Assembly: GCA_903891095.1 (NCBI GenBank)
Contig: CAITDI010000013.1
Location: 1-64,000, forward strand
Direction of reading: 5' to 3'
Source of the DNA: an uncultured bacterium
GTDB taxonomy: Bacteria; Planctomycetota; Phycisphaerae; Phycisphaerales; SM1A02
DNA: 64,000 nucleotides
Shown here: positions 1 to 64,000 of the stretch, in pieces
Position numbering within the stretch: position 1 is the first letter of the stretch
Layout of the letters: each line of letters opens with the position of its first letter
The notes under the pieces: model-generated
The model's input: only the letters and a program-made list of their open reading frames with translations
Database searches by the model: none
What the model was told of the DNA's origin: nothing
Translations under genes and position numbers: made by a program

Positions 1-182
1 CGTGGGGTGTTGATCGCGCCCAAGCGAGCGCGCGCACGGCCCGAGCGCGACGACTACCGCGCGCAGAAATCGCCACTTCGACGCGCACTCTTTGCGGAGT
101 GAAACACATCCTTGCCGATGAGGCTTCTCTGACTGCGTGACGCCAGGATGGCGTTCGTTCGCAACGGCATGGAGGCCACCGC
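1..182. other. Left edge, upstream of fliF
   Basis: No gene is supported here. One plus-strand frame is open from the edge to a stop at 100-102, so the end of an upstream gene could lie here, but the 33 residues resemble no flagellar rod or FliE C-terminus that I know. A GGAGG Shine-Dalgarno sequence at 171-175 serves fliF. Confidence 0.4.
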
Positions 183-1844
183 GTGCAGACCTTTCGCAAC
201 ATGCTCGAACTCGTTCGGGCCCGTCTCACCGGGCTGCCGGCTTCCGCGAAGCTTCTCGCGGGAAGCCTGGTGGTCATCCTTGCGCTGGGACTCTTTCTCG
301 TCGCCCAATGGAGCGCGAAGACGAGTTCGGTCCCGTTCGCGGTCAACCCGACGGCGTTTGAGGAGGCCCGTAAGTACCTCGCGACCCGCAATGTCGCCTT
401 CGAAGAGAAGAACGGCCAGATCCTCGTGCCCGCCGAGTCGCATGCCGAGCTGATCGCTGGCTTTGCCGAGACGGGCGCCGGCGCCGAGGTCGACTGGGGC
501 AAGCTCATGCCGTCGGATCCGTTTGCGACCGAGGGCGAGCGCAAGACGCGCCACCTGCTGGCGCTGCAGACGGTGCTCGCGCACACGATCTCGGGCTTCC
601 GCAACGTCAAGGCCGCGACTGTGCTCATCTCGCCCAAGCCGACGACCGCGCTCGGCTCGTCGCGCAACACGCAGACGGCCAGCGTGCACGTGACCATGCG
701 CTCGGGCGCGCTCACCCAGGACCAGGTCGACGCGATCGCGGCGATGGTCTCGGGCACGCAGGCCGGCATGAAGCCCGACGGCGTGTCGATCACCGACGGC
801 GCGCAGGCGTACCGCACCGCGGCGTCGCGCACTGGCTCGAGCGGCGAGAACCTCGAGCAGTCGCTCAAGATCGCCGACACCGTGCAGAGCCGCATCCTCA
901 ACCTGCTTTCGTCGATCGACGGCGTGCGCGTGTCGGTCAACCCGCAGGTCGTCACGACCGCGCGCACGATCCGCAAGAGCGACTACCGCGATCCGATCAC
1001 CGCGCCGCTGCAGGAGTCGAACACGACGTCGTCGACGAAGGGCGCATCGAGCGGCCGCGAGCCTGGCGTTGTTCCCAACACGGGGCTTTCGATCGGCGGC
1101 ACGCAGGGCGGCGGATCGCAGAGCGAGATCGAGAAGACCGACAGCCACTACGTCGCGAAGGTGCCGACCACCGAACTCACCGAGATCGATCCGACCGGCT
1201 ACGCCACCAAGATCGACGTCGGCATCGCGGTGCCGTGGAGCTACTTCGTGCAGGTGTGCAAGATGCAGAGCGCCGGCGGCGCTGCCGCTGACGCCTCGAA
1301 GGAGCCTTCGAAGGCCGATGTCGAGAAGGTGCGCGACGAGGAGCTGCCGCGCATCAAGAAGCTCGTGGAGCCGCTCGTCGCCACCGACGCCGTCGAAAGC
1401 GCGAAGAAGGGCACCGTCGAGGTCAGCTGGTTCTACGACTTCAGCGACCGTGCGCCGGCGACCTCGATGGCCGCGGGCCTTGGCGAGATCGTGCTCGGCG
1501 GCGGAAGCGGCGGCACGGGTGGCGGCGGCCTCATCAAGCCGATCACGCTCGGCGTGCTGGCGATCGCGAGCCTGTTCTTCATGTTCAACATCGCCAAGAA
1601 GGCGTCGGTGCGCGAGAACCTCCCGACTGCGGAGGAACTCGCGGGCGTGCCGCCGAAGCTCGAGTCCGACGACGCCGAGATCGTCGGCGAGGCCGACGAG
1701 GCGACGCCTGCGCTCGAGGGCATGGAGCTCGACGACGACAGCCTGCGCCGCGCGCAGATGCTCGAGCAGCTCAACGAGCTCGCCGACCGCGACCCGGTCG
1801 AAATCGCTGGAATTCTGCGGCGCTGGATGCGCACGACCGCCTGA
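183..1844 (+). CDS. fliF: Flagellar MS-ring protein FliF
   Basis: FliF forms the membrane-supramembrane ring on which the rotor, C ring and export gate are built. The 553-aa length matches the family. A first membrane helix spans about residues 20-43. Next come the YscJ/FliF ring-building domains and a Gly/Ser-rich stretch, then a second helix at about 452-472. The acidic C-terminus ends in LADRDPVEIAGILRRWM, the type of segment that binds the FliG N-terminal domain. The start is GTG, chosen because GGAGG lies 7 nt upstream. It is the first recognisable gene of a rightward flagellar operon, with fliG 27 nt downstream. Confidence 0.96.
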   Translation: MQTFRNMLELVRARLTGLPASAKLLAGSLVVILALGLFLVAQWSAKTSSVPFAVNPTAFEEARKYLATRNVAFEEKNGQILVPAESHAELIAGFAETGAGAEVDWGKLMPSDPFATEGERKTRHLLALQTVLAHTISGFRNVKAATVLISPKPTTALGSSRNTQTASVHVTMRSGALTQDQVDAIAAMVSGTQAGMKPDGVSITDGAQAYRTAASRTGSSGENLEQSLKIADTVQSRILNLLSSIDGVRVSVNPQVVTTARTIRKSDYRDPITAPLQESNTTSSTKGASSGREPGVVPNTGLSIGGTQGGGSQSEIEKTDSHYVAKVPTTELTEIDPTGYATKIDVGIAVPWSYFVQVCKMQSAGGAAADASKEPSKADVEKVRDEELPRIKKLVEPLVATDAVESAKKGTVEVSWFYDFSDRAPATSMAAGLGEIVLGGGSGGTGGGGLIKPITLGVLAIASLFFMFNIAKKASVRENLPTAEELAGVPPKLESDDAEIVGEADEATPALEGMELDDDSLRRAQMLEQLNELADRDPVEIAGILRRWMRTTA

Positions 1845-1871
1845 CGGATACACGAAGTAGGAACTCCGACC

Positions 1872-2912
1872 ATGGCATATCGCCCAGGCATGAAACTCCC
1901 GAACTCCGCCGACGAGCTCGACGGCACGCTCAAGAGCGCGATCCTGCTGCTGCTGCTCGACGCGGATAGCGCGGGCAAGCTGCTCAAGGAGATGCCGACC
2001 GACGCCGTCGAGGAAGTCACGCGCGCGCTCGCCGCGCTCGGCGACGTGCCCAAGGAACTCGGCCAGCAGGTGATCAGCGAGTTCTACTCGCTCGCGATGG
2101 CGCAGGGCTACGTGCGCGAGGGCGGCCTCGACTACGCGCGCAGCCTGCTCAAGAACTCGCTCGACCCGAAGACCGCCGAGAAGGTCATCCAGCAGATCCA
2201 GACGCAGGTGCAGCGCACGCCGTTCTCGTTCCTGCAGAAGGCCGAGAGCGAGAACCTGCTCACCTTCATCCAGGAAGAGCACCCGCAGACGATCGCGCTG
2301 ATCGTGAGCCATCTCCCGCATCACAAGGCGAGCGAGATCCTGATCGGCCTTCCGCAGGCCAAGCAGATCGAGGTCGTCCGCCGCGTGGCCAACATGGAGC
2401 AGACGAACCCCGAGGTCATCCGCGAGGTCGAGCTTGCGCTGGAAAGCCGGCTTTCCAACATGATCGGCACCTCGAGCGAGAAGGTCGGCGGCGTGGAGAC
2501 CGTCGCCGAGATCCTCAACCTCGTCGACCGCTCGACCGAGCGCTCGATCATGCAGGGCGTCGAGAGCGAGGATCCCGATCTCGTCGAGGAAATCCGCCGC
2601 CGCATGTTCGTGTTCGAGGACATCAACCACGTCAACGACAAGGGCATCCAGTCGGTGCTCAAGGAAGTCGAGAACGACGAGCTCTGCCTCGCGCTCAAGA
2701 CCGCGTCGGACGCGCTCAAGAACAAGATCCTCGCCAACATGTCGTCGCGCGCCGCCGAGTCGATCCGCGAGGACATGGAGTTCATGGGACCGGTGCGCAT
2801 CAGCGACGTCGAGGCCGCGCAGCAGCGCATCGTCGACATCGTGCGCCGTCTCGAGGAATCGGGCGACATCATCATCTCGGGTCGCGGCGGGGCGCAGGAC
2901 GTGGTGGTCTGA
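1872..2912 (+). CDS. fliG: Flagellar motor switch protein FliG
   Basis: FliG is the C-ring component that binds FliF and meets the stator to generate torque and switch rotation. The 346-aa product has the N-terminal FliF-binding domain, the middle-domain EEHPQ motif near residues 134-138, and the C-terminal charged torque domain with MFVFEDI near 245 followed by KEVENDELCLALK. Length and order are normal for the family. An AGGA Shine-Dalgarno core sits before the ATG. It lies between fliF and fliH in the usual order. Confidence 0.97.
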   Translation: MAYRPGMKLPNSADELDGTLKSAILLLLLDADSAGKLLKEMPTDAVEEVTRALAALGDVPKELGQQVISEFYSLAMAQGYVREGGLDYARSLLKNSLDPKTAEKVIQQIQTQVQRTPFSFLQKAESENLLTFIQEEHPQTIALIVSHLPHHKASEILIGLPQAKQIEVVRRVANMEQTNPEVIREVELALESRLSNMIGTSSEKVGGVETVAEILNLVDRSTERSIMQGVESEDPDLVEEIRRRMFVFEDINHVNDKGIQSVLKEVENDELCLALKTASDALKNKILANMSSRAAESIREDMEFMGPVRISDVEAAQQRIVDIVRRLEESGDIIISGRGGAQDVVV

Positions 2913-2956
2913 CAACGGCGTGCAGTCGCTGAGAAGTTCGCGCGACGAAGGTTCCA

Positions 2957-3856
2957 ATGGCAGTACTCAAGCAGTCAACCTCTCGTGCGGCGATCGCGCT
3001 TGGCGGCGTGTTCGATCTCGTCGACCTTCGCGTCGGAGCGGAGCGCGCGCTGGCGGAAGCGCGCGCCGAAGCCGCGCGCATCGTCGATGAGGCGAAGCGC
3101 GAGGGCGATCGGCTTCGCGCCGAGGCGCGTCGCGAGGGCGTCGCTGCCGGCGAGGCAGAAGGCCGCGCCAAGGGCCTCGAGGAAGGCCGCCGCAAGGGCG
3201 AGGCCGAGGGCCACGCTGCGGCGAAGGCCGAGCATGACGCGGCGTTCCGCGCGATCGAGGAAGGATTCGCCAACGAGTTCGGCGCCTGGATCGGCGCGCG
3301 CGACGACGTGATGCGCGCGGCGGAGCGCGATCTCGCGGGCATCGCGGTCGCGATCGCCGAAGGCATCGTGCGCGAGCATGTGCAGATCAACCGCGACGTG
3401 GTGGTGCGCGAGGTTCAGGCCGCGATCGCGTTGTTTGCGCGCGCCACGCGGGTGACCGTCGAGACCGCGCCCGAGGATCTCGAGATCGTGCGGCACGCGA
3501 TGCCGACGCTCGCCGAGGCGCTGCCGCAGGGCGCGATCGTGCAGATCGTCGCGCGCGAAGGCATGGAGCGCGGCGGCTGCGTGATCCGCTCGAGCGAAGG
3601 CGCGATCGACGCGCGGCTCGAGACGCAGTTCCGCCGCATGCGTGAAGGGCTCGTCGGCATCGAGCACGCACGCGCGACCGAAGCAGCGATCGCCGAAGCC
3701 GCGCAGGAAATCGAGTCGCCGGGCGTGCGCGCGGGCGACGAGCTGCATGGCGAGGGCGAATCGCACGAGGAATCGCAAGCCGACACGCACGACGACACGC
3801 ACGACGACACGCAAGCCGACACCGAAGACGGGGCCGAAGACGGGGCCGACTCATGA
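2957..3856 (+). CDS. fliH: Flagellar assembly protein FliH
   Basis: FliH is the negative regulator and peripheral stalk of the FliI export ATPase. The N-terminal half (about residues 27-100) is a highly charged Ala/Glu/Lys helix with repeated small-residue spacing such as AAGEAEGRAKGLEEG, typical of FliH. The C-terminal half (about 110-235) is the FliH/V-type ATPase E-subunit-like domain. The last 25 or so residues form an acidic, repetitive tail (THDDTHDDTQADTEDG), an odd addition to the family. The stop overlaps the fliI start (ATGA), so the two are translationally coupled. Confidence 0.9.
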   Translation: MAVLKQSTSRAAIALGGVFDLVDLRVGAERALAEARAEAARIVDEAKREGDRLRAEARREGVAAGEAEGRAKGLEEGRRKGEAEGHAAAKAEHDAAFRAIEEGFANEFGAWIGARDDVMRAAERDLAGIAVAIAEGIVREHVQINRDVVVREVQAAIALFARATRVTVETAPEDLEIVRHAMPTLAEALPQGAIVQIVAREGMERGGCVIRSSEGAIDARLETQFRRMREGLVGIEHARATEAAIAEAAQEIESPGVRAGDELHGEGESHEESQADTHDDTHDDTQADTEDGAEDGADS

Positions 3857-5232
3857 AGCTCGCCGCGATTCCAGCGGCGATCCGCGCGATCGAACCGCGT
3901 GAAATCGCGGGCACGGTGCGATCGGTCCGCGGGCTTGTGCTCTCGGTCGACCAGCTTCCGCTCCCCGTCGGTTCGCTCGTGCGCGTGCATGTCCCGCATC
4001 GCGCCGAACCGCCGCGCGGCGAAGTCGTCGGTTTCGACGGCCCGCGCGCGCTGGTGATGCTGCTCAACGAAGCCGACGGCGTCGCCTCCGGCGTGCGCGT
4101 GGTCGCCGAGCAGCCGTTCGCGACGATCAGCGTGAGCGAATCGTGGCTTGGCCGCGTGGTCGATGCGCTTGGCAATCCCCTCGACGGCAAGGGCCCGATC
4201 GCGCCTGGTTCGCCGCAGCCGATCTGGCCCGCGCGCACGAGCCCGCTTTCGCGCGGCGTCGTGCGCGATGCGCTGCCGACTGGCGTCCGCACGATCGATT
4301 CGATGCTCACGATCGGCAAGGGCCAGCGCATGGGGATCTTCGCGGGTCCCGGCGTCGGCAAGAGCACGCTGCTCGGCTCGATCGCGCGCGGCACCAGCGC
4401 GCAGGTCAACGTGATCGGCCTCATCGGCGAGCGTGGTCGCGAAGTGCCCGAGTTCATCGAGCACGTGCTCGGCGAGGAAGGCCTCAAGCGCTCCGTCGTC
4501 GTCGTCGCGACCGGCGACGAGAGTCCGCTCATGCGCGTGCGCGCGGCGACCGTCGCGTGCAGCGTGGCGGAGTACTTCCGCGACGGCGGGCTCGACGTGC
4601 TGCTCATGCTCGACTCGATCACGCGATTCGCGCAGGCGCAGCGGCAGATCGGCCTTTCCGCAGGCGAGACGCCCGCCACGCGCGGCTACACGCCGAGCGT
4701 GTTCGCGATGCTCCCGCGGCTCCTCGAGCGCGCGGGCACGATCGCAGGCGGCGGATCGATCACGGGCTTCTACACCGTGCTCGTCGAAGGCGACGACATG
4801 ACCGAGCCGATCGCCGACGCGGCGAAGGGCATCCTCGACGGACACATCCTCCTCTCGCGCAAGCTTGCGGAACGCGTGCATTACCCCGCGATCGACGTGC
4901 TTTCCTCGATCTCGCGCGTCGCCGACCAGGTGAGCGACAAGAACCATCTCGCCGCGCGGCGCCACATCGCGCGACTGCTCGGCGCCTACCGCGAGGCCGA
5001 GGAGCTCATCCAGATCGGCGCCTACGCGAAGGGCTCGAACCCCGATGTCGACGCCGCGATCGCGATGCGCCCGATGATCGACGCGTTCCTCAAGCAGGGC
5101 TCCACGGAGCGCGCGGATTTCCCGCGCACGCTGCGCTCGCTGATCGAACTCTCGCTCGCCGCGGAGCAGTCGGGCCGTCGCGCGCCCGCACCGCAGCAAG
5201 CGCCCGCGCCGCAGCAACCGCAGAAGAAGTAG
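3853..5232 (+). CDS. fliI: Flagellum-specific ATPase FliI
   Basis: FliI is the ATPase of the flagellar type III export apparatus, homologous to F1-beta. The 459-aa product shows the Walker A motif GPGVGKST near residues 165-172, a Walker B strand LLMLDSITRF near 249, and the family segment GLSAGETPATRGYTPSVF. It overlaps fliH by 4 nt and is followed by fliJ, its usual partner. A short Ala/Pro/Gln-rich tail ends the protein. Confidence 0.97.
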   Translation: MKLAAIPAAIRAIEPREIAGTVRSVRGLVLSVDQLPLPVGSLVRVHVPHRAEPPRGEVVGFDGPRALVMLLNEADGVASGVRVVAEQPFATISVSESWLGRVVDALGNPLDGKGPIAPGSPQPIWPARTSPLSRGVVRDALPTGVRTIDSMLTIGKGQRMGIFAGPGVGKSTLLGSIARGTSAQVNVIGLIGERGREVPEFIEHVLGEEGLKRSVVVVATGDESPLMRVRAATVACSVAEYFRDGGLDVLLMLDSITRFAQAQRQIGLSAGETPATRGYTPSVFAMLPRLLERAGTIAGGGSITGFYTVLVEGDDMTEPIADAAKGILDGHILLSRKLAERVHYPAIDVLSSISRVADQVSDKNHLAARRHIARLLGAYREAEELIQIGAYAKGSNPDVDAAIAMRPMIDAFLKQGSTERADFPRTLRSLIELSLAAEQSGRRAPAPQQAPAPQQPQKK

Positions 5233-5245
5233 GCAGGACTAGACC

Positions 5246-5737
5246 ATGGCCCGATTCCGATTCGCACTTCAACGCGTGCTCGACCGCCGCCTCGACGAGG
5301 AGGAGGTCAAGCGCCGGGCGCTCGCCGCGATCGAGAAGAAGCGCCGAGATCTCGAGGATTCGCTGCGTGCGCGACAAGGCGACATCCTCGCGGGCCGCGA
5401 CGCCTGGCGCGCGCAGCTCGTGGGCACCATCGATCCCGCGTCGCTGCGCCACCACGCGTCGGCGAGCCTCGGGCTCTTTCGCAAGGCGCAGCGCACCGTG
5501 CTCGAGATCGCTTCGCTCGAAAAGGGCATGACCAAGGCGCGCGCCGAAGCCGTCGAGGCATCGCGCGCGCGACGCACGCTCGAGATCCTCCGCGACCAGC
5601 GTCTGGCGGCGTTTCGCGCGGAACTCGATCGCCGCGAACGCGTCGCGCTCGACGAGTTCGGCTCGAACCTCGCGCAGCAGCAGAAGCAGCAGGCAACTGA
5701 AACGGCACGCGAACAGGAACAGGAACTGACACCATGA
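5246..5737 (+). CDS. fliJ: Flagellar export protein FliJ
   Basis: FliJ is the small coiled-coil chaperone and central stalk that docks into the FliI hexamer. The 163-aa product starts MARFRFALQRVLDRRLDEEE, a typical FliJ opening, and is nearly all charged alpha-helix up to a Gln-rich C-terminus. The ATG follows GCAGGA. Its stop overlaps the next start (ATGA at 5734-5737). The call rests on helix composition, length and position directly after fliI, because FliJ proteins are poorly conserved. Confidence 0.85.
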   Translation: MARFRFALQRVLDRRLDEEEVKRRALAAIEKKRRDLEDSLRARQGDILAGRDAWRAQLVGTIDPASLRHHASASLGLFRKAQRTVLEIASLEKGMTKARAEAVEASRARRTLEILRDQRLAAFRAELDRRERVALDEFGSNLAQQQKQQATETAREQEQELTP

Positions 5738-6627
5738 ACTCCTTCGTCAAGCTCGGCATCGTGGTCGCCACCGCGAATCTCCTCGCAGTCGCCGGTTTCG
5801 CCGGCTGGCTCGCGGCGACTGGCCGCATCGATCGCGAGCGCATGGACCGCGTGCGAGAGCTCTTCGCCAAGCCCGTTGCCGACGAGGCCAAGGAGAAGCA
5901 GGACGCGCTCTCCAAGGCCGACGAAGCCGCACTCGCCGAAGACGCGATGCGCAGGCTTCGCGAGCTGCCGATGGCCAGCGCCGAGCGCGCCGACAGCACC
6001 GCGCGCACCGAGGAGCGCATCGAGCTGGGGCTCCGCACGTTCAAGGACTCGACCGAGCGCATGCGCGACGGGCTCCGCAACGCCGAACGGACGCTCGACG
6101 AGCAGATCCGCGACTTCGAGAAGCGCAAGACCGCGTGGGAGGAGTCGATCGCCAGTGATAAGCAGCGCGCGACCGATGAGCAGTTCCGCAAGGCCGTGCG
6201 TCTGGTCGAGTCGCTGCCGCCCAAGCAGGCGCGCTCGTGGATCCTCGAGCTGGTCAATACCGGCAAGACCGACACGGCGGTCGCGTATCTCGACGCGATG
6301 AGCGGCGCGAAGGCGTCGAACCTGCTCAAGAGCTTCAAGGGCGACGAGGAAACCAAGGTGGCAACGGAATTGCTTGAGCGTCTCCGCATGCTCGGCCTCG
6401 AGAGCGAGGCACGCGCGGAACGCCCCAATGCCGTCAAACCTGCCGACAATCCCGTCGATTCTGCCCGCTCCTCGAGTCGAGGCGCGGTTGGACCCGCGCC
6501 CCGCGCCGATGCCGGGAGTGGTCCAGCCAGCAACCGCTCGCTCGAGCTTCCGGGAGCTGCTGCGAAGCGGCCTGGCCAAGAGCAAGGCGCCGGACAGCCC
6601 GGCGCCCGCGCGAACGCGGACAAGTGA
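5734..6627 (+). CDS. MotE-like flagellar membrane protein (MgtE-N-like domain)
   Basis: A single N-terminal membrane helix (residues about 6-27) is followed by a long charged coiled coil (about 30-145). Next is a small helical domain (about 148-215) with the pattern AVRLVESLPPKQARSWILEL, which resembles MotE and the N-terminal domain of MgtE transporters. MotE proteins commonly sit after fliJ and act as periplasmic partners of the motor. The final 80 or so residues are Ala/Pro/Ser-rich and overlap the start of fliK in another frame. The family call comes from architecture and position and is not certain. Confidence 0.65.
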   Translation: MNSFVKLGIVVATANLLAVAGFAGWLAATGRIDRERMDRVRELFAKPVADEAKEKQDALSKADEAALAEDAMRRLRELPMASAERADSTARTEERIELGLRTFKDSTERMRDGLRNAERTLDEQIRDFEKRKTAWEESIASDKQRATDEQFRKAVRLVESLPPKQARSWILELVNTGKTDTAVAYLDAMSGAKASNLLKSFKGDEETKVATELLERLRMLGLESEARAERPNAVKPADNPVDSARSSSRGAVGPAPRADAGSGPASNRSLELPGAAAKRPGQEQGAGQPGARANADK

Positions 6628-8242
6628 CGCGTCGATCAAGGACCGCTCGCTGAAGGACCGCTCGCTTAAGGACAACGCATCCAAGCCTGACCTCACCAAT
6701 CGCGATTTGACCGCCGACGCCGCCGCTGCGGCCGTCTCTCCCCAGCGACAGCAGGACCGCAGCACGCCCGTCACGGGCGGCGAGTCGAATGCTGGCGCGA
6801 CCTCGTCCGACGCGACTTCGTCCGACGCGGTTGCTTCCGACACCGGTTCCAACCCATCGACGGCCATCGATGACGCGCGCGCCGTCGATCGCGCGGCGAC
6901 CCAGGACCAGGGCAACGACTCGAACGATGCTGCCGCCTCGTCAGCTGCCGCCGCGCAGAACGAGCAAGCAGCGGGGGCCGTCGCCGCGCAACTCGGCGCT
7001 GCAGCCGCTGGAAATACGGCGATTTCGTCCGGCAACGACGCGCGCGCCCAGGCGACCGACGCGAACAGCAACGCGTCCACCCCGACCGTGAGCGCGCAAG
7101 CGAATGCCGCACTCGACGCGGCCGCTGCCGATGCATCGAACGCCGTCACGCAGCGCGCGAACGCTGGAGCTCCGCAGGCGTCCGACGCGAACACCGCGCA
7201 GGCCGCCGCCGCGGCAACCGACGAGTCGCGCGCCAATCGCTCCGACCGCAATCGTCCGGCAAGCGCCGCCGCGACCGACAACGCGACAAACAACGCGACC
7301 AACGCCAACGCAACCTCGAAGAACGACCCGCTCGCGCGCCTCCTCGAGAACGCGCAGGCCGCCATGCAGGACGCGATGCAAGGCCAGCGCGGAAACTCCG
7401 CGAATCCCGTCGCCGCGCGCCTCGCCGAAGTCGAAGGCACGATCGCGCGCGATCGCGTGTCCAAGGCCCTCGCCGACGGCGGCGCGTCGATCGAGACGAC
7501 CATCCGCGCGCAGCCCGACGCCGATGCGCCTGTCGTCGCCGCAGCGGCGACCGACGCGCAGAACGCGCTCGCCTCAGGCATGTTTGCGCCGATCGCAGGC
7601 ACGAACGACGCGAATGCCGCGGCCAGCAGCGGTATCGGCGCACTCGACGCAGGAAGTGCCTCTGCCGGCCTCGCCTCCGATCTCGTCGCGGCGACGCGCG
7701 AGGAGCTTCCGCCCGCCGCGCAACTCGCGGCAAAGGGCGCGGGAATCCTCGCGAGCCAGCGCGGCGGCAGCATCACCATGCGACTCGAGCCACCCGCGCT
7801 CGGGCAGCTGCGCATCGAGCTCCAGATCAGCCAGGGGGCAGTTGTTGCCGACTTCACGGCCGCGACTCCCGAGGCACGGCTGTTGCTTGAAGCGAACCTT
7901 GGCATGCTGCGTGAACGACTCGAATCCCAAGGTCTCTCCGTTGAGCGCATCACTGTGCACGGCGGTCGCGGCACGGAAGCCGCGGCCACGCTCACAGCGC
8001 CGGCGGACTCCCAGCCGCGCCAGGATGGCGCGGGTGCACGGAACGATCGAGGCAGTGAAGGCGATCGCAGCAGCTCGCGGCAGGATGCCGCTGGTGGCGA
8101 GAGCCGCGGGCGTCGCGATGGCGACCTCCGCGGGAACCGCGAGCGCACGGATGCGCAGCGGCAGGGCACGACGCGTGGATTCGCGGGTGTCCTTCACGGC
8201 GAAACGGCGCGGAGGACGGAACCGATGCGCCGCGCCGTCTGA
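6428..8242 (+). CDS. fliK: Flagellar hook-length control protein FliK
   Basis: FliK is the secreted ruler that measures hook length and switches export specificity. The protein is about 604 aa. It has a long disordered Ala/Asn/Asp/Ser-rich ruler region and then a C-terminal Flg_hook domain at about 440-520, recognisable from SITMRLEPPALGQLRIEL and the following AATPEARLLLEANLGMLRERL. I chose the ATG at 6428 (MPSNLPTIPS), which overlaps the preceding gene by 200 nt. An upstream start at 6374 in the same frame is possible but would add a non-FliK-like Arg/Ser stretch. In-frame 15-bp repeats near 6640-6680 give the repeat KDRSL. Confidence 0.88.
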   Translation: MPSNLPTIPSILPAPRVEARLDPRPAPMPGVVQPATARSSFRELLRSGLAKSKAPDSPAPARTRTSDASIKDRSLKDRSLKDNASKPDLTNRDLTADAAAAAVSPQRQQDRSTPVTGGESNAGATSSDATSSDAVASDTGSNPSTAIDDARAVDRAATQDQGNDSNDAAASSAAAAQNEQAAGAVAAQLGAAAAGNTAISSGNDARAQATDANSNASTPTVSAQANAALDAAAADASNAVTQRANAGAPQASDANTAQAAAAATDESRANRSDRNRPASAAATDNATNNATNANATSKNDPLARLLENAQAAMQDAMQGQRGNSANPVAARLAEVEGTIARDRVSKALADGGASIETTIRAQPDADAPVVAAAATDAQNALASGMFAPIAGTNDANAAASSGIGALDAGSASAGLASDLVAATREELPPAAQLAAKGAGILASQRGGSITMRLEPPALGQLRIELQISQGAVVADFTAATPEARLLLEANLGMLRERLESQGLSVERITVHGGRGTEAAATLTAPADSQPRQDGAGARNDRGSEGDRSSSRQDAAGGESRGRRDGDLRGNRERTDAQRQGTTRGFAGVLHGETARRTEPMRRAV

Positions 8243-8276
8243 CTGTTGAAGCAGTGCCAGCACGAAGGAAACGAAC

Positions 8277-8792
8277 ATGCCCGCGATCACCCCGACCAAC
8301 AACGCGACGAATCCCAACGCCCTCGGCGCCGATGTCGCGCGCATGCCCAAGAGCCGCTTCAGCAGCATGTCGAGCGAGGACTTCATGAAGATCATCTTCA
8401 CGGAGCTCCAGTCGCAGGATCCGTTCAAGCCGAACGACTCGTCCGCGATGCTCGAGCAGCTCAACTCGATCCGCTCGATCGAGAGCGATGTCGCGCTCAC
8501 CGACAATCTCAAGACGATCGTGTTCCAGAACCAGCTTTCGAGCGCGGGCGGACTGATCGGAAAGCGCATCGCGGGCCTCACCGCCGACTCGCAGCGGGTT
8601 GGTGGTGTGGTCAAGAGCGTCGCGCGCAACGACACCGAGGTCGCGCTGGTGCTCGAGAACGGCTGGACCATCCCCATGAGCAACGTCGAGTACATCGACA
8701 ACGGCAGTACGCCAGGCACGGGCACGGGCACGGGTACGGGTACGGGCTCGGGCTCGGGCTCCGGCTCCGGCTCCGGCTCCGGCAACCCTTGA
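8277..8792 (+). CDS. flgD: Flagellar hook-capping protein FlgD, short form
   Basis: FlgD caps the growing hook and is needed for FlgE polymerisation. The conserved N-terminal block is clear: EDFMKIIFTELQSQDPFKPN, then AMLEQLNSIRSIES. After it comes a short beta domain (GKRIAGLTADSQRVGGVVKS) and VEYI, as in the short Bacillus-type FlgD, and there is no full FnIII/Tudor hook domain. The last 25 residues (about 147-171) are a pure Gly-Thr then Gly-Ser dipeptide tail encoded by a hexanucleotide repeat. AAGGA lies upstream of the ATG. Confidence 0.9.
   Translation: MPAITPTNNATNPNALGADVARMPKSRFSSMSSEDFMKIIFTELQSQDPFKPNDSSAMLEQLNSIRSIESDVALTDNLKTIVFQNQLSSAGGLIGKRIAGLTADSQRVGGVVKSVARNDTEVALVLENGWTIPMSNVEYIDNGSTPGTGTGTGTGTGSGSGSGSGSGSGNP
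8715..8783 (+). repeat. Hexanucleotide repeat inside the 3' end of flgD
   Basis: About eleven 6-bp units (GGCACG, GGTACG, GGCTCG, GGCTCC) run to the end of flgD and encode alternating Gly-Thr then Gly-Ser. Because the unit is 6 bp, gain or loss of copies changes tail length without shifting frame. Confidence 0.85.
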
Positions 8793-8825
8793 CGCCCAGC
8801 GCTTGATTTCACGCGATTTGAAGCC

Positions 8826-9332
8826 ATGACCATCGATCCCCGCCAACTCCTCCGCCGACTCGAGCCGGCTGTGCGCCCCGCAGGCGCCAGCTCTGCACGC
8901 GGTCGCGCGTCGGTCGCGGACGGGGACTTCAGCGAGCTCTTCTCGCTCGCGCAGGATGGATCGATCGACAGCGCACGCGAGCCGCAGCTCGCCGACGGTG
9001 CGACGCTCGAGCCCTCGACGCTCGCGCAGGTCGCGCGTGCGCTCGACCTCGCCGAGGCGCGCGGATCCAAGCGCGCGGTCGTCGTCGCCGAGGGCCGTTC
9101 GTTCATCGCCGACGTCGCATCGCGCAAGCTCGAAAGACTCGAGACCCGCGACGACTTTCTCTTTGAAGAGGTCGACGCCGCGATTGCGATCCGCGGCGAG
9201 CAGGCCACCTTCGCGACGCTGCCGACCGGGCCGCGCGCGCTTCCGCCGCGTGAGATCGCCGAGCAGTTCGAATCACTCAGCCAGCAACCACTGAACATCG
9301 ACGCCGCGCGCGCTCGTCGCGCCAGCGCCTGA
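8826..9332 (+). CDS. FlgD-FlgE-linked flagellar operon protein (TIGR02530-like)
   Basis: A 168-aa protein lies between flgD and flgE. Its central part, LEPSTLAQVARALDLAEARG followed by SKRAVVVAEGRSFIADVASRKL, has the shape of the TIGR02530 'flagellar operon protein' family. That family has a helix, a Gly-Ser-Lys turn and two strands, and sits in the same flgD-flgE gap in Firmicutes. Its molecular role is not established. The N- and C-terminal thirds are Ala/Arg-rich and unrecognised. No strong Shine-Dalgarno sequence precedes the ATG, so expression may depend on coupling within the operon. Confidence 0.65.
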   Translation: MTIDPRQLLRRLEPAVRPAGASSARGRASVADGDFSELFSLAQDGSIDSAREPQLADGATLEPSTLAQVARALDLAEARGSKRAVVVAEGRSFIADVASRKLERLETRDDFLFEEVDAAIAIRGEQATFATLPTGPRALPPREIAEQFESLSQQPLNIDAARARRASA

Positions 9333-9354
9333 TCAGCAACCGAGGAGCACCGTC

Positions 9355-11115
9355 ATGGCAAGCACAACCGCACTCTTCACCGGCCTTTCGGGACTCATCT
9401 CGAACTCCCGCCGGCTCGACACCATCGGTAACAACATCGCGAACGTGAACACCACCGCGTTCAAGTCGAACCGCATGCAGTTCACGCCGACGTTCAGCCG
9501 CAACTTCTCGCTCGGCACCGCGCCCAGCGGGACGACCGGCGGCACGAATCCCGGCCAGATCGGCCTCGGCGTCACCGTCGCGGGCACGCAGCGCAACTTC
9601 AACAACGGCGCGATCGGCGCGACCGGCGTCGCGACCGACTGCGCGATCGAAGGCGACGGCTTCTTCATCGTCGATGTCGCGGGCACGCGCAACTTCACGC
9701 GTGCGGGCAACTTCGTCCGCAATCCGCAGAACGAGCTGGTCACGCAGTCCGGCGCGCGCGTCATGGGCTTCGGCGTCGACAACGAGTTCAACGTGATCGA
9801 AGGCGACCTGGTGCCGCTCTCGGTGCCGGTCGGAACGCTCACGCTCGCCGAGGCGAGCCGCAACGTCGTCTTCAACGGCAACCTCAATTCGTCGGGCAAC
9901 GTCGGAACCACCGGCAGCGTGCATACCGGCCGCGCGTGGTTTACCGATGCGGCGATGACGACGCCCGTCACCGCTGCGACCGACCTGACCACCACCGACA
10001 TCTACATGTCCGACGGTGCGGGCGGCTCGGTGCTCGCGTTCGATTCGTCGGTCAATCCCAAGTCGATCACCATGTCGGGCCTGCAGAAGGGCGGCAAGGA
10101 CCTCGGCACCAAGACCTTCGCGTTCAGCGCGACCGCGGTCTCGGGCGCCGATGGCAACGGCACCACGCTCAGCGACTTCACGAGTTTCCTGGAAGACGTG
10201 CTCGGCCTCGACAACTCCGCGGTCGGCAGCGCATCGAATCTCGGCGGAAACGTCACGATCAACGCGGGTGGCCAGCTGGTCATCAACGGCAACGAAGGCA
10301 CCGTCCAGGACCTCGCGATCCAGTCGGCGAACTTCGTCGTCAACACGCCGGGCGCCGGCAGTGGCCAGCCGCTCGTCATGCAGAAGGCGAACGCAGCGAA
10401 CGGCGAAAGCGTGCGCACGAGCTTTGTCGTGTACGACTCGCTCGGCACGCCGCTCACGATCGACCTCACGTTCACGCTGCAGCAGACGAGCGCGTCGGGC
10501 GGCACGACCTGGGAGTTCGTCGCGGAATCCAACGACAACGACGCCGCGTCGCGCCTCATCGGCCTCGGCGAGGTGACGTTCGACGCGAGCGGTCGCTTCC
10601 AGCTCGCGACCAACCAGAGCTTCTCCGTCACGCGCACCAACGGCGCGGTCAGCCCGCTCACCGTGAACATGGACTTCAACTCGGGCACCGATTCGGTCTC
10701 GAGCCTCACCGACGGCGCGTCGAACCTCGCGGCCGTCTACCAGGACGGTTCGCCGATCGGCACGCTCTCGAACTTCTCGATCGGCGACGACGGACGCATC
10801 TCGGGCTCGTTCACCAACGGCCTCACGCGCTCGATCGGACAGATCGCGCTCGCGAAGTTCTCGAATCCCGAAGGCCTCGTCGACTCGGGCGACAACCTGT
10901 TCCGCACGGGTCCGAACTCGGGCACGCCGCTCGTCGCGAAGCCGCGCGAGTTCGGCACCGGCCGACTCGTCGGCGGCGCGCTGGAACTCTCGAACGTCGA
11001 CCTCTCGCAGGAGTTCATCAACATGATCCTCGCGAGCACCGGCTATTCGGCCGCAAGCCGCGTGATCACCACGACGAACGAGCTGATCAACCAGCTGCTC
11101 ACGCTCGGTCGCTGA
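9355..11115 (+). CDS. flgE: Flagellar hook protein FlgE
   Basis: FlgE is the structural subunit of the hook. The N-terminus (TALFTGLSGLISNSRRLDTI, then NNIANVNTTAFKSNRMQF) is the conserved axial-protein helix. The C-terminus (NVDLSQEFINMILASTGYSA, then VITTTNELINQLLTL) is its coiled-coil partner. The 586-aa length is longer than the enteric hook protein (about 400 aa) because of an enlarged Ser/Thr/Asn/Gly-rich surface domain. GAGGAG precedes the ATG. It is the last gene of the flagellar operon in this window and is followed by a hairpin terminator. Confidence 0.96.
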   Translation: MASTTALFTGLSGLISNSRRLDTIGNNIANVNTTAFKSNRMQFTPTFSRNFSLGTAPSGTTGGTNPGQIGLGVTVAGTQRNFNNGAIGATGVATDCAIEGDGFFIVDVAGTRNFTRAGNFVRNPQNELVTQSGARVMGFGVDNEFNVIEGDLVPLSVPVGTLTLAEASRNVVFNGNLNSSGNVGTTGSVHTGRAWFTDAAMTTPVTAATDLTTTDIYMSDGAGGSVLAFDSSVNPKSITMSGLQKGGKDLGTKTFAFSATAVSGADGNGTTLSDFTSFLEDVLGLDNSAVGSASNLGGNVTINAGGQLVINGNEGTVQDLAIQSANFVVNTPGAGSGQPLVMQKANAANGESVRTSFVVYDSLGTPLTIDLTFTLQQTSASGGTTWEFVAESNDNDAASRLIGLGEVTFDASGRFQLATNQSFSVTRTNGAVSPLTVNMDFNSGTDSVSSLTDGASNLAAVYQDGSPIGTLSNFSIGDDGRISGSFTNGLTRSIGQIALAKFSNPEGLVDSGDNLFRTGPNSGTPLVAKPREFGTGRLVGGALELSNVDLSQEFINMILASTGYSAASRVITTTNELINQLLTLGR

Positions 11116-11137
11116 TCCCCATCAAGCCCTCTTCATG

Positions 11138-11167
11138 CGACGCGCGCGAGTTCCCTCGCGCGCGTCG
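11138..11167 (+). terminator. Hairpin terminator after flgE
   Basis: A perfect 13-bp inverted repeat (CGACGCGCGCGAG, loop TTCC, then its complement) is followed by TAGTTT. It lies 23 nt after the flgE stop. The T tract is short, so this is a plausible intrinsic terminator, not a textbook one. Confidence 0.6.
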
Positions 11168-11223
11168 TAGTTTGATCGCTCGCGGCGTGCGCCCGCTCGC
11201 TTTCGCGGTTTCCACGTCAACCG

Positions 11224-11270
11224 CCGCCGCGGAGCGGCGGGTGCCACTGTCCCGCTCGCGGGCAGTGGTC
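11224..11270. terminator. Two hairpins between convergent genes
   Basis: The first hairpin is CCGCCGC, GGA, GCGGCGG at 11224-11240. A second, with one bulge (CCACTG arms around a CCCG/CGGG core), lies at about 11244-11268. They sit between flgE and the convergent PIN-TRAM gene and could end transcription of the latter on the minus strand. No T tract is visible. Confidence 0.35.
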
Positions 11271-11337
11271 GCCGTGCATGAGAAGTCACACGGGCGCGCC
11301 GGCGCAGCCGGCGATCCTCCGTCCATCTCCGCGCCGC

Positions 11338-12582
11338 TCACCCTCTCCGCGGATTCCGTCCACTCCCACGTCCACCATCATCCTCGCGCCCCGGCCCGCC
11401 CTCGCGATGCTTCGGCTGCGCCACCGCGCGCGCCGCCATGCTCGCGACGCTCCCTGCCTCAGGCTGCGCATCCTCAACACGCGCAAAGATCATGCGCCCC
11501 GCGCTCGTCGTCAGCGTGTTCGTCACCACCACCGAAACCGTCTCGCCCACATGCGGCGCGCCGTTCTCGATCACGACCATCGTGCCATCGCTGAGATGAC
11601 CAACGCCTTGCGCGGGATTCTCGCCCGGCCGCGTGATCTCGATGTCGAGCCGGTCGCCCGCGATCGCCTGCGCGCGCAGCGAGCCCGCGATGCGGTTGAC
11701 GTTGATCGCGGTCACGCCCGCGATCTCCGCGACCTTCGTCAGCGCGGCATCGGTGGTCACCACGCGGTAGCCGCGCAGCTTGGCGATGTCGACGAGCCCG
11801 CGGTCGACGTTGCCCGCCTCGATCGCCGCGTCCTCGATGGTGATGTCGATGCGCCCGCTCGACTGCATCTTCGCGACCATGTCGAGGCCGCGGCGTCCGC
11901 GCGTACGCTTGTTCTTGTCGTTGCTATCCGCCAGCCTCTGCAGCTCGTCGATCACCGGCTGCAGCACGACAAACGGCGCATCGAGCGCGCCCGATTCCGA
12001 CAACTCGTGGATGCGTCCGTCGATGATCGCGCTGGTGTCGAGCGCCATCGGCCGCACGCCGCGGTTCTGCTTGCTGAACTCGACGTACGGGATCACGAGC
12101 CGGAAGTCGTCCTTCGTCGTCATCACGACCGACACCGCGGTGTAGCAGAGGATGAGGCCGATCGAGACTTTCGCGAGGCCGAGATACAGCGCGGCGTTCG
12201 TCTCCTGCAGACCCCACGCGGCGACGATCGAGTCGAGCAGCGTGCCGAGCGCGTACGCGCCGACGAGGCCGAGGCAGATGCCGAGGTAGATGCCGAAGAT
12301 CGACGCAAGCCGCTTGTTGGGCGTCATCGTGTCGATCACGACGACGATGAGTCCGAGCGCGCCCGATGCAAGCGTGAGTCCGACGACGAGCAGGAACGGT
12401 CCCGGCTCGACGGTGTTGAGTCGGCTGCCGACGACGAGCGCGGGCGTTGCGAGGACGAGCGCCATGAACAGCAGCCGCGCGAACAGCAGGATCATCGGCG
12501 TGCTGCGCTTGGAATTGCCGCGCAGGAGCCGATTGCCGTCGGTTGCGGCGGGGGCCTCGCGATCGGTTCGTTCGATGCTCAT
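11338..12582 (-). CDS. Membrane PIN-TRAM domain protein (YacL-like)
   Basis: The 414-aa protein has four predicted membrane helices in its first 150 or so residues. A PIN nuclease domain follows at about 178-300, with acidic residues in MALDTSAIIDGRI, VIDELQRLAD and VVTTDAALTK. A TRAM-like beta domain follows (about 312-375). This is the architecture of the YacL/PilT-N-TRAM family, presumed membrane-anchored ribonucleases of unclear substrate. The C-terminal 40 residues are Gly/Arg-rich. It converges on the flagellar operon and diverges from the SRP RNA gene. Confidence 0.85.
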   Translation of the reverse strand: MSIERTDREAPAATDGNRLLRGNSKRSTPMILLFARLLFMALVLATPALVVGSRLNTVEPGPFLLVVGLTLASGALGLIVVVIDTMTPNKRLASIFGIYLGICLGLVGAYALGTLLDSIVAAWGLQETNAALYLGLAKVSIGLILCYTAVSVVMTTKDDFRLVIPYVEFSKQNRGVRPMALDTSAIIDGRIHELSESGALDAPFVVLQPVIDELQRLADSNDKNKRTRGRRGLDMVAKMQSSGRIDITIEDAAIEAGNVDRGLVDIAKLRGYRVVTTDAALTKVAEIAGVTAINVNRIAGSLRAQAIAGDRLDIEITRPGENPAQGVGHLSDGTMVVIENGAPHVGETVSVVVTNTLTTSAGRMIFARVEDAQPEAGSVASMAARAVAQPKHREGGPGREDDGGRGSGRNPRRG

Positions 12583-12620
12583 GGGGCGGATTCTACGATC
12601 ACGCCTTGGCCGATTGCCGC

Positions 12621-12626
12621 TATTAT
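12621..12626 (+). promoter_or_regulatory. -10 box of the SRP RNA promoter
   Basis: TATTAT lies 7 nt before the first base of the long SRP RNA helix, the right spacing for a sigma-70-type -10 box. No clear -35 was seen. Confidence 0.55.
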
Positions 12627-12632
12627 CCCGAC

Positions 12633-12766
12633 CTCTCGGAGCCGCCGAAGACGGCCGGGCCCGGCGGGCGGGTCGGCCGTGAACCTGGTCAGGGCTTGAC
12701 CGCAGCAGCCATAAGCGTTTCGGTCCGAGCCGACGGTCGCCTGGCCGTCTTCAGCGGCTTCGAGAG
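12633..12766 (+). ncRNA. ffs: Signal recognition particle RNA (4.5S type)
   Basis: The core GGTCAGG, ten bases, AGCAGCC at about 12687-12710 is the domain IV signature that binds Ffh. The ends pair over 24 positions, 12633-12656 with 12743-12766, with one mismatch and one wobble. This gives the long rod expected for a small bacterial SRP RNA of about 134 nt without an Alu domain. The predicted 5' end falls 7 nt after a TATTAT box. The gene lies just upstream of dnaX-ybaB-recR, the same arrangement as scr-dnaX in Bacillus. The RNA scaffolds co-translational membrane targeting. Confidence 0.88.
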
Positions 12767-12852
12767 TTTCAGTTGCAGATCTGGCGTGAGCGCCGTGGCA
12801 AGCACGCGCCAAGCGCGTGGCAAGTACGAGGCAAGTACGAGGCGAGAACGAG

Positions 12853-14736
12853 ATGGCGAAGAAGGCTGCGACAAACTCCAGCGCCGACGGCGGTGAGCAG
12901 CCCGCGAAGCCGTACACCGTGCTCGCCCGGCGCTACCGTTCGCGCGACTTCAGTGAAGTCGTCGGCCAGGAGCCGATCGCCCGCACGCTCCAGAATGCGA
13001 TCTCCGGCGGACGCACCGCGCACGCCTACCTCTTCTGCGGCACGCGCGGCGTCGGCAAGACCTCGATGGCCCGCATCTTCGCCCGCGCGCTCAACCGCGA
13101 CAGCGCGCTCAGCCAGAGCGACGCGATCGGCGACGCGATCCTGCGCGGCGAGGACCTCGATGTCATCGAGATCGACGGCGCGTCCAACCGCGGCATCGAC
13201 GATGCGCGCGACCTGATCGCGGGCGCCGGCCTCGCGCCCACGCGCGGCAAGTACCGCATCTACATCATCGACGAAGTCCACATGCTCACGACGCCGGCGT
13301 TCAACGCGCTGCTCAAGACCATGGAGGAGCCGCCGGCGCATGTGAAGTTCATCCTCTGCACGACCGAACCGCACAAGGTCCCGCAGACGATTCAGTCGCG
13401 CTGCCAGCGCTTTGATTTCCGCAACATCCCCACCAAGCAGATCGCGGCGCATCTCGGCGCGGTCGCGAAGGGCGAGGGGATCGAGGTCACCGAGGACGTG
13501 CTGCTCGCCGTCGCGCGCCTCGCGAACGGCTCGATGCGCGATGGACTTTCGCTGCTCGACCGCCTGCTCGCGGCTGCGACGGGCAAGGTCGATTCCGCCG
13601 TGCTCGAGCAGGTCTTCGGCCTGCCCGACGACGAGATCCTGCTCGACATCATCGACGCCTGCGTGTGCGAGCGCGTGGCCGATGCGCTCACGCACGGCGC
13701 GCGGCTCCTCGAGCGCGGCAGCGGCGTCGAGCAGGCGCTGGAGCTTCTCGCCGAGCGTTTCCGCTGGATTCTCGTGGCGAGCGCCGCGGGTATCGAGAGC
13801 GATCTCCTCGAGGTCGCTGCCTCGATGCGCGACCGCGTTGCGCGGATCGCCTCGCAGACCGATGCCGCGTTCTGCGCGCACGCGATTGCGCTGTGCGACG
13901 CGACTGCGCGCAACGCGCGTGGATCGAGCGCGCCGCGCGCGCTGTACGACGCGTGCGTCGCGCGACTCGCGCTGGCCGCGCGATTTGCGAGTGGCGCGAG
14001 CTTGCTCGCGGGCGCCGGAGCCGACTCAAAAAAAGCCGGTGACCCTGGAGCGCGCGTCGCTCCGGGGCCCGTCGGAACGACCGCGCGTCCTGCAGTAGCC
14101 CCGGCTGCGCAACCCGCGCCCAAGCCCGTCTCTTTCGAGCCCAAGCCGATCGCGGTCCCCGCGACGCCTGCTGCTTCGCAGGCTTCCGCTCCGCAACCGA
14201 GCTCCGCGGCCGCGCCCGCCATCGCGCCCGCAACCACGCTCGCCGAGATTCGCGCGCGCCTCGCCGATGTCGCGAACAAGAGCCCGCGCGACCGCGCGCT
14301 CGTCGAGCAGATCGAAGTCCTCGAGTTCAACGGCGAATCCGCGCGCGTCGCGCTCGTCGATGATGGTTCCGGCCGCTATCTCGCGACCAATCCCGATCCG
14401 ATCCGCACGCTGCTTTCGCGCGCGAGCGGCCGCCCCGTGCGCGTCGCGCTCGACCTGAGCCGGCTGCGCAGCGAGGCCGACAAGCCGCGCCCCGCGCAGA
14501 TCGACGATCCCGCCGTGCGCGCCGATCCGCTCGTGCGCCGCGCGGCGGAGCTCTTCGACGCGACGATCGTCTCGGTGCAGTCGCGCTTTCGCGAGGAAGC
14601 CGCGGCCGACGCGAGCTCCGCGAGCAGCGATGAACCCGCGACGACCGACGCCGCCGCGCCGAGCAGCGAGGCCGACGCAGTCGTCCACGACGAGCCCGCA
14701 TCGTTCGATACGATGGATTTCGATCAGTACGAGTAA
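12853..14736 (+). CDS. dnaX: DNA polymerase III subunit gamma/tau
   Basis: DnaX is the clamp-loader ATPase. The AAA+ domain has Walker A GTRGVGKTS near residues 62-70, IDEVHMLTTPAFNALLKTME, and the SRC sensor in QTIQSRCQRFDF. The C-terminal half is Ala/Pro-rich and ends in an acidic tail. The four-cysteine zinc module normally found after Walker A is absent: ALNRDSALSQSDAIGDAIL stands where C-x8-C-x2-C-x2-C is expected. I chose the ATG at 12853 (MAKKAATNSS); a GTG 36 nt upstream lies in degenerate repeats. It is the first protein gene of dnaX-ybaB-recR. Confidence 0.94.
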   Translation: MAKKAATNSSADGGEQPAKPYTVLARRYRSRDFSEVVGQEPIARTLQNAISGGRTAHAYLFCGTRGVGKTSMARIFARALNRDSALSQSDAIGDAILRGEDLDVIEIDGASNRGIDDARDLIAGAGLAPTRGKYRIYIIDEVHMLTTPAFNALLKTMEEPPAHVKFILCTTEPHKVPQTIQSRCQRFDFRNIPTKQIAAHLGAVAKGEGIEVTEDVLLAVARLANGSMRDGLSLLDRLLAAATGKVDSAVLEQVFGLPDDEILLDIIDACVCERVADALTHGARLLERGSGVEQALELLAERFRWILVASAAGIESDLLEVAASMRDRVARIASQTDAAFCAHAIALCDATARNARGSSAPRALYDACVARLALAARFASGASLLAGAGADSKKAGDPGARVAPGPVGTTARPAVAPAAQPAPKPVSFEPKPIAVPATPAASQASAPQPSSAAAPAIAPATTLAEIRARLADVANKSPRDRALVEQIEVLEFNGESARVALVDDGSGRYLATNPDPIRTLLSRASGRPVRVALDLSRLRSEADKPRPAQIDDPAVRADPLVRRAAELFDATIVSVQSRFREEAAADASSASSDEPATTDAAAPSSEADAVVHDEPASFDTMDFDQYE

Positions 14737-14769
14737 TCAGGCAACACAAGCGCCAGCAGGAGTTCCCGC

Positions 14770-15141
14770 GTGTTCGACAAGCTCAAGCAAGCATCGCAGA
14801 TGGCAGGCATGCTCAAGGACCTGCCCAAGCTCCAGGCCAAGATGGAGGAAGTGCGCGCGCGCCTCGCCGACACCAAGGTCGAGGGCAGTGCGGGCGGCGG
14901 CGCGGTCAAGGCCGTCGCGTTCTGCGACATTCGCATCGACTCGGTCACGCTGGATCCGTCGGTCTTTCGCGGCATGGCCAACGGCTCCGCGTCGGATCAG
15001 GCCTACGCCAACCGCATGATCGCCGAGGCCGTCAACGACGCGCTCGGCCGCGCCCGCGCGCGCATGGCCGAGGAAATCGGCCGCGCCGCCAAGGACTCCG
15101 GCATCGATCTCCCGCCGCACATCCTCGAGAAGCTGGCCTAA
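14770..15141 (+). CDS. ybaB: Nucleoid-associated protein YbaB/EbfC
   Basis: A small dimeric DNA-binding protein of the YbaB/EbfC family, 123 aa. It opens with FDKLKQASQMAGMLKDLPKL, the typical coiled-coil N-terminus, followed by VEGSAGGGAVKAVAF, the Gly-rich strand of the family. The start is GTG with AGGAG upstream. Its place between dnaX and recR is conserved across many bacteria and supports the call. Confidence 0.92.
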   Translation: MFDKLKQASQMAGMLKDLPKLQAKMEEVRARLADTKVEGSAGGGAVKAVAFCDIRIDSVTLDPSVFRGMANGSASDQAYANRMIAEAVNDALGRARARMAEEIGRAAKDSGIDLPPHILEKLA

Positions 15142-15147
15142 CCGAGC

Positions 15148-15774
15148 ATGTCGAACGCCGCCTATCCAGAATCGGTGCGCCGCCTGATCGAGGCCTTCGC
15201 CGCGATGCCGGGCATCGGCCGCCGAAGCGCGGAGCGGCTCGCGTTCCACGTGCTGCGCCAGTCGCCCGCCGAGGCGCTCGAACTCGCACGCGCCGTCGAG
15301 GATGTCAAGAAGAAGGTCAAGCACTGCGGCGTGTGCTGGAGCCTCGCGGACAACGATCCGTGCCCGATCTGCGCCGACCAGCGCCGCGATGCGTCGACCG
15401 TGCTCGTCGTCGAGCAGCCGAAGGATCTCCTGGTGATGGAGAAGACAGGGCTCTTTCGCGGCGTGTACCACGTGCTGCTCGGCCGACTCGATCCGCTCGG
15501 CGGCGTCGGGCCTGAGGCGATCACGCTCGACGGACTCCTCGCGCGGCTCGATCACCCTGAGAAGAACGCGCGCGGCACGCCCGTGACCGAGCTCATCCTC
15601 GGGCTCAATCCCGATCTCGAAGGCGACACGACCGCGCTCTGGATCGCACGCGAAGCAGGGGAGCGCGGCGTGCGCTCGACGCGCCTCGCGCGGGGCCTTC
15701 CCAGCGGCTCGCAGCTGGAGTTCGCGAATCCCGCGGTGATCGGCGATGCGCTCAAGGGGCGGACGAGTCTCTGA
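15148..15774 (+). CDS. recR: Recombination mediator RecR
   Basis: RecR works with RecF/RecO to load RecA on gapped DNA. The 208-aa product has the N-terminal helix-hairpin-helix (MPGIGRRSAERLAFHVL). Next is the C4 zinc motif (KHCGVCWSL then CPICAD, near residues 58-78) and a TOPRIM domain (VLVVEQPKDLLVMEKTG). Its stop codon sits exactly at the start of a 73-bp tandem repeat array. The gene is 6 nt after ybaB. Confidence 0.96.
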   Translation: MSNAAYPESVRRLIEAFAAMPGIGRRSAERLAFHVLRQSPAEALELARAVEDVKKKVKHCGVCWSLADNDPCPICADQRRDASTVLVVEQPKDLLVMEKTGLFRGVYHVLLGRLDPLGGVGPEAITLDGLLARLDHPEKNARGTPVTELILGLNPDLEGDTTALWIAREAGERGVRSTRLARGLPSGSQLEFANPAVIGDALKGRTSL

Positions 15775-16119
15775 GCGCTCCGTATTTCAGCGCTCCAAAG
15801 CGGCGCTTGCCGCTTCGTCGCTCTGGCGGGTGATTGACGCGCTGTGAGCGCTCCGTGTTTCAGCGCTCCAAAGCGGCGCTTGCCGCTTCGTCGCTCTGGT
15901 GGGTGATTGATGCGCTGTGAGCGCTCCGTGTTTCAGCGCTCCAAAGCGGCTCTTGCCGCTTCGTCGCTCTGGCGGGTGATTGACTCGCTGTGAGCGCTCC
16001 GTGTTTCAGCGCTCCAAAGCGGCTCTTGCCGCTTCGTCGCTCTGGCGGGTGATTGATGCGCTGTGAGCGCTCCGTGTTTCAGCGCTCCTCAGCGGCTCTT
16101 GCCGCTTCGTCGCTCTGGC
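15775..16119. repeat. Tandem array of 73-bp double-hairpin units (4.7 copies)
   Basis: Units begin at 15775, 15848, 15921, 15994 and 16067. The last is cut off near 16119. Copies differ by only a few bases. Each unit can form two hairpins: GAGCGCT with AGCGCTC around a 9-nt loop (the leading GA comes from the preceding TGA), and AAGCGGC with GCCGCTT around a 4-nt loop. No spacers differ between units, so this is not a CRISPR. No open frame runs through the array. It fills most of the gap between recR and rpoN. Confidence 0.95.
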
Positions 16120-16300
16120 GGTGCGCGCGGCAGACCGCATGCGTGTCAAACCCCGTGCCAGAACGCCCGAAAAACGCCTTGAATCTCGAAAATCGCCGCC
16201 TGTTCGTCGCCTTCTCCACGGTCGGCGGTCGATAGCATCGGCACGACCGTCCGACGACCGCGCGGAGGATCCGCGACGACGACGAGAGGAACGACCGCTC
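16120..16300 (+). other. Leader region before rpoN
   Basis: There are 181 bp between the repeat array and the rpoN start. It is open in the rpoN frame back to 16121, but those 60 residues are Arg-rich and unlike a sigma-54 N-terminus, so I treat them as non-coding. GAGAGGA at about 16284-16290 is the likely ribosome binding site. Confidence 0.5.
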
Positions 16301-17803
16301 ATGGCAGGGATGCGCTTCGAGACATCACAAGGCATGAAGCTCGGGCAGACCATGGGTCTGTCGCCCAAGCTCATCCAGTCGGCGGAGATCCTGCAGCTCA
16401 ACACCATGGAGCTCCAGGAGCGCCTCGAGCAGGAAGTCGAGAAAAACGTCGCCCTCGAGATGGTCATGCCCGGCTCGTCCGACGACGGCGACGCCCGCCG
16501 CGACCAGCAGCGCGAGGAGGCCCCGCAAGGCGGCGGCTCCGATGAGTTCGAGCGCCTGCGCCGCATGGAGCGCCAGTACGGCGAGCAGTGGAATTCCGAC
16601 GGCGACTTCCGCCGCCCCGTGCGCGACAACCGCGAGCGCGATCCCAAGATGGACGCGATGGCCAATGCGCCGTCGCGCGGCGCGAGCCTTGTCGACCAGC
16701 TGCTCGAGCAGTGGAGCTTCTCCGAGGTCCACGATCCGTCGCTGCGCGCCGCGGGTTCGCGCATCATCGAGTACATCGACGACGACGGCCTCATGCAGAC
16801 GCCGCTCGAGACGATCCGCGAGCAGAGTTCGCACCTGCCCGGCTGCGACTGGGCGATCGACACGCTCAAGCTCGCGCTCGCGCGCATCCAGCAGGAGCTC
16901 GAGCCGCACGGCATCGGCGCGACCAGCGTGCGCGAGGCGCTCATCATCGAGGCGCGCGTGTATCTCGACGAGGAGACCGACCTCGACCGCGCCGAATCAT
17001 GGGGCGATGCGATCGAAGTCCTCGAGAAGCACTACGACGACCTGCTGCAGAACCGAATCCCCAAGATCCGCGAGAAGACCGGCTGGACCAGCGATCGCCT
17101 CGACGCCGCGCGCGCGTGCCTCAAGCGCCTCGACCCGAACCCGGGCCGCGAGCTCGTGCCGCCGGAGTCGACGGGCATCATTCCCGACGTGATCGTCGAG
17201 TACCACCCCGAGTCGGGCGACTACACCGCGCGCCTGGCCGACGAACTCATGCCGCGCGTGCGCGTCTCGCCCGACTACGAGGCGATGATGAAGGACATCG
17301 AGCTCGACACCAAGGCCCGCAACTTCGTCGCCGAAAGCGTGCGCGCCGCGCGCTCGATCATCGAGGCGATCGAGCAGCGCAACACCACGCTCATGCGCGT
17401 CGTGCGCGTCGTGCTCGCGCGCCAGCGCGAGTGGTTCGAGCAGGGGCCGCAGCAGCTCAAGCCGCTTCCGATGGTCGAGGTCGCCGACATGCTCGGCATC
17501 CATGTCGCCACGGTCTCGCGCGCGGTCAGCGAGAAGTGGATGCAGACGCCGCGCGGCCTCGTCGCGCTGCGCGGGTTCTTCTCGCTCGGCACCGAGAACG
17601 CCGACGGCGAGGAGATGTCGTGGAACGCCGTCAAGGCGATGGTCGAGGAGATCGTCAAGTCCGAGGACAAGTCGAAGCCTCTCTCCGACCGCGAGATCGC
17701 CGAGGCCCTCGAGAAGAAGGGCGTCACGATCGCGCGCCGCACCGTGGTCAAGTACCGCGAGCAGCTGGGGATCCTGAGCGGGCCGATGCGGAAGCAGCAC
17801 TAG
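16301..17803 (+). CDS. rpoN: RNA polymerase sigma-54 factor
   Basis: Sigma-54 directs RNA polymerase to -24/-12 promoters and needs AAA+ activators. The 500-aa product has the Gln-rich region I (QTMGLSPKLIQSAEILQLNT), a long acidic linker, the helix-turn-helix region near residue 400 (GIHVATVSRAVSEKW), and the RpoN box ARRTVVKYRE near 477-486. The start MAGMRFETSQ was chosen because of GAGAGGA upstream and the family N-terminus. No activator or -24/-12 promoter was identified in the window. Confidence 0.96.
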   Translation: MAGMRFETSQGMKLGQTMGLSPKLIQSAEILQLNTMELQERLEQEVEKNVALEMVMPGSSDDGDARRDQQREEAPQGGGSDEFERLRRMERQYGEQWNSDGDFRRPVRDNRERDPKMDAMANAPSRGASLVDQLLEQWSFSEVHDPSLRAAGSRIIEYIDDDGLMQTPLETIREQSSHLPGCDWAIDTLKLALARIQQELEPHGIGATSVREALIIEARVYLDEETDLDRAESWGDAIEVLEKHYDDLLQNRIPKIREKTGWTSDRLDAARACLKRLDPNPGRELVPPESTGIIPDVIVEYHPESGDYTARLADELMPRVRVSPDYEAMMKDIELDTKARNFVAESVRAARSIIEAIEQRNTTLMRVVRVVLARQREWFEQGPQQLKPLPMVEVADMLGIHVATVSRAVSEKWMQTPRGLVALRGFFSLGTENADGEEMSWNAVKAMVEEIVKSEDKSKPLSDREIAEALEKKGVTIARRTVVKYREQLGILSGPMRKQH

Positions 17804-17933
17804 GTTTGAGCGGTCGCGACTTTCGTTTCGCCCCTGATGGGGCGAAACTCTTCGCGACCTTGTTTGAGCGGTCGCGACTTTCGCTTCGCCCCTCGCGGGG
17901 CGAAGCTCTTCGCGACCTTGGTTTGAGCGGTCG
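17804..17933. repeat. 58-59 bp repeats with nested, covarying hairpins
   Basis: Two full copies (17804-17861, 17862-17920) and a fragment (from 17921) follow the rpoN stop. Each copy has outer arms GGTCGCGA/TCGCGACC around an inner 10-bp stem. The inner stem is GTTTCGCCCC/GGGGCGAAAC in copy 1 and GCTTCGCCCC/GGGGCGAAGC in copy 2, so a T-A pair is replaced by a C-G pair. The loop also differs (TGAT against TCGC). It may act as a terminator for rpoN. Confidence 0.9.
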
Positions 17934-18176
17934 CCGCTGCGGCGGCTCCCTCTGGTGCTTGCGTGCCGTGCAGGCCCGTTGATCGTGAATGCCCGCAGAC
18001 GAGAGTCTGCGGAACGCTTGACGCAGGAGTCGAATCGAAGTCTCGGAAAACCCGTCCCGCAGATCCAGGCCCCGCGTGCATCTCCGGACACTCGCCATTG
18101 GTTCAGTCCAGCAATTCCGCAGCAAAATGCCGCCTCCACGCCTCCGCTACACTGCGCGCCCCTAACGGAGACGCGC
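17934..18176 (+). other. Leader and promoter region of the aminotransferase gene
   Basis: This is 243 bp with no supported gene. It is open in the ilvE frame, but the residues are unlike aminotransferases. TACACT at 18148-18153 is a likely -10 box, and GGAG at about 18167-18170 a ribosome binding site. Nothing else was recognised. Confidence 0.45.
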
Positions 18177-19046
18177 ATGAAGGTTTGGCTTGACGGACAG
18201 CTCGTTGACAAGCAGCACGCCATGGTCTCGGTCTACGACCACGGGTTGCTCTACGGCGACGGCGTGTTCGAGGGCATCCGCGTCTACAACGGCCGCGTGC
18301 TCAAGCTCAAGACGCACCTCGACCGGCTCGAGGCCAGCGCCAAGTCGATCCACCTCACGCTGCACTACACGATCCGCGAGATCGAGCAGGCCGTGCGCGA
18401 GACGATCGCCGCCAACGGTCTCAAGGACGCGTACATCCGCCTCGTGGTCACGCGCGGCATGGGCCCGCTCGGCCTGAGCCCGTTCACCTGCCCCAAGCCG
18501 TCGACCATCGTGATCGTCGACAAGATCTCGCTCTACCCGCAGGAGATGTACGAGAACGGCATGCCCGTGATCGTCGCCAAGCGGCCGCGCATTCCAATCG
18601 AGTGCCTCGATCCGTCGGTCAAGAGCCTCAACTACCTCAACAACATCCTCGCCAAGGTCGAGGCCATCGAGGCCGGCGTCCACGAGGCGATCATGCTCAA
18701 CCTCGACGGCGAGGTCGCCGAGTGCACGGGCGACAACATCTTCTTCATCCGCGGTTCGCGCATCGTCACGCCGCCGGTCTCGGCGGGCATCCTCAACGGC
18801 GTCACGCGCCTGTTCGTGATGAACGAGATCGCGCCCGCGTGCGGCATCGATGTGCAGGAGCGCTCGATGCGCCTCGAGGACCTCTTCACCGCCGACGAGG
18901 TGTTCCTCACGGGTACCGCGGCCGAGATCATCGGCGTGAGCTCGATCGACGGCGAGCAGATCGGCGAAGGCAAGGTCGGCCCGATCACGCGTCGCCTGAA
19001 CGCGGAGTTCCGCGCGCGCATCGCGCAGGGCGCGCCGGAAAACTAA
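18177..19046 (+). CDS. ilvE: Branched-chain amino acid aminotransferase
   Basis: A PLP class IV aminotransferase of 289 aa that transfers the amino group between glutamate and branched-chain 2-oxo acids. It opens with VWLDGQLVDKQHAMVSVYDH, a standard class IV N-terminus, and has the PLP lysine in VKSLNYLNNIL (about residue 148). GEVAECTGDNIFF and FLTGTAAEI follow in order, as in IlvE. A D-amino-acid transaminase is the main alternative, but the last two motifs and the length fit IlvE. The ATG follows GGAG; the longer open frame upstream is ignored. Confidence 0.88.
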   Translation: MKVWLDGQLVDKQHAMVSVYDHGLLYGDGVFEGIRVYNGRVLKLKTHLDRLEASAKSIHLTLHYTIREIEQAVRETIAANGLKDAYIRLVVTRGMGPLGLSPFTCPKPSTIVIVDKISLYPQEMYENGMPVIVAKRPRIPIECLDPSVKSLNYLNNILAKVEAIEAGVHEAIMLNLDGEVAECTGDNIFFIRGSRIVTPPVSAGILNGVTRLFVMNEIAPACGIDVQERSMRLEDLFTADEVFLTGTAAEIIGVSSIDGEQIGEGKVGPITRRLNAEFRARIAQGAPEN

Positions 19047-19082
19047 GACTCGCACACCGACCCGCCGGCATGACAAACCGCC

Positions 19083-19988
19083 ATGCGCTGCAAGCACTGC
19101 GACCATGTCCTGTGGAACCAGCCCGCGCCAGCGCCGGGCGCGCAGCGCGTGTGCAGCGAGTGCGGCGAGCCGTACCAGCCGGGTGATTTCCGCTTCGCGC
19201 GCGGCAAGGTGCGCTTCTGCTGCCCGCAGTGCGACACGGGCTACTACGGCACCAGCGCAGAAGGCCATCTCGAGCCCGCTGCGTTCGACTGCGTCGGATG
19301 CGGCCGCCATCTCACGATGAACGACTGCGTGGTCCGCGCGCACGACATGGAGCACGAGTCCGAGGCGATGCTCCAGCGCGACATGCCGTGGCTCGATGAG
19401 AGCATCGGGTCGGGCGCGCGCGGATGGCTCAAGCGCTGGGGGGCCACCACGAGCCTGAGCTTCTCGAACGCAGGCAAGTTCGTCGCGCTGCTGCATCGGC
19501 CGCCGCAGCCGATGCGCGCGGCGGCGTTCATGTCGGTCAATGCGTTGATCAGCGTGTTCGCGACGGTTGCGGTCGGACTGATCCTGCCCGCGCTCGGCAA
19601 CTTGCGCGGCCGGGTTGGCGGGGGCGGCGTCGATGTCGAGGCGCTCGTGATCGCGCTTGCGATTGCGCTCGGCGCGGCGGTCGCGCTGGTCGTGTTTGCG
19701 GCGCTTCCGGCGGTGCTCGTCGGGCTGATCCCGCGCGGCGGCAAGCCCGTCGGAACGGCGCGCGCCTACGAGGTGATGTGCTACGCGTCGGGCGCGCTGG
19801 TGCTTTCGCTGGTCCCGTGCTGCGGCGGGGCGTTCGCGGCGATCTGGTGGATGGTGCAGTCGGCGCAGGCGATGATGGCGCTCTTCGAGGGCGAGTCGAT
19901 CGGCAAGAAGACGCTCGCCGCGCTGCTCACGGTCGTCGGCTACTTCGCGGCCGTGTTCGGCACCACGATGGTGATCATGCAGCTCTGA
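19083..19988 (+). CDS. Zinc-ribbon membrane protein, Yip1-like
   Basis: A 301-aa protein of unknown role. The first 85 residues carry four cysteine pairs (CKHC, CSEC, CPQC, CVGC), which look like two zinc ribbons. The C-terminal half (about 140-300) has five or so membrane segments. GPV-type spacing and PCCGGAFAAIWWMVQ recall Yip1-domain proteins. The gene follows ilvE by 36 nt and converges on the MATE gene with a 3-nt gap. I do not recognise a specific family. Confidence 0.6.
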   Translation: MRCKHCDHVLWNQPAPAPGAQRVCSECGEPYQPGDFRFARGKVRFCCPQCDTGYYGTSAEGHLEPAAFDCVGCGRHLTMNDCVVRAHDMEHESEAMLQRDMPWLDESIGSGARGWLKRWGATTSLSFSNAGKFVALLHRPPQPMRAAAFMSVNALISVFATVAVGLILPALGNLRGRVGGGGVDVEALVIALAIALGAAVALVVFAALPAVLVGLIPRGGKPVGTARAYEVMCYASGALVLSLVPCCGGAFAAIWWMVQSAQAMMALFEGESIGKKTLAALLTVVGYFAAVFGTTMVIMQL

Positions 19989-19991
19989 CGC

Positions 19992-21548
19992 TCAGACGGT
20001 GATCTTCTCCCACGCGCCGTACTTGAACCGCGCGAGGAACATCAGCCCGCGCACCGCGAGCTCGAGCATCAGGCCCCACCAGATGCCGACGAGTCCGTAT
20101 CCGAGGTGGATGCCGAGGTACCACGCAAGCGGCAGGCGGATCGCGTAGCAGCCGAACACGGTGATGCCGAGGATCCACTTGGTGTCGCCGACGCCGCGCA
20201 GGCCGTTGCGGACGACCATCGCCAGCGCGAAGAACACCTGGATGCAGCCCGACGCCACGAGGCACTTCGGCACGAGCTCGAGATGCACGGGGTCGTCGGA
20301 GATGATCTTGGTCAGCGCGTGCCCGAACAGGATGAAGCACACGCCCATCGTGCCCATGATGGCGATGCCGATCAGCGTGCAGCGCCAGATCGCCTCGCGC
20401 GCAAGGCGGATGTTGCCCGCGCCGAGGTACTGCCCCGCGAGCGCGCCCGCCGCCGTGCCCATCGCGAACCCCGGCAGGAACGAGAACGACTCCCACTGCA
20501 CCGTGATGATGTGCGCGCCGACGAGGCCTTCCTTCGCGGTGGTGCCGATGCCGTTCTCCGCAGCCTGGCCGATGAAGCCGAGCACGAGGAGGTTGACCGT
20601 CCACATCGCGAGGCCTTCGACGAAGTTCGGCACGCCGACGCGCACGATGCGCCAGGTCATGCCGCGGTCGTAGCGGAGTTCGCTGGTGTCGAGGCGCAGG
20701 TCGCGCACGCCCTTGCGGAGCGCGTGCCAGGTGAGCCATGCGCCGACGAGATACGAGATCGAGCTGCCCGCCGCGATGCCGAACACGCCCCAGCGGTGCG
20801 GATCGTGCACCCACGGATTGGCGATCGTCGAGCCCCACGCATGCAGGTCCACGCCCGAGATCAGCCATGTGAGCAGCGCGTTGACGATGTTGACCCACAC
20901 CGCGATCTGGAACGGCTTGTGCGCGTCGCCAGAGCCGTGCATGCACATCGCGCCGACCATCATCACGCCGCAGAAGGGGATGCCGTACGCGAGCGTGCGC
21001 ACATAGGTCACGCAGTCGCGCGTGCCCTCGGGCGAGAGATGCGCGTACTGCGCGAGCGGCTCCGCCAACACCATCATGAGCACCGCGACGAGCAGGCCCC
21101 AGATGAACGACAGCGTCATCGACTGGCCGAGCGCGCGCTGGCTCTCGCGCAGGTCGCCCGAGCCCATGCCGCGCGCGATGATCACCTGACCGCCGACGCC
21201 AAGGCCCGTCATCGCGATGCCGATGAACCATCCGATGAAGCTGCCGATGCCGACGCCGTCCATCGCCGCGCGCGCGGCATCGGCGGGCATGTTGCCGGCG
21301 ACGAGCTTGTCGACAAAGCCGACGCCCGCGGCCATCGTCTGCTGCAGCAGCACGGGCATCGACAGGATCCAGATCGCCTGCGACATCGACTTTCCCGCGA
21401 GGCGGCCGGCCTTGATCGCGCCTTCGTCGTCGGGGATCGCCTCTTGCTCCAGCGCGGCGCTGGTGACCGACATCGGGTCTTCGGGCGAGGCGGCGCTCTC
21501 GGCGAGGATGCGTTCCTCGTCGATCTTTCGGTTGGATACGTTGCTCAT
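19992..21548 (-). CDS. MATE-family multidrug efflux transporter
   Basis: A 518-aa polytopic membrane protein. After a 50-residue charged N-terminal extension it starts the MATE fold with AIWILSMPVLLQQTMAAGVG and FVDKLVAG, followed by GVGGQVIIARGMGSGD and about twelve helices in two halves. MATE proteins export cationic compounds or metabolites using H+ or Na+ gradients. It is the third gene of a leftward operon. Its start overlaps the dehydrogenase stop (ATGA at 21545-21548), so the two are translationally coupled. Confidence 0.9.
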   Translation of the reverse strand: MSNVSNRKIDEERILAESAASPEDPMSVTSAALEQEAIPDDEGAIKAGRLAGKSMSQAIWILSMPVLLQQTMAAGVGFVDKLVAGNMPADAARAAMDGVGIGSFIGWFIGIAMTGLGVGGQVIIARGMGSGDLRESQRALGQSMTLSFIWGLLVAVLMMVLAEPLAQYAHLSPEGTRDCVTYVRTLAYGIPFCGVMMVGAMCMHGSGDAHKPFQIAVWVNIVNALLTWLISGVDLHAWGSTIANPWVHDPHRWGVFGIAAGSSISYLVGAWLTWHALRKGVRDLRLDTSELRYDRGMTWRIVRVGVPNFVEGLAMWTVNLLVLGFIGQAAENGIGTTAKEGLVGAHIITVQWESFSFLPGFAMGTAAGALAGQYLGAGNIRLAREAIWRCTLIGIAIMGTMGVCFILFGHALTKIISDDPVHLELVPKCLVASGCIQVFFALAMVVRNGLRGVGDTKWILGITVFGCYAIRLPLAWYLGIHLGYGLVGIWWGLMLELAVRGLMFLARFKYGAWEKITV

Positions 21549-22555
21549 CGCGTCACCTGCACCAGCACCGAGAAGACGCCGGGTTCGCCAAGCGTGGCGA
21601 GCGCCTTCGCAGCATCGGCCAGGCCGATTCGTCGGGAGATCAGCGGAGACGGATCGATCGCGCGCCGCGTGAGCCGCTCGAGCGCGCCGCCGACGGGGCC
21701 AAAGCCCGAGCCGTGGAGCTCGATCTCGTCGAGCGCGATCTGCGAGAGGTCGACGGCGACCGGCGCGCGCGCCGAGATACCCGCGACCACGACATGCCCG
21801 CGCGGCCGCACCATGCGGGCGGCGGCGGCGATCGTCTCGGCCGATCCGGTCGTGTCGATCACGAGTTCCTGATCGCCGCGTCGGCCCGTCTCATGCAGCG
21901 CGCGATGGCGGATGCCGAACTGCTCGCCGATGCGCAGCGTCGCCTCGCTCGTTGCGACGAGGCGTGCGAGCTGGTTCTCCTCGACCGCGACCAGCGTGCA
22001 GAGCACCGCGAGCAGGTCGTCGCCGAGCACGCTCGCGAAAGTGGTCTTGTCGACGCCTCCGCGGCGCACGGCTTCCAGCGCGCGCGCGAGCGCGATGGCG
22101 AACACCGCGCGTTCGTCGTCGAGTTCCTTCGGCAGCGCGATGCATGCCGCCGCGGGCACCGCGATCAGCTCGCTCAGCGCGCCTGCTGCGTCGTCGATCC
22201 CGAGGATCGTGCGCATGCCGCAGTGCATCGCGAGTCCGCCCATGCAGCGCTCGCAGCGTCCGCACGAGAACACAGGCTGCACCGCCACGCGCGTTCCGCG
22301 GGCAGGCGCGTGTGGTCCTGCGCGCGACGCGTCCTCGATCACGCCGACGCACGACGATCCGAGCACGCGCACGCCGCCCGTCGCCACGCCAAGCCCGCGC
22401 GCGACCTCGCGCTCGAGCGGCGTGAGCAGCGCCATCGTCGGACGCACCAGCACCATGTCGGCGCCAAGCGACGGCCGCGGGCGCGACGCAACATCGACGC
22501 GCCCCTCGGCGGCGAAGACCGCGCGGATGGAACCGCTCGCTGCCGCCATCATCAT
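21545..22555 (-). CDS. Zinc-type dehydrogenase (MDR family), probably atypical
   Basis: A 336-aa medium-chain dehydrogenase/reductase homologue. The structural-zinc lobe is present (CGRCERCMGGLAMHC, near residues 96-110). The catalytic-zinc cysteine expected in the first 45 residues is missing; MALLTPLEREVARGLG stands there. The Rossmann glycine motif is degenerate (VLGDDLLAVLC). HVVVAGI and a C-terminal GVFSVLVQV follow the MDR plan. It may have a non-standard or lost oxidoreductase activity. The second gene of a HEAT-dehydrogenase-MATE operon, coupled at both ends by 4-nt overlaps. Confidence 0.75.
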   Translation of the reverse strand: MMMAAASGSIRAVFAAEGRVDVASRPRPSLGADMVLVRPTMALLTPLEREVARGLGVATGGVRVLGSSCVGVIEDASRAGPHAPARGTRVAVQPVFSCGRCERCMGGLAMHCGMRTILGIDDAAGALSELIAVPAAACIALPKELDDERAVFAIALARALEAVRRGGVDKTTFASVLGDDLLAVLCTLVAVEENQLARLVATSEATLRIGEQFGIRHRALHETGRRGDQELVIDTTGSAETIAAAARMVRPRGHVVVAGISARAPVAVDLSQIALDEIELHGSGFGPVGGALERLTRRAIDPSPLISRRIGLADAAKALATLGEPGVFSVLVQVTR

Positions 22556-23469
22556 TTGTTCGTGCCCGTCGCGGCGGGCGTCGCAGTGGACTGTTCGAGC
22601 CCCGGCGTCGCGGCCGGCGTTCCGTCGGGCGCCAGGTCGTTGCGCGACCCGTCGTTCGTGCGCCGTCCGCCGATCTGCTTCATGCCGATCGGAACATCAG
22701 GCGACTCGAACTCCGTCGGCGCCCAGAACATCAGGTGGTCCCACATGTCGAGGTCGCGCACGAACGTCGGATAGACGAAGTTCGGCGTCTCGAGCAGCGA
22801 GTCCTTGTTGTTGGCGGTGCAGCTGGCCGCGTAGGTGATCCACGCGTTCTCGTCGATGCCGAAGTTCTGCCCCGTGATGCAGCGCAGCGAATCGACCGCG
22901 GCGACGTTGACCGCGAGATCGCGCTGCGAAAGCGCCGCGACGAGCGCGTTGAACACCGCGGGCGTCGGATACTGCCCGAGCGCGATCGCGATCTCCGCGC
23001 GCACGTCCGAGTCCTCGTTGGGATCGATCATGCGCGTCCACATCGAGTCGGCGACGGCGGGATCGTGGAGCCGCTGCAGCGCCTTCGCCGCAGCGAGCCG
23101 CACCTGACGGAACGGATTCGGCAGGCTCTTCGCGACCAGCGCGGCGTCCTCGGGATCGCCGTGGCGACCAAGCGCCTGGATCGCCGCCGCGCGCACGAGC
23201 GGGTCGAGCGAGTCCTCGGCGTAGAGCCGATACATGCGCAGATACGGCGTCGCGCCGCCCCACGGCGCGTTGGCGAGCAGGATCGTTCCGCGACGCGCGT
23301 TCTCGCGGTCGTTGGGATCGGCGGCCCACATCGCGGCCTGCGTCGGCGTCGGCGGCGAGAAGCTCTGCGTGAACTGGCTCATGTCCGACGAGATCGTGTC
23401 GCATCCACCGCCAAGGAGCGCCGCCGCGAGGCAGAGCAAGGAGCAGGGGAGAACCGCCGGATTTCGCAT
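22552..23469 (-). CDS. HEAT-repeat lipoprotein
   Basis: A 305-aa lipoprotein. The signal peptide MRNPAVLPCSLLCLAAALLG ends in a lipobox with a cysteine at about residue 23. HEAT-like helical repeats follow (LVRAAAIQALGRHGDPEDAA, VRLAAAKALQRLHDPAVADS, VRAEIAIALGQYPTPAVFNA). The C-terminus is Thr/Ala-rich. I chose the ATG at 23469; a longer frame upstream reads through decamer repeats. First gene of a leftward operon with the dehydrogenase and MATE genes. Likely a scaffold at the periplasmic face of a membrane; partner unknown. Confidence 0.75.
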   Translation of the reverse strand: MRNPAVLPCSLLCLAAALLGGGCDTISSDMSQFTQSFSPPTPTQAAMWAADPNDRENARRGTILLANAPWGGATPYLRMYRLYAEDSLDPLVRAAAIQALGRHGDPEDAALVAKSLPNPFRQVRLAAAKALQRLHDPAVADSMWTRMIDPNEDSDVRAEIAIALGQYPTPAVFNALVAALSQRDLAVNVAAVDSLRCITGQNFGIDENAWITYAASCTANNKDSLLETPNFVYPTFVRDLDMWDHLMFWAPTEFESPDVPIGMKQIGGRRTNDGSRNDLAPDGTPAATPGLEQSTATPAATGTNK

Positions 23470-23492
23470 GGCGGGAGAGTAGCGAAAGCCGT

Positions 23493-23582
23493 GCATTCGT
23501 GGACTGCATTCGTGGACTGCATTGGTCTCCGTTGGACTGCCTTGGACTGCATTGGACTGCATTGGACTTCCTCGGACTGCCT
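23493..23582. repeat. Decamer-type tandem repeat between divergent genes
   Basis: About nine degenerate copies with the core TTGGACTGCA run between the divergent HEAT lipoprotein and MBL hydrolase genes. The first two are 13 bp apart, the rest 10 bp. A 10-bp period matches one helical turn. The core TTGGAC also resembles a -35 hexamer. Confidence 0.85.
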
Positions 23583-23599
23583 CGCGTCCCACGCCTCGC

Positions 23600-23605
23600 T
23601 ACGCT
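23600..23605 (+). promoter_or_regulatory. -10 box directly before the MBL gene
   Basis: TACGCT lies 6 nt before the ATG at 23612, with no Shine-Dalgarno sequence between. This spacing predicts a leaderless transcript. Confidence 0.5.
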
Positions 23606-23611
23606 GCACGC

Positions 23612-24265
23612 ATGGCTCTCGCAATCGAACGGTTTGTCCTCGGCGACTTCCAGACCAACTGCTTCGTCGTGCGCGACGACCAGGACACGACCCGCAACTG
23701 CTGGATCGTCGACTGCTCGTACAACCCCGAGCCGATGCTCGATTTCGTCGAGCGCCACGGGCTCAAGCCGTCGCTGTGCATCCTCACCCATTGCCACTGC
23801 GACCATGTCGCGGGCCTCGCCAAGATGCGCCTCCGCCTCGGTCCCGTGAACACGCTCTGCCACCGCGCCGAGAAGGAGTTCAACGAGGATCCGAACCTCA
23901 ACCTGAGCGCGTTCATCCCGCCGCCGGTCAGCGCGCCGCCGCCGGACGCCTGCCTCAACGGCGGCGAGATGCTCGAGCTCGGCTCGTACTACTTCCGGAT
24001 CATCCACACCCCGGGGCACTCGCCGGGCGGCATCACCCTCTGGTGCCAGGAAGCAGGGGAGGCGATCGTCGGCGACACCCTGTTCGCCGGCTCGATGGGG
24101 CGCATCGACTTCCCGACCAGCAATACGGCCGACATGCGCCGGTCGCTGTGCGAGATCCTCATGTCGCTGCCTGACGAGACCCGCGTCCACCCTGGCCACG
24201 GCCCGTCGACCACCATCGGCACCGAGCGGCGGGCGAACCCGTACCTCCAGCCGGGCGCGTTCTGA
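23612..24265 (+). CDS. Metallo-beta-lactamase-fold hydrolase (glyoxalase II-like)
   Basis: A 217-aa enzyme with the di-metal motif THCHCDHVAG near residues 58-67, then HTPGHSPGGITLW, GDTLFAGSMGRIDFPTSN and a final HPGHGP. These are the ordered metal ligands of the glyoxalase II/YcbL-type MBL hydrolases, which cleave thioesters such as S-lactoylglutathione. Substrate cannot be told from sequence. The ATG at 23612 was chosen over an upstream start because the extra residues would come from the repeat tract. Confidence 0.85.
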   Translation: MALAIERFVLGDFQTNCFVVRDDQDTTRNCWIVDCSYNPEPMLDFVERHGLKPSLCILTHCHCDHVAGLAKMRLRLGPVNTLCHRAEKEFNEDPNLNLSAFIPPPVSAPPPDACLNGGEMLELGSYYFRIIHTPGHSPGGITLWCQEAGEAIVGDTLFAGSMGRIDFPTSNTADMRRSLCEILMSLPDETRVHPGHGPSTTIGTERRANPYLQPGAF

Positions 24266-24332
24266 CCGACGCGTTCGCCCAACAACTCGCCGATCGCTTG
24301 TTTCATGCGTGCCGCAAGGCGCCAGAAGGTCT

Positions 24333-24338
24333 TATACT
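24333..24338 (+). promoter_or_regulatory. -10 box before nuoD
   Basis: TATACT lies 9 nt before the ATG at 24348 with no room for a normal leader and ribosome binding site. A leaderless or near-leaderless mRNA is predicted. Confidence 0.5.
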
Positions 24339-24347
24339 TCTCGCCCT

Positions 24348-25637
24348 ATGCCGTACACGATCACGCCCGCAGAGGGCTTTGGTCTCGATGTCGAGAACAC
24401 GGACTACCTGAAGGATCACTTCCAGGCTCCGGACCGCTGGGTGCTGAATTTCGGCCCCCAGCATCCCGCTACGCACACCACGCTCCGCCTTGTGCTCGAG
24501 CTCGATGGCGAGCGCATCGCACGCTGCACGCCGCACATCGGCTACCTGCACTCGGGCTTCGAGAAGCTCGGCGAGCATCACGACTACAACCAGTATGTCT
24601 GCACGATCAGCCGGATGGACTACATCTCGCCGATCGTGAACGACATCGCGTGGCACCACGCGGTCGAGAAGCTCTTCGGCGTCGAGCTGACCCCGCGCGC
24701 AAAGGTCGTCCGCACCATCATGTGCGAGCTCGGTCGCATCCAGAACCACCTGCTCTGCGTCGGCGCGGCCGCGCTCGACCTCGGTGCGTTCACGGGCTTC
24801 CTCTACGGCTTCAACGAGCGCGAGTTCATCTACGACATCGTCGAGTACGTCTCGGGCCAGCGGTTCCACCCGGACTGGACGCGCGTCGGCGGCGCCTGGC
24901 GCGACATCCCCGACGATGAGGTCTTCAAGCGCATGGTGCGCAACTTCATCGATGTCCGCCTGCCCAAGGCGATCACCGACCTCGAGACGCTCTGCAACCG
25001 CAACCGCATCTTCGTCGACCGCCTCGACGGCGTCGGCGCGATCAGCAAGGAAGACGCCATCTCGTGGGGCATCACCGGCCCGAACGCGCGTTGCGCGGGC
25101 GTGCGTCGCGACCTCCGCAAGGACGAGCCGTACCTCTGCTTCGCCGACAACTGGGACGGCGAGGGCGCCGACGCGGTCAAGTTCTCGATCGCGGTCGCAA
25201 GCGCGGGCTGCAGCCTGTCGCGCTACCTCGTGCGCCTCGAGGAGATCAAGCAGTCGGCCAAGATCATCGACCAGCTGATCGACAAGCTCCCCGGCGGATC
25301 GATCAACGCGGTCGCCGACGGCAAGCTCATCGTCCCCAACAAGGCCGATGTCTACGGCTCGATCGAAGGCGTGATCCAGCTCTTCGAGCTCTACATGCAC
25401 AACCGCGGCTTCGACACGCCCGTGGGCGAGGCCTACGGCGCGATCGAGAGCCCGAACGGCGAGCTCGGCTACTACATCGTGGCCGACGGCTCCAAGTACC
25501 CGTTCCGCGCACGCACGCGCCCGCCGTGCTTCATCAACTACCAGATCTTCCCCAAGATGATCGAAGGTCATCAGCTCGCCGACATCGTTGCGGTCCTCGG
25601 ATCGCTCAACATCATCGCGGCCGAACTGGACCGTTAA
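24348..25637 (+). CDS. nuoD: NADH-quinone oxidoreductase subunit D
   Basis: NuoD is the 49-kDa subunit of complex I that helps form the quinone site. The 429-aa product carries NFGPQHPATHTTLRLVLELD, the HIGYLHSGFEKL histidine segment, and IMCELGRIQNHL, all hallmark motifs. PPCFINYQIFPKMIEGHQLA near the end is also typical. It is not preceded by nuoC here, so complex I genes are split between loci. The start MPYTITPAEG was chosen because a TATACT box lies just upstream. Confidence 0.97.
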   Translation: MPYTITPAEGFGLDVENTDYLKDHFQAPDRWVLNFGPQHPATHTTLRLVLELDGERIARCTPHIGYLHSGFEKLGEHHDYNQYVCTISRMDYISPIVNDIAWHHAVEKLFGVELTPRAKVVRTIMCELGRIQNHLLCVGAAALDLGAFTGFLYGFNEREFIYDIVEYVSGQRFHPDWTRVGGAWRDIPDDEVFKRMVRNFIDVRLPKAITDLETLCNRNRIFVDRLDGVGAISKEDAISWGITGPNARCAGVRRDLRKDEPYLCFADNWDGEGADAVKFSIAVASAGCSLSRYLVRLEEIKQSAKIIDQLIDKLPGGSINAVADGKLIVPNKADVYGSIEGVIQLFELYMHNRGFDTPVGEAYGAIESPNGELGYYIVADGSKYPFRARTRPPCFINYQIFPKMIEGHQLADIVAVLGSLNIIAAELDR

Positions 25638-25680
25638 TCGAGACGCCTCCCGAGGCGTTGCGAACGCCAAGAGAACGACC

Positions 25681-26229
25681 ATGAGCTGGACCACCAAGCC
25701 TTCCGCCACCACCAAGATCCCGACCCGCGCCGAGCCGTACTGCACGCAGGCGATGAAGGACCGCTGGACCAAGGACATCCTGCCGCGCTACGCGACCAAG
25801 CAGGGCGCGCTGCTCCCGATCCTCCACGAGATCCAGCACGAGTACCGCCACATCCCGTACCAGGCGATGGTCGAGATCGCGTCGTTCCTCGGCATCAAGC
25901 CGGCCGACGTGATGGACACCGTGACCTTCTACGAGGAGTTCCACACCGAGCCGGTCGGCAAGTGCGTCATTGGCATCTGCCAGTCGATCGCCTGCGAGGT
26001 CTGCGGCCACAAGAAGCTCCTCGACCACGTCCGCGTGCGCCTCGGCATCGAGCCGCACGAGACCACCGACGACGGCAAGTTCACGCTGCTCGCCCTCGAG
26101 TGCCTCGGCTCGTGCGACACCGCACCGGTCGCGCTCTTCAACGAGAAGCTCCACGAGAACCTGACCATCGCCAAGGTCGATCAACTGATCGACGAGGCGC
26201 AGAAGGGCGGCGGAGGCGGGCACCACTGA
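25681..26229 (+). CDS. nuoE: NADH-quinone oxidoreductase subunit E
   Basis: NuoE is the 24-kDa thioredoxin-like [2Fe-2S] subunit of the NADH-oxidising arm. The 182-aa product has LLPILHEIQHEYRHIPYQAM, the first cysteine pair in CQSIACEVC and the second in ECLGSCDTAP, as expected for cluster N1a. A Gly/His-rich tail (GGGGGHH) ends it. The start is 43 nt after nuoD. The stop overlaps the next ATG by one base (TGATG). Confidence 0.96.
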   Translation: MSWTTKPSATTKIPTRAEPYCTQAMKDRWTKDILPRYATKQGALLPILHEIQHEYRHIPYQAMVEIASFLGIKPADVMDTVTFYEEFHTEPVGKCVIGICQSIACEVCGHKKLLDHVRVRLGIEPHETTDDGKFTLLALECLGSCDTAPVALFNEKLHENLTIAKVDQLIDEAQKGGGGGHH

Positions 26230-26507
26230 TGCCCGACCCCCGCAACAACGGTGGCAAGAAACCAGAGCCATCGCTGATGCAGAACCTCGGCGGCTTTTTC
26301 CGCGGCATCGCGGAGGGCTTCGAGGACGACGAGCAGCCGGCGCCGCCAGCCCAGGCAGCGCAGGCCGCCAACGAGCCGGCCGACGAGCGCACGCGCGAAG
26401 TCGGACGCAAAGTGCAGGAAGTGCGCCGCGGAGACTACATCTACCGCCGCACCACGATCGACGAAGTGATCTTCGACCCGGCCCCGCCGGACGAAGCCCA
26501 GGCCTGA
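26229..26507 (+). CDS. Small unknown protein between nuoE and nuoF
   Basis: A 92-aa product that I do not recognise. It starts at an ATG overlapping the nuoE stop by one base, so it is translationally coupled, and ends 36 nt before nuoF. The sequence has a short amphipathic opening (SLMQNLGGFFRGIAEGFEDD), an Ala/Pro/Gln linker, and a basic-aromatic C-terminal block (VQEVRRGDYIYRRTTIDEV). No signal peptide or membrane helix is visible. Its position suggests a complex I accessory or assembly factor; this is inference from context only. Confidence 0.7.
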   Translation: MPDPRNNGGKKPEPSLMQNLGGFFRGIAEGFEDDEQPAPPAQAAQAANEPADERTREVGRKVQEVRRGDYIYRRTTIDEVIFDPAPPDEAQA

Positions 26508-26543
26508 GACGGCCCGACCCAGACGGGCTGAGAGCGAACCACC

Positions 26544-27895
<1,352 letters not shown>

Positions 27896-27899
<4 letters not shown>

Positions 27900-28393
27900 G
27901 CGACCCAGGGCCAGCCGTCACTTTTCATTCCGGCGAGGGCTGCCCGCCCGCGCTCGACCGATCGCGCCTCGCGCGCGATTTCGCGTCGTTGCTCGCCCAT
28001 TTTCCCCGCGAAGTCGCGCGCGTCGACGCGCAACTGGTCGGCGACGCGGCGATGGACGCGGCGCACCGGCGCTTCATGGACATCGCGGGCACGACCGATG
28101 TCATGAGCTTTCCCGCGCATGACGAGTCCGATGCGTCCGCCGCGGTCGAGGTCGATCTCTTCATCTGCACCGATGTCGCCGCACGCGAGGCCGCCGCGCG
28201 CGGTCACGCGATCGAGCGGGAAATCCTGCTGTACGCGGTGCATGGAACGCTCCACGCCTGCGGTTTCCGCGACGACACGGACGAGGCGTTCCGCGCGATC
28301 CACGCCGAGGAGGACCGCATCCTCGCGGCGGCCGGCATGGGCGCGGTGTACGCTGCGCCAGCTCGGGAAGCAGCACAGGATCCGCAGCCGTGA
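27896..28393 (+). CDS. ybeY: Endoribonuclease YbeY
   Basis: YbeY is a metal-dependent RNase involved in rRNA maturation and ribosome quality control. The 165-aa product has TTDVMSFPAHDE (family TDVLSFP) and the zinc motif HGTLHACGFRDD. The third ligand, normally His in HGxLHxxGxDH, is Asp here. The start is TTG, overlapping the nuoF stop by 4 nt (TTGA); no other in-frame start keeps the conserved N-terminus. It is coupled at its 3' end to the next gene (GTGA). Confidence 0.88.
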
Positions 28394-29703
28394 ATCCCTA
28401 TCTCCTCCTCGTCATCACCGCGACCGTCGCAGCGACCAGTTACTTTTCGGCGCTCAATCTCGCACTCGTGCAGGCCAGCCGCTCGGGCGTCGAGAACGAT
28501 CTCGACGCGCGCGGGCTGCTCGAGCAAGGACGCTGGCTGCTCGGCCAGCTCCATCGGGCGTCGCACGCGGTGGCGTTCTTCCGCACGATCGGCCGCGTGA
28601 CGCTCTTCGCGTTCGTGCTCGTCGCGTTCGAGGGCTTTGGCGATGCGGCGCGCATCACGCTGTACGGGCTCGTCGGCACGGCGGTTGTCTCGGTCGCGCT
28701 CGTGTGGCTCTTCACCAGCGTGCTCTCGTCCGCGGTCGCGCGGCACGCCACGTACCCGATCATCGCGTCGAGCCTTTCGTTCATCCGCATCACGATGATC
28801 GTGGTGGGGCCGCTGCTCGCCGCCGTTGGCTTTATCGACGAGGTCGTGCGCCGTCTTTCCGGCGCGAACCTGCGCGAGGACGACACCGAGGAGGAGCTCC
28901 TCCACTCGATCGAGGACCGCAAGCGCGAGGGCGAGATCGATCCCGTCGCGGCGACGCTGCTGCAGCGCGCGGTGGTGTTCGGGCAGACGACCGTCGCCAG
29001 CATCATGACGCCGCGCACCGATGTCGAGGCGATCGAGCTCACCGACGACCTCGCGGCGGTCCGCACGCAGATCACCGAGATCGGCCACTCGCGCATCCCC
29101 GTGTTCGCCGAGAGTCTCGATCAGATCGTCGGCATCCTCTACATGCGCGATCTCGTGCGCTTCTTCGGCGCGGGCAGCACGGGCTTTGAGATGCGCGCGC
29201 TGCTGCGCGAGCCGCTGCGCGTGCCCGAGACCAAGCCGATCGGCGAACTGCTGCGCGACTTCCAGAAGAGCGAGGTCCACATGGCCGTCGTCGTCGACGA
29301 GTACGGCGGCACCTCGGGCATCTGCACGATCGAGGATGTGATCGAGGAGATCGTGGGCGAGATCCACGACGAGCACGAGCCGCAGGACGAGCTTCCGCCT
29401 GAGATGGTCAAGGTCGACGGATCGCGCTTCGAGGCCGACGGCCGCATGAACATCGCCGAGATCAACGAGCGGCTCGGCATCTCGCTGCCCGAGGGCGGCG
29501 ACTTCGACACGATCGCGGGGTTCCTGCTCGATCGGTTTGGCCGCGTTCCCGTCAAGGGTGAGCGCGACGAGATCCCCGAGGCGATGTTCGAGATCCTCGA
29601 GGCGAGCCCGACCAAGATCGACCGTGTCGCGATCGTGCTCCGCGAGGAGATCTCGGGCGGCGCCGCGCCTGAAGACGCGTCGTCCGGCGACGCGGTGCAT
29701 TGA
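28390..29703 (+). CDS. CNNM/CBS/CorC-type membrane protein
   Basis: A 437-aa protein with an N-terminal DUF21/CNNM membrane domain (residues about 1-155), a CBS pair (about 200-315, with IMTPRTDVEAIELTDDLAAV and IVGILYMRDLVRFF), and a C-terminal CorC_HlyC domain (about 335-420, DGRMNIAEINERL). Such proteins are linked to Mg2+/Co2+ efflux; older names are haemolysin-like. The VVVDEYGGTSGICTIEDVIE segment is diagnostic. Start GTG overlaps the ybeY stop, an order (ybeY then CNNM) common in bacteria. Confidence 0.93.
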   Translation: MNPYLLLVITATVAATSYFSALNLALVQASRSGVENDLDARGLLEQGRWLLGQLHRASHAVAFFRTIGRVTLFAFVLVAFEGFGDAARITLYGLVGTAVVSVALVWLFTSVLSSAVARHATYPIIASSLSFIRITMIVVGPLLAAVGFIDEVVRRLSGANLREDDTEEELLHSIEDRKREGEIDPVAATLLQRAVVFGQTTVASIMTPRTDVEAIELTDDLAAVRTQITEIGHSRIPVFAESLDQIVGILYMRDLVRFFGAGSTGFEMRALLREPLRVPETKPIGELLRDFQKSEVHMAVVVDEYGGTSGICTIEDVIEEIVGEIHDEHEPQDELPPEMVKVDGSRFEADGRMNIAEINERLGISLPEGGDFDTIAGFLLDRFGRVPVKGERDEIPEAMFEILEASPTKIDRVAIVLREEISGGAAPEDASSGDAVH

Positions 29704-29776
29704 GAATCCGCGCCGCGTGTCTGAATTCGCGCCGCGTGCCCGAATTCGCGTCGCGTGCCTGAATTCGCGTCGCGGG
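29704..29776. repeat. 19-bp tandem repeat (about 3.9 copies)
   Basis: Units with the core GAATTCGCGCCGCGTGCC begin at 29704, 29723, 29742 and 29761 with few differences. They start directly after the CNNM gene stop and precede the DUF4870 gene. Confidence 0.9.
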
Positions 29777-29841
29777 GAAATCCCTCCCTCGCAAAGCCCA
29801 ACACCCGAGCCCGCCTGCGCTCGTCGCGCGTGACTCCTCCG

Positions 29842-30294
29842 ATGGACCCGATCCAAGCTCCAACTTCAACCCCGGCCGCGGCAACGACAGGTTCTGCCAC
29901 CGCAGCCGCCGCGACACGGCCGTCGCTCGAGCGTTGGCGCCTCGCGCCCAACGGGCGGGTGCGCGATCTCTTCGCGACCGACGCGCACCGCGTGGTCTCG
30001 GCGGCGATGCACCTGTGGCCGTTCTTCATCGCGGTGGTCGGCCCGTTTGCGGTGCTGGTCCCGCTCGTGCTGTGGCTGGCGTTCCGCAAGTCGTCGCCGC
30101 TGGTCGATGACCACGGGCGAGAGTGCATGAACGCGCAGCTGACGCTGCTGATCCTCGCGTTGGTGCCGTGCATCGGATGGTTGGCGCTGATCGCGTGGCT
30201 GCCCGTGTCGCTCGTCTCGCTGGTGCGCGGCGCCGTCGCGGCGGCGAGCGGCGAGATCTTCCGCTACCCGGCGTTGATCCGCGCGATCCGGTGA
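29842..30294 (+). CDS. DUF4870-like small membrane protein
   Basis: A 150-aa protein with a Thr/Ala-rich N-terminal 35 residues and then hydrophobic segments at about 52-80 and 95-140. LVLWLAFRKSSPLVDDHGRE followed by MNAQLTLLI matches the DUF4870 (Tic20-like) pattern: helix, short Lys loop, DxHG(R/K)xxxN. Function unknown. The ATG at 29842 was chosen because earlier in-frame residues come from the repeat tract. It lies 33 nt before lptB. Confidence 0.75.
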   Translation: MDPIQAPTSTPAAATTGSATAAAATRPSLERWRLAPNGRVRDLFATDAHRVVSAAMHLWPFFIAVVGPFAVLVPLVLWLAFRKSSPLVDDHGRECMNAQLTLLILALVPCIGWLALIAWLPVSLVSLVRGAVAAASGEIFRYPALIRAIR

Positions 30295-30314
30295 GCGATC
30301 CCTCGATCCATCGC

Positions 30315-30320
30315 TACACT
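30315..30320 (+). promoter_or_regulatory. -10 box before lptB
   Basis: TACACT lies 7 nt before the GTG start at 30328 with no Shine-Dalgarno sequence, which again predicts a leaderless transcript. Confidence 0.5.
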
Positions 30321-30327
30321 GCGCCGC

Positions 30328-31062
30328 GTGCCGCTCCTCGAAGCCAAGAACCTCATCAAGAGCTACAGCGGACGACGCGTCGTCGACGGCGTGTCGTTCG
30401 AAGTGAACGCCGGCGAAGTGGTCGGTCTGCTCGGCCGCAACGGCGCGGGCAAGACGACATCCTTCCGCATGGCGATCGGCATGATCACGCCCGAAGGCGG
30501 CAGCGTGCACTTCGACGGCAAGGACGTCACGCACGCGCCGATGTACCGCCACGCGCTCGCGGGCATGGGCTACCTGTCGCAGGAGCCGAGCGTGTTCCAG
30601 CGGCTTTCGTGCGAGGAGAACCTGCTCGCGATCCTCGAGACGCAGCAGCTCAGCCGCGAGCAGCGCAAGACGCGCGCGCACGAGCTGCTCGAGCAGTTCG
30701 GCCTCCTGCACAAGGCCAAGGACGAGGCGCGCACCTGCTCGGGCGGCGAGCGTCGTCGCCTTGAGATCGCGCGCGCGCTGGTCACGCGTCCCAAGCTCAT
30801 GCTGCTCGACGAGCCGTTCGCCGCCGTCGATCCGCACACCGTCGAGGAACTCCAGATCGAGGTCCGCCGCCTTGCCGACAACGGCATCGCGATGCTCGTG
30901 ACCGACCACAACGTGCAGCAGACGCTGCGCATCTGCGACCGCGCGTACATCGTGCACGAGGGCCGCAACCTCCGCGAAGGCACGCCGCGCGAGATCATCA
31001 ACGACCAGGGCGTGCGCGACGCGTACCTCGCGTCCACCTTCCGCGGCGACGAGTTCGACTGA
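30328..31062 (+). CDS. lptB: LPS export ABC transporter ATPase LptB
   Basis: A 244-aa ABC ATPase of the LptB/LivF group that powers LPS extraction from the inner membrane through LptFG. Walker A is GRNGAGKTT, the Q-loop region is GYLSQEPSVFQRL (SQEP is the LptB form), the signature is CSGGERRRLEIARAL, and Walker B is LMLLDEPFAAVDP followed by the DHNV switch. The start is GTG. The stop overlaps the next ATG. LptF/G are not in the window, while a giant LptC/OstA candidate is at 46334. Confidence 0.92.
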   Translation: MPLLEAKNLIKSYSGRRVVDGVSFEVNAGEVVGLLGRNGAGKTTSFRMAIGMITPEGGSVHFDGKDVTHAPMYRHALAGMGYLSQEPSVFQRLSCEENLLAILETQQLSREQRKTRAHELLEQFGLLHKAKDEARTCSGGERRRLEIARALVTRPKLMLLDEPFAAVDPHTVEELQIEVRRLADNGIAMLVTDHNVQQTLRICDRAYIVHEGRNLREGTPREIINDQGVRDAYLASTFRGDEFD

Positions 31063-31493
31063 TGCAGATCCGCGCACACATCCTCGGACGCGTTTCGATC
31101 GTGCCCGTCGCGGCAGTCGTGCTTGCGCTCACTGGCTGCGTCGAGCGCCGCGTCTGGATCGACACCGAGCCGCCAGGCGCGCTCGTGTGGCTCAACGACA
31201 CCCAGCTCGGCCGCTCGCCCGTCGATGTCGGCATCACGCACGACGGCGTCTACGACCTTCGCATCGAGAAGGAGGGGTACGAGCCCCTCGTCACTCCTGC
31301 GACCGTCGACGGTCCGCTCTGGGACCAGGTGCCGCTGGACTTCGTGGTCGAGGTGCTTCCGATCAACGCCCGAAGCGAGACGCACTGGAAGTTCACCCTC
31401 CACAAGCGCGACGACTCGGAGGCCGCGCTCGTCGGCCGCGCTGGCGAGCTTCGGGAGAAGCTTCGCAGCGGCGACTCCGCCGCCACCAAGTGA
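31062..31493 (+). CDS. PEGA-domain lipoprotein
   Basis: A 143-aa lipoprotein. A signal peptide with lipobox LALTGC precedes Cys-26 or so. A PEGA-type beta domain follows (VWIDTEPPGALVWLNDTQLG and RSPVDVGITHDGVYDLRIEK), a small surface-exposed fold of unknown role. The C-terminus is a charged helix. The ATG overlaps the lptB stop by one base, so it is co-expressed with lptB and may act at the envelope with it. Confidence 0.82.
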   Translation: MQIRAHILGRVSIVPVAAVVLALTGCVERRVWIDTEPPGALVWLNDTQLGRSPVDVGITHDGVYDLRIEKEGYEPLVTPATVDGPLWDQVPLDFVVEVLPINARSETHWKFTLHKRDDSEAALVGRAGELREKLRSGDSAATK

Positions 31494-31515
31494 CGGCTGC
31501 CTCTCGCTTTTCGGT

Positions 31516-31635
31516 ATGCCTAAAAACACACCATCCGGCGCGCTCCGACTCGCTCCGGATGGTGGTATCGCTGCTCACGAGGAGCCGCAGAAGCCGTGGA
31601 ACCCAGTGAAGAACTGGGCGGAAGTGTTTGGTTGA
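31516..31635 (+). CDS. Possible 39-aa small protein
   Basis: A short open frame, MPKNTPSGALRLAPDGGIAA then EEPQKPWNPVKNWAEVFG, lies in the 287-bp gap between the PEGA lipoprotein and the Nudix gene. The Trp/Pro-rich C-terminal half looks protein-like. It has no obvious ribosome binding site. An 8-bp inverted repeat (CCATCCGG/CCGGATGG) lies inside it, which could instead mean a structured RNA. I know no family for it. Confidence 0.35.
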   Translation: MPKNTPSGALRLAPDGGIAAHEEPQKPWNPVKNWAEVFG

Positions 31636-31639
31636 GCCG

Positions 31640-31671
31640 AGGGCGGTCTGTAGACTGCTCCTCGGCGCTCG
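31640..31671 (+). other. Inverted repeat upstream of the Nudix gene
   Basis: GCCGAGG and CCTCGGC (7-bp arms) enclose a 17-nt loop that contains TAGACT. It could be a terminator of the small ORF or an operator; nothing decides between these. Confidence 0.3.
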
Positions 31672-31780
31672 ACGCACGGTACCGAAATCGCACCGTCTGG
31701 GTCAACGCCTTTCCGATGGATTGCGAGACTTCCTGGCGCCGCCCGCGCGCGCGTCAAAAGCGCCTGATTTGCAAGGACTT

Positions 31781-32257
31781 ATGCATCGCGAGCCGACCCC
31801 GCTGACCAGTAACGGTGCCCCCTCGGCCAAGTGGGTCGATGTGGCCGTGGCGGCGATCTACCGCAGGGTCGACGGGCGGGTCGAATTGCTCGTCGCCCGC
31901 AGGCACGACCATGCCATCCGCGGTGGTCTGTGGGAGTTCCCGGGCGGCAAGATCGAGCGGGGCGAGCATCCCTCCGAGGCGGCCATTCGGGAGGCTCGCG
32001 AGGAGGTCGGGTTCGCGGCGGAGGAGTTCGTCTCTCGCCCGTCGCCGCTCCTGGTGGTGGAGCACTCCGATCCCGAGCTTGCCCGCGAGCGCTCGGTGCG
32101 ACTCCATGCGTTCCTCGCGGAGGTCAAGCCCAACGCCGTTCCGCAGGCGCTCGGCGCGAGCGAGATCCGCTGGATCGGCGTCGAGCAGATCTCGGAGTTC
32201 GAGTGGCCCAAGGCCAACGCTTCGATCAACGCGGCGATCGCCACCGCGCTCGGGTGA
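31781..32257 (+). CDS. Nudix hydrolase, MutT/8-oxo-dGTPase-like
   Basis: A 158-aa Nudix enzyme. The Nudix box GX5EX7REUXEEXGU is complete, starting at GGKIERGEHPSEAAIREARE and ending EEVGF (about residues 46-69). LWEFPGGKIE just before it is typical of MutT, which removes oxidised dGTP. The ATG has AAGGA upstream, deciding the start. Other substrates are possible because the box alone does not set specificity. Confidence 0.85.
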   Translation: MHREPTPLTSNGAPSAKWVDVAVAAIYRRVDGRVELLVARRHDHAIRGGLWEFPGGKIERGEHPSEAAIREAREEVGFAAEEFVSRPSPLLVVEHSDPELARERSVRLHAFLAEVKPNAVPQALGASEIRWIGVEQISEFEWPKANASINAAIATALG

Positions 32258-32324
32258 AGCCCGCAACACGCAAGTGGGGCGCGAGCCGCCTTGCGCGCGG
32301 CGCGATCGCGGCGATCATGCGGCG

Positions 32325-32981
32325 ATGCATCGCCCCGCAGCAACTCTCGCAGCAAGTCCCGCAGCAATCCCCGCGACCATTCACTGCATCGCGTTGGCCG
32401 CAGCGCTGGGCTGCGTCCACGCCGCCGCCGCCGACGCATTCCGCTACGAGCCGGCCGACGGCGATGCTGCGGTGCTCGTGCAGCCGGCAGCCGTGCAGCA
32501 GGACAGCGTCAAGCCCGCGGGCACATCCGACGCGCATGAGTTCGAGGTGCTGCCGACGATCGCGAGCGACTTCAGCGGCACGACGGTCGTGGGCACGACG
32601 TTCGGTGCGCACTGGTTCGTCGCCGACAACATCTCGGTCGGCGTGTTCGGCGATGTGTTTCACGTGAACCAGGATGTCGAGAACGCCGTTGGCGCCGGCG
32701 TGGGCGCGGGACTTCGCTGGTACTTCATGCGCAGCGACAGCGTGTCGCTGTTTGCCGATCTCGGCGTGGGCGTGATGTGGTTCGACCACCCTGTGCCCGC
32801 GTCCGCGACGAGCTTCGACTTCTCGCCGCGTGCGGCGTTTGGCGTGGCCTACGAGATCAACGCAACGACGCATCTCGACGCGCGCATCGGCTGGCTGCAC
32901 TTCTCCAACGCGCAGACGGGCGAGCAGAACCCTGGGCTCGACCTGCTTGCGGTCGGCGTCGGTCTTTCGTTTGCGTTCTGA
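32325..32981 (+). CDS. PagL-like outer membrane lipid A deacylase / acyloxyacyl hydrolase
   Basis: A 218-aa protein with a signal peptide (about residues 1-35, ending AAAADA) and an eight-strand beta-barrel pattern. Near the C-terminus, GWLHFSNAQTGEQNPGLDLL holds the His-Ser pair and NPG of PagL-type lipid A 3-O-deacylases (PF09411), and the protein ends in the outer-membrane aromatic GLSFAF. Such enzymes trim acyl chains from lipid A. Being in a window with lptB and an lpxL-like gene supports an LPS-containing outer membrane. Confidence 0.75.
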   Translation: MHRPAATLAASPAAIPATIHCIALAAALGCVHAAAADAFRYEPADGDAAVLVQPAAVQQDSVKPAGTSDAHEFEVLPTIASDFSGTTVVGTTFGAHWFVADNISVGVFGDVFHVNQDVENAVGAGVGAGLRWYFMRSDSVSLFADLGVGVMWFDHPVPASATSFDFSPRAAFGVAYEINATTHLDARIGWLHFSNAQTGEQNPGLDLLAVGVGLSFAF

Positions 32982-32997
32982 GTGAGCGCGGCGCGCG

Positions 32998-34011
32998 TCA
33001 GCCGTAGCCGCGCGGATGCGCGCGGATCCAGTCCCAGGCCGTCGCGACGATCGCGTCGAGCTCGGTCCACTTGGCCTTCCAGCCGATGTCGCGGGCGATT
33101 GCAGCGGGATTCGCGTAGAGCGCCGGCGGATCGCCTGCGCGTCGCGCGCCCATGACCGATGGAATCGCGTGACCCGTCACGCGGCGGCAGCTCTCGAGCA
33201 CCTCGCACACGGAGTAGCCGCGGCCGATGCCGACATTCCAGCACTTGAGCTTGCCTGTCTCCAGCGCGCCGAACGCGCAGAGATGCGCGTCGACGAGATC
33301 CTCGATGTGCACGTAGTCGCGCACGCAGGTTCCGTCGGCGGTGGCGTAGTCGTCGCCGAACACCGTGAGATGCGGGCGCTTGCCGAGCGCGACCTCGAGG
33401 CAGATCGGAATGAGATGGGTCTCGGGCCGATGGTCCTCGCCGATGCGGCCGCGCGCGTCGGCGCCCGCGACGTTGAAGTAGCGCAGTGCGACGGCTGCAA
33501 GCGGGGCGGTGGCAGCGCACGCATCGCGCAGCGACTGCTCGAATGCGAGCTTCGACGCGCCGTAGGGATTGATCGGTCGCTGCGGCGTCGACTCGACGAT
33601 CGGCATCGCGTCTTGCGCGGGCTCGCCGTAGGTCGCCGCAGTCGACGAGAACACGATCCGCTGCACGCCCGTCGCGCGCATCGCGGCGAGCAGCGAGATG
33701 CCGCCGGCGTGGTTCACGCGGAAGTAGTCGTCCGGCCGCTCGACGCTTTCGCCCACGTAGGTCAGCGCTGCAAAGTGGAGCACCGTGTCGACGCGGCCGT
33801 CGGCCAGCGCGCGGGCCAGTGCGTCGGTGTCCGCGAGGTCGGCCTCGACGAACTTGAGCCGGTCGCCGCCAGCGCGTCGAAGCGCCTCGATGGCGCCCCG
33901 ATGGCCTCGGTAGAGGTTGTCGACCACGGTCACCTCATGCCCCTCGTCGAGGAGCCTGAGCGAGGCGTGGGAACCGATGTAGCCGGCGCCGCCGGTCACG
34001 AGTGCGCGCAT
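32998..34011 (-). CDS. galE: UDP-glucose 4-epimerase
   Basis: A 337-aa extended SDR enzyme that interconverts UDP-glucose and UDP-galactose for surface polysaccharides. MRALVTGGAGYIGSHASLRL gives the GxxGxxG NAD motif, SSTAATYGEP and the YGASK catalytic pair are present, and RYFNVAGADARGRIGEDH is GalE-specific. The start was set at 34011 by the Rossmann N-terminus; the longer frame upstream adds unrelated residues. It is divergent from the CapD-like gene. Confidence 0.94.
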   Translation of the reverse strand: MRALVTGGAGYIGSHASLRLLDEGHEVTVVDNLYRGHRGAIEALRRAGGDRLKFVEADLADTDALARALADGRVDTVLHFAALTYVGESVERPDDYFRVNHAGGISLLAAMRATGVQRIVFSSTAATYGEPAQDAMPIVESTPQRPINPYGASKLAFEQSLRDACAATAPLAAVALRYFNVAGADARGRIGEDHRPETHLIPICLEVALGKRPHLTVFGDDYATADGTCVRDYVHIEDLVDAHLCAFGALETGKLKCWNVGIGRGYSVCEVLESCRRVTGHAIPSVMGARRAGDPPALYANPAAIARDIGWKAKWTELDAIVATAWDWIRAHPRGYG

Positions 34012-34293
34012 GGGGATTTCCCGAGGCCAACGAAGGAACGCGGGGATTGCTCTATCGGAGAATCGAATCCGCCCCTCTGAGGCTTTTCCTCCCATCTTTG
34101 GCAGGGGTGTCCAAAGACTCGAATTGGCTGCAAGCCACGGCCCGAGAAGGCCGATAGCCCTAGCGCGGTCCTACCACCCGCGTAGACCGCACAGACGGAA
34201 GCACGACCGACAGCCGGGACCAAGCCTGGGCCAAACCTGGACCAAACTTGGATCAGACCTGGATCAGACCTGGATCAAACCTGGGATCACATC
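34012..34293. other. Divergent intergenic region galE / CapD-like gene
   Basis: This is 282 bp with no supported gene. Its right end holds an 11-bp tandem repeat. GATAG on the minus strand about 40 nt before galE may be a -10 box. Nothing else is recognised. Confidence 0.4.
34222..34288. repeat. 11-bp tandem repeat (six copies)
   Basis: Six degenerate copies of AAACCTGGACC end 6 nt before the CapD-like start codon, so the usual ribosome binding site position falls inside the repeat and no Shine-Dalgarno sequence is present. Confidence 0.88.
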
Positions 34294-35793
34294 ATGGCCA
34301 CCCCATCGCGAACCACCGCCATCCTGATCGGCCCCGCCGCATGCTGCGACCTGCTCGAGCGTCAGCTCGCGCTGTTGCCGTCGGCGCCCGTCGTGCTCGG
34401 CCGCGTGCACGTTGGTCCTGAACTTACCGCAGGCTCCGGCGCACCCGTCCTCGGCACGCTCGAGCAGCTCGAGGCGATCTGCGCCACGCGTCAGCCTGGT
34501 CTCGCGCTCATCACGCTGCCCGCGCAGATGTCCGAGCTGCTGCTCGCGATCCGCACGCGACTCCGCCGCATGGGCATCGCGGACCGCTTCATGCCCGCGC
34601 TTCAGGATCAGCTCGCGGGCATCGGACCGCGCACGGAAATCGACATCGACCTGCAGCGCCTGATCGGGCGCCCGCATCGCCGCATCGACGAGGACGCGAT
34701 CCGCGCCGTCGTCGGCGGCCGCACGGTGCTCGTCACCGGCGCTGGTGGCTCGATCGGCAGCGAGCTTTGCCGCATCATCGCGCGCTTTGGCCCGGGCAAG
34801 ATCGTGCTCGTCGAGCGCAGCGAGAACGCGCTCTTCGAGATCGACCGCCAGATTGCGCGCCGTCATCCCGAGCTCGCGCGTCGCGCGGCGCTGCATGATG
34901 TCGTCGACGCCGAGGCGACGCTGGCGCTGTTCCGCGAGGAAGAGCCCGACATCGTCTTCCACGCCGCCGCGCACAAGCATGTCCCGATGATGGAGGACCA
35001 CCCGGGCCTCGCCGTCGACAACAACCTGTTCGGCACCAAGAGCGCGGTCGACGCGTCGGTCGCCGTCGGTGCCGAGCGATTCGTGATGGTCTCGACCGAC
35101 AAGGCCGTCAACCCCACGTCGATCATGGGCTCGACCAAGCGGCTCGCAGAGCTCTACGTCCAGCACGTGAACCGCACGTCGGGCACCGCGTGCTCGCTCG
35201 TGCGCTTTGGCAATGTGCTCGGCAGCTCGGGCTCCGTGCTCGAGACCTGGAAGAAGCAGATCGCCGACGGCGGCCCCGTCACCGTGACCGATCCGCGCAT
35301 GACGCGCTACTTCATGTCGATCCCCGAGGCCGCGAGCCTCGTCATCCAGGCCGCCGCGCTGACCGACCGTTCCGCGACCAGCGGCGAGGTCTTCGTGCTC
35401 GACATGGGCGACCCGTTCCGCATCGTGGACCTGGCGTCGCGCTTCGTGGCGATGCATGGCCTGACGCCGGTCTTCCCGTCGCAGGGCGGCACGGCTGAAG
35501 CGGGCATGCAGCACGGCGAGATCGCCATCGCCTACTCCGGCGCGCGGCCAGGCGAGAAGCTCTACGAGGAGCTCGCCCTCGACGCCGAGACCATCCGTGA
35601 GTCGCGCCACCCCGACATCCGCATCTGGGGCCTCCCGACCCCCGAGCCGCGCTGGGTCGAGACGATGCTCGCGACCCTTGCCCCGAGCCGTCGCAGCCGC
35701 GATGCGGCCAAGGTCAGCGCCTTGGTGCGCGAACTCGTGCCTGAGCGTGCTGTGGGTATGGCCAACGGCCTGAACGCCGTGTCGGCCGCCTAA
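34294..35793 (+). CDS. Polysaccharide biosynthesis epimerase/dehydratase (CapD/FlaA1-like, soluble)
   Basis: A 499-aa SDR protein. About 140 N-terminal residues form a CoA-binding-like Rossmann domain, and the four membrane helices of WbpM/CapD are lacking. TGAGGSIGSELCRIIARFGP gives the NAD motif at about residue 147. HAAAHKHVPMMEDHP and STDKAVNPTSIMGSTKR are the nucleotide-sugar dehydratase hallmarks, with Met for the usual Tyr in the catalytic triad. It makes modified UDP-sugars for surface glycans or glycosylation. Near the end comes SGARPGEKLYEEL. Confidence 0.88.
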   Translation: MATPSRTTAILIGPAACCDLLERQLALLPSAPVVLGRVHVGPELTAGSGAPVLGTLEQLEAICATRQPGLALITLPAQMSELLLAIRTRLRRMGIADRFMPALQDQLAGIGPRTEIDIDLQRLIGRPHRRIDEDAIRAVVGGRTVLVTGAGGSIGSELCRIIARFGPGKIVLVERSENALFEIDRQIARRHPELARRAALHDVVDAEATLALFREEEPDIVFHAAAHKHVPMMEDHPGLAVDNNLFGTKSAVDASVAVGAERFVMVSTDKAVNPTSIMGSTKRLAELYVQHVNRTSGTACSLVRFGNVLGSSGSVLETWKKQIADGGPVTVTDPRMTRYFMSIPEAASLVIQAAALTDRSATSGEVFVLDMGDPFRIVDLASRFVAMHGLTPVFPSQGGTAEAGMQHGEIAIAYSGARPGEKLYEELALDAETIRESRHPDIRIWGLPTPEPRWVETMLATLAPSRRSRDAAKVSALVRELVPERAVGMANGLNAVSAA

Positions 35794-35821
35794 GTCCTTC
35801 GCCTCGCCCGTTCGCAGGCGG

Positions 35822-36151
35822 TCAGACCCGCTCGGCGGCGTCGGAAAGCGCGGCGGCTGCCTCGAGAAGGCGGATCAACTCGCGCGTCGACTCGATGGCG
35901 GCATCCAGGCTGCTGGTGCCCGTGACCTGGCGGATCGGATCCTGCCGGCGGTCCTCGGCCAGCTTGTTCTCCACGATCGCCTTGTTCAGTTCCAGTTCAA
36001 CCAGGACGGCGCGCGCCTCTTCGAGGGCCGCGGTCGCACGAGTGGCGGGCACGCGCTCGAGGGCATCGGCAGCGGACGCGATACCGCCGAGGGGTGAACC
36101 TCCGGGCACCTGTGCCGACTGCGTGGGGATCGTGCGGGATCGCGGATCCAT
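35822..36151 (-). CDS. Small helical unknown protein
   Basis: A 109-aa protein of unknown function. The N-terminal 30 residues are Pro/Ser/Gly-rich. From about residue 36 it is a charged helix pair ([20 protein letters not shown], then [20 protein letters not shown]). No signal peptide, membrane helix or cysteine is visible. Codon use is like the neighbours. It lies at the end of a leftward gene run and converges on the CapD-like gene. Confidence 0.6.
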
Positions 36152-36321
36152 AGAAGGGGGATCATGGCAATGAACCGCCCGTTCGGCAAGCGGCTCGGCG
36201 CATGTTCGCGAAGCCCGAGAACCCGACCGCCCGTGAGGGCGCGTGAGCGATGTCCATACAGGACGCGGGGCCAGAAGTCGCGAAGAAGTTCGCGCGGTAT
36301 CGGTCGGCGCGCCGCGCGGAC

Positions 36322-36672
36322 TCAGAGCGCTTCGGACTCGATCGAGGCGGCCTGGCCTGCGAGCTTTTGCTCGGCGTAGCGGCGCAGCCAGTTCTCCCAG
36401 CTTCGGCCGCTGGCGGCGTCCTTGCCGGTGAACGCGAGCGTGCGGATCGAGCCGAGCGGCACGGTCACCCGCGTGTTCGAGTCGGCGGGGAGGACGCGCA
36501 CGCAGGCGCGGTCGGCGGGTTCGAGCAGCGCGTCGAACGCGTAGCCCGAGATCGTCGCGCCATCGTTGGTCTCGATGGTCACGTCGCCGCGAAAGTCGAC
36601 GGCGCGCGCGACAGCCTCGCGCAGCATGGCGCGGTCGGTGCCGAGGATTGGTGTGGGTGAGGGCGAGTCCAT
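36322..36672 (-). CDS. Small unknown protein, Sm-like N-terminal pattern
   Basis: A 116-aa protein. [20 protein letters not shown] then [17 protein letters not shown] reads as a small beta barrel of five strands, similar in rhythm to Sm or PRC folds. The end ([18 protein letters not shown]) is an amphipathic helix. GGAAG lies upstream. It is 15 nt after the 134-aa gene and likely co-transcribed with it. No function is known to me. Confidence 0.6.
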
Positions 36673-36687
36673 CGGTCAGGCTTCCGA

Positions 36688-37092
36688 TCAGTCGTCGTCG
36701 TCGTCCGACCGGTACGGGTCTTCGAACTCATCGTCGTCGCCGTCGTGCCAGCGCGGCACGTACTCGGCGCGCACGGGGTCGAAGAAGCGCCATCCACGCT
36801 CGGTGGCCGCGCGGAGCATTCGGCCCGTCGGCTCCTGCGCGGTGCCGAAGAACAGGATGTGGAACAGCTCGTCCTCGGTCACGTTCACCGTGATCTGCAG
36901 CACGGGATCCTGATTCGGCGGGAGCTCGATGCGAATGCCGGGGCCGTAGAGGATGTCGACGCCTTCGCGGTCCGCGGCGGTGTTGAGCGCGAGGAAGAAC
37001 TTCACGATGTCCGCGCGGGAACCGAGCGGAAGCAGTCCGCCGCCTTCGGCCTTGGGCCGTGGCTTCTGGAGGATGTAGAGGTCGGACAGCAT
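36688..37092 (-). CDS. Small unknown protein with acidic tail
   Basis: A 134-aa protein. A central alpha/beta stretch ([20 protein letters not shown], then [19 protein letters not shown]) is followed by a Trp-rich segment and an Asp/Glu tail with DDDDD at the end. No signal peptide. A TATCAT -10-like box lies 18 nt upstream on the minus strand, so this gene may begin a two-gene unit with the 116-aa gene. Not a family I recognise. Confidence 0.6.
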
Positions 37093-37110
37093 CGTAAAAA
37101 CCGCGGGGCG

Positions 37111-37116
37111 ATGATA
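37111..37116 (-). promoter_or_regulatory. -10 box for the small-gene pair
   Basis: TATCAT on the minus strand lies 18 nt upstream of the ATG at 37092. The leader would be short (about 11 nt). Confidence 0.35.
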
Positions 37117-37144
37117 GCGGAAGACCCCTTCGCCGCGAGGGCGC

Positions 37145-37543
37145 CTATTCGCCGCGGGCGGCGTTCGGTTCCGTCAGAAGCGTCGCTGCGGTGTCGAGCA
37201 GTCGGACGAGCGACACGGGCTTGAAGAGATACGCCCGAGCGCCGAGACCGAGCGCAAACTCGCGGTGGCGACGACCTTGGTTGGCGGTGAGCATGATCAC
37301 GGGAACCGCGATCTTGTCCTCCTGCAGCTTCTCGAGGACGAGCAGACCCGAGCTCCGCGGCAGCATCATGTCGAGCACGAGCAGGTCGGGCTTGTCCTCG
37401 CGCACGATGTGGAGCGCACCGAGACCATCGCCTGCGACGAGCGTGCGCGCGCCTTCCTGGCGAAACGCGAGCTCGATCGACTGCAGGATGTCCGGATCGT
37501 CGTCGACGATCGCGATGGTCCGGTTGGCGAATCGGTTGGTCAC
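37145..37543 (-). CDS. Single-domain response regulator
   Basis: A 132-aa receiver domain with no output domain. IAIVDDDPDILQSIELAF gives the acidic pair, LLVLDMMLPRSSGL the phospho-acceptor Asp (about residue 55), VIMLTANQG the Thr switch and YLFKPVS the Lys. Proteins of this form act as CheY-like or phosphorelay intermediates; no kinase is adjacent. Start GTG, 12 nt after the LpxL-like gene. Confidence 0.92.
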   Translation of the reverse strand: MTNRFANRTIAIVDDDPDILQSIELAFRQEGARTLVAGDGLGALHIVREDKPDLLVLDMMLPRSSGLLVLEKLQEDKIAVPVIMLTANQGRRHREFALGLGARAYLFKPVSLVRLLDTAATLLTEPNAARGE

Positions 37544-37555
37544 GGCGGTTGGACC

Positions 37556-38680
37556 TTAGGCGCCTTGGGGGCGTTGCACGTTGACACGGAATCGCGGATC
37601 GAGCGCCTGCGGGGCGCCAGGGTGCATCAGCGCCGCGGGATCCGACGGCGCGTCGATCGGACGACCGAGGTCGGCGAGCAACGCAGGCGTCATCCACGGA
37701 AGCGCGGCGAGCTTTTTCTCGAGTCGCGCAGGCATCGGCTGGCCTTCGCGCTCATGCTTGGGGCGCGAGTTCCAGCGGCGGTGGACCCACAGGTACTGCT
37801 CGGGGCTCTCGCGCACCATCCACTCGATCGCACGGTTGAAGCGCGCGCCGATGTAGAGGACAGGATCCTCCGCGTTGGCCCAGTCGCCGGGCTCGATCAC
37901 GTCGGTCACGCGCAGCTCGTAGCGGAACGCGTTGTCGACGCGCCGCGCGTAGCCGCACACGACGGGGATCTCGTAGCGCAGCGCGAGCAGCGGGATCGAC
38001 TTGTAGGTCGACGCAAGCCGCGAGAAGTAGGGGACGAACAGCCCGTCGGGTCCCGCATTCTGATCGGCGATGAAGCCGACCTTGCCGCCGTCCTCGATCA
38101 CCTTCTGGATCTCGTCGGTCGCGCCCCATTTGGTGATCACGCGAAGGCCGGTCTTCTGCCGCACGCCGAGCAGCCAGTCGTTGAGGAACCGGTTGTCGAG
38201 CGGCCGCGCGAGCGCGGTCATCTGAAAGCCGATCAGCGCGAGCACATAGCCGAGGATCTCCCAGTTGCCGATGTGTCCCGTCACGAACAGGCACGGCTTG
38301 TCGCTGGTGAGATGGTGCATCGCGCGGCCGACGTTTCCGACCTGCACGCGCTCATGCCAGTTCTCGTGGCCGACCGTGCGCGGCATCGCGAAGGCGTCGA
38401 CCATGAAGAGCCCGAACATGTGCCCGATCGACGTGTCGACGATGCGCCGCTGCGTGTCGATGTCGAGCATCGGGAACGCGCGAGCCACACCCGTGCGCGC
38501 GCGCTCACGCCGTCGGCTCGAGCAGCGCGCGTAGACGCGGCCGACCAGGCGTGCGGTCTCGAGGTTCTGATCGGGATCGAACGGAGAAACAAACGCGGCG
38601 ACCGTTCTGGCCGCCGCGTATTGAGCGAGTTCGATTGCGATGGTCACAGGGGACGAACCTTGTCGGTGCAGCCTTGTCAT
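37556..38680 (-). CDS. LpxL/HtrB-like lipid A acyltransferase
   Basis: A 374-aa LPLAT-family protein. The catalytic motif is TGHIGNWEILGYVLAL (HxxxxE, His about residue 134), followed by ALARPLDNRFLNDWL and GFIADQNAGPDGLFVPYF, the usual LpxL/LpxM blocks, then YLWVHRRWNSRP. These enzymes add secondary acyl chains to lipid A in the inner membrane. A Kdo-independent phospholipid acyltransferase is possible. The N-terminal helix anchors it. Confidence 0.88.
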   Translation of the reverse strand: MTRLHRQGSSPVTIAIELAQYAAARTVAAFVSPFDPDQNLETARLVGRVYARCSSRRRERARTGVARAFPMLDIDTQRRIVDTSIGHMFGLFMVDAFAMPRTVGHENWHERVQVGNVGRAMHHLTSDKPCLFVTGHIGNWEILGYVLALIGFQMTALARPLDNRFLNDWLLGVRQKTGLRVITKWGATDEIQKVIEDGGKVGFIADQNAGPDGLFVPYFSRLASTYKSIPLLALRYEIPVVCGYARRVDNAFRYELRVTDVIEPGDWANAEDPVLYIGARFNRAIEWMVRESPEQYLWVHRRWNSRPKHEREGQPMPARLEKKLAALPWMTPALLADLGRPIDAPSDPAALMHPGAPQALDPRFRVNVQRPQGA

Positions 38681-38729
38681 CCACCGCCGGGGCGCTTCGC
38701 GCGCAACCCCGCAGGCAGCCGTGTATCTA

Positions 38730-40091
38730 TCAGCGATTCACGGTGCCGGTCAGGGTCTCGAAGCGCGTCCAGTTGAGGACGGGGATCTCCGCGTCCGCAG
38801 CGGTGCGGAAGAGGCCGTCGTAGAGCTCGCGCGTGTTGCGCTGCTCGGTGTACGCGAGGGTCTGCGCCTCGGTGGCATCCGAGCCGAGCGGGGTCGGCAT
38901 CGGGGGCTGCACGCCGAGGACGAGGAAGTCGAGGTCGCCGGTGAGCTTGTCGCCGTCGGCCACTTCGCCGCCCCATTCCTTGATGCGGCTCTTGATGAAG
39001 TCCGCCTCGCCGGTCGTGGCCTTGCCATCGCCGTTGATGTCGAACTTGCCGTGCACGAGGAACTTGAACTTGTAGTCGGGGTTGAACACCGCGTTGGCGG
39101 CCACGTCGTCCTTGACGATCGGGCGGCTGCCCGAGCCACGGATGATGCGGCAGGTCGAGGTCGTGTCGCCGACCTTGACGACTTGGATGCTGGCCTTGCC
39201 GCGGTTGCCCGACTGAGCCGAGGCGGTGATGCCCGCGGCGTCGTCGAACACTTCGAAGGTCATGCCCGGAACGACGCGGCGGTTGGAGCCGATGTCGATG
39301 AACACGGTGCCGTTCTTCGGATCGAAGTCGACGACGTGCGCGTCCACGAGCGCGGCGGGGTTGCCGGCCTTGGCGGACGAGGCGTTGACCTTCTTCTGCA
39401 GCGCGGCGATGCGGCCGTCGAGGACGGAGCGCTCGGAGCGGAGCGTGTCGATCTCGCTCTGGAGGGTCGAGGTCTCGCTGGCGAAGCGCGCCTGCATGTC
39501 GGCGCGCGACTGGTCGAGCGCCTTCTTGGCGTCGTCGAACTCGCCGCGGTAGCCGTTGGCGGCGTCGCGGTACGAGGAGATGGAGCCGGTGATCTTGGCG
39601 ATGGCTTCTTCGCGGGTCTTCTCAGCGGCAGCGAGCTGCGACTTGAGGGTGTCGATTTCCTTGCCGAGGTCGACGGAGCGCTGCTTGAGGGCGGTCGCTT
39701 CCTGCGAGCGCGCGTCGCGCTCCTGCTGCAGCTTGCGCATCGACTCCTTGACGGTGTCGGTCTCGCCGAGGGCGAGGGCGGTGCGCATGCGGCCGAGGTC
39801 GGCGCTGCGGTCGTTGGCGACGAACTCGCCGGTCTTCGCAGCCTGCTCGGTCAGGTACGAGAAGAGGCTGTTGCCACCCGCGCTCTGCTTGAGGGACTGC
39901 GTCTCGGGGCGATTGCGCTCGCCTTCGGTGATGAACGTATTGAGGTCGGCGCGGGCCTGCGACTCGCGCGTCTCGGCGTCGGACTTGCCGGCGTAGAGAA
40001 CGATCGAGGTCGCGAGAAGGCCGACGGTGAGGACGACGAACACCACCAGAGCAACCAGCACGCCAGTGGAACCGCCAGATCGAGACGACAT
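38730..40091 (-). CDS. Membrane-anchored coiled-coil protein, unknown role
   Basis: A 453-aa protein: one N-terminal membrane helix (VLVALVVFVVLTVGLLATSI), a long coiled coil (about residues 80-240), and a C-terminal beta-rich domain beginning with AHVVDFDPKNGTVFIDIGSN and PGMTFEVFDDAAG. The start was set at 40091 because GGAG lies 8 nt before it; a second ATG is at 40097. It looks like an envelope-spanning structural or tethering factor. Function not recognised. Confidence 0.72.
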   Translation of the reverse strand: MSSRSGGSTGVLVALVVFVVLTVGLLATSIVLYAGKSDAETRESQARADLNTFITEGERNRPETQSLKQSAGGNSLFSYLTEQAAKTGEFVANDRSADLGRMRTALALGETDTVKESMRKLQQERDARSQEATALKQRSVDLGKEIDTLKSQLAAAEKTREEAIAKITGSISSYRDAANGYRGEFDDAKKALDQSRADMQARFASETSTLQSEIDTLRSERSVLDGRIAALQKKVNASSAKAGNPAALVDAHVVDFDPKNGTVFIDIGSNRRVVPGMTFEVFDDAAGITASAQSGNRGKASIQVVKVGDTTSTCRIIRGSGSRPIVKDDVAANAVFNPDYKFKFLVHGKFDINGDGKATTGEADFIKSRIKEWGGEVADGDKLTGDLDFLVLGVQPPMPTPLGSDATEAQTLAYTEQRNTRELYDGLFRTAADAEIPVLNWTRFETLTGTVNR

Positions 40092-40237
40092 CTTCATATC
40101 TCCAAGGAGCCCGAGGTAAGAGCCCGCCGTTCGAAGGGGCGGTCTCGAGCGGGGGAGTATGGGGTGTTTCCTCGTCCGCGTCAATCGGTTGGGGCGTCTG
40201 AGATCGGTCTTCCGAGAGCCCCGAGAGGGGAGCAGGG

Positions 40238-41920
40238 TCAGATGGTCTTGACCGCGGAAAGCGCCTCGGAAGGCGTGGTCACGCGGCGAGCCACGAGTTC
40301 TGCCGCGGAATCGCGCAGGGTCGTGAGATTGTTGCCGTTGCGCGCCGCGACTTCGACGGCTCTGGAACTTGCGCGCCGCATGATCTCGACGCGGACCTGC
40401 TCGTCGACGACCAGCAGTTCGTAGCAGCCGATTCGGCCGCGATAGCCTGAGTTGCGGCACTCGCGGCAGCCGACCGCCTCGGCGATGAGCCCGTCCTCGC
40501 CCGCGTAGAAGTCAGGTGGCAGCTCGCCCGCCTGCGGCGGCCTGGTGACCGCGCAGTTGCGGCACACGCGCCGCAGCAGGCGCTGTGCGAGCACGCCTTC
40601 GACGGTGCTTGCGACGAGGAACGGCTCGACGCCCATGTCGAGCAATCGCGTGGCCGCGCCGCACGAGTCGTTGGTGTGCATCGTCGACAGCACGAGGTGG
40701 CCCGTCAGCGACGCCTGGACCGCGGCGTTGGCGGTCTCGGCGTCGCGGATTTCGCCGATCATGATGATGTCGGGATCGTGGCGCAGGATCGCGCGCAGTC
40801 CTGCGGCGAAGTCGAGTCCGACCTGGTGGTTGACCTGGATCTGGTTGACGCCGGGCACGTGGTACTCGACGGGATCCTCGACGGTGATCGCCTTGACCTC
40901 GCCCGAGACGATCTGCTTGAGCGACGCGTAGAGCGTGGTCGACTTGCCGCTGCCGGTCGGACCGGTCACGAGCACGATGCCGTGCGGACGCGCGACGAGC
41001 TCGTACCAGCGCGTGCAGACGCCTTGCGGCATGCCGAGTTCGTCGAGCCCGACGAGCACCGCGTTCTTGGCGAGGATGCGCAGCACGACGCCTTCGCCGT
41101 AGAGCATCGGGATCACCGAGAGACGCAGGTCGAACTCCTGGACCTTCTGTCCGGGCACGCGCTGCTTGAGCGTGATGCGGCCGTCCTGCGGGCGACGCTT
41201 CTCGGCGATGTTGAGGTTCGCCATGATCTTGAGGCGGCTCGTGATCGCGTTGCGGAAGCGGTGGATCGTCGGCGGCACGCCTGCGTCGGACATCACGCCG
41301 TCGATGCGGTAGCGCACGTGGAGCTCGTGCTCGTACGGCTCGATGTGGATGTCGGTCGCGCGCTCGCGGATCGCCTCGAAGAGCAGGTCGTTGACGAGGC
41401 GCACGACGCTGGCTTCGCTCGCGGTGTCGGCTTCGGACGACTCGGACTTGACCTCGGCCGAGGGCGCGTCGCCGGCGCCGAGCGCCTCGAGCACGTCGCC
41501 TGCGACGCCGAAGCGGTTCTTGATCTGCAGGCCGATGTCGTCGTCGTCGGCGACGGCGAGCGTGATCGGCATTCCCGCGGCCATGCGCAGCTGGTCGAAC
41601 GAGTCGAGGCGCAGCGGATCGCTGGTCGCGACGATGAGGCGGCCGCCTTCGAAGCGGATCGGGATCGCGCGCAGCTTGAACACGAGGCGCGGCGGGACGG
41701 CGCGGACGGCCTCTTCGTCGAACTCGGTTTCATCGAGGCGCACGAACGGCATCGCGAGTTCGTCGGCGAGCGCGCGCATCACCTGCTCGGTGCTGGCGAA
41801 CCCGAGGCGCGCGATGGTCTGCTCGAGCCGCTCGCCGCCGCGCGCCTGTTCGCGCGCGGCGTGCTCGAGCTGCTCGTTGGTGACGAGCCCTTGGGAAAGA
41901 AGAATCGCGCCAAGTGCCAT
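40238..41920 (-). CDS. gspE: GspE/PilB-type secretion ATPase
   Basis: A 560-aa hexameric ATPase that powers type II secretion or type IV pilus assembly. An MshEN-like N-terminal domain (GAILLSQGLVTNEQLEHA) comes first. Then follow ATDIHIEPYEHELHVRYRID, Walker A VTGPTGSGKSTTLYASL (about 316-330), the Asp/His boxes in DPDIIMIGEIRDAETA and STMHTNDS, and a C4 zinc site (CRNC and CREC). No other type II secretion or pilus gene is in the window. The name gspE is used loosely; pilB is the alternative. Confidence 0.9.
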   Translation of the reverse strand: MALGAILLSQGLVTNEQLEHAAREQARGGERLEQTIARLGFASTEQVMRALADELAMPFVRLDETEFDEEAVRAVPPRLVFKLRAIPIRFEGGRLIVATSDPLRLDSFDQLRMAAGMPITLAVADDDDIGLQIKNRFGVAGDVLEALGAGDAPSAEVKSESSEADTASEASVVRLVNDLLFEAIRERATDIHIEPYEHELHVRYRIDGVMSDAGVPPTIHRFRNAITSRLKIMANLNIAEKRRPQDGRITLKQRVPGQKVQEFDLRLSVIPMLYGEGVVLRILAKNAVLVGLDELGMPQGVCTRWYELVARPHGIVLVTGPTGSGKSTTLYASLKQIVSGEVKAITVEDPVEYHVPGVNQIQVNHQVGLDFAAGLRAILRHDPDIIMIGEIRDAETANAAVQASLTGHLVLSTMHTNDSCGAATRLLDMGVEPFLVASTVEGVLAQRLLRRVCRNCAVTRPPQAGELPPDFYAGEDGLIAEAVGCRECRNSGYRGRIGCYELLVVDEQVRVEIMRRASSRAVEVAARNGNNLTTLRDSAAELVARRVTTPSEALSAVKTI

Positions 41921-41981
41921 TCACGCAGCGTAGCGGCATCGCGGCGCTGGACCAACGACTTGTCGGCGCGTGGGTGGGATT

Positions 41982-42052
41982 CGCCCAGCGATAGGACGTT
42001 CGCGATAGGACGTTCGCGAGAGGACGTCAGCGATAGGACATCAGCGATAGGA
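41982..42052. repeat. 14-bp tandem repeat (about five copies)
   Basis: Units with core CGTTCGCGATAGGA begin at about 41982, 41997, 42011, 42025 and 42039. The last copy overlaps the 3' end of the FIST gene and supplies its final codons and stop. Confidence 0.88.
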
Positions 42053-43273
42053 CACGGGTCGCGGTGCGCGGAACAGCGCGAGCGAAGCCGTCTGCGTGTG
42101 CAAGTACGAGTGGCGGCCGAGCGGGCCGATCTCGCCCGAGCACTGGAAGCCCGCCAGCGGCGGTTGCTCGAGCCGCGCGGAGATGAAGCCTGCGTCGTGA
42201 TCGGCCGCGCCGAACAGATGCGATCCGCGCGCGTTGCACGAGAAGAGCAGCGCGGCGGCGGGCGGATCGCGGAGCTTCTGCGCCGAGAGCAGCAGCGCGA
42301 GATCGTCGTGCGCGGTCGCCGCGTCGCGGATCTGGAACTGCACCGTGGTGCCGACAGGGACCGCGTCGCTCACCGAAAGCGTGCCGTGCACGGCGTCGAC
42401 CGAAAGCACGGGGCGCACGAGGAAGTCGCCGCGTCCGAGCCGCGGCTTGGTCGCGTCGTACGCGATGCCGACGAGCAGGCCTTGTCCGAGCATCGGGCGC
42501 TCGCTTTCGGTCAGCATCTCGACCATGGCCTTTGCCGCGTCGAGCGCGGGGCGGCCGCCGAGTTCGAGGATTTCCGCGCCGCGCGCCTTGGTGACGACGA
42601 AGCAGGGGCCGACGGGGCGGCATCCTTGGCTCACGACGCAGTCGATCTCGACATCGCCAAAGAGCGAGAGGCCGACGATGCCTTCATGCGTGAGGCGCCG
42701 GTCGACGGCGAGGACATTGAGTCCCGCGTGCGATGCGCCGCTGGCGAGGCCGCCGAACACGCGCGCGCCTTGCGGACCCGCTGCGGCATCGAGCGCCGCA
42801 CAGGCTTGTCCAGCGTGGATCGAGAACGGATCGGCAAGCATGAGCACGCCGCGGTGGGGGAGCGCGCCTTCATCTGGCGGCAGCGACACGCGCTCGCGGA
42901 TGAAGCCCTCGCTCCAGACTGCCGGCGGACCATCGGCGAGTTCGAACGAGAACGGGCGCGCCACGACGCCGGGCAGCGAGAGCGCGATGGCCGAGAGGCC
43001 GGCCGAGCGCTCGATCTCGCGACCGCCTGCGATCACGCTCTCGGCGGTGCATGCAAGCACATGGGCTGGGTGGAGCTCGGAGCGAAGCGTTTCCAAGGCG
43101 TCCGAGAACAGCGCACGGTGGTGAAACGAACCGAACATCACCAGGAGATCAGGCCGGACCTGACTGGTCGCGCGCAGCATCTCGGCGACCTCTCTGGCCG
43201 CGGATCGCGTGTCGGTGCGCTGGGAAAGCGCGGTCACGGCGGATGGTGGCTTGGTGAGTTTCAAGGTCTTCAA
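42041..43273 (-). CDS. FIST-domain signal transduction protein
   Basis: A 410-aa protein with a FIST_N domain (about residues 30-230, GTFHH-like GSFHHRALFSDALETLR, and HVLACTAESVIAGGREIE) and a FIST_C domain (about 235-395, ALLFSCNARGSHLFG and FQCSGEIGPLG). FIST proteins are sensory input modules thought to bind small ligands such as amino acids; here it stands alone. The start is TTG at 43273 and is uncertain; a GTG at 43237 is an alternative. It diverges from rpsT. Confidence 0.82.
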   Translation of the reverse strand: MKTLKLTKPPSAVTALSQRTDTRSAAREVAEMLRATSQVRPDLLVMFGSFHHRALFSDALETLRSELHPAHVLACTAESVIAGGREIERSAGLSAIALSLPGVVARPFSFELADGPPAVWSEGFIRERVSLPPDEGALPHRGVLMLADPFSIHAGQACAALDAAAGPQGARVFGGLASGASHAGLNVLAVDRRLTHEGIVGLSLFGDVEIDCVVSQGCRPVGPCFVVTKARGAEILELGGRPALDAAKAMVEMLTESERPMLGQGLLVGIAYDATKPRLGRGDFLVRPVLSVDAVHGTLSVSDAVPVGTTVQFQIRDAATAHDDLALLLSAQKLRDPPAAALLFSCNARGSHLFGAADHDAGFISARLEQPPLAGFQCSGEIGPLGRHSYLHTQTASLALFRAPRPVSYR

Positions 43274-43417
43274 AGGTACGGGGACAACGCGGAACCATCA
43301 GGGGGATCTTTCAGGGGACTCGGGGATTTTCGCCCTTCTCGTCTCTTTCAAGAAAGGATTTTCAGGCCGCGGACGGGCTGCTCGGCCAGCAAGTGGGGCG
43401 ACCGATCGACGGAGGAC

Positions 43418-43446
43418 TTGCAATTCGGGTCCAACTTCGCCATGAT
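43418..43446 (+). promoter_or_regulatory. Candidate rpsT promoter
   Basis: TTGCAA (43418-43423), a 17-nt spacer and CATGAT (43441-43446) fit a sigma-70-type promoter with a leader of about 45-50 nt before the GTG of rpsT. The rest of the 226-bp gap between FIST and rpsT shows no other feature. Confidence 0.35.
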
Positions 43447-43499
43447 CCCCGATTCGCAATTCGTCCGTTTGAACGAATCCCGACCCGACAGGAACGACC

Positions 43500-43772
43500 G
43501 TGCCAAATACTGAATCAGCCAAGAAGCGTGTCCGTCAGTCCGCCAAGCGCAATGCGCTCAACCTTTGGCGCAAGCGCCGTCTCAAGAACGACACCGGCGA
43601 CTTCCTCAAGGCTGTTGCGTCTGGTGACGCTGCTGCAGCCGAGAAGGAGATGCGCAAGGCCGCCCGTTCGCTCGACAAGATCGCGGCTGCTGGAACCATC
43701 CACAAGAACACCGCTGCTCGTCGCAAGAGCCGCATGGCCGCCAAGCTCGCTTCGCTCAAGAAGGCGAAGTGA
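43500..43772 (+). CDS. rpsT: Small ribosomal subunit protein bS20
   Basis: The 90-aa S20 protein binds 16S rRNA early in 30S assembly. The product is a Lys/Arg-rich helical bundle: SAKKRVRQSAKRNALNLWRK, then GTIHKNTAARRKSRMAAKLA, both standard for the family. The start is GTG with AGGA upstream. A CCGCGGC/GCCGCGG hairpin follows at 43781-43799 without a T tract. Confidence 0.97.
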   Translation: MPNTESAKKRVRQSAKRNALNLWRKRRLKNDTGDFLKAVASGDAAAAEKEMRKAARSLDKIAAAGTIHKNTAARRKSRMAAKLASLKKAK

Positions 43773-43780
43773 GTCTGCCG

Positions 43781-43799
43781 CCGCGGCGTGATGCCGCGG
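43781..43799 (+). terminator. Hairpin after rpsT
   Basis: CCGCGGC, loop GTGAT, GCCGCGG, just after the rpsT stop. No T tract, so only a possible terminator. Confidence 0.3.
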
Positions 43800-43867
43800 A
43801 CTGCCGCCGCTGCGTGTCCAACACGCGGTGCAGCAGGGCTACGCCTGTTTGCCCGCGTTGAAAGACC

Positions 43868-44695
43868 ATGGCCAAGCAGAAGCGAAAGAAGACCAGACCC
43901 GCCCGCGCGGACTCCGCGCAGGGCGGGTTTTCTTCTGCCCATTTCGCGCAAGGACAGGGCGGCTACTGGGATGAGTCGCGCAAGCCGCTCACGAGCCTCG
44001 CGTTCCTGCTGCCGCTGATCCTGCTCTATCAGATCCAGATCGCGCGCCTGCTCGCCACTTCGGAAGGGGTGCTCACGAACCGCGCGCATCTCGGGATGGT
44101 GCGGCTCCTCGAGCTGGTGGGCATGAGCCCGAAGGCGCTGTTTCTCCCTGGATTCCTGCTGATCGCGATCCTGCTGACCCAGCACGCGTGGTCGCGCCGG
44201 CCGTGGCGGGTCGATCTTGCGACGGTGGTGCGCATGCACGGCGAGTCGCTCGGATGGGCGTTCGCGGTGCTGGTGGCGTCGCAGCTGCTGCTGCGCGCGG
44301 CGCCGGTCGCTGCGAGCGGCGTGGATTTCGCATCGCTGCCGCTGGCGTCGCGCATCGCGGTGGCGATCGGCGCAGGGCTCTACGAAGAGCTGATCTTTCG
44401 CATGACGATGTTCTACGCGATCGGGACGCTGTTCCACGATCTGCTCGGGCTGTCGCGCAAGCATGCGATGGCGATCGCGGTCGGGCTGAGCTCGATCCTG
44501 TTCATGGGCTACCACAGCATCCACGACGAGAGCGGCGCGGTGGTGTGGTCGCTGGCGTTCTTCTACTTTGCGGCGGGGATCGCGTTCGGCCTGATCTATG
44601 CGCGGCGAGGATTCGGCATCGCGGCGGGGACGCATGCGTTCTACGACATCGCGACGGCGCTGCTCGCGGCGACCGCCGCGCGCGGCGCGACCTGA
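43868..44695 (+). CDS. CPBP-family intramembrane protease (Abi/CAAX-like)
   Basis: A 275-aa protein with a basic N-terminus, then six or more membrane helices. The CPBP motifs are in order: the EExxxR motif in AGLYEELIFRMTMFY, the FxxxH-type FMGYHSI, and a final H in AAGTHAFYDIA. CPBP proteins are glutamic intramembrane proteases related to Rce1. Substrate unknown. It lies between rpsT and an MgtE-like gene; the 13-nt gap to the latter suggests co-transcription. Confidence 0.88.
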   Translation: MAKQKRKKTRPARADSAQGGFSSAHFAQGQGGYWDESRKPLTSLAFLLPLILLYQIQIARLLATSEGVLTNRAHLGMVRLLELVGMSPKALFLPGFLLIAILLTQHAWSRRPWRVDLATVVRMHGESLGWAFAVLVASQLLLRAAPVAASGVDFASLPLASRIAVAIGAGLYEELIFRMTMFYAIGTLFHDLLGLSRKHAMAIAVGLSSILFMGYHSIHDESGAVVWSLAFFYFAAGIAFGLIYARRGFGIAAGTHAFYDIATALLAATAARGAT

Positions 44696-44708
44696 GTAAT
44701 CTCCCCGC

Positions 44709-45719
44709 ATGATCCCAAGCGCATCGCGCGCCACACGCTCGTCGCAGAACTCCGCGCTCGCCGTGCCCGTGCTGCACGGCATCCGAACGGTGCAGACCGC
44801 GGTCAATGTGAACCAGACGATCGGCGAGGCGCTCGAAGACCTCCGTCGCCGCGCGATCGACCATCCCGTGGTCTACGTGTACGCGGTCGACGACGACGAC
44901 CGGCTGCTGGGACAGGTGCCGACGCGCGCGCTGCTGTTCTGCGCGCCGCACGAGCGCGTCGCCGACGTGATGCGCAAGGAGCTCACGACGATTCCGATCG
45001 ACATGTCGCTCAACGACGCGCTCGACATCTTTGCCAAGCGGCGCTTGCTCGCGCTTCCGGTGGTCGACAGCGAAGGCAGGCTCGTGGGCGCGATCGACGT
45101 CGAGCAGTACGCGCGCGAATCGCTCGAGCGCGCCGAGCGCGACCGCGTGAAGCAGGTGTTCCAGACGCTCGGCCTCGATCTCGGGCACTCCGAATCGCTG
45201 ACGACATGGGAGAGTTTCCGCATGCGCATGCCGTGGCTCTGCTGCAACATCGCGGGCGGCGTGCTGTGCGCGATCATCGCGTGGCGCTTCGAGGACCTGC
45301 TCAAGCAGGTGGTGCTGCTGGCGTTCTTCCTGCCGCTGGTGCTCACGCTTGGCGAGAGCATCGCGATGCAGGCGGTCACGATCACGGTCGGGCTGCATCC
45401 CGACAAGCGGACCTTCGCGACCGCGATGCGCGGGCTGCGGTCGGAGGCGCTGACGGCGCTCCTGCTCGGGCTCTGCTGCGGCGTGGTGGTCGCGGGCGTG
45501 AGCCTGCTCTGGGGCGGCGGCATGCACGGCGCGGCCGCGATGCTCGCGTCGGTGGCAGGGAGCATGACGTTCGCCGCGATCGCGGGCGGCGCGATCCCGA
45601 TCGGGCTCCACTCGATGCGGCTTGATCCGAGCGTCGCGGCCGGTCCGGTCGCGCTGGTCGTGGCCGACACGGCGACGACGGCGCTGTACTTCACGCTTGG
45701 GCTGCTGCTCCTGAGCTGA
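44709..45719 (+). CDS. MgtE-like magnesium transporter lacking the N domain
   Basis: A 336-aa protein with a CBS pair (about residues 30-150, DVMRKELTTIPIDMSLNDAL) and the MgtE transmembrane domain (about 175-336, RMPWLCCNIAGGVLCAII and FLPLVLTLGESIAMQAVTIT, where MgtE has PLLxxxGGNxGxQ). MgtE channels are about 450 aa with an extra N-terminal superhelical domain that gates Mg2+ flow; that domain is absent here. It may be an ungated or differently gated transporter. Confidence 0.82.
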   Translation: MIPSASRATRSSQNSALAVPVLHGIRTVQTAVNVNQTIGEALEDLRRRAIDHPVVYVYAVDDDDRLLGQVPTRALLFCAPHERVADVMRKELTTIPIDMSLNDALDIFAKRRLLALPVVDSEGRLVGAIDVEQYARESLERAERDRVKQVFQTLGLDLGHSESLTTWESFRMRMPWLCCNIAGGVLCAIIAWRFEDLLKQVVLLAFFLPLVLTLGESIAMQAVTITVGLHPDKRTFATAMRGLRSEALTALLLGLCCGVVVAGVSLLWGGGMHGAAAMLASVAGSMTFAAIAGGAIPIGLHSMRLDPSVAAGPVALVVADTATTALYFTLGLLLLS

Positions 45720-45746
45720 CGCGTGACCCAGCGCGCGCGGGGCGGG

Positions 45747-45752
45747 TACACT
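45747..45752 (+). promoter_or_regulatory. -10 box before kdsC
   Basis: TACACT lies 9 nt before the GTG at 45762. GTGACC at 45723-45728 is a possible -35 with an 18-nt spacer. No Shine-Dalgarno sequence, so a leaderless or very short-leader mRNA is likely. Confidence 0.5.
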
Positions 45753-45761
45753 CGAACTCCC

Positions 45762-46337
45762 GTGGCGCTTGAACGAATCCGACTCCTCTGCCTCGATGTC
45801 GACGGTGTCCTGACCGACGGTGGAATCTCCATCGACGATGCAGGTCACGAGACCAAGCGCTTTCACGTGCGCGATGGTGCGGCGATGCGCATGTGGGCCA
45901 AGCTCGGCTACGAGACGGCGGTGATCACCGGCCGCAACGGCATGGCGCTGCGTCACCGCCTGCGCGAGCTCGGCGTGCGTCATGTGATCTCGGGCTCGAA
46001 GGAGAAGGGCAGCGCGTTCGAGTCGCTGCTCGCCGAGCTCGGGATGAAGGCCGACGAGGCGGCGATGATCGGCGACGATCTCCCCGACCTGCCGATCCTG
46101 CGCCGTTGCGGACTGCCGATCGCGGTGCGCGATGCGTCGCCCGAGGTGCTGGATGTCGCCAAGTTCATCACGGCGCGGCCCGGTGGATCGGGTGCGGTGC
46201 GTGATTCGGTCGAGCACATCCTCAAGGCGCAGTCGCGCTGGATCGAGGCAGTGCGGGTGTTTGACCCGGGGTATCAGGCCCCGGGGTATCACGCCCCGGG
46301 ACACGCCCCAGCCGCCGACGCACGAGGTGCGCGTTGA
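45762..46337 (+). CDS. kdsC: 3-deoxy-D-manno-octulosonate 8-phosphate phosphatase (KdsC-like)
   Basis: A HAD-superfamily C0-type phosphatase of 191 aa that makes free Kdo for LPS. Motif I is LLCLDVDGVLTDGGI, motif II VITGRNGMAL, then SGSKEKGSAFESLLAELGM and motif IV MIGDDLPDLPIL; PIAVRDASPEV is typical of KdsC. The GTG at 45762 was chosen because a -10 box sits just upstream; 45723 is an alternative. The C-terminus ends in in-frame 15-bp repeats (GYQAPGYHAPG). Next to a LptC/OstA-like gene as in kdsC-lptC-lptA of enterics. Confidence 0.85.
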   Translation: MALERIRLLCLDVDGVLTDGGISIDDAGHETKRFHVRDGAAMRMWAKLGYETAVITGRNGMALRHRLRELGVRHVISGSKEKGSAFESLLAELGMKADEAAMIGDDLPDLPILRRCGLPIAVRDASPEVLDVAKFITARPGGSGAVRDSVEHILKAQSRWIEAVRVFDPGYQAPGYHAPGHAPAADARGAR

Positions 46338-49300
46338 ACTTCGCGCGCCTGCTGCGCGAGCGGCGCGGACTGGTGTTCGCGGTTCCGGCGGGCGCGCTTG
46401 CGGTGCTCGTGATCATCGCCGCGCTCAATCTCGATCGCGGGTCTTCGGCGGTCAAGCGCGACAGCCGCGTCAAGGACGCGCAGTCGCTGCTTGCGCCGCG
46501 CGTCGCCACGCCTGAGGAACTCGCGCACGCAAGCGGCTCGATCACCGAGCAGACCGCGATCAGCCTCGCCGACGGCGCGTGGGTGCAGGTCGCTGATCAG
46601 ACCGGCCGACTCGCGCAGCAGTACAGCGCGACCAAGCTCGAGCCGCTGCCAAAGAACCAGCTCGCGATGACCGAGCCGCGCGCGCGCATGTACATGCGCG
46701 ACGGCCGCGTGCTCACGATGTCGGCGCACAAGGGTCTCGCGACCGTGCCGCGCCGCGCGCTCGAGTCGGGCCTGCTCGATGGCGAGGTCGAGATCCAGCT
46801 GTTCAAGCCGATCGATGTGCCTGGCGGCGGCGGCCGCGCGGTCGACGTGCTCAAGGACCAGCCCGCGATGGTGCTCACCGCCGCGCAGGCGCAGTTCGAC
46901 GGCGTGAACGGCGAAGTGCGCTGCCCGAAGACCGTGCGCGTCGATACCGACGCAGGCAGTTTTTCGGGCGAAGGACTCACGCTCGTTCTCGACGGCGAAG
47001 GCGACGGCGTCGAGCGTCTCGTGATCGAGCGTGCGCTCGAGCCGATCCGCATCGATCGCGCGGCGCGCGCGCTCGCGGCCAAGCGGCGCGGCGAGAAGAA
47101 TGCGGCGGCGCCCGCGGTGGATGCGGTTGCGCCGACCGCGCCTGCGACGCCCGAGCCTGCGCCCGCGGCGAAGCCCGTCGCGATTGCGGCGGCGAAGTCG
47201 TCGGAGAAGTCGGCTGGCAAATCCTCCGCCAAGCCCTCCGCCAAGTCCTCCGACAAGCAGCCCGAAACTCGCTTCTATCGCGTCATCCTGATGGGTGGCG
47301 TCGAGGTCGTTCAAGTCCGTGATGGCGTGGTCAGCACGATCCGCGGGGAGGAGCTCATCGCTGTGTTCAGCCTTGAGTCCCGCGGGCTCGACACGCTTGC
47401 GTTCGTCCCAGCAGGTTCCAGCGGTACCACCATGACATTGCGACATCTCGCGGCGCCCCCGGCGCTCGCCATCGGCGCGCTCGCGTTTGCGGCGCAACAG
47501 GCTCCTTCGGCAGTGCGTTCCGATGCGGAGGACAGCGTGACCGTCACCTTTGGTGGACGGCTCGAGATGCTGCCCGTGCTCGATCCCGCCGAGCGGCTGG
47601 CGAACAAGGACGATGTCCGCTTCGACGTGGTCGGCAAGCGCGTCGAGATGCTCGATGGACGCAGCATGTCGCGCGTGATCTGCTCGCACCTGAGCTACGA
47701 CATGCTCGAGGAGCGCGTCGAGGCCGAGGGCCGCGATGGCGTTCCGCTGACGGTGAGCAATCCGCGGCTTTCGCTCGAGGGCGCGCGCTTCTGGGCGTCG
47801 TTCGCCAAGGGCGTGGGTCGGCTCGAAGGCGCGGGACGCATGGCGTTCGCGCGCGGCGCCGCGCGCGATGTCGCGTGGCTCGAGATGCTGCCGGCGCTGA
47901 CGCCCGACACCGCGCGCATGCTGGTTTCGGCGGATCCTGCGGCGGTTGCGCTGGTTTCGGCGCCGCCGAAGCGCGTGCCCGATCCGACCAACACGCGCTT
48001 TGACGCGGCCGAGCAGGAGCTCGAGATCAGCTGGAAGGGCGGCGTCGACCTCAAGTTCGCGGGCAAGACGCCAGGCGGGAGCGCAGGCGATGAAGCCAAG
48101 ATCACGGGCGCGCGCTTTGAAGGCGGCGTGAACGTGCAGGGCAAGCAGTTCGCGCTGGATTCGGCGACGCTCGACGTGGCGTTTGCGCCGGGCAACGCCG
48201 AGCGCATCGACGCGATCGTCGCCGAGGGCGGCACCAAGGTGCGGCAGCTCGGCGCGGACGGCTCGATGAACGCCGACCGCATCGAGCTCTATCTCGCGGC
48301 CAACAAGAAGGGCGATTCGGTGCCGAGCAAGCTCGTCGCGCGCAAGGGCGTCGAGGCGCACGATGCGCGGCAGACGATCTGGACCGAGGATCTCCTCGTG
48401 ACCTTCGCCGAGAAGAAGGCGACGCAGGCGAAGGACAACGCCGACGCCGCGGGTGGCAAGAAGACCAACGCCGCCGCGCCCGAGCTCGGCGACATCGATG
48501 TGAACGCAGTCGAAGCGCGCGGTGGCGTGCAGGTGCTGCTCGCCGAAGGCGCGCGCGTGTTTGCCGACGAACTCATCGGCAACGCGATGGAGCGCAAGCT
48601 GCGCCTGACCGGCGAGAACGTCGCGATCGTGCGCTCGAACATCATCGCCGACAACCTGCGCGACCTGCGCTTTGACGACGCGGCGCACACGGCGCACAGC
48701 GAGGGACCGGGACGGTTCCGCGCGTTCCGCAAGTCGATCGCGCTGGGCTCGGGCCGCATCGAGCGACCGAGCCCCGATGCCGAGGCGTCGCTCGACGCGT
48801 CGTGGTCGGAGCGGCTCGACTACCAGGAAGTCTCGGCCGACAAGGGCACGCTCGACATCCGCGGCGACGTGCGGCTCCGCAGCAAGCCGAACGACCTGAC
48901 GACCGACGCGGTCGACGCGAAGTCGGTGGTGCTCGACATCGGCGTCGATCCAAAGGACGCAGGCGCGATCGCGAAGGCCGGCTCCAACGCCAGCGCTACG
49001 AACCCGTCGGTGGACGCCGCGCGGTCGCTCGACCACTTCATCGCCCGCGGCGGCGCGCGCATCGAGAACCGCACCTGGACCGACGCGAAGCACGAAGGCG
49101 AGCCGCGCGTGTTCCGCGTGAGCGGCGAGCACATCGAGTACGACATGAAGACGCGCGAGGGCATCGTCGTCGGCGACGGCGGGCTGCTCGTGAACCTTCC
49201 GCCCGATGCGAAGAAACTCGCGGCGGCTGCGAAGCCCGCTGCGCAGCCGCGCGGCGCGTCGATCGATCTCGGCGCCGAGGGCGCGACGCGCTTCACCTGG

Positions 49301-49762
49301 AAGCAGGAGATGGCGCTCAAGCATGTCGTCGACGACCGCTACTCGGTGCGCATGAACGACGGCGTCGAGATGCTCCACGCGGGCGCGCGCGAGCAGGACA
49401 AGATGTCGATGCGCTGCGACACGGTCGAGGCGCAGATGCGTCGGCCTGATGAGACCAAAGTTGGATCCAAAGGTGGATCAACGGCCGCGGCTGCGGGCGT
49501 CGATCTCGGCGGTTCCGCGCAGCTTCTCGGCGTGAAGGGCAGCGGCAACGTGTTCATCCGCACCGACGCTCAGGACCTCGAGTGTGGCGAGTTCAACTAC
49601 TCGGTCGACACGGGCGTCGCCACGCTGAGCGCGGCGAAGGGCAGGTCGGTCACGGTCGCGTTCCGCGATCAGGCGACGCCGCTTCAGGCGCAGGAGATCC
49701 TGTGGGATCTCCGCAACGGGCGCATCGAGATCACCAAGCCGACGGTCAACGGGCGGCGCTGA
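46334..49762 (+). CDS. Giant LptC/OstA-type periplasmic LPS-transport protein
   Basis: A 1142-aa protein with one N-terminal membrane helix (about residues 12-34), then an LptC-like beta region. An Ala/Pro/Lys-rich linker (about 245-310) separates it from a series of OstA/LptA-like beta-jellyroll modules near 430-520, 565-695, 720-800, 895-960 and 1065-1142. Typical pieces are HLSYDMLEERVEAEGRDG, FRVSGEHIEYDMKTREG and DLECGEFNYSVDTGVATLSA. LptC and LptA are each about 190 aa in enterics, so this could be a bridge of several fused units. The start is TTG overlapping the kdsC stop (TTGA). Confidence 0.7.
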   Translation: MNFARLLRERRGLVFAVPAGALAVLVIIAALNLDRGSSAVKRDSRVKDAQSLLAPRVATPEELAHASGSITEQTAISLADGAWVQVADQTGRLAQQYSATKLEPLPKNQLAMTEPRARMYMRDGRVLTMSAHKGLATVPRRALESGLLDGEVEIQLFKPIDVPGGGGRAVDVLKDQPAMVLTAAQAQFDGVNGEVRCPKTVRVDTDAGSFSGEGLTLVLDGEGDGVERLVIERALEPIRIDRAARALAAKRRGEKNAAAPAVDAVAPTAPATPEPAPAAKPVAIAAAKSSEKSAGKSSAKPSAKSSDKQPETRFYRVILMGGVEVVQVRDGVVSTIRGEELIAVFSLESRGLDTLAFVPAGSSGTTMTLRHLAAPPALAIGALAFAAQQAPSAVRSDAEDSVTVTFGGRLEMLPVLDPAERLANKDDVRFDVVGKRVEMLDGRSMSRVICSHLSYDMLEERVEAEGRDGVPLTVSNPRLSLEGARFWASFAKGVGRLEGAGRMAFARGAARDVAWLEMLPALTPDTARMLVSADPAAVALVSAPPKRVPDPTNTRFDAAEQELEISWKGGVDLKFAGKTPGGSAGDEAKITGARFEGGVNVQGKQFALDSATLDVAFAPGNAERIDAIVAEGGTKVRQLGADGSMNADRIELYLAANKKGDSVPSKLVARKGVEAHDARQTIWTEDLLVTFAEKKATQAKDNADAAGGKKTNAAAPELGDIDVNAVEARGGVQVLLAEGARVFADELIGNAMERKLRLTGENVAIVRSNIIADNLRDLRFDDAAHTAHSEGPGRFRAFRKSIALGSGRIERPSPDAEASLDASWSERLDYQEVSADKGTLDIRGDVRLRSKPNDLTTDAVDAKSVVLDIGVDPKDAGAIAKAGSNASATNPSVDAARSLDHFIARGGARIENRTWTDAKHEGEPRVFRVSGEHIEYDMKTREGIVVGDGGLLVNLPPDAKKLAAAAKPAAQPRGASIDLGAEGATRFTWKQEMALKHVVDDRYSVRMNDGVEMLHAGAREQDKMSMRCDTVEAQMRRPDETKVGSKGGSTAAAAGVDLGGSAQLLGVKGSGNVFIRTDAQDLECGEFNYSVDTGVATLSAAKGRSVTVAFRDQATPLQAQEILWDLRNGRIEITKPTVNGRR

Positions 49763-49807
49763 CGGAGCGCTGTCGTTGGCGCGCGGTCGCGCGTCTGCAG
49801 AGTTCGC

Positions 49808-49813
49808 TACGCT
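49808..49813 (+). promoter_or_regulatory. -10 box before tryptophan dioxygenase
   Basis: TACGCT lies 6 nt before the GTG at 49820, without a Shine-Dalgarno sequence; a leaderless mRNA is predicted. Confidence 0.5.
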
Positions 49814-49819
49814 GCGCGC

Positions 49820-50617
49820 GTGAACACGACCTACGGCAGCTATCTCCAGGTTCCCGAGCTTCTCTCGCTGCAGAAGCCGCTCTCCGTCCACCCCGAGCAC
49901 AAGCGCCCGGAGCACGACGAGATGCTCTTCATCATCATCCACCAGGTGTATGAGCTGTGGTTCAAGCAGCAGCTGCACGAGGGCGATGGCCTCGTGCGTT
50001 CGCTCACCGCGGGCGACCACGTGCAGGCGTGCTCGACGCTCAAGCGCATGCTCACCATCCTCAAGACGATGGTGCAGCAGATCGACGTCCTCGAGACGAT
50101 GACTCCGGTGTCGTTCCTCTCGTTCCGCAGCTTTTTGTCGAGCTCGAGTGGATTCCAGAGCTGGCAGTTCCGCGAGTTCGAGTTCCTGCTCGGCAACAAG
50201 AACCCGCGCGTGCTCGCGCACAATCCCGCGGGTTCGTCGGAGCACGCGGCGATCGCGGCGCGTTGGGAGAAGCCGACGCTGTGGGACGCGTTCGCGCAGT
50301 TCCTCGCAGGCCGCGGCCACGCGGTGCCGAGCGAACTGCTCAAGCGCGATGTCACGCAGCCGATCGCGGAGAACGCGGATTTCCAGAATACGCTGCTCGA
50401 GGTCTACCGCGGCCATCCGACCGAGCGCAGCGTGTGCGAGCTGCTGGTCGATCTCGACGAAGGCGTGCAGGAGTGGCGCTACCGCCACGTGAAGATGGTC
50501 GAGCGCACGATCGGCTTCAAGCAGGGCACGGGCGGAAGCCCGGGCGCTGCGTACCTGCGCACGACGCTGTTTGCGCCGCTGTTTCCTGATCTCTGGGCGA
50601 TTCGCACGCGGCTGTAG
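49820..50617 (+). CDS. kynA: Tryptophan 2,3-dioxygenase
   Basis: Haem enzyme that opens the indole ring of tryptophan to N-formylkynurenine. The 265-aa product has TTYGSYLQVPELLSLQKPLS, HDEMLFIIIHQVYELWFKQQ with the distal His, FRSFLSSSSGFQSWQFREFE, and near the end RHVKMVERTIGFKQGTGGSP (haem His and substrate loop). All are conserved. No other kynurenine-pathway gene is adjacent, so it may feed NAD synthesis or catabolism encoded elsewhere. Confidence 0.96.
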   Translation: MNTTYGSYLQVPELLSLQKPLSVHPEHKRPEHDEMLFIIIHQVYELWFKQQLHEGDGLVRSLTAGDHVQACSTLKRMLTILKTMVQQIDVLETMTPVSFLSFRSFLSSSSGFQSWQFREFEFLLGNKNPRVLAHNPAGSSEHAAIAARWEKPTLWDAFAQFLAGRGHAVPSELLKRDVTQPIAENADFQNTLLEVYRGHPTERSVCELLVDLDEGVQEWRYRHVKMVERTIGFKQGTGGSPGAAYLRTTLFAPLFPDLWAIRTRL

Positions 50618-50626
50618 CCGGCGCGC

Positions 50627-51352
50627 TCAGGCGAGCCGCCGCGCGACCAGCACGTCGTTGAAGCCCGCGAGTCCGCTGTCGAGTCCGCTCGGGACGAGCT
50701 CGGTGCTGAAGCCGAGTTCGCGCAGCAGCGCGGTCACGGGATCGCGATACGGATGCGGCCTCGGCGGCGGCGCGAACGATCCCATCGGCGCGAGGCGGAT
50801 CTCATGCCGCGCGACGCGCGCGATCTCCGCGACCGACTTGAGGTGGAACGCGAGGTCGAACTCGCGGCCGTCGTACAGGCCGCCGAACTCGCGGTGCGCG
50901 TAGGTGAAGAGGAAATTCGCCGCGACCACGCGGTGGAACGCTCGACCCGCGAACGGCAGCGTCGGAAGGCTCGCGTTCACGTAGCGATGGCGGTTGCGCT
51001 CGTAGTCCGCGGTGAAGCGCTCGATCGCGTCGTACTTCGCCTGCTTGAACGCGGCATAGTCCCTGAAGGTCAGGCTGTTCGGCTGCGCTTCGATCGATGC
51101 GATGCAGGCGTCGACGTTCTGCCTGCCGAGAAGGCGCATCTGCGCTGGTTCGTGCGCGTACATCGGATCGCAGCCGACGACTTCGAATCCGGCCGCGCAG
51201 GCTTCGGCCACGAAACTGTCCGGTCCGCTGGGGCAGTCGAGCGTCGGGCCTTCGCGCAGGTCCGCCGGCTGCATCGCGAACATGTCGAGGCACTCGGTGT
51301 ACGTGCGGCCAAAGAACGCGACATAGGGGATGTGGAAGCCCGCTCCGGACAT
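50627..51352 (-). CDS. SAM-dependent methyltransferase-like protein
   Basis: A 241-aa protein. LDCPSGPDSFVAEACAAGFE and VVGCDPMY form the SAM-binding glycine and acidic motifs I and II at residues 40-68, and FHRVVAANFLFTY with LAFHLKSVAEIARVARHEIR resemble motifs IV-VI of a class I methyltransferase. Substrate unknown. The ATG at 51352 is preceded 6 nt upstream by GATACT on the minus strand, so it too looks leaderless. Divergent from the large secreted protein gene. Confidence 0.7.
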   Translation of the reverse strand: MSGAGFHIPYVAFFGRTYTECLDMFAMQPADLREGPTLDCPSGPDSFVAEACAAGFEVVGCDPMYAHEPAQMRLLGRQNVDACIASIEAQPNSLTFRDYAAFKQAKYDAIERFTADYERNRHRYVNASLPTLPFAGRAFHRVVAANFLFTYAHREFGGLYDGREFDLAFHLKSVAEIARVARHEIRLAPMGSFAPPPRPHPYRDPVTALLRELGFSTELVPSGLDSGLAGFNDVLVARRLA

Positions 51353-51358
51353 CGACGC

Positions 51359-51364
51359 AGTATC
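51359..51364 (-). promoter_or_regulatory. -10 box of the methyltransferase gene
   Basis: GATACT on the minus strand, 6 nt before the ATG at 51352, without a Shine-Dalgarno sequence. Confidence 0.45.
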
Positions 51365-51390
51365 GCACAGGACCCGCACGCCGTCGCTCG

Positions 51391-51417
51391 TTGAAGTGCG
51401 TTGGGCGCGGCTATATT
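51391..51417 (+). promoter_or_regulatory. Promoter of the large secreted protein gene
   Basis: TTGAAG (51391-51396), a 15-nt spacer and TATATT (51412-51417). GGAGGA at 51431-51436 is the ribosome binding site. Unlike the leaderless genes, this one has a conventional leader of about 20 nt. Confidence 0.5.
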
Positions 51418-51444
51418 GCCAACCCAACCCGGAGGACTCGTCTC

Positions 51445-54018
51445 ATGCTTTCATCGATCGTCGTCGTCAACTGCCTGATGTCCCTGCAACTCGCGACCGC
51501 AGGCGTCGCGGCGTCGTCGCATCCGACCTCGCTCGTCGCCGCCGTGCTTGCCGCGACCGACGGCTTCGTCGTCGATCCCGGCCAGCCCGCGCCCGATGTC
51601 GTCGAGGACACCTGGCCGCGCGTGATCAAGGGCGACAAGGGAACGCTGACGATCTATCCGCCGAGCTTCCAGTCGTGGAGCGGCACGCAGCTCGCGGGCT
51701 CGTGCGCGCTCTCGGTGACCAAGCCCGACGGCAGCTCGAAGACCTTCGGAACCATGTCGTTCACCGCGACGACCGAAGTGAACAAGCTCAACCGCATGGT
51801 CACGCTGACGGGGATCCAGGTCTCGGGGATCTCGCTGCCTGAGAATCCCGCGGCGCAGAGCATGATGACCGCGCAGGTCGCGAGCGAGTCGCAGGGCAAG
51901 GTGCTGCATGTCGCGCTCGATCGCCTCGAGGCGTCGGTGCCCGGCATGTCGGTCTCGCCCGCCGCACCGAGCGCGCCGCTGCAGAACACGCCGCCGGCGA
52001 TCACCATCAGCCCCACGCCGACCGTGCTCGTGCCGGTGCAGGGCAAGCCGGTGCTTCGTCCGCTCGACGGGACGGCGCTCTCGCGCGTGATCAACACGCC
52101 GATGCTCGTGCTCAAGGACACGCGCGGCAACTTCTGGCTCAAGATCGCCGACGGCTGGATGAGCGCGCCTGCGCTCGCTGGCCCGTGGGGCGTCGCGAGT
52201 TCGAACGATCCCGCGTTCGCGAGCGTGGCGCAGTGGGCGCAGTCGCAGCCGTCGATCAACCTGCTTGCGCCGTCGAACGCCGATGGCTCGTCGCAGACGG
52301 CTTCGCTCGCGAAGTCCGCGCCGATGGTGCTTGTCGCGACGACGCCGACCGAGCTGCTCGTGACCAACGGCGCGCCCGAGTGGCAGGCCGCGGGCGACAG
52401 CGGCCTGCTGTACGTCTCGAACACGAGCGCGAACATCTTCCAGCTCAAGTCGACGGGCGCGATGTACGTGCTGATCTCGGGGCGTTGGTTCACTGCGGCC
52501 TCGATGGCCGGTCCGTGGAGCTATGTCCCTGGCGCGCAGCTGCCGGCGGCGTTCGCGATGATCCCGCAGGACAGCCCGAAGGAGAACGTCCTCGCGTCGG
52601 TGGCCGGCACCGCGCAGGCGAGCGAGGCGCTGACCGCGAACTCGGTGCCGCAGATGACGCATGTGCCGCTCACGCAGCAGATGCCGCTGCCGGCGACGAC
52701 CGGCGACAGCCCGGTGTGGCAGCCGATCGGCGGGACTTCGGTCAAGGTCCTCGCGAACTGCGCGACGCCCGTGTTCCAGCTGAGCGATGGCTCGTGCTAC
52801 GCGGTGCAGAACGGCGTGTGGTTCACCGCATCGCAGTTCAACGCTCCGTGGGTGGTCGCGACATCGGTGCCGAGCGACATCTACACGATCCCGCCGTCGA
52901 GCCCGTACTACTACGTGACCTTCGTGCGCATCTACAACGCGACGGCGAATGATGTGCTCGTGGGCTACACGCCTGGATACTTCGGCAGCTACGTGCAGGA
53001 CGGCACCGTCGTCTACGGCACGGGCTACAGCTACGCCCCGTACTACGCGACGGGCTGGGTGCCGGCGCCCGTGACCTACGGCTGCGGCGCTGCGGTGTAC
53101 TACAGCCCGTGGGCCGGCTGGGGCTACGGCTTTGGTGCGGGCATGGTCGCTGGATGGGAAGTCGCAGACGACAACTGGGTGTGCGGTCCGTACCCGTACT
53201 GGGGTCCGTACTACGGCGCCTACGGCGCGCATGGCGCGTACGCGTGGGGTCCCGGCGGATGGGCCGCGACCTCGGGCAATGTCTATCACCAGTGGGGCGA
53301 CGCGACGGGCATGACGCGCTCGAGCGCGGGCTACAACGCGTGGACTGGCAACGCGTGGTCGGCGCACACGGCGACGGCGTACAACTCGGCGACGGGCGCT
53401 GCCGCTGCAGGTCAGCGCGGCTACGTGCAGAACGCGTACACCGGCAACTGGGCCGAGGGCGCGCGCGGCGCGGGCTACAACCCGACCACGGGCAACTACG
53501 CGGCCGCGAAGGGCGGCGCGGTCGGCAAGGATGGCCAGACCGATGCCGTCGCGGGAACCGCCACCGTCGGCAACACCAAGACCGGCGACAGCGCGACCGT
53601 GTCGGGCGTGAAGACGCAGAACGGTTCGTGGGGCGCGGTGCAGACCGACAACGGCACCACGGTCGAGCACGACGGCAACGTGTACGGACTGAACGACGGC
53701 AACGCCTACGCCTACAACCGCGCCAACAACAGCTGGCAGCGCTACGACAACGGCACCTGGAACAACGTGACCGACGCCAACACCACGCGTGCGCTCAACA
53801 ACCAGGCCGCGCAGCGCGCCGACGGCGATTGGCGCGCGAACAACGCGAATCGCTGGCAGTCGGGCGGCGACGGCTTTAACGGCGAACGCGCGTCCAACGG
53901 CGCGAGCAACGTGACCAGCAACTACGCCAACCGCAGCTGGACCAACGGCTACAACGGCGGCGGCAACGCCGGTCGCTCGGGCCGCGCGGGCGGTGGTGGT
54001 GGCGGCGGACGCCGCTGA
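51445..54018 (+). CDS. Large secreted Tyr/Gly/Asn-rich repeat protein
   Basis: An 857-aa protein with an N-terminal signal peptide (about 1-22). Three modules about 110 residues apart carry a Trp-x(2-3)-A...(G/A)PW pattern: MSAPALAGPWGVASS near 238, FTAASMAGPWSYVPG near 349 and FTASQFNAPWVVATS near 459. A Tyr/Gly/Trp-rich stretch follows (about 500-620), then an Asn/Gly/Thr-rich repeat region and a poly-Gly end. It resembles proteobacterial proteins annotated as 'carbohydrate-binding' or 'autotransporter', but I see no beta-barrel. Likely a cell-surface or matrix protein; start set by GGAGGA. Confidence 0.7.
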   Translation: MLSSIVVVNCLMSLQLATAGVAASSHPTSLVAAVLAATDGFVVDPGQPAPDVVEDTWPRVIKGDKGTLTIYPPSFQSWSGTQLAGSCALSVTKPDGSSKTFGTMSFTATTEVNKLNRMVTLTGIQVSGISLPENPAAQSMMTAQVASESQGKVLHVALDRLEASVPGMSVSPAAPSAPLQNTPPAITISPTPTVLVPVQGKPVLRPLDGTALSRVINTPMLVLKDTRGNFWLKIADGWMSAPALAGPWGVASSNDPAFASVAQWAQSQPSINLLAPSNADGSSQTASLAKSAPMVLVATTPTELLVTNGAPEWQAAGDSGLLYVSNTSANIFQLKSTGAMYVLISGRWFTAASMAGPWSYVPGAQLPAAFAMIPQDSPKENVLASVAGTAQASEALTANSVPQMTHVPLTQQMPLPATTGDSPVWQPIGGTSVKVLANCATPVFQLSDGSCYAVQNGVWFTASQFNAPWVVATSVPSDIYTIPPSSPYYYVTFVRIYNATANDVLVGYTPGYFGSYVQDGTVVYGTGYSYAPYYATGWVPAPVTYGCGAAVYYSPWAGWGYGFGAGMVAGWEVADDNWVCGPYPYWGPYYGAYGAHGAYAWGPGGWAATSGNVYHQWGDATGMTRSSAGYNAWTGNAWSAHTATAYNSATGAAAAGQRGYVQNAYTGNWAEGARGAGYNPTTGNYAAAKGGAVGKDGQTDAVAGTATVGNTKTGDSATVSGVKTQNGSWGAVQTDNGTTVEHDGNVYGLNDGNAYAYNRANNSWQRYDNGTWNNVTDANTTRALNNQAAQRADGDWRANNANRWQSGGDGFNGERASNGASNVTSNYANRSWTNGYNGGGNAGRSGRAGGGGGGGRR

Positions 54019-54070
54019 ACCCGTTCGAGCCTTGATGGGATCCAATCCACGCATCGCGCCGCGGCAACGC

Positions 54071-54131
54071 GGCGCGATGTCTTTTGGCGCGATGTCTTTT
54101 GGCGCGATGTCTTTGGGGCGCGATGTTTTTA
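54071..54131. repeat. 15-bp tandem repeat (about four copies)
   Basis: Units of GGCGCGATGTCTTTT start at 54071, 54086, 54101 and about 54117. They lie in the 222-bp gap between the large secreted protein and the kinase-FGE gene. TATGCT just after the last copy is a possible -10 box. The rest of the gap has no gene. Confidence 0.88.
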
Positions 54132-54240
54132 TGCTTTGGCCGCAATGCCGCGGATTGCCCGGCGATCGCGGTTGCGGGCGGCGCCGCGCCGTGGTCAGAT
54201 CGCGCGCTTCGCAAGTCCTCCGCACGGCAAGAGCACGCGC

Positions 54241-56274
54241 ATGCCTGACACCGCTGACGACAATCCCACTGCAGACATCACAAGCGCCGCGCCGGTTGGA
54301 GCCACGCCTGCGCGCGCTTCCGCGCGCACCCAGCGCGAGCACAACGACGCGAACGCGCTCGAGCAGCCCGGCGACGAGATCGGCGCGTACACGCTCATCT
54401 CGAAGATCGGCGAAGGCGGCTTCGGAACCGTGTGGCTCGCGGAGCGGCGGCAGCCGTTCGTGCAGCGCGTGGCGCTCAAGCTGATCCATCTCGGCTTCAA
54501 CTCGACGCAGGTCGTCGCGCGGTTCGAGCAGGAGCGCCAGGCGCTCGCGCTGATGAGCCATCCGAACATCGCGCAGGTGCTCGACGGCGGCGTGACGCAG
54601 TCGGGCCGGCCGTACTTCGTGATGGAGTACGTCGCGGGCGAGCCGATCACGGAGTTCTGCGACGCGCGCAAGCTGAACGTGCGCGAGCGGCTCGAGCTCT
54701 TCGCGCAGGCGTGCGACGCGATCCAGCATGCGCACGTGAAGGGCGTCGTGCACCGCGACATCAAGCCGTGGAACGTGCTCGCGTTCGAGGTCGACGGCAA
54801 GCGTTCGCTCAAGGTGATCGACTTTGGCGTGGCGAAGGCGCTGACGCAGCGGATGAGCGAGCACACGATCTTCACCGAGACGGGGCAGATGATCGGCACG
54901 CCCGAGTACATGAGCCCCGAGCAGGCCGATCCGAGCCTGAGCGACGTCGACACGCGCAGCGACGTCTACTCGCTGGGCGTGCTGCTGTACGAGCTGGTGA
55001 CGGGCGCGCTGCCGTTCGACCCGCGCGACCTGCGCTCGCGCGCGTACGGCGAGATCCGCCGAGTGATCCGCGAGGTCGATCCGCCGACGCCGAGCGCGCG
55101 CCTGTCGACCGTCGCGACCAAGGACGCCGAGGCCAAGAGCCGCATCGAGAAGGCGCGCGGCGTGGCGGTCCGCGACCTCGTGCGGCAACTCAAGTCGGAG
55201 CTCGAGTGGATCCCGCTGATGGCGATGCGCAAGGAGCCGCAGCTGCGCTACCAGAGCGCGGCGATGCTCGGCGACGACGTGCGCAACTACCTCGACGGCA
55301 AGCCGCTCGTCGCGGGGCCCGAGTCGCTCGCGTACCGCGCGCGCAAGTACGCGCGGCGAAATCCGCTGCGCGCGGCGGCGACGGTGGGGTTGCCGCTGGT
55401 GCTTGCCGTCCTGCTCGGCGTGGTCGCGGTGCCCGCGTACCGCGCGTACGCGGCGTATCAGCGGGAGCTGGCGCTGCAGCGCTACACCGTGCTCGCGGTC
55501 GAGCCCGATCCCGCGGTCGTGACCGACGCCGATGCGCGCGCGCGGATCAAGGCGACGGGCAAGCCGTGGAAGATCCGCCACGACGAGACCGGGATCGTGA
55601 TGCTGCTCTGTCCGCCCGGTGAGTACATGATGGGCATGCCCGAGACCGTCCCCGGGTGGGTTCAGAGCAACGCGCTCCATCGCTGCGCGATCCGTCGGCC
55701 GTTCTATCTTGCGGAACGCGAGGTGTCGCAGGCGGAGTGGATGCGGCTCATGCCGAGCAATCCCGCGAACTACGACGACGACTCGAAGCTGCCGGTCGAG
55801 AGCACGAGCTGGAATGATTCCCAGGACTTCTGCGCGGCGTCGGGCGGGTTCTTCCGCCTGCCCTCGGAGGAGGAATGGGAGTACGCGTGCAGGGCGGGCA
55901 CGGCGACGCAGTTCTCGTTCGGCGAGAACATCACGCCCGAGCAGGTGAACTACGACGGCGACAAGCCCTTCAACGGTGCGCCGCGCGGGCTGAAGCGCGG
56001 CCGCACAGTGCCCTGCGGCAGCCTGCCCGCGAATCCATGGGGATTTCACGAGATGCACGGCAATGTCTTCGAATGGTGCCAGGACGCGGCCAGCGATCTC
56101 GCGGGCGCGACCGAAGAGCCCGCACGGCCCACTCGTGCGAAGAGCAATCGCGCGCTGCGCGGCGGTTCATGGGACTTGTCGGCGTCGGTGTGCCGCTCGG
56201 GCGACCGCTACAGCCGCGCGGTCCGGCGGACGGACTTCAATGTCGGGCTGCGCGTGGCGCGAAGCGCGGACTGA
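54241..56274 (+). CDS. Ser/Thr protein kinase fused to a formylglycine-generating-enzyme-like domain
   Basis: A 677-aa protein. The PknB-type kinase domain (about residues 50-360) has GEGGFGTV, the ATP Lys in RVALKLIHLG (about 80), HRDIKPWNVL (about 171) and VIDFGVAK (about 193), so it should be active. One membrane helix lies at about 380-400. The outer part (about 450-677) is an FGE-sulfatase/SUMF1-like domain (REVSQAEWMRLMPSNPANYD, GNVFEWCQDAAS, ALRGGSWDL). The catalytic cysteine pair of true FGE is not evident. Kinase-FGE fusions of this kind are known in planctomycetes. Probably a transmembrane sensor kinase. Confidence 0.9.
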   Translation: MPDTADDNPTADITSAAPVGATPARASARTQREHNDANALEQPGDEIGAYTLISKIGEGGFGTVWLAERRQPFVQRVALKLIHLGFNSTQVVARFEQERQALALMSHPNIAQVLDGGVTQSGRPYFVMEYVAGEPITEFCDARKLNVRERLELFAQACDAIQHAHVKGVVHRDIKPWNVLAFEVDGKRSLKVIDFGVAKALTQRMSEHTIFTETGQMIGTPEYMSPEQADPSLSDVDTRSDVYSLGVLLYELVTGALPFDPRDLRSRAYGEIRRVIREVDPPTPSARLSTVATKDAEAKSRIEKARGVAVRDLVRQLKSELEWIPLMAMRKEPQLRYQSAAMLGDDVRNYLDGKPLVAGPESLAYRARKYARRNPLRAAATVGLPLVLAVLLGVVAVPAYRAYAAYQRELALQRYTVLAVEPDPAVVTDADARARIKATGKPWKIRHDETGIVMLLCPPGEYMMGMPETVPGWVQSNALHRCAIRRPFYLAEREVSQAEWMRLMPSNPANYDDDSKLPVESTSWNDSQDFCAASGGFFRLPSEEEWEYACRAGTATQFSFGENITPEQVNYDGDKPFNGAPRGLKRGRTVPCGSLPANPWGFHEMHGNVFEWCQDAASDLAGATEEPARPTRAKSNRALRGGSWDLSASVCRSGDRYSRAVRRTDFNVGLRVARSAD

Positions 56275-56295
56275 ACCGAGATCCCGCGTCGTTGC

Positions 56296-57930
56296 TCACA
56301 CGCCGGCCAGCACGCCGTCGCGCTCGCGCGGCAACGTCGAATCCCCGCGCCGCGCCAACGGCGCATCCAGCGGACTCTTGACGCCGCACTCCGCGCACAG
56401 CAGTCGGCTCGTGATCTCGCTCGCGAGGAAGATCACCGGCAGGCCCGAGCCCGGGTGCGTTCCGCCGCCGACGGTCCAGAGGTTGTCGAAGCCCTGCAGC
56501 CTGTGCTGCGGACGCCAGTGGAGCATCTGCGTGATGTTGTGCGCGAGGTTGAAGGTCGCGCCGTGGTTGATGTTCTGCGCGCGCCAGTCGTCGGGCGTGA
56601 ACATGATCTCGGCCTTCACGCGCTTGGCGGCGTCGCGGATGCCCATCACGCTCTCGAGGCGCGCGAGCGTCTCGGCGCGCAGCTGCGGGGCGGACTTCTT
56701 CCAGTCGATCGGCGCGCCGTCGGCGGCGGCCTGCAGGTTCGCGGTCGGCACGAGCACATAGAGCGCGCTGTCGCCCTTGGGCGCGAGCGTGGGATCGGTG
56801 CGCGACGGATTGCACACGTAGAACGACGCGTCCTCGCTCAGGCGGCCTTCGCCGATGTCGGCGAGGTTCTGGCGGTACTTGGTCGAGGTGTAGATGGTGT
56901 GGTGGGGGAGGTCGACCTCGCCCTCCATGCCGAGGTACAGCATGAACGTGCTGCACGAGTAGCGCTTGGCGTCGAGCGCCGCGTCCTTGTGCTCGCGCGT
57001 GCGGAGCGACTCGGGGATGAGGTTCTTGAGCGCCCAGGTCGCGTCGGCGTTGATGACGACGTGGTCGAACTTGCGCGTCTCGCCCTGCACGACGACGCCG
57101 CTCGCGCGCTTGCCGTCGAACACGATCCGCTGCACGGGGCTCGCGGTCTCGACGCGCGCGCCGAGGCGGGTGCACGCTTCGGCCATCGCGGCGGTGAGCG
57201 CGTTGCAGCCGCCGATCGGATGCCACACTCCGTACTCGTACTCGATGAACGGCAGGATCGAGAACAGGCTCGGGCACTCGAACGGGCTCATGCCGAGGTA
57301 CTTCGACTGGAAGCTCATCGCGAGGCGCGATTCCTCGCTCTTGAAGTACCGCGTGAGGTGCGTGTAGATCGACTCCCACGGGCGCAGCACGGGCGCGACC
57401 TTGAGGGCGTCGAGGTTCATGAGATCCGACAGCCCCCGGATGGGGCTGCGGAGGATCGGCTCCATCAGCGAGAGCTTCTTGCGGTTGTCGGCGATGAAGC
57501 GCAGGAACGCCGCGCCGTCGCCAGGCTGCACGCGCTCGAGCTGCGCGGCCATCTTGTCGAGGTCGCCGGTCGTGTCGATCTGCGTGGGCGCGGTGCCGCG
57601 GTCGTTGCCGATCAGCAGGCGGTACATCGGGTCGAGGCGCTTCATCTCGACGAAGTCGCTCGTGGCCATGCCGACGGCGCCGAAGATCTCCTCGAGCACG
57701 TACGGCATCATGAAGAACGTCGGACCGCAGTCGAACGAGTACGGACCCGCCTCGAGGCGGCGGGTGCGGCCGCCGATCACGGGCTGCGACTCGAAGATCG
57801 TGACATCGAGGCCGGCAGCTGCGAGGAGCATCGCCACCGAGAGCCCGCCAGGTCCCGCACCCACGATGGCCACGGACTTGCCGGGCTTGCTGATCGGGTG
57901 TTGTTGCGCGCGGGTCTGGTTCACATGCAT
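56296..57930 (-). CDS. Carotenoid desaturase/oxygenase (CrtI/CrtN family), copy 1
   Basis: A 544-aa FAD-dependent carotenoid amine-oxidase-fold enzyme. KSVAIVGAGPGGLSVAMLLA gives the N-terminal FAD motif. RTRRLEAGPYSFDCGPTFFM is the CrtI/CrtN substrate segment, and GTHPGSGLPVIFLASEITSR is the C-terminal FAD motif. The start at 57930 was chosen over a longer frame because CATACT lies 15-20 nt upstream and the extra residues are not conserved. It is divergent from the aldehyde dehydrogenase gene in a carotenoid locus. Desaturase (CrtN) or terminal oxygenase (CrtP) cannot be separated by eye. Confidence 0.9.
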   Translation of the reverse strand: MHVNQTRAQQHPISKPGKSVAIVGAGPGGLSVAMLLAAAGLDVTIFESQPVIGGRTRRLEAGPYSFDCGPTFFMMPYVLEEIFGAVGMATSDFVEMKRLDPMYRLLIGNDRGTAPTQIDTTGDLDKMAAQLERVQPGDGAAFLRFIADNRKKLSLMEPILRSPIRGLSDLMNLDALKVAPVLRPWESIYTHLTRYFKSEESRLAMSFQSKYLGMSPFECPSLFSILPFIEYEYGVWHPIGGCNALTAAMAEACTRLGARVETASPVQRIVFDGKRASGVVVQGETRKFDHVVINADATWALKNLIPESLRTREHKDAALDAKRYSCSTFMLYLGMEGEVDLPHHTIYTSTKYRQNLADIGEGRLSEDASFYVCNPSRTDPTLAPKGDSALYVLVPTANLQAAADGAPIDWKKSAPQLRAETLARLESVMGIRDAAKRVKAEIMFTPDDWRAQNINHGATFNLAHNITQMLHWRPQHRLQGFDNLWTVGGGTHPGSGLPVIFLASEITSRLLCAECGVKSPLDAPLARRGDSTLPRERDGVLAGV

Positions 57931-57990
57931 GCCGAGGGTTCGGGAGTATGGCGAGAAGGGATTCGAAGCGCGCGCAGGGAAGACGCGCGA

Positions 57991-58019
57991 TTGCAAAATT
58001 CGCAGAAAGCGGCGAATCT
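57991..58019 (+). promoter_or_regulatory. Promoter of the aldehyde dehydrogenase gene
   Basis: TTGCAA (57991-57996), a 17-nt spacer and GAATCT (58014-58019). The GTG at 58025 lies 5 nt later, which supports a leaderless mRNA and this start. Confidence 0.5.
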
Positions 58020-58024
58020 AGCAA

Positions 58025-59569
58025 GTGCACAATGCGAAACTCGCCATCTTGCTGCGGGTTCGCTCCATCCCTGACTCTGTTCCTGAATCCGTCCCTGACT
58101 CCGTCCCTGACTCCGTCCCTGAATCCATGCCTGCTTCGTTGCCTGCTTCAACGCCCTCCACTCTCGCGGATCGACTTGCCTGGCTCCGTCGCTTTCGCGA
58201 TGCGGTCAAGGTGCGTCATGTCGAGCTGTGCGCGTTGGCGAGCACCGAGGTCGGCAAGACCGCGTTCGAGGCGATGACGGGCGACATCCTGCCGCTGCTC
58301 TCGTCGTGCAACTGGCATCTCAAGCGCGCCAAGTCGCTGCTGGCGCCGCATGTCGTGCGTGGCGGCGGCTTGCTCGGGCTCGGGCATCGCGTCGAGCGTC
58401 ATCGGATGCCGGCGGGGCGGGTGCTGATCATCGCGACGTGGAACTACCCCGTGCAGCTGCTCGGCATCCAGCTGGTGCAGGCGGTGGTCGCGGGCAATTC
58501 GGTCGTGGTCAAGCCGTCGGAGCGGGCGCCGCGGACGCAGGCCTTGCTGATGGAACTCGCGATCGAGGCGGCCGAGGCTACGCCGTCGCTCCGCGGCGCG
58601 ATCGAGGTGCGCAGCGCGTCGCGCGAGGAAGGTCGGCGCGTGCTCGCCGACGAGCAGTTCGACCATGTCGTGTTCACGGGCTCGACCAAGGTCGGGCGCG
58701 CGATCGCGGAGGTGTGCGCGCCGCGCTTGATCCCGACATCGCTGGAGTTGTCGGGCTCGGACAGCGCGATCGTGCTCGCCGACGCCGATGCGCGCGCTGC
58801 GGCGCGCGCGGTGTTCATGGGATTCACCGCGAACGCGGGGCAGACCTGCATGGCGCCGCGCCGTGCGCTCGTCGCGCGCGAGGTGCACGCGGCGTTTACC
58901 GATGAACTCGCGAAGCTCGTCGCGGGCGCGCCCAAGACCAATCTCGCCGACGCGCAGGCCGCGTCGCAGGCGCATGCGACGGCGACGGCGGCGATTCGCG
59001 CGGGCGGACGCTCGATCGCAGGTGCGGTCGAGCCGTGCGCGGGCCGCGCGATGCGGCCGATCGCGGTGCTCGATTGCCCCGTCGACAGCGAGCTCTTTCT
59101 CGGCAAGCACTTTGGCCCCGCGATCGCGGTGCGCGCGTTCGACACGATCGACGAGGCGTTCGCGATGCACGCGCGCTCGGGGCAGTACCTCGCGACGAGC
59201 ATCTGGACCAAGCGTCCCAAGCACGAGCTCGCCGAGCGCGCCCGCGCGTGCGGATCGGGCCTCGTGCACTTCAACTCGGTGCTGCTGCCGTCGGCGCATC
59301 CCGGCATCTCGATCAGCGGCCACGGCCCGAGCGGCTGGGGCACGTCGCGCGGCGAATCGGGGCTGTTCGCGCTCACGCGCGAGGTCTTCGTGACGCAGAC
59401 CGACGGCCTCGTGCAAGTCCCGGTCGGCGAGCCCTCGGAGAAGATCCAGCAGATGATCTCGAACTTCATCATGTGGCCGCTGCGCAGCGCGGCGCCGCGT
59501 GAGCAGAAGCAGGCACAGCAAACACGTCCAAGCGGCAAGTCCCAACGCACGGAAATCAAAGCATCATGA
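58025..59569 (+). CDS. Carotenoid-locus aldehyde dehydrogenase
   Basis: A 514-aa aldehyde dehydrogenase. TWNYPVQLLG, FTGSTKVGRAIAE, the general-base Glu in SLELSGSDSAI, and the catalytic Cys in NAGQTCMAPRR are in order. In staphyloxanthin synthesis the AldH enzyme oxidises 4,4'-diaponeurosporenal to the acid, and the neighbours fit that role. Start GTG at 58025 is supported by a promoter just upstream; the N-terminal 50 residues contain in-frame 12-bp repeats (PDSVPESV). ATG at 58127 is an alternative. Stop overlaps the next start (ATGA). Confidence 0.85.
   Translation: MHNAKLAILLRVRSIPDSVPESVPDSVPDSVPESMPASLPASTPSTLADRLAWLRRFRDAVKVRHVELCALASTEVGKTAFEAMTGDILPLLSSCNWHLKRAKSLLAPHVVRGGGLLGLGHRVERHRMPAGRVLIIATWNYPVQLLGIQLVQAVVAGNSVVVKPSERAPRTQALLMELAIEAAEATPSLRGAIEVRSASREEGRRVLADEQFDHVVFTGSTKVGRAIAEVCAPRLIPTSLELSGSDSAIVLADADARAAARAVFMGFTANAGQTCMAPRRALVAREVHAAFTDELAKLVAGAPKTNLADAQAASQAHATATAAIRAGGRSIAGAVEPCAGRAMRPIAVLDCPVDSELFLGKHFGPAIAVRAFDTIDEAFAMHARSGQYLATSIWTKRPKHELAERARACGSGLVHFNSVLLPSAHPGISISGHGPSGWGTSRGESGLFALTREVFVTQTDGLVQVPVGEPSEKIQQMISNFIMWPLRSAAPREQKQAQQTRPSGKSQRTEIKAS
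58068..58151 (+). repeat. 12-bp tandem repeat (seven copies) in the aldehyde dehydrogenase N-terminus
   Basis: Seven copies of TCCCTGACTCCG-type units start at 58068, 58080, 58092, 58104, 58116, 58128 and 58140. Because the unit is 12 bp they keep frame and encode a Pro-Asp-Ser-Val-like repeat. Confidence 0.9.
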
Positions 59570-61269
59570 ATCGGACCACCAAGCGCACCACAGTCGTGAT
59601 CGGCGGAGGTCTCGCGGGCCTCGCGGCGGCAACCGAGCTCACCACGCAGTTCAAGCAGCAGCACGGCGAGGGCGACCGCGAGGTCGTGATCGTCGAGAAG
59701 AACCAGCACCTCGGCGGCAAGATGAACGTGCTCTCCGAGAAGGGCTACCACTTCGACATGGGGCCCACGATCATCACGATGCCCGAGGTCGTGCGCGGGA
59801 TCATCCGCCGCAGCGGCCGCCGCGTCGAGGACTACCTCGAGCTCGTGCGGCTCGATCCGCAGTGGCGCTGCTTCTACGAGGACGGCACGGTGATCGATCT
59901 CCGCGACAATCCGCAGGATTTCGCGGCGGACCTCGACCGGCAGTTCCCCGCGCACAAGCCGGGGCGAGGCTACATGGAGTTCCTCGAGTACGCGCGCCGC
60001 ATGTACCGGCTGAGCGAGAAGGTCTTCTTCTACAAGGATCTCGGCGGGATCGGCGACATGATGCGCAAGCCGCCGACCGACGCGGCGCTGCTCGGCGACG
60101 TGCTCCGCATGCGCATGCACTCGACGGTCGCGAAGACCTCGCACCGCACGGTCACCGAGCCGCATCTCTCGCAGATGACCGAGCACTTCATGCAGTACAT
60201 CGGGTCGAGCCCGTTCCTCGCGCCGGCGATCCTCTCGCTGATCGCGAGCGCGCAGGGCGACTACGGCTGCTGGTACGCGATGGGCGGCACGCGCATGGTC
60301 GCGCGCGCGCTGGAGCGCGTGTTCACCGAGCAGGGCGGCAAGGTCGAGCGCGGCGTGGGCGCCAAGCGCATCATCGTCGAGGGCGGCCGTGTGACGGGCG
60401 TCGAGCTTGCGGACGGCCGCACGATCGCCTGCGACACCGTGATCTCGAACTGCGACGTGCAGCGCACCTACACCGATCTCGTCGGCACGCCCGAGGCGAA
60501 GGCCGCGCAGCGCAAGGTTGCGTCGAAGTACGAGCCCGCGTGCTCGGGCGTCGTTCTCTATCTCGGCCTCGATCGCCGCTACGAGCAGCTGCGCCACAAC
60601 ACGTTCATCTTCTCGCGCGACGGGAAGCAGGAGTTCGACGACATCTACCGCCAGGGCGAGCCCGCGCGCGATCCCACGCTGTACCTGTGCGTGCCGAGCG
60701 CGAGCGATCCCGCGCAGGCGCCCGAGGGCGGCGAGTCGCTGTACATCCTCGTGCACACGCCGTATCGCCGCGACCGCCACGACTGGGATGCGCCCGGCGG
60801 ACTGTTCGACCAGTACCGCCGCGTGATCCTCGACAAGCTCAAGCGGTTCGGCATGGAGGACATCGAGCAGCACATCGTGGTCGAGCGCAGGCTCACGCCT
60901 GCGTCGATCGACCGCATGTACAACGCGACGGGCGGCGCGATCTACGGCCTCGCGTCGCACGGGCGGCTGCACGGCGGATTCAAGCCGCGCAACACGAGCG
61001 CGGTCGCGAAGGGCCTCTATCTCGCGGGCGGCAGCGTGAATCCCGGCCCAGGCACGCCGATGGTGATGATGTCGGGCGTGACCGCCGCGTGGAGCGCGTG
61101 CGAGGGACTCGGCATCGAGCCGTCGCGCGGCGAGACCAGCGTGGGCGCTGGATCCAGCGTCGGCAAGGACAAGGTGCTGTCGTCGCTCCTGCAGGGCGCG
61201 TACACGGGCAACCCGCAGGTTCCGAGCGAAAGGCAGGGTTCGTGGGCCAAGCCCGCGATGTCGCGCTGA
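59566..61269 (+). CDS. Carotenoid desaturase/oxygenase (CrtI/CrtN family), copy 2
   Basis: A 567-aa FAD enzyme. TVVIGGGLAGLAAATELTTQ is the FAD motif. GGKMNVLSEKGYHFDMGPTI is the substrate segment, and SVNPGPGTPMVMMSGVTAAW is the C-terminal FAD motif. It is paralogous to copy 1 but distinct. The ATG overlaps the dehydrogenase stop by 4 nt, and the acyltransferase starts inside its 3' end. One of the two copies is likely the desaturase and the other the terminal oxygenase that makes the aldehyde substrate. Confidence 0.92.
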   Translation: MNRTTKRTTVVIGGGLAGLAAATELTTQFKQQHGEGDREVVIVEKNQHLGGKMNVLSEKGYHFDMGPTIITMPEVVRGIIRRSGRRVEDYLELVRLDPQWRCFYEDGTVIDLRDNPQDFAADLDRQFPAHKPGRGYMEFLEYARRMYRLSEKVFFYKDLGGIGDMMRKPPTDAALLGDVLRMRMHSTVAKTSHRTVTEPHLSQMTEHFMQYIGSSPFLAPAILSLIASAQGDYGCWYAMGGTRMVARALERVFTEQGGKVERGVGAKRIIVEGGRVTGVELADGRTIACDTVISNCDVQRTYTDLVGTPEAKAAQRKVASKYEPACSGVVLYLGLDRRYEQLRHNTFIFSRDGKQEFDDIYRQGEPARDPTLYLCVPSASDPAQAPEGGESLYILVHTPYRRDRHDWDAPGGLFDQYRRVILDKLKRFGMEDIEQHIVVERRLTPASIDRMYNATGGAIYGLASHGRLHGGFKPRNTSAVAKGLYLAGGSVNPGPGTPMVMMSGVTAAWSACEGLGIEPSRGETSVGAGSSVGKDKVLSSLLQGAYTGNPQVPSERQGSWAKPAMSR

Positions 61270-62057
61270 TCCCGGCGACGCCGTCGCCGCGCGTGCGCGC
61301 GGTGTTCACGGCAATGGTCGCGTCGATGACGCGGCGGCGGTTCCACGCCGTGCGCGTCGCGCGCGAATCGCGCGAAGTCCTGCGCGAGCTCGACGGCGGC
61401 GCGCGGCCCGCGCTCGTCGTGATGAACCACTCGTCGTGGTGGGATCCGATCGTGGCGCTGCTGTTGTGGCGCGAGTTCTTCGCGTCGCGCGCGCCGTTCG
61501 GACCGATCGACCGCGACGAGCTGATGCGCTTTCGGATCTTTCGCAAGGTGGGATTGTTCGGCGTCGATCCCGACGATCCCGCGACGCTCGATGCCATGCG
61601 CGCGTATCTCGAGCGCGAATCGCAGGCGAATCCGCGCATCGCGCTCGTCGTGACGCCGCAAGGCAAGTTCGCCGACGTGCGCAGCGAGATCGTGCCGCGG
61701 CCTGGCGCTGCGGCGGTGGCGGCTTCGCTCGCGCCCGATCGCGCGGTGTCGGTCGCGGTCGAGTACGCGTTCTGGGTCGACCAGAAGCCGGAGATCTTCG
61801 TGCGCGCCGAGCGCATCGCGTGCGACGCGGGCGGCACGCTTGCGTGGCAGCGGCGGATCACCGAGTCGATGCGGGCGAACCAGGCCAGGCTCGCGGAAAT
61901 CGTGCGCGCGCGCGACGCATCGGCGTTCGAGCCGCTCGCGGCGGCGTTTGCGCCGAAGGTCTCGGGCACGAATCCCGTGTACGACCTCTGGCTGCGCGCG
62001 ACCGGGCGCGGCAACGCCGCTCTCGGCGACGCGCGCGAATCGCGAGGATCACGATGA
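61242..62057 (+). CDS. PlsC-like acyltransferase of the carotenoid locus
   Basis: A 271-aa LPLAT-fold acyltransferase. NHSSWWDPIVALLLWREFFA carries the HX4D catalytic motif near residue 67, and VTPQGKFADVRSEIVPRPGA the second motif (EGT-like, here QGK). The start GTG at 61242 was chosen because AGGCAGGG lies 3 nt upstream; it overlaps the previous gene by 28 nt. ATG at 61314 is an alternative. By position it could esterify a carotenoid glycoside, as CrtO does in staphyloxanthin synthesis, although CrtO itself is smaller. Confidence 0.8.
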   Translation: MGQARDVALIPATPSPRVRAVFTAMVASMTRRRFHAVRVARESREVLRELDGGARPALVVMNHSSWWDPIVALLLWREFFASRAPFGPIDRDELMRFRIFRKVGLFGVDPDDPATLDAMRAYLERESQANPRIALVVTPQGKFADVRSEIVPRPGAAAVAASLAPDRAVSVAVEYAFWVDQKPEIFVRAERIACDAGGTLAWQRRITESMRANQARLAEIVRARDASAFEPLAAAFAPKVSGTNPVYDLWLRATGRGNAALGDARESRGSR

Positions 62058-63268
62058 ACTTGATGAACACGGGCGATCTCGCGCTCGCCCTCCAGACTCC
62101 GTGGCTCATGTACGCGTCGCTCGCGGCCGCCGCGCAGCCGCTCGCGCTGTCGATCGTGAACATGCGCCGCTACCGGCCCGCGCCCGCGCTCGCGGAGATC
62201 GCGGGTGCAACGCGCGGCGCGCGCGTCGCAGTCTGCGTGCCCGCGCGCAACGAGTGCGAGAACATCGAGGCGTGCGTGCGCTCGATCCTCGCGTCGACCG
62301 ACGTCGACGTGCGCGCCTATGTCTACGACGACGAGTCGACCGATGGCACGGGCGAGATCGTCGCGCGGCTTGCGGCGGAGGATCCGCGCGTGGTGATCGT
62401 TCCGCGTCGCGCGCTGCCCGCGGGATGGAACGGCAAGCAGCACGCGTGCTTCCGCATGGCCGAGCACGGGCTTGCGAACGATCCGAAGCTCGACTGGTTC
62501 CTGTTTACCGACGCCGATGTGCGCGTCGAGCCCGATGCCGTCGCGCGCGCGCTGGGTTTCGCGCTGCGTTCGGGCAGCGCGCTTGTCTCGACGGTGCCGT
62601 GCGAGCTCACCGGCTCGATCGGCGAGATGACGCTCGTGCCGCTCATCCACTTCGTGCTCATGAGCTACCTGCCGTTCGGCCGCATGCGCGCGACGCTCGA
62701 TCCCGCGGCGAGCGCGGCGTGCGGGCAGTTCATCCTGGTGTCGCGCGCGGCGTATCGCGCGAGCGGCGGCGCGGACGGCTACGGCCACGCGGGTTTCAAG
62801 GCGTCGATGCACGATGGCGTCAAGTTTCCGCGCGCCGTGCGCAAGGCGGGGCTGCGCACCGATCTCTACGACGGCACCGAGAGTGTCTCGTGCCGCATGT
62901 ACCGCGGATTCGCGCAGACTTGGCGCGGTTTCGCGAAGAACGCGTACGAGGGGCTCGGCAGCTTCGCGCTGCTCGCGTTCATCACCGTCTACCACGCGCT
63001 TGGTCAGCTGTTGCCGTGGATCGTGGTCGCGCTCGCCGCCGCGACGGGCGCATGGGAGCGGGGCGCGTGGATCGCATCGGCCGCGATTGCCTGCGCGCTC
63101 GTCCAGCGCACGCTGCTTGCGGCGCGTTTCAAGCAGTCTTTCCTGAATGTGCCGCTGCATCCGATCTCAATTGTGATGCTCTCGGCCGTGCAGTGGCGCA
63201 GCCTCTGGCTCGACAAGACCGGCCGCCGCGGATGGAAGGGCAGAATCGCGGGAACTCGTCCCGCGTAG
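62054..63268 (+). CDS. GT2 glycosyltransferase of the carotenoid locus (CrtQ-like)
   Basis: A 404-aa glycosyltransferase family 2 membrane enzyme. An N-terminal helix (about 15-40) is followed by VAVCVPARNECENIEACVRS, YDDESTDGTGEIV, AGWNGKQHACF and the DxD motif in WFLFTDADVRVE (about residues 145-156). The QXXRW-like region has RGFAQTWRGFAKNAYEG. Hydrophobic helices close the protein (about 290-370). This order is that of 4,4'-diaponeurosporenoate glycosyltransferase (CrtQ). The ATG overlaps the acyltransferase stop (ATGA). Confidence 0.88.
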   Translation: MNLMNTGDLALALQTPWLMYASLAAAAQPLALSIVNMRRYRPAPALAEIAGATRGARVAVCVPARNECENIEACVRSILASTDVDVRAYVYDDESTDGTGEIVARLAAEDPRVVIVPRRALPAGWNGKQHACFRMAEHGLANDPKLDWFLFTDADVRVEPDAVARALGFALRSGSALVSTVPCELTGSIGEMTLVPLIHFVLMSYLPFGRMRATLDPAASAACGQFILVSRAAYRASGGADGYGHAGFKASMHDGVKFPRAVRKAGLRTDLYDGTESVSCRMYRGFAQTWRGFAKNAYEGLGSFALLAFITVYHALGQLLPWIVVALAAATGAWERGAWIASAAIACALVQRTLLAARFKQSFLNVPLHPISIVMLSAVQWRSLWLDKTGRRGWKGRIAGTRPA

Positions 63269-63307
63269 CGCTTGCCCGTCGCGCGCGGCGTGGTGAAACT
63301 GCGGTTC

Positions 63308-64000
63308 ATGAGCGAACTCGAGCCGGGTCCTTCGCCGAACGACGAGCGCGTTGCCGCGCTTGAGGCTGAGAATCGCGCGTTGCGCGCGCGGGTTGCGGAG
63401 CTGGAGGCGCGGTTTGCGCCGCCGCCCGCACGGATTCCGCCGCCGCCTTCGACGCCACCTGTGTTCGCGCCCGTCACGCCGGGCGCGGATGTCCCCGAGC
63501 GTCGCGACCCCGCGCTCTCCGTCGAGCAATTCGTTGGGCGCCGCATCGTGCCGCTCGTCGGCGCCGTCGCCGTGCTCGGTGCGATCGGCTACTTCGTGAG
63601 CAAGGCGATCGAGCTCGGTTGGTTCGGACTGCTCTCGGCGCCTGCGCGGTTTGCCGTGGGACTGCTCGTCGGGCTCGCGCTGCTCGGAGCGGGCGAAATC
63701 GTCCGTCGACGCGGCGCGAAGGGCGCTGCAGTCGGACTCGACGCTGCTGGCGTCGGTGCGGTGATGGTGACGGTTTCGCTCGGCGTGTTCACGCTGCAGT
63801 TGTTCGATGCCAACGCTGGTGCGCTGATGGCTGCCGCCGCAGGCGTGCTCGGCGCGGCGTGGAGCGTGCGCAGCGGTTCGCCGGTCGTGGGACTCGTCGC
63901 GGTGCTCGGGCTGTACGGCGTGCCCGCGAGCTTTGGCATCTATCGCGATGCGCCGCTCCTCGGCGGCATCCTGCTCGCGGTAGCGCTGTCGACGGGACTC
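63308..64000 (+). CDS. DUF2339 membrane protein, N-terminal part (cut by window edge)
   Basis: An open frame of 231 codons runs to the right edge without a stop. It begins with an acidic, leucine-heptad coiled coil (VAALEAENRALRARVAELEA) and a Pro-rich linker (about residues 40-58). VEQFVGRRIVPLVGAVAVLG then starts the DUF2339 membrane array, recognised by this pattern and the many following helices. DUF2339 proteins are large polytopic proteins of unknown function. The first 39 nt after the glycosyltransferase hold no feature other than weak GAAACT. Confidence 0.8.
   Translation, partial: MSELEPGPSPNDERVAALEAENRALRARVAELEARFAPPPARIPPPPSTPPVFAPVTPGADVPERRDPALSVEQFVGRRIVPLVGAVAVLGAIGYFVSKAIELGWFGLLSAPARFAVGLLVGLALLGAGEIVRRRGAKGAAVGLDAAGVGAVMVTVSLGVFTLQLFDANAGALMAAAAGVLGAAWSVRSGSPVVGLVAVLGLYGVPASFGIYRDAPLLGGILLAVALSTGL

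Follow-up and report, generated by a model that had tools for sequence, protein, structure and literature searches.

Introduction

In Azospirillum brasilense, a gene set made up of hpnCDE, crtNPOQ and aldH yields a squalene-derived pigment. In strain Sp7, deletion of either hpnCDE or crtNPOQ abolishes the pigment, and the crtNPOQ deletion accumulates squalene (PMC13274349). In Methylobacterium extorquens AM1, the roles of the glycosyltransferase and acyltransferase genes beside crtP were confirmed by deletion and complementation; two candidate aldehyde dehydrogenases were also deleted, and neither was needed (PMC10448405). Among planctomycetes, all reported compounds come from the class Planctomycetia, as stated in a 2025 review (PMC12078418), and a literature search found no characterised carotenoid from Phycisphaerae. 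Here, we describe a carotenoid locus from an uncultured member of the Phycisphaerales. The locus very probably encodes one part of a squalene-route C30 carotenoid pathway whose other part lies at a second locus of the genome. It would extend this pigment route, proved only recently, to the class Phycisphaerae, which lies outside Planctomycetia.

Organization of the locus

The window, i.e. the whole stretch of 64,000 nucleotides that was analysed, carries five genes between positions 56296 and 63268. A CrtN-like desaturase gene lies on the minus strand, and divergent from it runs a rightward operon of overlapping genes in the order aldehyde dehydrogenase (ALDH), CrtP-like oxidase, PlsC-like acyltransferase, and family 2 glycosyltransferase. 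An earlier note on this DNA had described such a five-gene locus with four genes in an overlapping operon, and family matches bear out all five genes:

56296..57930, minus strand: putative CrtN-like C30 carotenoid desaturase (TIGR02734, 444 bits; tree; identity)
58025..59569, plus strand: aldehyde dehydrogenase (PF00171, Aldedh, 237 bits)
59566..61269, plus strand: putative CrtP-like C30 carotenoid terminal-methyl oxidase (TIGR02734, 376 bits; tree; identity)
61242..62057, plus strand: PlsC-like acyltransferase (PF01553, 26.9 bits; predicted start GTG 61242)
62054..63268, plus strand: family 2 glycosyltransferase, CrtQ-like (PF00535, Glycos_transf_2, 64.6 bits)

Both desaturases pass the TIGR02734 (crtI_fam) cut-off of 238 bits. 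The acyltransferase match to PF01553 is barely above its cut-off of 23 bits, and the glycosyltransferase scores below the cut-offs of the HpnB and CruG models. Residue conservation was read from redundant row sets in which some entries represent the same contig: Cys275 and Glu241 of the ALDH are conserved at 95% or more (59 rows), as are His65 and Asp70 of the acyltransferase (63 rows; residues counted from base 61236), which we take to be its HX4D motif. A PDB search with the ALDH (E up to 1e-40) gave no match, which shows only the absence of a close solved relative.

Some gene starts deserve comment. The longest frame of the CrtN-like gene spans 56296-57996 with a TTG start at 57996, and the in-frame ATG at 57930 is the likelier start. 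Because alignments of the ALDH to most relatives begin near residue 45, its true start may be ATG 58127. The acyltransferase probably starts at GTG 61242, in a frame that ends at 62057; given this start, it overlaps the CrtP-like gene by 28 bases. The overlaps between the ALDH and CrtP-like genes and between the acyltransferase and glycosyltransferase genes are 4 bases each. Between 57800 and 58200, a search for promoters and terminators was negative.

A 12-base tandem repeat occupies 58063-58126. A TRF scan took in the window together with the crtN-ALDH region of as many as ten close loci (L063, L065-L070, L072, L079 and L098); the 12-base array was confined to the window, and other short repeats occur in L063, L065, L066, and L070. 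A regulatory role for the array was dropped, since it is absent from the close loci compared.

Conservation of the cassette among relatives

The clustering of the five genes is not due to chance. Within 8.5 kb of a CrtP relative, 58 loci from named genomes contain an acyltransferase in 53 cases, an ALDH and a glycosyltransferase in 52 each, and CrtN in 49. All five genes are present at 40 of the 58 loci, and 35 of these match the order and strands of the window exactly. Locus L084 departs from this order only in that the acyltransferase and glycosyltransferase appear in swapped positions, as open frames that are too long. These counts are lower bounds because several contigs end inside the cluster. 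At six of the 58 loci there is no ALDH within 8.5 kb of CrtP, and genomes G051 and G129 have no other strong cassette match near CrtP. In four alphaproteobacterial loci (L110, L111, L113 and L114), hpnE-hpnD-hpnC directly adjoins crtN, crtP, and the acyltransferase and glycosyltransferase genes; HpnE matches at these loci are weak (31 bits in L110, 35 bits in L113).

Relationship of the desaturases to C30 and C40 enzymes

The relationship of the two desaturases to known enzymes was examined in a tree of 55 rows, a subset picked from the loci; an alignment to the query of at least 350 residues was required. The CrtN-like protein clusters with the C30 CrtN of A. brasilense (21-row clade, support 100/99). 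The CrtP-like protein clusters with A. brasilense CrtP (23-row clade, 98/94), next to which stands Staphylococcus CrtP (98/93). The placement of Staphylococcus CrtN has support of 94/83, under the starred level. The C40 CrtI references form a clade of their own (100/100), and CrtD falls outside the CrtP clade.

These placements bear on the reading in which both desaturases, like CrtI and CrtD, would take phytoene or a derivative of lycopene as substrate. The CrtP-like protein does score 304.5 bits against a CrtD model, though the cut-off is 580, and the CrtN side of the tree also takes in a spirochaete CrtI-like protein whose gene neighbours a CrtB-like one (L121); its branch is very long and weakly supported (92/67). 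However, both window proteins group with C30 enzymes, and the genome has no phytoene synthase match. A C40 locus is therefore rejected as extremely improbable. The C30 assignment proposed in the earlier note came through the test that might have overturned it, i.e. grouping of both desaturases with C40 enzymes.

Precursor supply

The earlier note found no crtM or hpnCDE beside the cluster and placed the precursor step elsewhere in the genome. Both points hold: hpnC, hpnD and hpnE lie side by side on another contig, C96, of the same genome. HpnE and HpnC score above their NCBIfam cut-offs, whereas HpnD is the best model for its gene but reaches 223.4 bits of a 278.6-bit cut-off. In this 98.6% complete genome, hpnC and hpnD are the only two SQS_PSY (squalene/phytoene-synthase) genes, and neither CrtM nor CrtB has a match. 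Since HpnC and HpnD stand beside HpnE in a genome lacking such matches, the substrate is most likely squalene and not, as the note had supposed by analogy with S. aureus, diapophytoene.

A strict staphyloxanthin-type pathway, in which a CrtM-like enzyme would supply diapophytoene for desaturation by CrtN, is very unlikely for the same reason, although the window proteins are recognizably related to those of Staphylococcus (CrtP 36% identical; CrtN 29% and CrtQ 26% against S. xylosus). It also conflicts with the acyltransferase, a PF01553 protein: a phmmer search of 13 reference sequences (E up to 10) gave it no match to the CrtO of either S. xylosus or S. pasteuri. The window acyltransferase belongs to a family other than CrtO and would do an analogous job. 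Given this lack of similarity, the locus cannot strictly be called a staphyloxanthin operon, and that identification was rejected.

The presence of HpnCDE is not by itself proof of carotenoid use here because the genome also has a squalene-hopene cyclase, on contig C127. HpnCDE could thus serve hopanoids only, leaving the cassette without a precursor supply of its own; HpnE and the cyclase do occur without CrtP in 43 of 151 genomes. Against this reading, squalene would be available to both routes, and relatives scored negative for the cyclase keep HpnE almost only together with CrtP. The comparison took in 66 related genomes that lack a strong hopene-cyclase match; raw counts that ignore kinship place HpnE in 20 of 22 CrtP-positive and 4 of 44 CrtP-negative genomes, or in 19 of 22 versus 1 of 44 when only HpnE matches above the curated cut-off are counted. 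We regard the hopanoid-only reading as highly improbable.

Presence was scored at E limits of 1e-80 (CrtP), 1e-60 (HpnE), 1e-50 (cyclase) and 1e-15 (SQS_PSY), so that weak PF13243 matches in cyclase-negative genomes (e.g. G019, G024 and G028) count as absent. The 20 genomes with CrtP and HpnE represent 12 genera by our own row count. In the two with CrtP but no HpnE, a squalene-synthase-type gene adjoins crtN. In four of the cyclase-negative genomes HpnE has a match but CrtP does not: three from one genus (G043, G074 and G091) score slightly under the HpnE cut-off and have no SQS_PSY match, whereas G047, with both HpnE above cut-off and an SQS_PSY match, is a true exception. Some absences may be gaps, as G073 and G122 were scored negative while two other genomes of their genus are positive. 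In G008, from the same genus as the window organism, the cassette and a hopene cyclase are present and HpnCDE is not detectable; this is likely a gap, since its cyclase needs squalene.

Proposed pathway

The observed genes, their relatedness and their co-occurrence with HpnCDE point to a squalene route, whose reactions are predicted from those of relatives as follows. HpnC, HpnD, and HpnE, encoded on C96, would convert farnesyl diphosphate to squalene, which CrtN would desaturate. CrtP would then oxidize the end methyl groups to aldehydes, and the ALDH, in the AldH role, would convert aldehyde to carboxylic acid. A sugar would be esterified to the acid by the glycosyltransferase and would in turn receive a fatty acid from the PlsC-like acyltransferase. 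Such a route should end in a C30 carotenoic acid that is both glycosylated and acylated, resembling the product of M. extorquens. The low identity of the ALDH to its A. brasilense counterpart, its absence near CrtP at six loci and the dispensability of both M. extorquens candidates weigh against this scheme. The roles assigned in the note (CrtN, CrtP, AldH, CrtQ-like and acyltransferase) are supported as far as sequence can say.

Where relatives show no strong hopene-cyclase match, their squalene genes may be there for the pigment alone. We lean slightly towards a broader proposal, namely that across Phycisphaerales one conserved cassette is fed with squalene from interchangeable sources. The source would mostly be HpnCDE, kept after loss of the hopene cyclase and so dedicated to pigment, and in a few genomes a single squalene-synthase-type gene right after crtN. 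The same proposal makes the ALDH at the head of the operon the acid-forming enzyme, a step left unassigned in Methylobacterium. As there are relatives without the strong cyclase match alongside genomes whose front end is swapped, the choice between squalene and diapophytoene can be tested by comparison.

Comparison with known systems

Staphylococcus crtOPQMN encodes CrtN, CrtP, and CrtQ related to the window proteins, and its late reactions run in the order predicted for the window. It differs in its CrtM front end and its CrtO, and no ALDH is listed in the stretch compared. Of the characterised cassettes, the nearest to that of the window come from Azospirillum and Methylobacterium rather than from Staphylococcus.

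A. brasilense has the same gene set as the window, with hpnCDE likewise at a separate locus (PMC13274349). Identities to plasmid genes of strain MTCC4038, which by order and names would correspond to crtNPOQ of Sp7, are 46% for CrtN, 51% for CrtP, 45% for the glycosyltransferase and 34% for the acyltransferase; the ALDH is also 34% identical. The arrangement differs: in A. brasilense crtN heads the operon and the ALDH is divergent, whereas in the window the ALDH heads the operon and crtN is divergent.

M. extorquens AM1, likened here by its published description, also keeps crtP, acyltransferase, and glycosyltransferase genes together (META1p3665-3664-3663) with squalene genes elsewhere, but its crtN (META1p3670) is numbered five genes off, and no aldehyde dehydrogenase could be identified (PMC10448405). 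The conserved ALDH of the window operon may represent the type of dehydrogenase not found there. Planctopirus limnophila, of the same phylum and another class, makes squalene-route C30 carotenoids with HpnCDE supplying the precursor (Santana-Molina et al. 2022, as described in citing papers), and is comparable by pathway only. The window locus adds a further case to a pathway that has been established in other bacteria.

The gene cluster

The window cluster is a member of a predicted squalene-route C30 carotenoid pathway and is ordinary in kind. All five genes named in the earlier note were located in the window sequence, and each name is backed by family searches.

Features of the cluster
within 56296-63268, minus strand: CrtN-like gene
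within 56296-63268, plus strand, in this order: aldehyde dehydrogenase (ALDH), CrtP-like, acyltransferase and glycosyltransferase genes
59566-59569: 4-base overlap of the ALDH and CrtP-like genes
62054-62057: 4-base overlap of the acyltransferase and glycosyltransferase genes

The weakest family match is that of the acyltransferase (PF01553, 26.9 bits; cut-off 23). Presumed catalytic residues are at least 95% conserved in aligned relatives, redundancy kept: Cys275 and Glu241 of the ALDH (59 rows), His65 and Asp70 of the acyltransferase (63 rows), and Asp92, Asp93, Asp153 and Asp155 of the glycosyltransferase (64 rows). The gene roles proposed earlier are borne out as far as sequence tells.

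A 12-base tandem repeat of about 5.3 copies (window 58063-58126) occupies the start of the ALDH frame; it was not found in the close loci examined, and in most relatives the conserved part of the ALDH begins downstream of it. The upstream neighbour (54136-56274), read from its translation, is a putative fusion of a serine/threonine kinase with a formylglycine-generating-enzyme-like domain at the C terminus.

Desaturase phylogeny

A tree was built from 55 selected rows. In it the window CrtP and A. brasilense CrtP share a clade of 23 rows (98/94), neighboured by Staphylococcus CrtP (98/93); the clade of the window CrtN has 21 rows and includes A. brasilense CrtN (100/99). A separate clade (100/100) holds the CrtI proteins of Pantoea, Paracoccus, Thermus and Roseobacter together with one protein of the related genome G024. 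As far as sequence tells, the C30 assignment of the earlier note is right, in agreement with the placement of both desaturases. Staphylococcus CrtN is placed less surely (94/83), the Staphylococcus rows having odd letter make-up and long branches. Roseobacter CrtD lies outside the CrtP group on a very long branch, and a spirochaete CrtI-like protein adjoining a CrtB-like gene (locus L121) joins the CrtN side of the tree, weakly supported (92/67) and with a branch length of 2.99.

G024 has a separate CrtI-like and CrtB-like pair (L051:8004-10573) as well as HpnCDE and C30 genes; it may produce both C30 and C40 carotenoids.

Precursor supply

The window genome (3.6 Mb, 131 contigs) contains exactly two matches to the squalene/phytoene-synthase family (PF00494, E up to 0.001). 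They lie side by side on another contig, C96, with HpnE as the third gene. HpnC (263.6 bits, NCBIfam cut-off 250.45) and HpnE (358.3 bits, cut-off 283.05) score well; HpnD, at 223.4 bits, is under its cut-off of 278.6, and nonetheless HpnD is the best model. Because the sole two family members are named HpnC and HpnD, the PF00494 search and NCBIfam naming do not point to any CrtM or CrtB in this genome, rated 98.6% complete. The precursor step is most likely encoded elsewhere, as had been expected, by hpnC, hpnD and hpnE together; with no CrtM match in these searches, neither a start from diapophytoene nor the name staphyloxanthin is upheld. A squalene-hopene cyclase on contig C127 gives squalene a second use in this genome.

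Co-occurrence was counted in 151 Phycisphaerales genomes, each at least 90% complete, as raw counts that ignore kinship. CrtP occurs in 61 and HpnE in 105, of which 101 pass the curated cut-off; hopene cyclase occurs in 85 and a PF00494 match in 108. By these kinship-blind counts, HpnE is found in 58/61 CrtP-positive versus 47/90 CrtP-negative genomes. When the count is restricted to the 66 genomes lacking a strong cyclase match, kinship again ignored, the figures are 20/22 versus 4/44, or 19/22 versus 1/44 for HpnE above cut-off only.

Three CrtP-positive genomes lack HpnE: G008, G028 and G077. A gap is suspected in G008, since the cyclase is there and a PF00494 match is missing. In the other two, and in G038, whose HpnE match is under cut-off, a synthase gene lies directly 3' of crtN (L049:12938-13885 in the one-contig G028; L132:12895-13356 in G077, a fragment because the contig ends there; L133:4866-5828 in G038). 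For the G028 synthase the best-matching model is squalene synthase (96 bits, under the cut-off of 286.75), and among solved structures squalene synthases rank ahead of dehydrosqualene synthases. These squalene-synthase-type genes sit in genomes without full hpnCDE, which looks like a possible front-end swap, one such gene replacing the three-gene route. Passages of PMC10745290 describe Methylomonas as having crtN genes, only one squalene/phytoene-synthase gene and no hpnCDE.

A second CrtP paralogue of G028 (L060:8848-10551) lies apart from the carotenoid cluster; the 18 kb around it showed no further cassette gene.

Gene neighbourhood in relatives

Of 59 named loci retrieved with CrtP, 58 score as CrtP relatives (L121 was excluded). 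Within 8.5 kb of CrtP are found ALDH (52/58), acyltransferase (53/58), glycosyltransferase (52/58) and CrtN (49/58), and all five genes occur together in 40/58. The records are mostly Planctomycetota, often Phycisphaerales or Phycisphaerae metagenome-assembled genomes. In G019 and G024 the cluster is split into crtN with ALDH versus crtP-acyltransferase-glycosyltransferase; in G051 and G129 the surroundings of CrtP gave no further strong cassette match. The block hpnE-hpnD-hpnC directly adjoins crtN-crtP-acyltransferase-glycosyltransferase in four alphaproteobacteria (Limimaricola, Tropicimonas, Palleronia, Tranquillimonas), which ties the squalene genes physically to the cassette; HpnE matches there are weak, at 31 and 35 bits for two of the four.

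The cluster is also carried, with a CrtP identity of 80-85%, by three records (L064, L067, L079) whose labels, Candidatus Kuenenia or Limnohabitans, look wrong.

Comparison with known systems

Two side points are of some value: the ALDH heads the operon, and G028, G077 and G038 appear to have swapped the front end of the route. In M. extorquens AM1, passages of PMC10448405 assign a crtP-acyltransferase-glycosyltransferase cassette to synthesis of glucosylated, acylated diapolycopenedioic acid and describe the pathway's aldehyde dehydrogenase as unidentified; one for the C30 aldehyde was found earlier in Methylomonas sp. 16a, as cited in a passage of PMC10745290. Planctopirus limnophila and Stieleria maiorica are whitened by hpnD deletion, according to part of PMC11958385. 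A 2025 review states, in the portion seen, that planctomycete compounds reported so far all come from the class Planctomycetia (PMC12078418). Among the passages of PMC11588811 on Phycisphaer and carotenoid, the sole relevant one is a reference entry; no literature match linked Phycisphaer to squalene and hpnC, and a 2022 PNAS paper on the squalene route may cover Phycisphaerales members. In A. brasilense Sp7, hpnCDE and crtNPOQ with aldH occupy two loci, deletion of either hpnCDE or crtNPOQ abolishes pigment, and squalene accumulates in the crtNPOQ deletion (passages of PMC13274349). The window gene order is common to its relatives and differs from that of A. brasilense.
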